Shown here piece by piece: positions 1 through 27,606 of a DNA stretch of 27,606 nucleotides (position 1 is the first letter of the stretch; each line of letters starts with the position of its first letter). Source of the DNA: a virus; the IMG/VR virus record IMGVR_UViG_3300042922_000241, positions 1-27,606 of that record. One strand, 5' to 3'. Under the pieces are notes generated by a model. It saw only the letters and a list, made by a program, of their open reading frames with translations. It made no database searches and had not been told where the DNA came from. The position numbers were made by a program, and so were the translations under genes.

Positions 1-195
1 AAGCATAAGATAATTTCCCTTCTTAAATTCATTCTTGGTTTCACTGCCATTCTGGCATTGTTCGGAACCATGGGATCACTCGAGTGTTCAACTATCACAG
101 TTGGACAAGCTCTCATTCAAGCAGGAGCAATCGGGGCAGGGTTGGTAATAGGAATTATATTTGCATTAATCAAAGAGTGGAGGGAGGAGAGATAG
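1..195 (+). CDS. Small membrane protein, 5' end cut by the window
   Basis: An open frame runs from the first base to a TAG at 193-195 and gives the last 64 residues of a protein whose start lies outside. Two hydrophobic stretches (about residues 5-23 and 41-57) are separated by a short polar turn with one cysteine, and the C-terminus is charged (KEWREER). This looks like a two-helix inner membrane protein. Size and topology would suit a small phage membrane protein or a holin-like protein, but the position next to early genes argues against lysis. I do not recognise a family. The next gene follows after one base, so it belongs to the same transcription unit. Confidence 0.6.
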   Translation, partial: KHKIISLLKFILGFTAILALFGTMGSLECSTITVGQALIQAGAIGAGLVIGIIFALIKEWREER

Positions 196-196
196 G

Positions 197-463
197 ATGG
201 TTAAGACGCATTCAAATTCAAGATTTGTCTTAAAGTCACTCGACGATATACGAGAGAGCAGAGACGTGATCCTGCAGATCGTAGAAACTGAAAGCACCTT
301 TGCAGATTCAAAGAAGTCGGTTTATCTTTGCGAAGTCGTTTCTTTGGCGCAGTATAACAGCTCAGGGACCTTGGACTGTCTGGCAAACGAGATAATCAAA
401 GTAAACTCAGAAAACAGACGGCTTAGAAAGAAAATAGAGCAATATGAAAAGAGGGGTTGCTGA
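197..463 (+). CDS. Hypothetical early phage protein, 88 aa
   Basis: ATG start right behind a GGAGGGAGGAG ribosome binding site inside the end of the upstream gene. The protein is soluble and polar. The last 30 residues are rich in E, N, R and K with heptad-like spacing and probably form a short coiled coil. The stop overlaps the next start (TGATG), indicating translational coupling. No recognised domain; it is one of a run of small early genes of unknown function. Confidence 0.65.
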   Translation: MVKTHSNSRFVLKSLDDIRESRDVILQIVETESTFADSKKSVYLCEVVSLAQYNSSGTLDCLANEIIKVNSENRRLRKKIEQYEKRGC

Positions 464-768
464 TGGCAATACAGGTCGTTATTCCGGTGGACAAGCAGGC
501 TGTTGAAATTGAAAACAGATCCATGCATACATATTTAGGCGATGCCAATTCGGCTGACGCTTACAGTTCTTACAAGGCTTTGCAGGATGCAACTAAGGCA
601 TTGAATATCTGCAAGGGAATGCACAGGGTTCTTAGTAACCTGGGGTTAACCGAGGAGAAAGAGATCGTTGGCGAAGATATCAAGAGAATCGAAGCCAAGA
701 TCCAGAGTATATACGAGGAGAAGAAAGAGAAGTATGGATTTGGTTGGAAGGGAGGTACGTCATGCTAG
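463..768 (+). CDS. Hypothetical early phage protein, 101 aa
   Basis: The frame is open from a TTG at 457, but the ATG at 463 is preferred because GAGGGG at 451-456 lies six bases upstream and the ATG overlaps the stop of the previous gene. The protein is predicted mostly helical; its C-terminal third is rich in E and K and ends with a short glycine-rich tail and a terminal cysteine. I see no catalytic motif. It overlaps the following gene by seven bases, consistent with one polycistronic message. Confidence 0.65.
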   Translation: MAIQVVIPVDKQAVEIENRSMHTYLGDANSADAYSSYKALQDATKALNICKGMHRVLSNLGLTEEKEIVGEDIKRIEAKIQSIYEEKKEKYGFGWKGGTSC

Positions 769-959
769 ATACCGAATTTAAAACTATTGAGGAAGGGATT
801 GAAAAGCTTAAGAAAGCAGTAAACACTAGAAACCAAATGGGAGGCGCTCTGTATTTTAATATATGCGAAGAAGACTGTTTGAAAATCGCGGACAAGTTAT
901 CATCCATGGGAGCCAACAAGTTAGCTATCGCTTCTATCGGCGGATGGGAACTTAGATAG
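762..959 (+). CDS. Hypothetical early phage protein, 65 aa
   Basis: GGAGG at 751-755, six bases before the ATG at 762, sets the start; an in-frame TTG at 744 has no ribosome binding site. The protein is small, with an amphipathic helix at about residues 8-25, two cysteines in the middle and a C-terminus ending in a GGWELR-like turn. No family recognised. Confidence 0.6.
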   Translation: MLDTEFKTIEEGIEKLKKAVNTRNQMGGALYFNICEEDCLKIADKLSSMGANKLAIASIGGWELR

Positions 960-970
960 GAGGTCTTGAT

Positions 971-1120
971 ATGGCAAGGCACAAGAAATGCGTTACCTGC
1001 AGAAGGCTGTGGAATATAAGCCTACATCAGGAGATACCAAAGAGCGGATACGTATGTCCGCATTGTATCAGCGTAAGAAAAAAGCTCACCCGACTCGGCA
1101 AAGTCAGAATGAGCGCTTAA
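971..1120 (+). CDS. Small zinc-ribbon-like protein, 49 aa
   Basis: A short gene read from the ATG at 971 behind TAGGAGG (957-963, seven bases away). It encodes a basic 49-residue protein with two CxxC knuckles, C7/C10 (KCVTC) and C29/C32 (VCPHC), the pattern of a zinc ribbon. A longer frame that overlaps it from 988 lacks a ribosome binding site and destroys the cysteine pattern, so I take this one as the real gene. The basic tail suggests nucleic-acid or protein binding, but that is inference. Confidence 0.65.
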   Translation: MARHKKCVTCRRLWNISLHQEIPKSGYVCPHCISVRKKLTRLGKVRMSA

Positions 1121-1166
1121 CAAATTTATCTAAGGTGAGTATATCACCAGAATCGGAGGATTGCAA

Positions 1167-1388
1167 GTGAAAGAAAGGAACGATGGTGTTTCAATGAGCC
1201 TGAATGAAAAGAGGCTCTTGGATGCGAACGAGGTGTGTTATTACCTTAGTCTTGGCAGAAACAAGGGCATTGAATTTGCAAAGAGCATAGGAGCTGAGAT
1301 CAAAATAGGCAGAAGATCTCTGTATGACAAGGCGAAGATAGATAAATATTTCGATAATAAATCCAATAATGAGGAGGTAAGTGAGTAA
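1167..1388 (+). CDS. Small HTH / excisionase-like DNA-binding protein, 73 aa
   Basis: The best start is GTG at 1167, six bases after GGAGGA (1155-1160); an upstream TTG at 1161 is too close to that site and the ATG at 1194 has none. The core (LLDANEVCYYLSLGRNKGIEF, then a GAEIKIGRRSLYDKAKIDKYF-type wing) matches the layout of AlpA/excisionase-like winged helix-turn-helix proteins: a helix that reads a phage site, followed by 'KIGRR.LYDKAKI..Y'. Such proteins are common in early regions of clostridial phages, where they act as small regulators or excision factors. No integrase is present in the window, so a regulator is as likely as an excisionase. The stop overlaps the next ATG by one base. 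Confidence 0.65.
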   Translation: MKERNDGVSMSLNEKRLLDANEVCYYLSLGRNKGIEFAKSIGAEIKIGRRSLYDKAKIDKYFDNKSNNEEVSE

Positions 1389-1780
1389 TGGCTATCGGCA
1401 TTGTAAGAAAGATTGATGATCTTGGGAGGGTTACGATCCCGATCGAATACAGAAGAGCTCTAAATCTCGCAACAGGTGACGCACTTGATCTTTATACCGT
1501 GGACAAGGTTATCCACCTCAAAAAGGGTAAGGGCAGAAGGCTTGATGAACTCGGTAGATACACATTGCCGATTGAGGTGCGCAGGTCCTTGAGATTTGAA
1601 ATGAATGAACTGGTTGATATCTATGTTAAGGGCGATGAAATCTGTATCAAGAGAGAAATGCTGCAGTGTGTCATTTGTGGATCAGAGGATGAAACTCAGC
1701 TTCACGAAGTCAATGGGGTATTGATCTGTAAGAGCTGCGCTCTGGCCGTAACTGACATGGTTATGGAAAACGGCTTATGA
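1388..1780 (+). CDS. AbrB-family transition-state regulator with duplicated DNA-binding domain
   Basis: The 130-residue protein has two AbrB/MazE-type swapped-hairpin domains in tandem: residues 1-47 (GIVRKIDDLGRVTIPIEYRR) and 49-92 (RRLDELGRYTLPIEVRR). The bacterial AbrB has only one. The C-terminal part carries four cysteines (C94, C97, C114, C117) in a CxxC...CxxC pattern and resembles the AbrB C-terminal region. AbrB proteins bind AT-rich flexible DNA as dimers or tetramers and act as global repressors; a fused pair may give an intramolecular dimer. It is translationally coupled to the HTH gene upstream. Expected role: phage or host gene regulation. The family call is strong; its targets are unknown. 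Confidence 0.85.
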   Translation: MAIGIVRKIDDLGRVTIPIEYRRALNLATGDALDLYTVDKVIHLKKGKGRRLDELGRYTLPIEVRRSLRFEMNELVDIYVKGDEICIKREMLQCVICGSEDETQLHEVNGVLICKSCALAVTDMVMENGL

Positions 1781-1920
1781 GCTATTATCGGACATGCCCT
1801 GATTGTGGGTCGAACTTAGACCCTGGGGAAATATGTGACTGTCAATTAAATTATGAGGAGGATACAGATCATGAAAATGAGACTGCTAAGAATACACATC
1901 CAGAACTTCAAAGGGTGTAA
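1777..1920 (+). CDS. Tiny zinc-ribbon protein, 47 aa, overlapping the Rad50-like gene
   Basis: The ATG at 1777 overlaps the stop of the AbrB gene (ATGA) and the frame runs to TAA at 1918-1920. It thus overlaps the first 50 bases of the next gene in another frame. The N-terminal half has C7, C10, C20 and C22 (TCPDC...ICDC), a compact zinc-ribbon pattern seen in many small phage proteins; the C-terminal half is acidic and probably unstructured. Start overlap plus the cysteine pattern support it as real, though it is short. Confidence 0.55.
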   Translation: MSYYRTCPDCGSNLDPGEICDCQLNYEEDTDHENETAKNTHPELQRV

Positions 1921-3808
1921 GGATAGAGAAATTGATTTTAGCAATAAGACTTCCATCAAGGGAGTTAACGGATCCGGAAAGACAACGATCGCTGATGCGA
2001 TTATGTGGGTGCTGTTTGGTAAAGATAGCACCGGAGCTTCTTCCTTCGATATTCGTCCCAAGGATACACTAGGTACCGATATTGATTTCATTGATATCCA
2101 AGTGGAAACGGTTTGGGATGTTGATGGCAGAGAATTAACCATTGTTAAAACCCAGAAGCAGAATTGGGTTAAGAAACGCGGATCAGAAGAAAAGACCTTT
2201 GAGGGCAACGTCAACCTTTACGAGGTCAACACCATACCTAAGGCCGAGAAGGAATTCAAGGCTTACATAGAGGCACTGGTTCCTGAAGAGGTATTTAAGT
2301 TCGTAAGTAATACAAATGCATTTATGGCACAGAAGCCTGTTGATCGTCGCAAAACTCTGTTTAAGCTTGTTTCTGATATTACGGATGCTGATGTATTAGC
2401 AACGGATCCTAAATTTGATAGCTTGGCTGTACAGCTCGTACAGTTCACTTCGGAGGAGATCCTCAGTCGCGACAAAAAGGCTCTCCTGGAAAACAAAAAA
2501 AAGATCGATGAGATACCGGCCAGAATTGATGAGGTTAATAAGACCATTGTTGAGGTTGATTATTCAGAGAGTGAGAGGAAGCTACAGGAACTTCGCGAAC
2601 AACTTGCATCTGTAGAGGACAATGGATCCGATGCATCGGTATATGACCAAGTCAACAAGCTTAAGGCTGAGATTTCCATGTACAAAGGAAATATGCTGGA
2701 TATCGAACGCGAGGCAAACTCCAAGGTTGTTAAGGATCGCAAGGATGTGCAATGCAAGATTATTGATACTGATCAGGCATTAAGCAGGTTTATCAATCAG
2801 GTATCTGCAGATGAGAAACAGCTTGAGAATAATAAATCTCTTGTTTCTGGCAATGAAGAGCGTCTTAAGAAATTAGGCGAAGATTATACAACTGAAAAAT
2901 CTCGTGTAATGGCTGATGGAACGAACATCTGCCCGGTATGCCACCAAGAGTATCCGGAAGATATGAAAGAAAGTATGCGTGCGGCCTTCGATACTGAGAA
3001 GGAAAGAAAGCTCAGAGAGATCAACTTATCTGGAAAAAGTGTATCAGATAACATTAAGTCATACAAGGCTCAAATTACTGAGCTAGAAGAAAGGATATCT
3101 TCAGGAAAGGCAGAGATCGAGAAGCTGAATACTGAAAAGGTCGATTTACAACATAGGCTCGAGGCACTTCCTTCAGCAGTGGACTTATCAACCAATACAG
3201 CTCATCAAGCCGCTCTGTGCGCATTGATCAATGCTGATAGTAATCTTGATATCGCTTTAACCATGACAAAGGATGCTGATGCCAGAAAACAGGCTGTAGC
3301 AGCCCAGAAGAGATCCATCCAGACTGAGATCGATACAGTTAACCGTATTCTTTCCGGAAGGCAGACTGTTGCTAATGCCAAGGCAAGGGTCGAAGATCTG
3401 AAGGAAGAACAGCGAAGATTATCACAGGCTATAGCCACTACAGAGAAAGAGATCTGTCTTCTCGAGGAATTTAATAAGGCAAAGGTTAATCTTTTGTCTG
3501 ATAAGATCAATGCTCATTTCAAGGTTGTTCGTTGGAAACTCTTTGAGAGACAGATCAACGGTGGATATAACCCGATCTGCGAGCCGTTGGTAAATGGACA
3601 AGCATACAGCAGCGCTTTAAACTCTGGCCATAAGATACTTGCAGAATTAGACATCATCCAGGCACTTCAAAGGATTTATGATGTATCGGTTCCGGTATTT
3701 TTGGATAATGCGGAGCGCATTAATGATTTCAATATTCCTGATATGGACTGCCAGCTGATTACTTTATCGGTTACAGAAGATCAATTTTTGAAAGTGGAGG
3801 TAATTTAA
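1871..3808 (+). CDS. Rad50/SbcC-like AAA ATPase with zinc hook
   Basis: 645 residues from the ATG at 1871, nine bases after GAGGAGG; the in-frame ATG at 1853 precedes this site and is less likely. The N-terminus has the SMC/RecF-type ATP-binding head (IQNFKG, Walker A GVNGSGKTT at residues 31-39). Long charged coiled-coil arms flank a CPVC zinc hook at C354/C357, and the C-terminal lobe ends with a Walker B-like VFLDNAERI (D612). This is the Rad50/SbcC plan, though short for the family. In cells Rad50 bridges and processes double-strand ends together with a Mre11/SbcD nuclease. No such nuclease is seen nearby; the metallo-beta-lactamase and ERCC4 proteins downstream are alternative partners. 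It is the first gene of the recombination module and lies two bases before recT. Confidence 0.88.
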   Translation: MKMRLLRIHIQNFKGCKDREIDFSNKTSIKGVNGSGKTTIADAIMWVLFGKDSTGASSFDIRPKDTLGTDIDFIDIQVETVWDVDGRELTIVKTQKQNWVKKRGSEEKTFEGNVNLYEVNTIPKAEKEFKAYIEALVPEEVFKFVSNTNAFMAQKPVDRRKTLFKLVSDITDADVLATDPKFDSLAVQLVQFTSEEILSRDKKALLENKKKIDEIPARIDEVNKTIVEVDYSESERKLQELREQLASVEDNGSDASVYDQVNKLKAEISMYKGNMLDIEREANSKVVKDRKDVQCKIIDTDQALSRFINQVSADEKQLENNKSLVSGNEERLKKLGEDYTTEKSRVMADGTNICPVCHQEYPEDMKESMRAAFDTEKERKLREINLSGKSVSDNIKSYKAQITELEERISSGKAEIEKLNTEKVDLQHRLEALPSAVDLSTNTAHQAALCALINADSNLDIALTMTKDADARKQAVAAQKRSIQTEIDTVNRILSGRQTVANAKARVEDLKEEQRRLSQAIATTEKEICLLEEFNKAKVNLLSDKINAHFKVVRWKLFERQINGGYNPICEPLVNGQAYSSALNSGHKILAELDIIQALQRIYDVSVPVFLDNAERINDFNIPDMDCQLITLSVTEDQFLKVEVI

Positions 3809-3809
3809 T

Positions 3810-4766
3810 ATGCCAGATGTAAAAAATGCAGTAGTAACACAAACACCTGCCGACTTGGCTATTGATAATAAATTTATCGATCAGCTGTCAACTCAGCTCA
3901 CACAGAAGGAGCAGCTCGGGTTAACATTCCCTACGAATTACAGCGTAACCAATGCGCTAAACAGCGCTTATCTGATCATAAAGGATCTGACTGTAAGCAA
4001 GAAGCAGGGTAACGACTGGAACCAAGTTCCTGCATTGCAATGTTGCACTAAACAGAGTATCGCATCAGCTCTGATCGACATGACGGTACAAGGACTTAAT
4101 CCAATGAAGAAGCAGTGCTACTTTGTTGCTTATGGGGACAAGCTCACACTGATGAGAAGTTATCAGGGCACCATGGCAGTGGCAAAGAGAGTCGGAATTA
4201 AAAGGACTCCATATGCTCAAATCATCTATGAGGGCGATTCCTTCAAGTATCATATCGAGAATGGTCTTTATGTGATAGATGAACATGTACAGGACTTCAT
4301 GAACATTGACAATGAAAAAATCAAGGGGGCTTACGCTATCCTTGAAACCGATGATGGACAGTATGTTGAAATCATGAACATCGCCCAGATTAAGAAGGCA
4401 TGGGGTAAGGGCAAGGGGTACGATGAGAAGAAATCCAATGATGTCCACAATGAATTTGCTGATCAGATGGCAAAGAAAACAGTAATCAATCGCGCTTGCA
4501 AGAATTTTATTAATTCCTCGGATGATGGCAATTTAACCGAGTCCTTCAATGAGACTTCTGAGAATGAAAATACTGATTATGTTGCCAATGAGGTACAACA
4601 CGACATTGAGACCAATGCCAATTCCGAGGAATTCATTGAACCTGAAGTTCTGCAGGGCGATGTTGTTGAGGCACCTCAAAAGAAGACAGAGCCCGAGAAG
4701 AAAGATAAGCAGACCAAGCCACCGGTAACTGCTCCTGATAAGCCCGATTGGATGCAGGAGGGATAA
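3810..4766 (+). CDS. recT: RecT-family single-strand annealing protein
   Basis: 318 residues with the RecT core: an N-terminal 'FPTNYSVTNAL..A' segment, 'CTKQSIASALIDMTVQGLNPMKKQCYFVAYGDKL', then 'RSYQGTMAVAKR' at about residues 110-130. The last 80 residues are acidic and proline/lysine-rich and likely a flexible tail. RecT proteins bind single-stranded DNA and anneal complementary strands during phage recombination and replication. GGAGG lies upstream of the ATG. Usually recT is paired with an exonuclease gene (recE/exo); none is seen here. Its place is taken by an MBL-fold protein directly downstream, a frequent arrangement in clostridial phages. Confidence 0.93.
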   Translation: MPDVKNAVVTQTPADLAIDNKFIDQLSTQLTQKEQLGLTFPTNYSVTNALNSAYLIIKDLTVSKKQGNDWNQVPALQCCTKQSIASALIDMTVQGLNPMKKQCYFVAYGDKLTLMRSYQGTMAVAKRVGIKRTPYAQIIYEGDSFKYHIENGLYVIDEHVQDFMNIDNEKIKGAYAILETDDGQYVEIMNIAQIKKAWGKGKGYDEKKSNDVHNEFADQMAKKTVINRACKNFINSSDDGNLTESFNETSENENTDYVANEVQHDIETNANSEEFIEPEVLQGDVVEAPQKKTEPEKKDKQTKPPVTAPDKPDWMQEG

Positions 4767-4767
4767 G

Positions 4768-5523
4768 ATGCAGCTTAAATGTTTAGGTAGTAATTCATCA
4801 GGTAATTGCTATCTTCTGGAGAACGAAATGGAGTGCCTGGTCCTAGAGGCTGGGATTCCTTTCAAAGATGTAAAGGTTGCACTAGACTTCAATGTCTCGA
4901 AGATTGTCGGGGTAATTGTATCCCATGAACATGGTGATCACTTTAAATATGTAAAGGATTATCTGAAAGCAGGGATTCCAATTATGACGAGTCAAGGAAC
5001 TTGGTCAACCTTTCCTTATGCGGTTGAGATATCAGAGAAGGTTATGCGCTCCGGCTATTGGTACCAGCTTGGAAATTTCACAATTACACCATTCACAGTA
5101 ATACATGATGCTGCTGAACCGTTTGGCTTTATTATTCGGCATCCTGATATGGGCACTCTTCTATTCGCTACTGACACCGAGTACATAAAGCAAAATTTCA
5201 AGAGCCTCAAGGTTAATCACATTATGATCGAATGCAATTACTCACAAAAGATCATTGATGGTCGAATGCACCAGGGCGAAACCGTCAAGGGACTTCGAGA
5301 CAGAATTATTCAGTCACACATGGAGTTAGAGACTTGCAAGGCCTTCATAGAGGCCAATAAGACTTGGAGCCTTGACAATGTAATTCTACTCCATCTAAGC
5401 GATGGTAATTCAAATGAGAAGATGTTTCAGGAAGAAGTACAATCCGTTGTTGATTTCACGACAAAGGTGTTTATAGCAGACAAAGGAGTAATAGTGGATT
5501 TAGACATTATACCATTCAACTAA
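4768..5523 (+). CDS. MBL-fold metallo-hydrolase of the recombination module
   Basis: 251 residues beginning with the typical 'LGSNSSGNCYLL' strand and turn. The metal-binding motif SHEHGDH is at residues 52-58, followed by later histidine and aspartate ligands ('FTVIHDA', 'LLFATDTEY', 'HLSDGNS'). This is the YycJ/WalJ-like branch of metallo-beta-lactamase-fold hydrolases, many of which cut nucleic acid. It starts one base after recT behind GGAGGG and is likely co-translated. By position it could supply 5'-3' exonuclease activity to RecT, which is inference. The family call is strong, the substrate is not known. Confidence 0.88.
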   Translation: MQLKCLGSNSSGNCYLLENEMECLVLEAGIPFKDVKVALDFNVSKIVGVIVSHEHGDHFKYVKDYLKAGIPIMTSQGTWSTFPYAVEISEKVMRSGYWYQLGNFTITPFTVIHDAAEPFGFIIRHPDMGTLLFATDTEYIKQNFKSLKVNHIMIECNYSQKIIDGRMHQGETVKGLRDRIIQSHMELETCKAFIEANKTWSLDNVILLHLSDGNSNEKMFQEEVQSVVDFTTKVFIADKGVIVDLDIIPFN

Positions 5524-5530
5524 TTAGCAC

Positions 5531-5610
5531 TTCCGGTATAACATATCACAAATCTTATCCGGAATGACATATATGACCTCTATATCCGGGGCGGTAGTCA
5601 GCCTCCCCGG
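5531..5610 (+). promoter_or_regulatory. Two consecutive hairpins in the leader of the ERCC4 gene
   Basis: The 106-base gap between the MBL gene and the ERCC4 start holds two strong inverted repeats. The first pairs TTCCGG(T)ATAA at 5531-5541 with TTATCCGGAA at 5555-5564 (ten pairs, one bulge). The second pairs CCGGGGcGG at 5586-5594 with CCtCCCCGG at 5602-5610 (eight G-C pairs around one mismatch, seven-base loop). The second ends just before the ribosome binding site AAAGGAG. Neither has a T-run, so terminators are unlikely; an mRNA stability or translation element is more plausible. Confidence 0.5.
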
Positions 5611-5629
5611 GAGAAAGGAGATTTATAGA

Positions 5630-6142
5630 TTGACAATCATAGAAGATACAAGGCAGCAAGTAGATAAACATAAAGTTGAGAATGCTCAGCTGATCAGCCT
5701 CGGGGTAAAGATCCTACGTAGCAAGCTCCCAGTTGGCGATTATGCAAACATGAAGAATTTATCCATTGTTATAGACAGCAAGAAAGACCTGCAGGAGTGC
5801 GTCGGTAATATCTGCGGAAAAGAGCATGACAGATTTCGTAGGGAATGCCAACTCGCTCAGGACAACGGAATCAAGTTAATAGTCCTCGTTGAGCATGGGT
5901 GGGGAATAAGTAGCCTTGATGATGTGGCACTCTGGCAAAATCCAAGGGTTGAAGCATTTATGAAAACAGTCAAGTCTATGCAGAGAAAATGCCAGTCAAC
6001 AGCAGGTATGAGACCACCAACAACCGGACAGACACTTGCAAAGGCCATGAGGACCATGCAAGAAAAGTACGGAGTTGAATTTCATTTCTGCTCCAGGGGT
6101 GATGCAGGGAGAAAGATCGTTGAAATATTAGGCGGTGATTAA
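5630..6142 (+). CDS. ERCC4-domain nuclease
   Basis: The frame is open from an ATG at 5564, but a TTG at 5630 (TTGACAATC) lies nine bases after AAAGGAG and gives a protein that starts right at the domain, so 170 residues is preferred. It has the XPF/ERCC4 fold signs: an N-terminal 'IIEDTRQQ', KLPVGDY (D37), then 'IVIDSKKDLQEC', the equivalent of the family's GDxxxE...ERK metal-binding triad, and a 'DRFRRE' helix. Phage members cut branched or single-strand/double-strand junction DNA. Together with RecT, the Rad50-like ATPase and the MBL protein it completes a recombination and replication module. Confidence 0.82.
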   Translation: MTIIEDTRQQVDKHKVENAQLISLGVKILRSKLPVGDYANMKNLSIVIDSKKDLQECVGNICGKEHDRFRRECQLAQDNGIKLIVLVEHGWGISSLDDVALWQNPRVEAFMKTVKSMQRKCQSTAGMRPPTTGQTLAKAMRTMQEKYGVEFHFCSRGDAGRKIVEILGGD

Positions 6143-6144
6143 TC

Positions 6145-6429
6145 ATGCGGAGTTATCGGCAAAGGCTAGCTGTTCAAAAACAGCATAAAGAGCCTAAGGT
6201 TCAGTATGATCCATTTATCAAGGCAAAGCGAAGCAGCCTAGAAGAAACCAGAGCCTATATCATGAAGGCAATATCGATGTACAGAACTGTTGTAGCTTCA
6301 TTCGAACCTTTTTCTGATGAAGAGAAGTTTTGCCGGGATGAAATATTCAAATATACGGTTGACCTCGAAATATTGTTGCGAGGTACATACGAAGAAAGTA
6401 AGGGGGTAATCGAAAAGTATGGCAGATGA
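6145..6429 (+). CDS. Hypothetical phage protein, 94 aa
   Basis: Starts two bases after the ERCC4 gene and overlaps the next gene by 11 bases, so it is inside one operon. The N-terminus is basic (RSYRQRLAVQKQHKEPK) and the rest is predicted as two or three helices. Proteins of this size often sit just before the DUF927 ATPase in such phages, which suggests a replication-related accessory role, but I see no motif that proves it. Confidence 0.6.
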   Translation: MRSYRQRLAVQKQHKEPKVQYDPFIKAKRSSLEETRAYIMKAISMYRTVVASFEPFSDEEKFCRDEIFKYTVDLEILLRGTYEESKGVIEKYGR

Positions 6430-8299
6430 AGCCGTTAGACAGTTTACTAAGCAAGAATTCAATTCAGAAGCCCCTTACAAGCTGCTATTTGATCTGAGGA
6501 ACAACCGGTTTAAGTACAACCAAGTATTCACCATCTTAAAGGAAAATGCTACAAGTGTAGGATTCAAAGATTTTGGCAGGATGCTCAAATCATATGCAGA
6601 GGATCAAGCTGGTAAAGGTGTGATTATTGACAACGTTACTCAGTTTGATGGCCAGGATATAGAGCTTAAGACCGGAGAGTGGCTTGCGGATGACTTTGCT
6701 GTAACAAGGAAAAATGAGCGCAATGGTGAAGACATAGCCTGTGTACACCCGATCATGCCAGTGGAGTGTCTGTCAAATATTGATACCGGAATTGAGAAGC
6801 TCCGGATAGCTTTCAAAAAAGGTAAGTTTTGGCGCAATGAAATATATGAGCGTCGGACCATTGCTAGTGCTAACAATATTTTAGAGCTAGCAAACAACGG
6901 CGTAGCGGTAACATCGGAAAGCGCAAAGTATCTGGTCCGATACCTTCATGATGTAGAAAATCTGAATTACGATATCATACCAAAGCATAATTCCGTTGGA
7001 CGGCTTGGATGGACAAATAGTGATGGGTTTAGTCCGTATGTAGATGATCTTATATTCGATGGAGCTAATAACTTTAAGAATATCTATGACTCAGTTAGAG
7101 CAGATGGCAGTTTCGATGTATGGCTTGAAATGGCTAGGAAAATTAGATCAACGGATTCACCGGCTAGAATTATGTTAGCAGCCAGCTTCGCCAGTGTTCT
7201 CCTTAAGGTTTTGGGTAAGCTTAACTTTATGGTTCACCTCTGGGGAGGTACCGAAGCTGGTAAGACGGTTTCATTAATGTTTGCAGCCTCTGTTTGGGCA
7301 AACCCTAGTGAAGATGGATATATACAGACTTTCAATGGTACTCAAGTAGCCATTGAGCTACTGGAAGGCTTTACAAATAGCTTGCCACTTATTCTAGATG
7401 AGTTTCAGTTGGTCAAAGATAAAAAGATGTTTGAGAGCATTGTATATATGATTTGTGAGGGCATGGGTAGATTGAGAGGTAAGAAGACCGGAGGATTACA
7501 AGATACTCCTACTTGGAAGAATTGTACCTTAACCTCAGGGGAATCACCTATAACCAATGCTTCCTCCGGAGGTGGTGCAGTAAACCGTATTATCGAAATA
7601 GAATGTCGTGGCAAGCTTTTCGAAGATGCACCTGCAGTGGCTGATGTAGTCCGTAAAAACTACGGTCATGCCGGGAAGATATTCGTAATGCTTTTAAGCA
7701 ACGATGGAGCTAAAGAAGAAGCCGTGAGATTGTATAAGGAATTTTATAACGCCCTGGGAACAGACTCAACCGAGAAGCAGACAATGGCTGCAGCGATATT
7801 GTTAACAGCTGATGCATTAGCTACAAAGTGGATATTTACTGATGGCAACGCACTCAAGGTTGATGATATTGATAAGTACCTACATAGTAAGGAATCAGTC
7901 GATGTTAACCTGAGGGCTTATGAATACTTCAGGGATATGATTGCAGCTAATCATTATAAATTCATCGATGGAGGAAGACCTCCCACAGGAGAGTGCTGGG
8001 GCAGTTTATCTGGTAGAAAAACCAATGTACTAAAGACAATTTATGAGAAGATCTGCAATGAGGGAGGATACGACTCAAAGGCTCTTGCAAGCTGGATGAA
8101 ACAAAGAGAGCTCTCGGAGACTTCCTCGGACAGAGAATTTAAAAAGGTCAGTATTAACGGAATAAAACTTTGGTGTGTATGCCTTCCTGAACAAGATACG
8201 GAATTTGAACCGACCGGACAGCTTAAGATCCCATTCGCAGATGCGGTTCCCAAAAACCAAGAATGGACGGAAGAACGATGGAATAGTATAACCCAATAA
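6419..8299 (+). CDS. DUF927-domain helicase/primase-like ATPase
   Basis: 626 residues. The central region matches the DUF927 family: 'GRLGWTNSDGFSPY', Walker A WGGTEAGKTV (W275-V284), Walker B LPLILDEFQ (D327, E328), then a 'GRLRGKKTGG' segment and 'LTSGESPI..ASSGGGAVNRIIEI', a sensor/arginine-finger-like part. The N-terminal 200 residues and the C-terminal helical region (about 500-600) have no motif I recognise. DUF927 proteins occupy the place of replicative helicase or primase-helicase in many Gram-positive phages and mobile elements. The gene ends directly at the iteron region, and one iteron copy (8245-8252) lies in its last codons, so it may encode the origin-acting ATPase. Confidence 0.85.
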   Translation: MADEAVRQFTKQEFNSEAPYKLLFDLRNNRFKYNQVFTILKENATSVGFKDFGRMLKSYAEDQAGKGVIIDNVTQFDGQDIELKTGEWLADDFAVTRKNERNGEDIACVHPIMPVECLSNIDTGIEKLRIAFKKGKFWRNEIYERRTIASANNILELANNGVAVTSESAKYLVRYLHDVENLNYDIIPKHNSVGRLGWTNSDGFSPYVDDLIFDGANNFKNIYDSVRADGSFDVWLEMARKIRSTDSPARIMLAASFASVLLKVLGKLNFMVHLWGGTEAGKTVSLMFAASVWANPSEDGYIQTFNGTQVAIELLEGFTNSLPLILDEFQLVKDKKMFESIVYMICEGMGRLRGKKTGGLQDTPTWKNCTLTSGESPITNASSGGGAVNRIIEIECRGKLFEDAPAVADVVRKNYGHAGKIFVMLLSNDGAKEEAVRLYKEFYNALGTDSTEKQTMAAAILLTADALATKWIFTDGNALKVDDIDKYLHSKESVDVNLRAYEYFRDMIAANHYKFIDGGRPPTGECWGSLSGRKTNVLKTIYEKICNEGGYDSKALASWMKQRELSETSSDREFKKVSINGIKLWCVCLPEQDTEFEPTGQLKIPFADAVPKNQEWTEERWNSITQ

Positions 8300-8561
8300 A
8301 ATCAAGGGTTACGTGTTTACGGTTCCCAATGGTTCCCAAAGGTCTGGGAACTGCTAAAGCCAGTAAAATCAAGGGTTTGCGCCAAAGGTTCCCAGTACCC
8401 AGAAATTTTTATTACTATATATAAAATAATAAAATAAAAAAGGATTTTCTATACACGCGTAAAAATCTTGGGAACTTTGGGAACCCGACCAGTTTTGCCT
8501 TATAAATCAAGGGTTTAGCGGTTCCCGAAGTGTTGGGAACTCCTTGGGAACTCTGGGAACC
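8297..8561. repeat. Iteron block, candidate phage replication origin
   Basis: This 276-base gap codes for nothing I can find. It holds GGTTCCC at 8321, 8331, 8387 and 8520, and its reverse complement form TGGGAAC at 8345, 8469, 8478, 8534, 8545 and 8554. A further GGTTCCCA is at 8245 inside the upstream gene. A second repeat, AAATCAAGGGTT, occurs three times (8299, 8366, 8504). Forward copies dominate on the left and reverse copies on the right, around an almost pure A/T stretch at 8404-8443. Iterons flanking an AT-rich unwinding element next to a helicase gene is the classic layout of a theta origin. Pairs such as 8332-8338/8345-8351 can also form hairpins. Confidence 0.7.
8402..8445. other. 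AT-rich core of the iteron region (possible DNA unwinding element)
   Basis: Between iterons there is a stretch with only A and T apart from one C and a GG, including TATATATAAAATAATAAAAT. It is the lowest-GC spot noticed in the window and lies near the centre of symmetry of the GGTTCCCA copies, as expected for the duplex-melting part of an origin. Confidence 0.5.
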
Positions 8562-8575
8562 GTAAGGAGGTTATC

Positions 8576-8788
8576 ATGATACCATCACCAATCGAAGTAA
8601 GACAGATTTTCAACGACACTTACAATGTATTTTATAAAAAATGGATCAATCCTGATACAGTTTATGATCCGGTGGTCATGATGCAGGAGGCTAGGGAGCT
8701 TGATCGGAAGTATGGTGGGCAGAAGGTTGTAAGCATCGCAGAGTTAATTGTCTGTATCGAGGATGTTAGAAGGAGGGAGCTTAAATGA
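8576..8788 (+). CDS. Hypothetical phage protein, 70 aa
   Basis: ATG at 8576 behind AAGGAGG (8564-8570), directly after the last iteron. The protein has an N-terminal 'IPSPIEVRQIFNDTYNVFYKKW' helix and a C-terminal 'RRRELK' tail. Such short proteins with a 'FYKKW' core are common in clostridial phages near replication genes; function unknown. It overlaps the next gene by four bases (ATGA). Confidence 0.65.
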   Translation: MIPSPIEVRQIFNDTYNVFYKKWINPDTVYDPVVMMQEARELDRKYGGQKVVSIAELIVCIEDVRRRELK

Positions 8789-9024
8789 ATAACACATTGG
8801 GAGATTTGAATAATCATTTATTTGCACAGCTTGAGCGATTAAGTGACGAGGATTTGAAGGGTGACGACCTGAAAGAGGAAATAACCAGGGCTAAAGCAGT
8901 AAATGATGTTGCGACCAGGATAATTGCAAATGCAAGCGTGGTACTGCAGGCTAAGAAAGCAACTAATGATTTTCTTGGAGAGTATGGCATAAAGGGCGAG
9001 CTGCCTAAGATGCTGGAGGGATAA
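8785..9024 (+). CDS. Conserved-looking phage protein, 79 aa
   Basis: Starts within the stop of the previous gene and ends one base before the HNH gene. The core 'LKGDDLKEEITRAKAVNDVATRIIANASVVLQA' is a long helix. I recognise the pattern 'L..EI.RAKA...VA..II.N' from small phage proteins that commonly precede HNH endonuclease genes. Role unknown. Confidence 0.7.
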   Translation: MNNTLGDLNNHLFAQLERLSDEDLKGDDLKEEITRAKAVNDVATRIIANASVVLQAKKATNDFLGEYGIKGELPKMLEG

Positions 9025-9025
9025 C

Positions 9026-9826
9026 ATGTATAAATATCCAGATAAGGTACAGACATTCATAGCTGATAACGTATCAGGAAGAAGAACACAGGAATTAGTT
9101 GATCTGGTTAATTCAAGGCTCAAGACAAATTTCACGGTACCCAAGATGAGATCATACATGAAAAACCATGATTTAAAGAATGGGCTGCCGACAAGGGTTA
9201 AAGGTGAAGGATACTCTTATCCTGATCACATAAGATCTTTTATCATGAGTAACTACATCGGTACCGGGCATCAAGCTATGGCAGATATGCTTAATAAGGA
9301 GTTTGGAACTGCATATACCAAAGAGCAAATCAAAGGCTGCTATGCACGGTACAAACTCGATAGTGGCTTAACGGGTCGATACATAAAAGGTCAGGAGTCG
9401 TGGAACAAAGGAAAGCCGAAATCATGGGTTGGTGGTGAGGAGACTCAATTCAAAAAGGGAAGTATTCCTCCAAACCGTTTGCCAATCGGATCAGAGAGGA
9501 TTGACTCAAAAGGCGGATATATATACGTGAAAAAACAGGACGGGCACCTTAATAAGAACTGGAAGCAGAAACATGTATTTATCTGGGAAGAGAAAAACGG
9601 TCCAATACCAAAAGGACATTGCATTCTATTCGGCGATAGTGATAAACGAAATTTTGACATAGATAATTTAATCTGTGTATCCAGGAAGCAACTCGCTAGA
9701 CTCAACCAAAACGGACTAATTCAGAAAGATACCGAACTGACCAAGACAGGGATTGTTATAGCAGATATTCAATCAAAAATTGGCGAAGCAAAAAAGCGCA
9801 ATAAGCCTTCACGAAGGAGGGATTAA
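9026..9826 (+). CDS. HNH endonuclease with duplicated N-terminal DNA-binding module
   Basis: 266 residues. Two related units of about 52 residues (2-53 and 63-114, both starting YxYPDxxxxFI and ending in a K/R-rich helix) are probably helix-turn-helix DNA-binding repeats. A linker with 'SWNKGKP' and 'FKKG..P.N..PIGSER' follows, typical of phage HNH proteins. The nuclease core is 'KHVFIWEEKNGPIPKGHCI' (first histidine at H183) and 'FGDSDKRNFDIDNLICVSR', which gives the H-N-H metal site. It is either a free-standing homing endonuclease or a phage nuclease of the early region. No intron is seen around it. The stop is one base before the next start. Confidence 0.88.
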   Translation: MYKYPDKVQTFIADNVSGRRTQELVDLVNSRLKTNFTVPKMRSYMKNHDLKNGLPTRVKGEGYSYPDHIRSFIMSNYIGTGHQAMADMLNKEFGTAYTKEQIKGCYARYKLDSGLTGRYIKGQESWNKGKPKSWVGGEETQFKKGSIPPNRLPIGSERIDSKGGYIYVKKQDGHLNKNWKQKHVFIWEEKNGPIPKGHCILFGDSDKRNFDIDNLICVSRKQLARLNQNGLIQKDTELTKTGIVIADIQSKIGEAKKRNKPSRRRD

Positions 9827-9827
9827 G

Positions 9828-11597
9828 TTGGAGGAAGAGATCAGACAAGCGATAGATGCAACCAAAGAACAGCAGCCGGTAGCTGTAAGTCTAGAATGGT
9901 ACCAGGATACAATAAAGCTTCCGGAGATCAAAGAGTTTATCCGGGCGAATATCAATGCAGCGAGTCGGAGCTTTGTGGCGATTGGATATTATCTCAAGTA
10001 TGTCAGGGATAATCAGCTGTATAAAGAAGATGGCTATGAGAGCATATGGGATTTTGCACAGAATGAATTTGGTTTTAGCCAATCATGGGCAAGTAGATGT
10101 ATGTTGATCAACGATCGGTTCAGCAAGGAAGGTAATTCTCCTATTGTGCTAGACCAATTTAAGGGATTTGATAAAAGTAAGTTATCAGAAATGTTAACTC
10201 TCACAGACAATCAGCTTGAACAGATTACGATATCAACTACAGTAGCAGAAATTAAGGATATTAAGAAGGCAGAAAAATCTCATGCGACGTCGCATAAAGA
10301 AGTTAAGCCAGAGAAAGAAGAAACCGTTCTAGCGTCAGAACAGAAAGCGGAACAACCTAAATGTGATATTCGAGATCGGATTAATGCATCTGGCGAAAAT
10401 GGACTCACTTGTTCCGGCTTTGATCTAGATCAGTGCAACGACTGTGATAAGTATGATCCTCCGGCTATACACACGCCTGTATTAATTGACGATCTTGACT
10501 TTACGGTCCGTACATATAACTGCCTGAAACGTGCCGGTATTGATACGGTTGAGCAGCTCTGTGAATTAACAGAAACAGAAGTCATAATAATCCGCAATAT
10601 ATCTCAAAAATGCTTAGATGAAATCAAACTCAAATTATCTGAGATCGGCAGAGGATTGAAGCCCGAGGATATCCCCGAAATCGTGAACGATGAACCTGAG
10701 ATTGTGGATATCGAGACGGAATCTGAGAACGATGTGGATGAAACCGTTAATGAAACATCGGAATCTGTTATTGAAGAGCCGGAAGATGTTATCGCTACAA
10801 ATGTATTTGATTGTCCCTGTGATACATGCGGACATGAAATACAGGGATGCTGTGGCTACGATACAAAGGATGATTATTGTGTCCTGGGTAATAAATGGGT
10901 AGCTAAGGATCCTGATCCAGTTGAAACCGTAGAAGCCGATATCATCCAGACGGTACCAGTGAATACCATGTTTAAGCGAGTTCCTATCGGTTTGGCTGAT
11001 GCGAATGGTAAGCAGATTTGTGAAGGCGACATTCTCCTTCATAGCAGCGATACATATCATGTTCACTGGTATCAGATAGCGGCGCGATTTGTTGCTGAAA
11101 GAGTTGAAAGAAGATATAAGCACGCCGACATGGAAGAATGGCCAATTCACCGGATAAGTGAATGTGCAGTCCTTTATAGCATATATGGCGATGAGCCTAA
11201 ACCGGAGAATCCTGTATCGGAAGAGCCCGAACCGGTTCAACCAGTGCTTCCCATCTTGAAGAACAATGATCAGCGTAAGGAATTTATTGAGGCTTATATG
11301 ACATGGCCTATTTGGATCGATCTTCTTCCGACTGGTGAACGGTATTACCGGTACAACCTGACCGTCAATATTGCAATAGTGGTTAAGGTCAGCAAGAGGC
11401 ATATTTGGAAAAACTATAAAGAAACCGATGAGATCGATTTTGATCACGAAGAGTATTATCTCCTGGGAGTAAAGACTGAATATCATTCTAACGGAACGAT
11501 AATAAAAGTGGATACCTCAAAAACGTTTTTTGAATGCTCGAGTAATAAATCCCAACTCGTTGATTATCTGAAGTACTTTCAGAAGAAGGGAGCCTGA
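9828..11597 (+). CDS. Mosaic phage protein with RNA polymerase alpha-CTD and YopX-like domain
   Basis: TTG start at 9828, seven bases after AAGGAGG (9814-9820), giving 589 residues; an upstream TTG at 9780 lies in the HNH gene and has no ribosome binding site. Domains in order: an N-terminal helical region of the DUF3102 type (about 25-150); a first cysteine cluster (179-205); an RNA polymerase alpha C-terminal-domain-like segment (220-281); an acidic linker; a second cysteine cluster (329-351); a YopX-like segment starting 'PIGLADANGKQICEGDIL' (about 382-455); and a C-terminal unit ending in a 'FQKKGA' tail. In the alpha-CTD part the residues equivalent to E. coli R265, N268, C269 and K298 are kept (R228, N231, C232, K261), while G296 and S299 are changed (S259, C262). 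It could bind promoter DNA or host polymerase; no experiment backs this. Confidence 0.8.
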   Translation: MEEEIRQAIDATKEQQPVAVSLEWYQDTIKLPEIKEFIRANINAASRSFVAIGYYLKYVRDNQLYKEDGYESIWDFAQNEFGFSQSWASRCMLINDRFSKEGNSPIVLDQFKGFDKSKLSEMLTLTDNQLEQITISTTVAEIKDIKKAEKSHATSHKEVKPEKEETVLASEQKAEQPKCDIRDRINASGENGLTCSGFDLDQCNDCDKYDPPAIHTPVLIDDLDFTVRTYNCLKRAGIDTVEQLCELTETEVIIIRNISQKCLDEIKLKLSEIGRGLKPEDIPEIVNDEPEIVDIETESENDVDETVNETSESVIEEPEDVIATNVFDCPCDTCGHEIQGCCGYDTKDDYCVLGNKWVAKDPDPVETVEADIIQTVPVNTMFKRVPIGLADANGKQICEGDILLHSSDTYHVHWYQIAARFVAERVERRYKHADMEEWPIHRISECAVLYSIYGDEPKPENPVSEEPEPVQPVLPILKNNDQRKEFIEAYMTWPIWIDLLPTGERYYRYNLTVNIAIVVKVSKRHIWKNYKETDEIDFDHEEYYLLGVKTEYHSNGTIIKVDTSKTFFECSSNKSQLVDYLKYFQKKGA

Positions 11598-11599
11598 CC

Positions 11600-11786
11600 A
11601 TGGAATATACTAATCAACTAATTGCCAAAGCCAAGCATTCCCGATGCAGGATATGTCTGGAGTATATCACCGAACCAGAGGCAGATAATCAGGAGTTTCA
11701 AGCAGCTAAAACCAGTCGGGGGGGGGTACAGCTTTGTACATACCAGGTGTTGGGAGAAAGAATATAAGGAGGCAGTACATAAATGA
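11600..11786 (+). CDS. Small CxxC...HxxC zinc protein, frame broken at a nine-G tract
   Basis: ATG at 11600, two bases after the previous stop. The frame has C16 and C19 (RCRICLEYI) and then meets nine consecutive Gs at 11718-11726. As written it reads on to a TAA at 11765-11767 (55 aa) with no partner ligands. If one G is removed, the frame continues with 'YSFVHTRCWEKEYKEAVHK', giving an HxxC pair, and ends in a TGA that overlaps the next ATG (ATGA at 11783-11786), exactly like neighbouring genes. The shifted product of 61 residues is therefore the likely ancestral protein. The span given covers it. A sequencing error, a mutation or slippage variation are all possible. Confidence 0.6.
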
Positions 11787-11959
11787 AGCGTAGTGACAAA
11801 TATCCATCACGTCGCAGTGCGGGAGAATTCAAATTGAATTCATCCAGAGCTTACGGACATATAGAAAAAGACTCAAAGAAAGGTAATAGTAAGGTGAATC
11901 CCATATTTACTGAGAGGCCACATTATGGGATCCCCGAGCCTGCAAAGGTGGCAACATGA
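11783..11959 (+). CDS. Small basic phage protein, 58 aa
   Basis: ATG at 11783, ten bases after AAGGAGG (11766-11772); its stop overlaps the Dam start (ATGA). The sequence is rich in K, R and S (MKRSDKYPSRRSAGEFKLN) and ends in 'YGIPEPAKVAT'. It is probably disordered. No family recognised; coupling at both ends supports it as expressed. Confidence 0.5.
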   Translation: MKRSDKYPSRRSAGEFKLNSSRAYGHIEKDSKKGNSKVNPIFTERPHYGIPEPAKVAT

Positions 11960-12726
11960 GAACGCTTTTAAGATATCCCGGGAGTAAGCAGCGTATAGCA
12001 CCCTGGATAATTGAACAGATGCCAAAGCATCACAGCTACTTAGAGCCATACTTCGGCGGAGGTTCAATCTTATTTAACAAGGAGCCATCCAAGATAGAGA
12101 CGGTGAATGATCTGGATGATGATGTAGTGAATCTTTTCAGGACAATCAGAGAGCATAAAAAAGAGTTGATCGAAGCAATTGTGATGACTCCATATGCGAG
12201 AACGGAATATAACAATGCCTTCCCGGACAACCCTGAAGAATTATCAGATATCGAGAGAGCTAAAAACTTCCTAATCCGGTCCGGAATGGGTCATGGTTTC
12301 CGACTCTGTGAGAAATGCGGATGGAAGAAGGATGTATATGGACGAGAAGCTGCTTATGCGGTCCGATATTGGAATGACCTTCCGGAAGTTATCACTAATG
12401 TAGCGCAACGGTTGAAGATGGTACAGATTGAACATAAACCGGCAGTGGAACTGATCAAGGCATTTAATCATGATAACGTTCTGATCTATGCGGATCCGCC
12501 TTATGTATTATCTACTCGCACCAGGAAGCAGTATCGGCATGAAATGACTGATCAGGATCATGTCGAATTACTCAAGACGCTTAAACTACATACCGGTCCG
12601 GTGATGTTATCCGGATATGACAGTGATTTATACAACGAATACCTGCAGGGATGGCGAAAGATAAGCACTCCGGCCAGAGCTGAGAATTCACTGCCTAGGA
12701 CCGAAGTGCTGTGGATGAATTATTAA
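11956..12726 (+). CDS. dam: Dam-type DNA adenine-N6 methyltransferase
   Basis: 256 residues of the D12 class: N-terminal 'LLRYPGSKQRIAPWI' for S-adenosylmethionine binding, 'YLEPYFGGGSILF' (FGGG from F33), a 'NDLDDDVVNLFRTIR' motif, and the catalytic DPPY at residues 180-183, followed by 'MLSGYDSDLYNEYLQGW'. The expected reaction is N6-methylation of adenine in a short target; GATC is likely for this class but not proved. No restriction enzyme gene is next to it, so it is a solitary phage methylase, which may protect against host restriction or mark phage DNA for replication or packaging. It is the last gene of the rightward middle operon before the leftward cassette. Confidence 0.9.
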   Translation: MRTLLRYPGSKQRIAPWIIEQMPKHHSYLEPYFGGGSILFNKEPSKIETVNDLDDDVVNLFRTIREHKKELIEAIVMTPYARTEYNNAFPDNPEELSDIERAKNFLIRSGMGHGFRLCEKCGWKKDVYGREAAYAVRYWNDLPEVITNVAQRLKMVQIEHKPAVELIKAFNHDNVLIYADPPYVLSTRTRKQYRHEMTDQDHVELLKTLKLHTGPVMLSGYDSDLYNEYLQGWRKISTPARAENSLPRTEVLWMNY

Positions 12727-12774
12727 GTTCTTGGTATAAATTAAAAAAGCAAATGCACCAATATTATTAATAAA

Positions 12775-12954
12775 TTAACTATTTTTATAAATTGGACAAG
12801 TTTTATACTCGTCACCGTAATCAGCTTTACAAGTATATTTTACCTGCGGGCTATCAACTGTCATATGTTTATTGGTCACAGTGCATACATATTCATCATT
12901 GTAATTGCCAAAAGCAGTATTGCTTTCGTATTCTAATTTTGGACATCTTGACAT
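12775..12954 (-). CDS. Small four-cysteine protein, 59 aa, leftward
   Basis: On the minus strand an ATG at 12954 follows GGAGG with a seven-base gap (GGAGGTATCATTATG), which beats the upstream in-frame starts. The protein has C4, C24, C42 and C53 (RCPKLEY, YVCTVT, YTCKADYG, KTCPIY), a spaced four-cysteine pattern suggesting a zinc-binding or disulfide fold. Similar small proteins occur in gut clostridia, with unknown function. It is the second gene of the leftward unit, 67 bases downstream of its partner, and converges with dam. Confidence 0.65.
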   Translation of the reverse strand: MSRCPKLEYESNTAFGNYNDEYVCTVTNKHMTVDSPQVKYTCKADYGDEYKTCPIYKNS

Positions 12955-13021
12955 AATGATACCTCCTTCAATCATGCGACTTGGTGCATCTGCTATTGTA
13001 AATGGTAATAAATTATATTCA

Positions 13022-13303
13022 TTATTCAACCATCCAATGACATTTCGTAACATCAAATATTAACACAATGCTATTCCTCAACCCATGGGCATCATAAGCA
13101 CAATCAAAGGTCATAATGTAGTTTTCTTCCTTTCGAATAAATGATGAATGCATCTTATAAGTGAATCTCTCACTACGATCATCTTCGATGCGGAAGTAAT
13201 CCACTCTCATTTTACCTTCAGGATTTGTAGTAGTAATGACTTCCACCGGATGTCCTGAGGGATGCTTAATAGATGGGCGGTGGTCGGGTTGAAGAAATGG
13301 CAT
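13022..13303 (-). CDS. Hypothetical protein, 93 aa, leftward
   Basis: Minus strand, ATG at 13303 behind GAGGTGAT. The protein has no membrane segment; after a proline/histidine-rich start it looks like a small beta-rich fold ('MRVDYFRIEDDRSERFTYKMHSSFIRK...YIMTFDCAYDAHGLRNSIVLIFDV'). No family recognised. It is the first gene of a two-gene unit read against all its neighbours and is preceded by a good promoter, which fits a moron (an independently expressed phage accessory gene). Confidence 0.65.
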   Translation of the reverse strand: MPFLQPDHRPSIKHPSGHPVEVITTTNPEGKMRVDYFRIEDDRSERFTYKMHSSFIRKEENYIMTFDCAYDAHGLRNSIVLIFDVTKCHWMVE

Positions 13304-13332
13304 AGTATCACCTCACAGAAATAGTAATTCAT

Positions 13333-13361
13333 ATTATAGAACATTTGTTTGTGTTATTCAA
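13333..13361 (-). promoter_or_regulatory. Sigma-A-type promoter for the leftward genes
   Basis: Read on the minus strand: TTGAAT (13361-13356), a 17-base spacer, then TATAAT (13338-13333), with the ATG of the 93-residue gene 30 bases beyond. The -10 box is a perfect match and the spacing is ideal, so this is the strongest promoter I can see in the window. Confidence 0.72.
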
Positions 13362-13406
13362 TAGTAAGTAACTGTAAATTAGGTTTTAATGGAAAGGATA
13401 AAGAGG

Positions 13407-13586
13407 ATGAAGATAGTATATACAGTTGAAATTGATGAAGATGTTTATGAACTTGAGGGGCTTATGAGTACCTTGGATACAACAGTGAGCTTGGCAACGG
13501 ATTGTCTTGTTTTAAGGAGCAGGATCGAGTCTCTGGATGAAACTTGTGAAAATGGAGAATGGGAGGAAAAAGAGGATGAACAGTAA
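13407..13586 (+). CDS. Hypothetical acidic phage protein, 59 aa
   Basis: The ATG at 13407 lies eight bases after AAAGGA (13393-13398); the ATG at 13389 has only a weak site and would add six residues. The protein is acidic ('VEIDEDVYELEG', 'EWEEKEDEQ'). It overlaps the next gene by 11 bases and opens the second rightward middle operon. Function unknown. Confidence 0.6.
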   Translation: MKIVYTVEIDEDVYELEGLMSTLDTTVSLATDCLVLRSRIESLDETCENGEWEEKEDEQ

Positions 13587-14268
13587 GGAATTGTTAGAAC
13601 AGGCAGAACAGAGGATTGCAGAGGTTGAGAGTATAAAAATATTAGTATCAAATGTAAATGCACTGACCATGATTATTAGCGAGGTGCAGAAGCCGCAGAA
13701 TGATATCTGTATCGGAGAGCTGATGGAAGAAACCAATATATCTGGATCCATTGGATTCGAGCTGAACCTCAGGTTAAAAACCGCTATTGCAACTAACCTG
13801 GAATATTTTTTATCTGAGAAGAATAAGGAGCTGGAGAAGCTTCTCGGAATCCGTAAGCCGGCGACCATTAATAAGGAGTTCGAGAAGGCTGTGCAGGAGA
13901 TGGAGCAGTCAGCTAAGAAGCCGGATCCAGTTACAGAGAAGTTATCTAGCATCCTGCAGAAGGAATCCGATAAGATTGAATCTAAGCCGGTTGAGGCAGA
14001 ACCATCCCTGGATAAATATCCGGCGCAGAAGAATACTCGCAAGAAGCTCCCTGAAGGAATGACCGATGAAGCAGTATATCATCTGCTTATGGTCGATGGG
14101 AAGAAGCCCAAAGAAATCGCCGAGCACTATGGATTAAAGAGCAGTCAGGTCAGCAACTTCATCTTCCAGCATGATATTAAGAATTATGCAAAGAGAAAGA
14201 AGACAACACCTGCTAACGAGAAGCCTGCTAAGCAGCCCGAAGAAACGGAGCGTCCCTCGCAGAGCTAA
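13576..14268 (+). CDS. Phage protein with C-terminal helix-turn-helix, 230 aa
   Basis: Start chosen at ATG 13576, eight bases after GGGAGGA; the frame is open from 13537 without a site. The N-terminal 100 residues form a helical region with coiled-coil character ('KELLEQAEQRIAEVES'), the middle (about 100-155) is rich in K, E and P, and the C-terminal part 'GKKPKEIAEHYGLKSSQVSNFIFQH' is a helix-turn-helix of the kind seen in small transcription or sigma-like proteins. A basic tail follows. It may be a middle-gene DNA-binding regulator; the HTH is seen, the role is inferred. Confidence 0.65.
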   Translation: MNSKELLEQAEQRIAEVESIKILVSNVNALTMIISEVQKPQNDICIGELMEETNISGSIGFELNLRLKTAIATNLEYFLSEKNKELEKLLGIRKPATINKEFEKAVQEMEQSAKKPDPVTEKLSSILQKESDKIESKPVEAEPSLDKYPAQKNTRKKLPEGMTDEAVYHLLMVDGKKPKEIAEHYGLKSSQVSNFIFQHDIKNYAKRKKTTPANEKPAKQPEETERPSQS

Positions 14269-14479
14269 ACCATTCAGTGAGACAGCTACAGCATTGAGCC
14301 CGAGTGAGCAAAAGACATTCCGTGCAGTTGAGCCTGAGAAGTGTTGGTGCGGAAAGCCAATTCCTTTCTGCAGTCGGATGGATAAAGCAAATTACCGGTA
14401 TAAGATAACTCATAAGGGCAAGACAAAATATTACTGCGGATATAGCCATATGCAGGTGGCAAGGACGAGAGGTGATTAA
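14171..14479 (+). CDS. Small cysteine-rich protein, start uncertain
   Basis: The C-terminal 46 residues carry a clear metal-site pattern: 'KCWCGKPIPFC' and then 'YYCGYSHMQV'. That part must be real because it ends at the start of the next gene. The 5' end is doubtful: the frame is open from ATG 14171, which overlaps the HTH gene by about 100 bases and has no ribosome binding site. Other starts (ATG 14186, TTG 14294) also lack one. Translation may be coupled to the end of the upstream gene. No known family recognised. Confidence 0.5.
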   Translation: MILRIMQRERRQHLLTRSLLSSPKKRSVPRRAKPFSETATALSPSEQKTFRAVEPEKCWCGKPIPFCSRMDKANYRYKITHKGKTKYYCGYSHMQVARTRGD

Positions 14480-14924
14480 TCTGACAAAGGATATACTTAT
14501 ACAGTATTGTGACTTGCAGGAAGAAATTAAGGACTTGCGAAAAAGAATAGATAGCCTAGAGAACCAGATAGCCAGAATTAAAGAAGATGGGTTTGTCACG
14601 GATTCGGTTACCTGTGGTAAAAAAAGTAAGAAGCCACTAGGTACCGTAAAAATATCTGGTTTCCCTAACTCTGAGTATAGCCGAAAAAAAACCAGACTAT
14701 ATCTCAATAAGGCACAACTTGAAAATGCTGAATATGAACTACTGGAGATGTTTAACGAGGCAGAGGAATACATACAATCGATAGCGGATAGCCGAGTAAG
14801 ACGTATTATGAGACATAGGTTTGTAGATAATTTAACCTGGGCGCAGGTATCTATGAAGATGGGTGGAAAGGCTACGGATGAGAGTGTACGGAAAGAATTT
14901 GAAAGGTTTATGACAGAAAAATAA
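14472..14924 (+). CDS. Sigma-70 region-4-like phage late regulator
   Basis: 150 residues from GTG 14472, six bases after AAGGA. N-terminal 45 residues are coiled coil ('EEIKDLRKRIDSLENQIARIK'), the middle is basic, and a second helical region ('KAQLENAEYELLEMFNEAEEYI') leads to 'IADSRVRRIMRHRFVDNLTWAQVSMKMGG', a region-4-like helix-turn-helix. Clostridial phages usually carry such a protein (DUF1492/RinA/ArpU-like class) as last gene before the terminase region, where it activates late transcription. The position here is the same, which supports the call. The exact subfamily cannot be told by eye. Confidence 0.75.
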   Translation: MINLTKDILIQYCDLQEEIKDLRKRIDSLENQIARIKEDGFVTDSVTCGKKSKKPLGTVKISGFPNSEYSRKKTRLYLNKAQLENAEYELLEMFNEAEEYIQSIADSRVRRIMRHRFVDNLTWAQVSMKMGGKATDESVRKEFERFMTEK

Positions 14925-15007
14925 TAAATGTCCGTATTGTCCGACTAATCTGTGTTATCATTCAAGATGCAAGAGGTAACAAGAAAACCTCCATTGGCTG
15001 TTTGGTT

Positions 15008-15058
15008 GATTAAGCCGGCAGCTGATTTCCCTCACTCCCCGAGGGAGTCCAATTAATC
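15008..15058 (+). ncRNA. Nested hairpin element upstream of the late genes
   Basis: A perfect stem ACTCCC/GGGAGT (15034-15039, 15043-15048) with a three-base loop is enclosed by GATTAA (15008-15013) and TTAATC (15053-15058), which can pair with each other. No T-run follows, so it is not a terminator. It lies between the late regulator and the first late terminator. It may be a structured 5' leader or a DNA site; I cannot tell which. Confidence 0.3.
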
Positions 15059-15075
15059 CCCTACATACATGTAAG

Positions 15076-15110
15076 AGAGCGTTGTATCTAATGATATGGC
15101 GCTCTTTTTA
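15076..15110 (+). terminator. Rho-independent terminator after the late-regulator operon
   Basis: AGAGCG (15076-15081) pairs with CGCTCT (15100-15105), with inner TATC/GATA pairing, and five or more Ts follow directly. It lies about 150 bases after the late regulator gene and separates it from the next gene. Confidence 0.75.
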
Positions 15111-15113
15111 GTA

Positions 15114-15142
15114 TTGCAAATATTGGCATATAGTGGTAGTAT
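15114..15142 (+). promoter_or_regulatory. Possible promoter for the isolated gene at 15170
   Basis: TTGCAA (15114-15119), a 17-base spacer and TAGTAT (15137-15142) are each a four-of-six match to the sigma-A consensus. The position, just after a terminator and just before a gene that has its own terminator, makes a promoter here necessary, but the boxes are only fair. Confidence 0.35.
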
Positions 15143-15169
15143 TTGGAATATGAGGGGAGGTGTTATAAA

Positions 15170-15454
15170 GTGCCAAAAGTTAAAAATGTTGAAAAGCGAA
15201 TATTTGATATTGAAGGCTTTGAAGTAATCATTAGAGGACAGGACAAAAAAGATAAGCGCGGGGATGCAGATTTGTCAAGACAATACGAAGCAGATAGGAT
15301 GACAAGAAATTCATTTTCTGTTGGTGATTGGAAGGAAAAATTCAAGAAACAATTTGTAGGTATGGAAGTTGATATCCTTAAGGGCGACGGCTCTAAGGCG
15401 AGCGGGCAAACCAAACTCAGCACAGTTAGGGATACATATTTGGAAGTTGAATAA
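15170..15454 (+). CDS. Hypothetical phage protein, 94 aa, single-gene unit
   Basis: GTG start at 15170, nine bases after GGGGAGG; the frame is open from 15143 but upstream starts have no site. The protein is basic ('KNVEKRIFDIEGFEVIIRGQDKKDKRGD' then 'FSVGDWKEKFKKQFVGMEVDILKGDG') and ends in 'LSTVRDTYLEVE'. It seems to have a small beta domain. A terminator stands on each side, so it is expressed alone. No family recognised. Confidence 0.65.
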   Translation: MPKVKNVEKRIFDIEGFEVIIRGQDKKDKRGDADLSRQYEADRMTRNSFSVGDWKEKFKKQFVGMEVDILKGDGSKASGQTKLSTVRDTYLEVE

Positions 15455-15462
15455 TATAGGAG

Positions 15463-15488
15463 AGCATCCTTCGGGGTGCTTTTCTTTT
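15463..15488 (+). terminator. Rho-independent terminator with TTCG loop
   Basis: AGCATCC (15463-15469), loop TTCG, GGGTGCT (15474-15480): seven pairs with one G-T, followed by TTTTCTTTT-like bases. It ends the single-gene unit before it. Confidence 0.82.
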
Positions 15489-15526
15489 AATTTAGTCAGG
15501 TGAATAGTTTTTATTATGCTGAGCAA

Positions 15527-15552
15527 TATAATAGTTGTAACATTTTACAACT
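15527..15552 (+). promoter_or_regulatory. TATAAT box with overlapping inverted repeat (candidate operator)
   Basis: A perfect TATAAT at 15527-15532 is followed at once by AGTTGTAA (15533-15540), CATT, TTACAACT (15545-15552), an exact 8-bp inverted repeat. The repeat would cover the start of transcription, as repressor operators do; no good -35 box is seen. As RNA it would form a hairpin just before the ribosome binding site AAGGAGG. Confidence 0.5.
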
Positions 15553-15570
15553 TCATAAGGAGGTAGCATA

Positions 15571-15678
15571 ATGGAGATCTATATATCTATAGAGTTCATT
15601 AATGCTCTGTCTGAATTCATTATTAGTGTAACTGCATTAATAATTATTTACAGACAGAAAGGCAGTACAGCTTATTAA
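15571..15678 (+). CDS. 35-residue single-helix membrane peptide
   Basis: ATG at 15571 behind a perfect AAGGAGG. The product is a short hydrophobic peptide: a polar N-terminus, a continuous membrane-spanning core ('EFIISVTALIIIYRQ') and a charged/polar tail (RQKGSTAY). Size and composition fit type I toxins of Firmicutes (TxpA/BsrG or holin-like toxin), often found next to the packaging genes of phages. No exact family match. Downstream there is a leftward promoter-like pair and a strong hairpin, the layout of a toxin with antisense RNA. It could equally be a small holin-like or structural membrane peptide. Confidence 0.45.
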   Translation: MEIYISIEFINALSEFIISVTALIIIYRQKGSTAY

Positions 15679-15687
15679 GCTACTGCC
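15661..15687 (-). terminator. Strong hairpin at the 3' end of the small peptide gene
   Basis: GGCAGT...AGCTT (15661-15673) pairs with AAGCTACTGCC (15677-15687): 11 pairs with a two-base bulge. On the minus strand it is followed by TTTCTGT, so it could end a leftward antisense RNA; on the plus strand no T-run follows. Its placement across the stop codon of the peptide gene is notable. Confidence 0.4.
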
Positions 15688-15739
15688 GGCTTATCATAAA
15701 CATTGTGCTTATGGCAGAATGCAAGGGATAAGCTTAGCC

Positions 15740-15767
15740 TTTATATAAATAACATATGAAACATCAA
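15740..15767 (-). promoter_or_regulatory. Possible leftward promoter for an antisense RNA
   Basis: On the minus strand TTGATG (15767-15762), a 16-base spacer, and TATAAA (15745-15740). A transcript from here would run back across the end of the 35-residue peptide gene. The boxes are good but not perfect; no expression data. Confidence 0.35.
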
Positions 15768-15776
15768 CATACACGG

Positions 15777-15801
15777 GAGCTGTTAACGACAGTTCTTTTT
15801 T
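15777..15801 (+). terminator. Rho-independent terminator before the packaging genes
   Basis: GAGCTGT (15777-15783), five-base loop, ACAGTTC (15789-15795) with one G-T pair, then six Ts. It would end the transcript of the small membrane peptide gene, 34 bases before the small terminase gene. Confidence 0.78.
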
Positions 15802-15834
15802 ATACCCAAAACAAACGAATAGAGGTGGTGATGC

Positions 15835-16551
15835 ATGGCACGAGCTCCGGATGAAAGATATAGTCAAGCAATTGATTTATATAAGCAGGGAATGAAATTG
15901 GTTGATATTGCAAGTCAACTAAATCTTCCCGAAGGAACTGTTCGTAGATGGAAGAGTACTCATAAGTGGGATAGCGAACGCTCGGATAAGAATAGCGAAC
16001 GCTCGGATAAGAATAAAGGCGGTCAGCCAAACAACAAGAATGCAGTAGGCCATGGAGCTCCTGAAGGGAATAAGAATTCTGAGCGCTATGGTTTTTTTGC
16101 GAAGTGGCTTCCCGCTGAAACAATGGAGATTATGCAATGTATTCAGCGATCGGATCCATTAGATTTACTCTGGGATAATATGCAGCTGCAATATACAGCG
16201 ATCGTAAGAGCCCAGAAGCTTATGTATGTTCGTGATCAAGAAGATGTGACCACTACTAAGATCGGTGAGGGATTCAGCGAGTCAGGTAGTTCAGAAAAAT
16301 GGGAAGTGCAGCAAGCCTGGGATAAACATGCAACGTTCCTTAAAGCACAGAGCCGGGCAATGGGAGAGCTCCGGTCCATGGTTAAGCAATACGATGAAAT
16401 GCTTCATAATAATTGGGACAGATCTTCCGAGGAACAAAAAGAACGCATTAGATTATTGAAGACTCAGGCTGATAAACTTAGTGGCACTGATAATTTGGAA
16501 GAACTCAGCAAGCTTGATCAGGTACTTGCTCAGATTAAAGGGGTGGTGTAG
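15835..16551 (+). CDS. terS: Phage terminase small subunit
   Basis: 238 residues. The N-terminus 'RYSQAIDLYKQGMKLVDIASQLNLPEGTVRRWKSTHKW' is the phBC6A51/TerS-type helix-turn-helix (about 9-45). A 'GGQPNNKNAVGHGAPEGNKNSERYGFFAKWLP' linker, typical of clostridial small terminases, follows, then a helical oligomerisation region. Small terminases recognise the packaging site on phage DNA and hand it to the large subunit. Residues 46-60 repeat SERSDKN twice, encoded by a 21-bp tandem repeat. The start is behind AGGTGGTGAT; the gene ends directly at the large subunit gene. Confidence 0.88.
   Translation: MARAPDERYSQAIDLYKQGMKLVDIASQLNLPEGTVRRWKSTHKWDSERSDKNSERSDKNKGGQPNNKNAVGHGAPEGNKNSERYGFFAKWLPAETMEIMQCIQRSDPLDLLWDNMQLQYTAIVRAQKLMYVRDQEDVTTTKIGEGFSESGSSEKWEVQQAWDKHATFLKAQSRAMGELRSMVKQYDEMLHNNWDRSSEEQKERIRLLKTQADKLSGTDNLEELSKLDQVLAQIKGVV
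15973..16014 (+). repeat. 21-bp tandem direct repeat inside terS
   Basis: Two exact adjacent copies of a 21-base unit (15973-15993 and 15994-16014) that begins AGCGAACGCT and encodes SERSDKN. Each contains AGCG-AA-CGCT, a small inverted repeat. The tract keeps the reading frame, so copy-number change would be tolerated. Confidence 0.85.
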
Positions 16552-17811
16552 ATGCCATTTTCAATCAAACAGCAAGAGTTCTTTGAGAATGCTAATCACA
16601 GATGGAACATCAAAGTCGGAGCTACTCGATCCGGGAAAACATACATGGATTACTTTGTTATCCCTAAACGTATCCGAGACCGAATTAATAAACCAGGGTT
16701 ATCCGTTATTATCGGAGTAAGTAAAGAAACAATTAGAAGAAACATTATAGAACCTCTTAAGCAGATATGGGGAGATAGCCTAGTTGGCGACATCAACTCT
16801 CAGAATATCTGCTATTTATTTGGTGAGAAGGTTTATTGTCTTGGTGCTGAGAAGATAAGTCAAGTGTCAAAGCTTCGAGGATCGTCGATAAAATACTGCT
16901 ATGGTGATGAGGTCGCTGATTGGAACCCAGACGTATTTGATATACTTAAATCTCGTCTGGACAAACCGTATAGTTGTTTCGATGGAGCTTGTAATCCTCA
17001 ATTCCCTACTCACTGGTTTAAAAAGTTTCTGGATAGTGATGCGGACATATATATGCAGCACTATACCATCTTTGACAACCCGTTCTTAGATCCTAAATTT
17101 GTTGAGGAGCTTTGCAAAGAATATGATGGTACGATTTCTTATGATCGCTATATCAAGGGGCTATGGAAGCGAGCTGAAGGAGCTATTTACAGACGATTTG
17201 CAGATAACCCCACGAATTACTATTGCAGGATAGTTGAAAAGGTTGGATGCGATATTAATGTAAAACAAATCCTCAGATCATCAATTACAGAAATTGCTAT
17301 AGGGGTTGACTTCGGCGGTAATAAGTCTGGACATTCGTTTGTTGCTACTGCTAAAACCAGAGGATTTAAAGAACTTATCATAATTAGATCAGAGAGGCAC
17401 TTCGGTGATTATGACAGCAATGACATAGACAGATTATTGATTGAGTTTATGACCAAAGTGTTTGAAGATTATAAGCAAATTGATTATGTATATTGGGACA
17501 GTGCCGAGCAGGTGTTGGGACGAGGCATCAAGAAGGCGATAGAGCAGAAATTCACCGGTGTTATTGTTCGTCCAGCTCTTAAGGACCGCATCAAGGATAG
17601 AATTGACTGTACCCTTCGCCTTATGGGTGTAGGTAGACTTCTCTATACTGACAACTGTTTTACCATCAAGGAAGCTCTTTCGGATGCAGTGTGGAACGAA
17701 AAGAAGCAGGAGGATGAACGCTTAGATGATGGTAGCACTGATATAGATAGCCTGGATAGCTTTGAATACACATTTGAGAGGGATATTAAGAGATTTATAA
17801 ATGCAGCATAA
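16552..17811 (+). CDS. terL: Phage terminase large subunit
   Basis: 419 residues of the PBSX-type TerL family. Walker A GATRSGKTY at residues 23-31, 'GDEVADW' Walker B with D119/E120, then 'DGACNPQFPTHWFKKF' and 'NPFLDPKF'. The nuclease half has 'IGVDFGGNKSGHSFV' (first metal-binding aspartate), 'YVYWDSAEQV' and a C-terminal 'DDGSTDIDSLDSFEYTFE'. It drives ATP-powered packaging and cuts concatemeric DNA. Length and motif order are normal, so it looks functional. Confidence 0.95.
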   Translation: MPFSIKQQEFFENANHRWNIKVGATRSGKTYMDYFVIPKRIRDRINKPGLSVIIGVSKETIRRNIIEPLKQIWGDSLVGDINSQNICYLFGEKVYCLGAEKISQVSKLRGSSIKYCYGDEVADWNPDVFDILKSRLDKPYSCFDGACNPQFPTHWFKKFLDSDADIYMQHYTIFDNPFLDPKFVEELCKEYDGTISYDRYIKGLWKRAEGAIYRRFADNPTNYYCRIVEKVGCDINVKQILRSSITEIAIGVDFGGNKSGHSFVATAKTRGFKELIIIRSERHFGDYDSNDIDRLLIEFMTKVFEDYKQIDYVYWDSAEQVLGRGIKKAIEQKFTGVIVRPALKDRIKDRIDCTLRLMGVGRLLYTDNCFTIKEALSDAVWNEKKQEDERLDDGSTDIDSLDSFEYTFERDIKRFINAA

Positions 17812-17826
17812 GGCAGGTGATGAAGA

Positions 17827-19182
17827 TTGTTTGAGAACATAGTAAAATTCGTAAAGGAAGTGATCAAGAAGATGTTTCCTGTTAAGGATATTAAGAAGAT
17901 TGTAGGCACTGAAGTAGCCATTACTCCTAAGATGGTCGAAAAGATAGAAGAATGGGCGAAGATGCTTCGAGGAGAGGCGGACTGGGTTGATAATGATGCG
18001 GTATATTCGCTCAGATTAGAGCAGGGCATTGTTAGAGAGTTCGCCAATGTAACACTCAATGAAATGACCTCGAAGGTATCTAATACCAAATTAGACACCA
18101 TATATCAATCATCAATACAGGATATAAACGAGAACCTCCAAAGCGGATTAGCATTGGGGGCTTTTATTATTAAACCTTTAGGTGAGGACAAGGTTGAATA
18201 TGTCACTCAGGATAATTTCATCCCGATCGAGTTCGACGTAAGGGGTAGGCTCACCAAGGTTGTATTTATCGAGACTAAGCGTATTAAGGATGATGATTAT
18301 TACTTCAGGTTCGAATATCACGCATTGGACGATAAGGGGCTCACAATCACTAACAAGGCTTATCATAGCCGAAATAAAACAGATCTTGGGCATGAGGTAT
18401 CATTGGAGAGCGTTCCGGAGTGGGCGAATTTAATTGATGCTATCAGTTATCCTACAATGACAAAGCCGGACTTCGGCTATTATCGGAATCCTATCAAGAA
18501 TGATATTGATAACTCATTTAATGGTGTTTCAATCTTTGATGTAGCAAAAAATATTATCAAAAAGGCTGATATCCAATTTGGTCGGCTTGATTGGGAATTC
18601 GAAAGCGGTGAAAGAGCAGTTCACGTAGACCCTGCAGCATTCAAAACCGATAAAGTTACCGGCCAGAAATCAGTCGCTAAGCTCAATAAGAGATTATATA
18701 GAGCTGTTGACGTTTCCTTGAAAGCCGGAGAAGAATTATTCGATACGTTCTCACCTGAGTTCAGAGACCAATCTCTTATTAGTGGATTAGAGGAGTATAA
18801 GAGAAACATTGAATTCGCTGTAGGGCTTTCATACGGCGATATATCTAATCCAGCTACAATTGAAAAAACCGCAACCGAGATAAAGAGTGCAAAGAAGCGG
18901 AAATATAACACGGTCAAGGCGATACAGAGCAATCTTAAAAATTGTCTGAGCGACCTGGTGGATGCACTTGCCTTTTATAATGCGCTTGCAACAACGGGAT
19001 ATGAACATATATGTGATTTCAAAGACAGCATCCTTGTAGATGAAGAAACTGAGAGGGCACAGGACAAGGCAGATTTAGCTATCGGTGCAATGACATTACT
19101 TGAATACCGAATGAAGTGGTACGGCGAGACGGCAGAGGTAGCAGCTACTAAGATTAATGAACCGGCTGACATTATCCCTTAG
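17827..19182 (+). CDS. Phage portal protein (A118/SPP1-like)
   Basis: 451 residues from TTG 17827, five bases after AGGTGAT. Typical portal features: 'WAKMLRGEADW', a 'LRLEQGIVREFANVTLNEM' helix, 'QSGLALGAFIIKPL', beta-rich wing with 'VTQDNFIPIEFD', then 'FNGVSIFDVAKNIIKKAD' and 'GLSYGDISNPATIEKTATEI' for the crown and stem. Portals form the dodecameric ring through which DNA enters. The gene order TerS-TerL-portal-minor capsid-scaffold is that of A118-type phages. Confidence 0.9.
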   Translation: MFENIVKFVKEVIKKMFPVKDIKKIVGTEVAITPKMVEKIEEWAKMLRGEADWVDNDAVYSLRLEQGIVREFANVTLNEMTSKVSNTKLDTIYQSSIQDINENLQSGLALGAFIIKPLGEDKVEYVTQDNFIPIEFDVRGRLTKVVFIETKRIKDDDYYFRFEYHALDDKGLTITNKAYHSRNKTDLGHEVSLESVPEWANLIDAISYPTMTKPDFGYYRNPIKNDIDNSFNGVSIFDVAKNIIKKADIQFGRLDWEFESGERAVHVDPAAFKTDKVTGQKSVAKLNKRLYRAVDVSLKAGEELFDTFSPEFRDQSLISGLEEYKRNIEFAVGLSYGDISNPATIEKTATEIKSAKKRKYNTVKAIQSNLKNCLSDLVDALAFYNALATTGYEHICDFKDSILVDEETERAQDKADLAIGAMTLLEYRMKWYGETAEVAATKINEPADIIP

Positions 19183-19195
19183 GAGGTGATGCTTA

Positions 19196-20713
19196 ATGTT
19201 TACACCTTCTCAGCTTGAGCAAATGCCAATCGAATTAGAACGCCGAATGCTAGAATTACAACAGCGAACCATGGAAGATATCATTCGTCGGATCCGTATC
19301 AATGATGAGATCACAAGATCGGCTGACTGGCAGATATACCGACTTAGGCAGATGGGCCAGAGCTCCGAATATATTAAGCAGCAGATACAGCAGTATTTGA
19401 AGTTATCCGATACCGAGATTAATAATCTGTATGATGGGGCTATTCAGTCAGGCTATACCAAAGATAAAGATATCTATGAGAAGGCTGGTGCTGAGTTTAT
19501 CTCATTTAAAAAAAATAATGAGCTTCAGCAGCTTATTCAGACAACTATAGCACAGACAAAAGAGCAGATGGTCAATATTACTCAGACGCTTGGATTTGCC
19601 ATTGAAATGAAGGGCAAGATTGTTTTTACTCCTTTGTCTGAGTATTTTCAGAAAACGCTTGATACTGCAGTACTGGAAGTTACATCTGGAACATTTGATT
19701 ATAATAGTACGCTCAAACGAGTAGTTGCCGAAATGACTAAGAGTGGGCTGAGGACAGTTGATTATTCCACCGGATATAGTAACAGAGTAGAGGTCGCTGT
19801 GCGCAGAGCCTTAATGACAGGCGTTACACAAGTAACCGAGCATATTAACGAGCGAAACGCTTCCGAGCTCGGTACAGACAAATTCGAGGTTTCATGGCAT
19901 GCCTCAGCTAGACCAGAGCATCAAGAATGGCAGGGCAGGGTATATACCAAGAGGCAGTTGGTTGATATCTGCGGATTAGGTACAGGGGCAGGGTTAATGG
20001 GTTGGAATTGCTATCATTCATATTATCCTTTTGTTGATGGTGCTTCTGTGAGGCAATGGACCGATGATCAGTTGGATGAAATGAATGCTAAGGAGAATAA
20101 GCCTAGAGAGTACAACGGTAAGGAATATACAACCTACGAGGCTACTCAGAAGCAGAGGAATATGGAGTCCAACATGAGATCTCAGAGACAGAAGATTAAG
20201 CTTCTTAAATCTGGTGAAGGTTCCATAGAAGATATCCAGACAGCACAAATCAGATACAGAGAAACAATGAGACGGTATAAGATATTCTCTCAGGAGATGA
20301 AATTACCACAGCAAAAAGAGCGTATCTATCTGGATGGGCTTGGCAAGGTAGCATCGGGAAAAGTTGCAACCGTAGTAAAACAGAGAGATATCAGCATCCA
20401 CAGGAGTGTAGGAGCTGCAGCAAAGAATTATGATGTCAGGCTTCCGAATGGAACTTATTCCAAATTGGTTGAAAGCACAAAGATTACTAAAGTTTTTACC
20501 TTTGCTGGAAAAGGGACAAACAGGAAAATTGATGTTGCTGAGCATCTTGAAAAGCAGTATAATGTTCCTAAAGGTGATTGGAAAAAGGTAAGAGGCGATG
20601 GTTTTGTAATAGATGAGAGTGGCAAGAATAGACATGCTGAATTGCACTGGTTTGAATCTGAAAAAACTGGACGCATCAAAATGAAAGCAAAGAGGTATTT
20701 CGATGAAAGTTAA
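19196..20713 (+). CDS. Minor capsid (MuF-like) protein with toxin-like C-terminal domain
   Basis: 505 residues behind AGGAGGTGAT. The first 380 match phage minor capsid protein 2: helical N-terminus, 'VRRALMTGVTQVTEHINERNA', and the core 'WHASARPEHQEWQGRVY' (from W234) with 'LGTGAGLMGWNCYH'. These proteins sit at the portal and enter or coat the head. Residues about 411-505 are different: after 'NYDVRLPNGTYSKLVESTKI' come 'FAGKGTNRKIDVAEHL' and 'GDWKKVRGDGF...RHAELHWFESEKTGRIKMKAKRY', a compact basic domain with an AELHWFE motif (H484). It resembles the variable C-terminal domains of MuF-type polymorphic toxins of temperate phages, perhaps a nuclease. It overlaps a small acidic gene by 11 bases. 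Confidence 0.85.
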   Translation: MFTPSQLEQMPIELERRMLELQQRTMEDIIRRIRINDEITRSADWQIYRLRQMGQSSEYIKQQIQQYLKLSDTEINNLYDGAIQSGYTKDKDIYEKAGAEFISFKKNNELQQLIQTTIAQTKEQMVNITQTLGFAIEMKGKIVFTPLSEYFQKTLDTAVLEVTSGTFDYNSTLKRVVAEMTKSGLRTVDYSTGYSNRVEVAVRRALMTGVTQVTEHINERNASELGTDKFEVSWHASARPEHQEWQGRVYTKRQLVDICGLGTGAGLMGWNCYHSYYPFVDGASVRQWTDDQLDEMNAKENKPREYNGKEYTTYEATQKQRNMESNMRSQRQKIKLLKSGEGSIEDIQTAQIRYRETMRRYKIFSQEMKLPQQKERIYLDGLGKVASGKVATVVKQRDISIHRSVGAAAKNYDVRLPNGTYSKLVESTKITKVFTFAGKGTNRKIDVAEHLEKQYNVPKGDWKKVRGDGFVIDESGKNRHAELHWFESEKTGRIKMKAKRYFDES

Positions 20714-20882
20714 ATTTCTTGGGGAAAGCGATCCCTGTGTAATGCTTAATGGAAAAGTATACGAAAGCCTTGGCGAAGAAGACGGCTGTTATAGGGTAAT
20801 TGATGAAGAAGGCTATGACGGAGACGAAGAATTGCAAGGTTATCTTTACCCAAAGGACATGTTTGAAGTTGTTGAAGAATAA
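20703..20882 (+). CDS. Small acidic protein, candidate immunity partner, 59 aa
   Basis: ATG at 20703 overlaps the end of the minor capsid gene by 11 bases and the gene ends at a terminator. The product is strongly acidic (about 15 D/E in 59 residues), beta-rich ('MKVKFLGESDPCVMLNGKVYESL...CYRVIDEEGY') and ends in a 'LYPKDMFEVVEE' tail. Small acidic proteins of this pattern often follow minor capsid genes in clostridial phages. As partner of a basic toxin-like domain it is a natural immunity protein. That pairing is inference; it might instead be an unrelated head accessory protein. Confidence 0.6.
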   Translation: MKVKFLGESDPCVMLNGKVYESLGEEDGCYRVIDEEGYDGDEELQGYLYPKDMFEVVEE

Positions 20883-20914
20883 ATACCATCTATCATACGG
20901 TAGGTGGTATTTTT
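20883..20914 (+). terminator. Rho-independent terminator after the acidic partner gene
   Basis: ATACCATCTA (20883-20892), eight-base loop, TAGGTGGTAT (20901-20910): ten pairs with one G-T, then TTTTTAT. It begins one base after the stop codon and seals the capsid/toxin/partner unit. Confidence 0.85.
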
Positions 20915-20922
20915 ATATTCAA

Positions 20923-20990
20923 AAGGCGGTGATCCTATTATCTCCCGTATTCAAGACGTTGGGTTAAACGTCTTATTTTTATGTCTTTAA
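20923..20990 (+). promoter_or_regulatory. Ribosome-binding-like site, mini-ORF and second terminator
   Basis: AAGGCGGTGATCC (20923-20935) matches the 16S rRNA 3' end almost fully, one base off. Seven bases after its GGCGG an ATT (20937) opens an 18-codon frame ending in TAA at 20990. Inside it a hairpin AAGACGT (20953-20959)/ACGTCTT (20968-20974) with an ATTTTT tail is a good terminator. A leader-peptide/attenuator scheme for the scaffold gene is possible; a non-translated spacer is the simpler reading. Confidence 0.45.
20953..20980 (+). terminator. Second rho-independent terminator
   Basis: Perfect seven-pair stem AAGACGT/ACGTCTT with an eight-base loop and an ATTTTT tail, only 39 bases after the previous terminator and 93 bases before the scaffold gene. 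Confidence 0.75.
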
Positions 20991-21072
20991 TCGTAGACGT
21001 AAAACAAGATTTTACATCAAAAAATAACGTGACGCGACCACGTACAAAAGCGTATATGAAAGGATGGAATAG

Positions 21073-21606
21073 ATGAAAAGAAAATTTTTAGAAGATATGG
21101 GTTTAACCAAAGAACAGATTGACTCAATTATGGAGGCGAACGGTACCGACATTGAAACGTATAAGAAGGATGCGGAAAAATACAAGACCGACCTCGAAGA
21201 GGCGCAGAAGACTCTTAAGGGATTTGAGGGTGTTGATGTAAAGGAAATGCAGACTAAGCTTTCTCAGCTTAATGAAGATCTCAAAGCAAAGGATGAGGCC
21301 CATCAAAAGGAATTATCTGATAGAGATTTTAATTCTTTACTGGACGGAACCATTACCACTGTAGGTGCTAAAAACGCAAAGGCAGTAAAAGCCTTATTAG
21401 ACGTTGATGCGCTTAAGAGTAGCAAGAACCAATCCGAGGATATCAAGAAGGCCTTGGAAGCAGTAAAAACCGAGAACGATTACCTATTCGGCTCGGCGGA
21501 ACCAATTAAAAATCCGGTTAAGCCAACCGGCGGAGCTCTTCCTGCAGGTGATGCAAACACCAATGCACTGAGGGCGGCCATGGGGCTTAAACCAACAACG
21601 GAATAA
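21073..21606 (+). CDS. Phage head scaffold protein (GP20-like)
   Basis: 177 residues, acidic, with a long coiled coil (about 28-90: 'YKKDAEKYKTDLEEAQKTLKGFEGVDVKEMQTKLSQLNEDLKAKDE', reported here in outline) and a C-terminal 'GGALPAG...LRAAMGLKP' tail. This is the Phage_GP20 scaffolding family that guides capsid assembly. Typical position: just before the major capsid gene, 16 bases away. Confidence 0.88.
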   Translation: MKRKFLEDMGLTKEQIDSIMEANGTDIETYKKDAEKYKTDLEEAQKTLKGFEGVDVKEMQTKLSQLNEDLKAKDEAHQKELSDRDFNSLLDGTITTVGAKNAKAVKALLDVDALKSSKNQSEDIKKALEAVKTENDYLFGSAEPIKNPVKPTGGALPAGDANTNALRAAMGLKPTTE

Positions 21607-21622
21607 GAAAGGAAATTAAATT

Positions 21623-22495
21623 ATGCCAAACAGTATTGTATTAGCAAAAAATTATACCGACCTCTTGGATGAGGTCTACAAGAATGCATCCGTTACAGCT
21701 GACTTAGTAAGTGACCCTTCTATGATGCGTGCTGGAGCAAATGCAAACGAAATTTTATATCCACAGATCGCTGTTACCGGTCTCGGTGATTACGACAGAA
21801 ACAGCGGATATACAAGTGGAGCAGTTAGTGTTGTATGGAAGACTGCTGCTTTCAATTATGACAGAGGTACAAAGCTTTCCGTTGATACCATGGATGACCA
21901 GGAGACATTTAACATTGCCTTTGGAATGGCTGGAGCTACCCTTCAAAGAGAAAAGGTTGCACCTGAAGCGGATGCATTCACCTTCGCTACATTGGCAGGA
22001 GTTGTGGGAATCTCCAAAGCAGTAGCCGCTACATACGCAGACGGAGCAGCATTCTTAGTTGCATTGTTAGCAGCTAAGACAAAAATGGATGAGGATGAAG
22101 TTCCAGAGGAAGGTAGAATTCTTTATGCAACTCCCACTTTACTTAATAGTGTAATTGCTTTAGACACTACCAAGTCCAGAGAAGTGTTAAACTCTTTTGC
22201 TGTTAAGAAAGCGGTTCCTCAGTCTCGTTTCTACACTGCCATTGATCTTTTGGATGGAAAGACACCCGGAGAGGAAGCCGGCCATTATGCAAAAGCAGCT
22301 TTAGGAAAAGACATCAACTTCATGATCGTTCATAAGCCGGCGATTATTAAGTTTGACAAGCACACGGTGTCTTCCATTATCGCGCCTGATAATAATCCGG
22401 ATGCTGATTCTTACATCTCCAAGTATCGTAAATACGGTTTGGTTGATGTTTACAAGAATAAAGTTGCCGGTATCTATTTGAGCCACAAGGCTTAA
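21623..22495 (+). CDS. Major capsid protein
   Basis: 290 residues, the length and position of an HK97-fold major capsid subunit of A118-type phages. N-terminal 'SIVLAKNYTDLLDEVYKNASVTADL', then 'YDRNSGYTSGAVSVVWKTAAFNYDRGTKLSVD', and 'GRILYATPTLLNSV' in the A-domain. Good ribosome binding site (AAAGGAAA). It follows the scaffold and precedes the head completion genes. Confidence 0.9.
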   Translation: MPNSIVLAKNYTDLLDEVYKNASVTADLVSDPSMMRAGANANEILYPQIAVTGLGDYDRNSGYTSGAVSVVWKTAAFNYDRGTKLSVDTMDDQETFNIAFGMAGATLQREKVAPEADAFTFATLAGVVGISKAVAATYADGAAFLVALLAAKTKMDEDEVPEEGRILYATPTLLNSVIALDTTKSREVLNSFAVKKAVPQSRFYTAIDLLDGKTPGEEAGHYAKAALGKDINFMIVHKPAIIKFDKHTVSSIIAPDNNPDADSYISKYRKYGLVDVYKNKVAGIYLSHKA

Positions 22496-22508
22496 GGAAG
22501 GATGAATT

Positions 22509-22691
22509 ATGAGTAGGACAGTTGGATTAGTTTTAAAAATGGTCGAAACAGAAAAGGAACCTTCCAAATTTGATGGAATGAACGTTGATCAGCTGAAGGA
22601 ATATGCTGCCGAACACAGTATTGAGCTCGGGAATTCATCTTCTATTAACGGCATCATCAAGAAAATCACTGAAGCTGAGAAAGAAGCTTAG
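22509..22691 (+). CDS. Small head protein with HeH/LEM-like segment, 60 aa
   Basis: Encoded between the capsid and connector genes. Residues 24-59 ('MNVDQLKEYAAEHSIELGNSSSINGIIKKI') have the shape of a HeH/LEM or Rho-N type helix-extended loop-helix, often found in small phage proteins at this position. It may bind DNA in the head or be a decoration protein. No proof. Confidence 0.65.
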   Translation: MSRTVGLVLKMVETEKEPSKFDGMNVDQLKEYAAEHSIELGNSSSINGIIKKITEAEKEA

Positions 22692-22708
22692 AAGGGGTGG
22701 CGGTGTCA

Positions 22709-23068
22709 ATGATTAACTACGCTGATTATACGTATTATACCGGTACTTATAAAGGGGCAGTTCTTGACACTGCCTCTTTTGATTTGTATGCCAGAAAAGC
22801 AACTCAGGAGATCAAGAAGTATACTCTTAATCGGGTTGACGAAGCAAATATTCTGGATGATGTAAAAATGTGCTGCTGTGAGGTTGCTGAGGCAATTCAT
22901 AAAGCCAATCAGGAAGATACCAAAGGTATTACATCCGAGAAGGTCGGGGAATACTCCGTATCCTATTTAAGCCCTGAAGCCAAAGAGAAACTGCTGAGCG
23001 TATCCGTTCGAAGCATTATCTATAATTGGCTTGCAATGACCGGCTTACTATATCGGGGGTGCTCATAA
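22709..23068 (+). CDS. Head-tail connector protein (gp6-like)
   Basis: 119 residues from ATG 22709, preferred over GTG 22697 and 22703, which lie inside the ribosome binding sequence GGGGTGGCGGTG. The helical protein begins 'INYADYTYYTGTYKG' and has a 'RKATQEIKKYTLNRVD' helix and a 'CCCEVAEAIHKA' segment, all typical of the gp6/HK97 adaptor family that forms a ring below the portal. One-base overlap with the next gene. Confidence 0.75.
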   Translation: MINYADYTYYTGTYKGAVLDTASFDLYARKATQEIKKYTLNRVDEANILDDVKMCCCEVAEAIHKANQEDTKGITSEKVGEYSVSYLSPEAKEKLLSVSVRSIIYNWLAMTGLLYRGCS

Positions 23069-23439
23069 TGTTTACCAATGCAGACATGACGCTTTACTCC
23101 TGTGGACCAGATGGAAAATATACAAGGGTTGTAATCGAAAGAGTGTTTTGGCAGGAATCAAAGCAACGGAACATTGAAAAAACCGGACTGACTGATGCTG
23201 ACTCGATTAAAATATTCATCCCTAAAGCAAGTGCTCCGGACGGATTGGTTTTTAACCTTCAAAAAGACATGACGGTCAAAGGGATTTCTGAGCATTTAAT
23301 CGACAACACCTCTCCACAGACCATATCAATATCAATTAAGGCTTTGAGGTCTGCTTATGATGTACATGCAGTCACGGTGGCCGATGGTAAACTTTACGGT
23401 AGCCAGATGATGCAGCATTATCAAATATCATGTAAGTAG
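23068..23439 (+). CDS. Head completion / minor capsid protein
   Basis: 123 residues from ATG 23068, seven bases after GGGGGT, overlapping the connector stop. It contains 'MTLYSCGPDGKYTRVVIERVFWQESKQRNIEKTGL' and is rich in beta strands. The position corresponds to the second small head-tail joining protein of A118-type phages (DUF6751-like). The family is recognised by place and general pattern; confidence is moderate. Confidence 0.7.
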   Translation: MFTNADMTLYSCGPDGKYTRVVIERVFWQESKQRNIEKTGLTDADSIKIFIPKASAPDGLVFNLQKDMTVKGISEHLIDNTSPQTISISIKALRSAYDVHAVTVADGKLYGSQMMQHYQISCK

Positions 23440-23447
23440 GTGGTTAT

Positions 23448-23867
23448 ATGGAGTTTAATGCAAAGCTAGAAATAAATAATGTAGGACAGCTACTGAAAGA
23501 CAGAGGACTTCAAGACTACGGTAAAGTTCAGAAATTTATCGACAGCGAAACCATGCGCTTAATGGCTCCATACACGCCATATCTCGGCGGGGTGCTTGAA
23601 AAGTCCGCTGTACTTGGCACCGATATCGGTAGTGGGGAAATCCACCAGGGTACACCATATGCAAGGTATCAGTATTACGGTAAGCTCATGGTGTCTTCTC
23701 TCACCGGTAGCGCATGGAGCCTTGGAGAGTCTAAGGTACTCACCGATAAAGATCTGGAGCATAACAAGAGCCAACATCCTATGGCTGGACCGTTTTGGTT
23801 TGAACGCATGAAGGCTGATAAAAAAGAACAAATCCTTAGAGGAGCGAGAGAGGTGGCAGGGATATGA
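23448..23867 (+). CDS. Minor capsid protein (Minor_capsid_2 type)
   Basis: 139 residues. The segment 'DSETMRLMAPYTPYLGGVLEKSA' followed by 'GTPYARYQYYGKLMVSS' and, further on, 'NKSQHPMAGPFWFERMKADKKEQIL' is the typical pattern of phage minor capsid 2 / gp10-like tail-joining proteins. It overlaps the next gene by four bases. Confidence 0.8.
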   Translation: MEFNAKLEINNVGQLLKDRGLQDYGKVQKFIDSETMRLMAPYTPYLGGVLEKSAVLGTDIGSGEIHQGTPYARYQYYGKLMVSSLTGSAWSLGESKVLTDKDLEHNKSQHPMAGPFWFERMKADKKEQILRGAREVAGI

Positions 23868-24301
23868 ACATAATTGAACTTGTAAAAGATGTAGTCATGG
23901 GATTTCCCAATATCTCTGACTTGCAAATTGATCACACTGAGAGTGATCCGGATAACTACGGCTTATACCCTACTGGAGATCAACTCCTGAAAGAGGACGT
24001 CCTTGGCAATCAGACCAGACAACATAACTTTGTGCTGTATGCTGTATTCCAGAGTCTGATCGACTATGAGAGGCTAGCAAATAGCACTTTTTTATTGAAC
24101 TTGGCCTACTGGCTTGAGAAAGCAGCCACGGAACAAGAAATAGAAGTAACTATAAACGAGCGTACGGTAAATGGTACTCTGAAGAAACTCAGCAGCGCCA
24201 ATGGTATGTTATACGGATATAAAGAGGGAGCTCTCTCCGGTCCGGTAACTTATCAATTACAAATATATGCTCAGTATCATTTAGAAAGTGAGGAATTTTA
24301 A
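23864..24301 (+). CDS. Tail terminator-like minor capsid protein
   Basis: 145 residues, ATG inside the previous stop. The pattern 'FPNISDLQIDHTESDPDNYGLYP', 'RQHNFVLYAVFQS', 'LLNLAYWLEKA', 'YQLQIYAQYHLE' fits the Minor_capsid_3/tail terminator group that closes the tail at the head-tail joint. It immediately precedes the major tail protein gene, as expected. Confidence 0.75.
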   Translation: MNIIELVKDVVMGFPNISDLQIDHTESDPDNYGLYPTGDQLLKEDVLGNQTRQHNFVLYAVFQSLIDYERLANSTFLLNLAYWLEKAATEQEIEVTINERTVNGTLKKLSSANGMLYGYKEGALSGPVTYQLQIYAQYHLESEEF

Positions 24302-24303
24302 CC

Positions 24304-25056
24304 ATGATAGAAAGAAAATATCTGGCTCATTACATCGATACAAGCTTCGGTGGCGCAGTGGCAAACTACCGCCTTGGTAAAGATGTCGATGAATACAATA
24401 TAGAACTTAACCCCGAGGTTGAGAAGAAAAAGAATATTATCGGCGAGAACAGCGTTGTTTTATCCGGGTATGAGCCACAATCTGGCCTTGATACTTATTA
24501 CGGCAGCTACGACGAGGCTCTCACTACAAAGCTCCTTCAGATCGCCAATGAAAGAACCACCGGTGATGGAGTTCGTACAACCGTAGTTGATGTACTCCTT
24601 AAAGAAGTTAACGGAGTTGTATCTGTTATCTGGGCTTACCGCGAAGAGGTTGTTATTGCTGTTAATAGCGTAGGTGGTGGCAACTCAGGAGTTAATATTC
24701 CGTTTGACATTCATTATGCTGGAAATCGCACGAGCGGAACATGGAATATTGCTGCAAAATCCTTTGTACCCACTGCTGGCACTCTTGGAAGGTTGCAGAT
24801 CGAAGTTATTAAGGGTGGTACCATCACCGCAACCAAGGTATCAGATGTTATCGGTGAACCTGCTGGATCCACTTTGTATTACAAGGTTGGCACAGGCTTA
24901 ACCGCTCCGGTTTATGGTGATGCAAGTACAGGATACACCGCATTGACCACTGGGACAGCTATTACTACAGCTGCAGGTCAGTCTATCGTAGTTGTAGCGG
25001 TGAACACAACAATTGTTGCAGCTTCAGACATTGTTCCGGTCGTTGTCGGGGCTTAA
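24304..25056 (+). CDS. Major tail tube protein with C-terminal Ig-like domain
   Basis: 250 residues. The N-terminal 160 form a tail-tube fold ('YRLGKDVDEYNIELNPEVEKKKNIIG', 'SYDEALTTKLLQIAN', 'VDVLLKEVNGVVSVIWAYREEV'). The last 85 residues are an add-on beta domain rich in T, V and G ('GSTLYYKVGTGLTAPVYGDASTG'), which looks like an Ig-like surface domain as on many phage tail tubes. Position before the two chaperone genes is typical. Confidence 0.85.
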   Translation: MIERKYLAHYIDTSFGGAVANYRLGKDVDEYNIELNPEVEKKKNIIGENSVVLSGYEPQSGLDTYYGSYDEALTTKLLQIANERTTGDGVRTTVVDVLLKEVNGVVSVIWAYREEVVIAVNSVGGGNSGVNIPFDIHYAGNRTSGTWNIAAKSFVPTAGTLGRLQIEVIKGGTITATKVSDVIGEPAGSTLYYKVGTGLTAPVYGDASTGYTALTTGTAITTAAGQSIVVVAVNTTIVAASDIVPVVVGA

Positions 25057-25078
25057 TTAACCGATTAGTTTTAGTTTG

Positions 25079-25119
25079 TGGGCGTTGGTTCCTCCTTCCC
25101 AGCGCCCAATAAAAGGAGG
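25079..25119 (+). promoter_or_regulatory. Hairpin whose loop can pair with the downstream ribosome binding site
   Basis: A ten-pair stem (TGGGCGTTGG at 25079-25088, CCAGCGCCCA at 25099-25108, one G-T) has the loop TTCCTCCTTC. The loop bases CCTCCTT (25091-25097) are the exact complement of AAGGAGG at 25113-25119, the ribosome binding site of the next gene. Pairing would make an H-type pseudoknot that hides the site. There is no T-run, so it is not a terminator. Confidence 0.65.
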
Positions 25120-25126
25120 TAGGAGA

Positions 25127-25582
25127 ATGGGTAATATACAGAATTTGAATTTTGACGATGGGTTTATGTCGTTTACTCTTAATAACGATCCTAATAAGGT
25201 TATTAGTTTTAACCCTACGGATTTTGGAATAGTAAATCGAATCAGAGATGCGTACAATGCCATTGATCAAGCAGCCGAAGCGGCAGGAGACATCCGGATT
25301 AACTCTGAGGGTTCTGCTATAGACGCTATCAGTGATACAGCAGACAAGCTGGACATGTTTAAAACTGCTATTAGCAAGGCTATAGACGATATATTTAACA
25401 GTAATATTAGCGAGATAGCCTTTGGAAAACAAAGCCCATTAAGTCTTGTTGGTGATGGTAAGTTCCTCTGGGAGAGCTTTTTAGAATGTATCTGTAGGGT
25501 CGTAGAGTTGAAGACGGGTGAAAAGGTTGAAGCATCCAGGAAGAAGATCCAGAAGTATAAAGGACAGGTGTATCGAGGATGA
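25127..25582 (+). CDS. Tail assembly chaperone, first part (gpG-like)
   Basis: 151 residues from ATG 25127 with AAGGAGG at 25113-25119. The frame is open upstream but that part lies in the hairpin. Features: 'DDGFMSFTLNNDPNKVISFNPTDFGIVNRIRDAYNAIDQAAEAAGDIR', an acidic helical middle, and 'FLECICRVVELKTGEKVEASRKKIQKY' at the end. Such proteins hold the tape measure during tail assembly and are made in large amounts. The following gene overlaps by four bases; I saw no clear slippery sequence for a -1 frameshift. Confidence 0.8.
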   Translation: MGNIQNLNFDDGFMSFTLNNDPNKVISFNPTDFGIVNRIRDAYNAIDQAAEAAGDIRINSEGSAIDAISDTADKLDMFKTAISKAIDDIFNSNISEIAFGKQSPLSLVGDGKFLWESFLECICRVVELKTGEKVEASRKKIQKYKGQVYRG

Positions 25583-26142
25583 TCGGCTACCTGCCAAAGC
25601 AATTGAATATAAATGGAGTTGATAGAGCTATCTGGAGTGATTTCCGGACGGCTCTTTTAATTTTTCAGGCTTGCGCTGATCCAGAACTAGACGATCAGGA
25701 AAAAGCTATGTGCATGATTGAGTGTTTATATCAAGAACCAGACAGCATCCCACCTGATGATCTGCAGGAAGCTAACGAACGGGCGGCATGGTTTTTAGAG
25801 GGAGGTGCTGTACACGAAGACGAGAATCAATCCGTTAAGAAACTCATGGACTGGGAACAGGATGAACAAATCATCTTTTCTGCAGTGAATAAGGTTGCCG
25901 GTCGAGAGACTAGAATCGTTGAGTATTTGCACTGGTGGACATTTCTCGGTTACATGAAAGAAATCGGTGAAGGGTTATTTACCACCGTGACATCAATCCG
26001 GAAGAAACAGAACTCCGGGAAGAAGCTCGAGAAATACGAACAAGATTTTTACAAGGAAAATAAGTCCTTAATAGACTTGAAAAATAAACTCTCTCCGGAA
26101 GAACAGGCTAGACAGGATAATATAAACAATATCCTCCGATAG
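25579..26142 (+). CDS. Tail assembly chaperone, Gp15 type
   Basis: 187 residues matching bacteriophage Gp15: N-terminal 'LPKQLNINGVDRAIWSDFRTALLIFQACADPELDDQEKA', 'CLYQEPDSIPPDDLQEA', and then 'EYLHWWTFLGYMKEIGEG'. The start lies in the stop of the gpG-like gene (ATGA), so translation is coupled. The C-terminus is a long charged helix. It ends just before the tape measure gene. Confidence 0.85.
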   Translation: MIGYLPKQLNINGVDRAIWSDFRTALLIFQACADPELDDQEKAMCMIECLYQEPDSIPPDDLQEANERAAWFLEGGAVHEDENQSVKKLMDWEQDEQIIFSAVNKVAGRETRIVEYLHWWTFLGYMKEIGEGLFTTVTSIRKKQNSGKKLEKYEQDFYKENKSLIDLKNKLSPEEQARQDNINNILR

Positions 26143-26148
26143 AAAGGG

Positions 26149-27606
26149 GTGATACCTACGGCAGACGGTAATTTGAATTTTGATACCAAGATAGATACCT
26201 CTGGTTTTGAAAGGGGTGAGCAAAGCCTCAGGAGCAAGGCTGCAAAGCTTGCCGCCGAATATAAAAAGCAGGGGATGAATTCTTCTGATGCGTTTAAGAA
26301 AGCATGGTCCGAGATTGAAAGAACATCTAAACCGGCAGCTCAGAAGACGGCAAAGCATTGGGGTGATGCAACAAGTACGATTAAGTCACATGTCGATGGA
26401 TTAAAAAGTGTAATGGCCGGGCTGGGCAGGACTTTGATAGCTGCGCTTTCCGTTACTGCTGTACTTGGTTTTGGTAAGTCTGCGATTGATGTAGCCAGTG
26501 ACCTACAAGAGGTGCAGAATGTAGTCGATACCGCCTTTGGTGATATGTCTTATAAGATTGAAGAATTCGCCGATCGAGCAATTGAAGATTTCGGACTCTC
26601 TGAGTTAGCAGCGAAGCAGATGGCAAGTACATACATGGCAATGTCCACCGGTATGGGACAGATGGCAGGAGAAGCATCAGATATGGCGGTTGAGATTACT
26701 GGCCGGCTCGGTGATGTTATGTCGTTTTATAACAAAACACAATCTGAAGTAGATACCATAGGTAAAGCTATCTATACAGGCGAGACGGAACCACTTAAGG
26801 CAATTGGTGTTGTTGCTACCGAAACCAATCTGTCATTGTTTGCTCTGCAAAAAGGATTCAAGCGAGCATATAGCGAGATGGCATCCGATGAAAAGCTTCT
26901 CGTAAGGCAGGCGTATTTTCTGGATAAGACTAATTTAGCAGCCGGTGATTTTGTGAAGACTTCAGGAAGCTGGGCGAACCAAACAAGAGTATTGTCAGAG
27001 CGATGGAAAGAATTCATGGTTATCATAGGCAATGGATTAATCCAGGTCCTTACTCCAGCAATACAGTTTTTAAATACATCCCTGTCATACCTAATCGAAT
27101 TTGCAACTACAGCCGGGAGAGTATTATCATCAGTATTTAATTTAAGCGATGCGATCGGATCAACTGCAAACAACACCGCCGCTATAGCGGCCAGTGCAGG
27201 AGATGCTAGTGCTGGCTTGGATGATATGAGCGATGCTACAAAAAAGGCATCAAAGGCTGCTAAAGGCGGTCTGTCTAATATTGATAAGCTCAATAATATG
27301 ACAGAGAGCATAGCTGACAATTCCACCGGGGCTGCGAATGCACTTTCAAACATGGGAGCTGGTTCCGGTACTTATGGAGCTACGGTAAAGGTAGATTCCG
27401 ATACTTCGGCACTCGAAACTCGACTAACTGGAGCGATGGGTAATATAAGGTCGCTAATGACTGGATTTAATTCATGGATAACTAGTAATTTTGCCCCTAT
27501 CTTCACAGGAATATGGGCAGGGCTTCAAGCACCTATTGAGACATTTAAAGGCATCATGGCAAAAGTATTCACGGATATACAGAGTCTCGGGCAACCGCTA
27601 ATTGAT
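26149..27606 (+). CDS. Tail tape measure protein, 3' end cut by the window
   Basis: An open frame of 486 codons to the window edge. The first part is 'DGNLNFDTKIDTSGFERGEQSLRSKAAKLAAEYKKQG', then hydrophobic and alanine-rich stretches ('LIAALSVTAVLGFGKSAIDVASDLQEVQN'), the phage tape-measure signature 'SELAAKQMASTYMAMSTGMGQ', and a 'ANQTRVLSERWKEFMVIIGNG' helix. It sets tail length and helps eject DNA. The start is odd: a stop codon lies 9 bases upstream of GTG 26149, and this GTG is inside the ribosome binding site AGGGGTGAT. The codon at the right distance is ACG (26158). No ATG occurs in frame until 26275. I give the GTG as the conservative limit. Confidence 0.88.
   Translation, partial: MIPTADGNLNFDTKIDTSGFERGEQSLRSKAAKLAAEYKKQGMNSSDAFKKAWSEIERTSKPAAQKTAKHWGDATSTIKSHVDGLKSVMAGLGRTLIAALSVTAVLGFGKSAIDVASDLQEVQNVVDTAFGDMSYKIEEFADRAIEDFGLSELAAKQMASTYMAMSTGMGQMAGEASDMAVEITGRLGDVMSFYNKTQSEVDTIGKAIYTGETEPLKAIGVVATETNLSLFALQKGFKRAYSEMASDEKLLVRQAYFLDKTNLAAGDFVKTSGSWANQTRVLSERWKEFMVIIGNGLIQVLTPAIQFLNTSLSYLIEFATTAGRVLSSVFNLSDAIGSTANNTAAIAASAGDASAGLDDMSDATKKASKAAKGGLSNIDKLNNMTESIADNSTGAANALSNMGAGSGTYGATVKVDSDTSALETRLTGAMGNIRSLMTGFNSWITSNFAPIFTGIWAGLQAPIETFKGIMAKVFTDIQSLGQPLID

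Follow-up and report, generated by a model that had tools for sequence, protein, structure and literature searches.

Tailed phages with a predicted PICI-type replication origin whose iteron letters track the winged helix of the adjacent DUF927 helicase

At the 3' end of a DUF927 helicase gene, a viral genome fragment carries a crowded array of short repeats in two facing arms around an A/T-rich core, and this array is very probably a SaPIbov1-type (PICI) replication origin of the phage, in which the winged helix of the DUF927 protein would bind GGTTCCCA iterons with a specificity set largely by its wing. The layout of the array, its conservation in relatives, the concerted change of its letters and their association with residues of the wing are all seen directly in the sequences. 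The window, by which we mean the whole stretch of 27,606 nucleotides that was analysed (IMG/VR virus record IMGVR_UViG_3300042922_000241), encodes recombination proteins (SbcC-like and RecT) upstream of the array and terminase, portal, minor head, scaffold and major head proteins downstream, and therefore belongs to a tailed phage and not to a satellite; PICI satellites are helper-dependent and without a full structural gene set. The replicon would be of a known kind, here in a full tailed phage.

The hexamer GTTCCC or its complement GGGAAC occurs 14 times in the whole 27.6 kb window, 11 of them within 8246-8560 and three elsewhere, whilst unrelated hexamers that contain two or more G/C reach a maximum of five copies per 320 bases; the density of the array is far above chance. 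A preliminary description of this DNA had listed 11 copies of GGTTCCCA, and its positions stand for the hexamer core, but only six copies have that exact spelling, with four reading AGTTCCCA and one GGTTCCCG (Table 1). The three copies of AAATCAAGGGTT that it also reported are all exact and all on the + strand. A switch of orientation across the A/T core is borne out as well, with strands running + + + - + in the left arm and - - + - - - in the right, so that each arm holds one odd copy. The core itself has the highest A/T rank among 60-mers of the window, tied with a single other stretch near 12.7 kb. Because the first GGTTCCCA lies within the DUF927 gene, whose stop codon shares its last base with the first AAATCAAGGGTT, the earlier statement that the cluster contains no gene is limited to the gap at 8300-8575. 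With one of 11 iterons inside the initiator gene, the arrangement is not that of a lambda-type origin, whose iterons lie in that gene; it matches the PICI-type position directly 3' of rep.

Table 1. Helicase gene, repeats and core elements of the array, in window coordinates
Feature	Position	Strand	Basis
DUF927 + HTH_56 initiator helicase (Rep/Cch type), 626 aa	6419..8299	+	Pfam, fold match
Iteron GGTTCCCA within helicase gene 3' end	8245..8252	+	letter match
Accessory repeat AAATCAAGGGTT, copy 1; first base is last base of helicase stop codon	8299..8310	+	
Iteron GGTTCCCA, left arm	8321..8328	+	letter match
Iteron GGTTCCCA, left arm	8331..8338	+	letter match
Iteron AGTTCCCA, single inverted copy of left arm	8345..8352	-	letter match
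Accessory repeat AAATCAAGGGTT, copy 2; surrounding AGTAAAATCAAGG kept in close relatives	8366..8377	+	
Iteron GGTTCCCA, left arm, innermost	8387..8394	+	letter match
A/T-rich core, 81% A/T, candidate melting/helicase-loading site	8396..8468	.	position kept in relatives
Conserved core box TTTTCTATACACGCGTAAAAA, right edge of A/T core	8445..8465	+	
Iteron AGTTCCCA, right arm, innermost	8469..8476	-	letter match
Iteron GGTTCCCA, right arm, second; 9 bp from innermost	8478..8485	-	letter match
Accessory repeat AAATCAAGGGTT, copy 3	8504..8515	+	
Iteron GGTTCCCG, single inverted copy of right arm; inner pair 42 bp away	8520..8527	+	letter match
Iteron AGTTCCCA, right arm	8534..8541	-	letter match
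Iteron AGTTCCCA, right arm	8545..8552	-	letter match
Iteron GGTTCCCA, right arm, outermost	8554..8561	-	letter match

The product of the helicase gene matches the Pfam families DUF927 (5e-40) and HTH_56 ('Cch helix turn helix', 1e-15). A structure model built from a 45-sequence alignment (mean pLDDT 86) has SaPIbov1 Rep (8tch) as its top solved fold match, with Z 34.1 over 457 residues (model residues 81-594), followed by SCCmec Cch (Z 30.9) and then by MCM helicases at Z about 13. The protein thus has the composition of a PICI-type initiator, a DUF927 AAA+ helicase with a C-terminal winged helix, which the model places at residues 495-590 with its wing hairpin at 575-590. Residues 576 and 585 are predicted to lie on the two strands of the hairpin and 572 just before it; in the window these positions are R572, K576 and W585.

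PICI origins lie just 3' of rep and consist of two iteron sets around an A/T-rich region (PMC6092414; PMC7581432), and the C-terminal domain of SaPI Rep has been reported to recognise iterons directly 3' of its own gene, apparently as two hexamers (PMC7581432). Two iteron sets around an A/T-rich region are likewise present in the window and its relatives. The preliminary description knew of no described precedent for the iteron itself, a view that does not survive comparison with the S. aureus island PT1028 (SaPINY940; PMC8989297), where AGTTCCC iterons surround an A/T core in the same position as the window array; SaPI iteron letters in this comparison come from PT1028 DNA only. The window thus shares with the SaPIbov1-type replicon an initiator fold and, directly 3' of the helicase gene, a predicted origin made of two iteron sets around an A/T-rich region, but differs in being the replicon of a full tailed phage and in that no primase gene is recognised beside its helicase. 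PICIs have a primase gene (pri) next to rep or fused with it. Families were scanned among the neighbouring proteins and none was recognised as a primase; in the relatives L012 and L013 a primase is annotated just upstream. SCCmec Cch (pattern 1) has the same DUF927 and HTH_56 domains and a similar fold, but belongs to an SCC cassette. According to a 2020 paper, no SCC origin had been identified earlier, and its own putative origin is that of Cch2 (PMC7581432). There, too, a C-terminal dsDNA-binding domain reads short repeats just 3' of its own gene, but Cch2 is a helicase of a different family (D5/Primase_Cterm) for which only three AAGTG repeats were reported (PMC7581432).

The search of relatives that had been suggested as a check found the same layout beside the DUF927 genes of most relatives, with letters that vary between phages, and so supports the original call of an origin. 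A hexamer recurs at least six times 3' of the helicase gene in 125 of 137 distinct loci (downstream regions), a count reached by 0.2% of 1370 dinucleotide shuffles and, among 1898 windows taken elsewhere in these loci, by 1.1%; a further 105 of 116 held-out loci also carry the array, and about 9% of relatives have no clear array within 400 bp. Across training and held-out sets, the innermost copies are inverted and face each other in 221 of 237 arrays. Inner pairs are spaced by 8-9 bp and the single inverted copy sits at a median of 44 bp. The 128 loci with a readable repeat use 22 hexamers, mostly GT followed by four variable bases. Within a locus all copies change letters in concert and spacing stays conserved, so that close relatives (helicases 74-84% identical) share the layout and position of the array and differ in its letters; the repeat reads GGTACCC in L002, GGTAACC in L004 and L005, and GGTTCCC in L003 and L006. 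In an alignment of close relatives, AGTAAAATCAAGG, TTTTCTATACRCGCGTAAAAA and the arm positions are fixed while the repeat letters shift together. The boxes AATCAAGG and TTTTCTATACRCGCGTAAAAA are conserved as part of the array, and ACGCGCG, which documents the core box TTTTCTATACACGCGTAAAAA in relatives, occurs in 32 of 128 of them (0.9 expected). Among named phages, the array is present for instance in Roseburia phage Jekyll and Ruminococcus phage phiRg507T2_3 (both complete genomes), as well as in Anaerostipes phage AC844P2, Thermoanaerobacterium phage THSA-485A and Faecalibacterium phage Epona; the origin is predicted at about 31.4-31.7 kb in phiRg507T2_3 and at about 8.2-8.55 kb in AC844P2.

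Two further observations concern these relatives. A second conserved origin element, AAACCCGCA / TGCGGGTTTGA, occurs as a 9-mer in 23 of 128 relatives (0.1 expected), with sites at 4170-4370 in L014, 4260-4310 in L017, 4560-4600 in L013 and 4420-4450 in L011, and could correspond to the AAATCAAGGGTT repeats of the window. Phages with a fused primase-helicase (Epona type; L323-L372) have the same layout, often with longer CCTNNNNCCTAA-like repeats such as CCTTACACCTAA, which fall outside the GT-NNNN register.

Inverted repeats are also found in structured RNA elements and in recombination or attachment sites, and those of the array could be read in this way. Such a reading is scarcely credible here: the array has no Rfam match up to E 0.1 and no terminator-like stem, its scan for promoters and terminators gave nothing above chance, and the repeats behave as spaced binding sites, keeping their positions while their letters change together.

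If the array is an origin read by the neighbouring helicase, the letters of the repeat and those of the protein can be compared directly. Once the ATPase is allowed for, distance between repeats still correlates with distance between winged helices (partial r 0.25, p 0.001). When the winged helix is allowed for instead, no such correlation is seen with ATPase distance (p 0.96), nor is one seen with the N-terminal part of the helicase (p 0.97). On these correlations, repeat identity tracks the predicted C-terminal winged helix of the helicase and not its ATPase. The columns most strongly associated with repeat identity are 585, 576 and 569, with 572 within the top ten. Arginine or histidine at 572 is found at 47 of 58 loci whose base 6 is C and at none whose base 6 is A, T or G; K/R576 is found at 10 of 12 loci with C at base 4 versus one of 76 with A; and E585 occurs only where base 4 is G (31 of 38). 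L004, for example, combines R572/S576/W585 with the repeat GGTAACCG, and L024 combines N572/E585 with CGTGGGAC.

Phylogenetic contrasts were drawn on a tree made without the winged helix. For R/H572 and C at base 6, 16.1 of 19 independent contrasts agree and none opposes, and 572 ranks first among 1483 column-by-residue-group tests (16.4; best other column 5.2). The register of the GTGG class was moved by one base by judgement, and with that class excluded the 572 association persists (10.3 contrasts against 0). Independent contrasts for K576 with base-4 C and for E585 with GG point in the same direction, in pairs too few for significance. A pairing of W585 with CCC bases was dropped, its independent contrasts being too few.

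The 572 rule arose from inspection, with the column scan and a held-out set as its only safeguards, and was fixed in writing before the held-out set was examined. In this set (81 loci, no helicase more than 90% identical to the training set), base 6 is C at 13 of 18 loci with R/H572 versus six of 63 with other residues (p 4e-7), or 10 of 15 versus three of 41 once near-duplicates are removed (p 1.8e-5), and 572 is again the top column, of 141. E585 and GTGG coincide in 12 of 14 loci both ways, while K/R576 goes with base-4 C in only three of five, and in one of six loci from the A6 scan. Three exceptions to the 572 rule (R572/GTTACA, H572/GTAACA and Y572/GTAACC) look real, and some other misses look like errors of automatic register.

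Residues 572, 576 and 585 all lie on or beside the predicted wing, with 576 and 585 tracking bases 4-5. As the spelling of the repeat shifts in step with so few wing residues in hundreds of relatives, a recognition rule becomes readable and testable. We consider it reasonably likely that a large family of Firmicutes tailed phages has an origin type in common with PICI satellites and has diversified it by a code in the helicase wing, in which R/H at 572 goes with C at base 6, K/R at 576 with C at base 4 and E at 585 with GG at bases 4-5; within the E585 class, N, R/H or A at 572 would, with similar moderate confidence, call for G, C or A as the next base. The code was read from loci in the GT register, which takes in only a minority of the Epona-type phages because of their often longer repeats. 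A distant relative, L023 (about 45% identity), has GTTCCC repeats together with K576 and W585 as in the window, an apparent convergence.

Two other accounts of the array must be weighed against this association. Its repeats might be operators through which the DUF927 protein or another factor regulates the downstream operon, without being an origin at all. The gene at 8576 does have its ribosome site and start directly after the array, and iteron replicons commonly combine an origin with autoregulation, yet no sigma-70-like promoter was found within the array by the promoter scan, and an origin fits both the symmetric arms with their A/T core and fixed spacing and the helicase's fold, which matches that of a replication initiator; operators alone are therefore an unlikely account. 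The version offered as an alternative in the preliminary description, operators independent of the helicase, fares poorly because the letters change together and track the helicase wing, which those of a separate repressor's sites would not. Less likely still, the array would be an origin to which some other initiator binds, the helicase being loaded in a second step. A relative of the DUF927 family does not have to be a sequence-specific DNA binder; the association found here, however, involves the winged helix of the helicase itself, with its peak at a single residue close to the wing among 626 columns, and the next gene after the array (8576-8788) has no family match.

In the mechanism favoured here, an origin bound by the DUF927 helicase, the protein made just upstream would use its C-terminal winged helix to bind the GGTTCCCA iterons, residues 572, 576 and 585 of the wing largely setting specificity. 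The two arms point towards each other over the A/T core, which would allow a head-to-head pair of helicase rings to form on them; the core would then melt, and two forks would leave it in a bidirectional start of replication at the array. Binding, ring assembly, melting and start are steps that we infer. GC skew, which had been put forward as a check, shows no inflection at the array in the window or in the complete phage phiRg507T2_3 and is uninformative, because nearly all genes point one way. Searching between 6632 and 8805 with up to one mismatch found no DnaA box TTATNCACA, such as would stand beside the iterons of a DnaA-dependent plasmid origin.

A PICI-type origin in many full phages links the replication of phages with that of satellites. 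A 2018 paper called this organisation unique to PICIs, an exclusivity that the tailed phages described here appear to break; prior reports of such an origin in phages were sought in the open-access literature. If the reading is true, a wing code diversified in this way would let phages keep mutually incompatible origins, and phages and satellites might exchange initiators or escape those of the other. More than 20 natural iteron types with matching helicases would make origin recognition by a self-loading helicase testable residue by residue, and the match of wing and iteron offers a way to predict origins from the sequence of the initiator. The same reading could extend to pattern-1 SCC elements, which encode Cch.

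Other genes of the window are of interest in their own right. A 79-aa protein (8785-9024) matches PHROG 2044, labelled 'RNA polymerase beta subunit', which is doubtful at such a size. At 1388-1780, a 130-aa protein matches the MazE/AbrB-type antitoxins near its N terminus, while its C-terminal half matches a second antitoxin family, from phages. Finally, a 605-aa protein (9780-11597) carries an RNA polymerase alpha C-terminal domain in mid-chain (PF03118, E 3e-19), an uncommon fusion through which it might bind UP-element DNA or the transcription machinery of the host.
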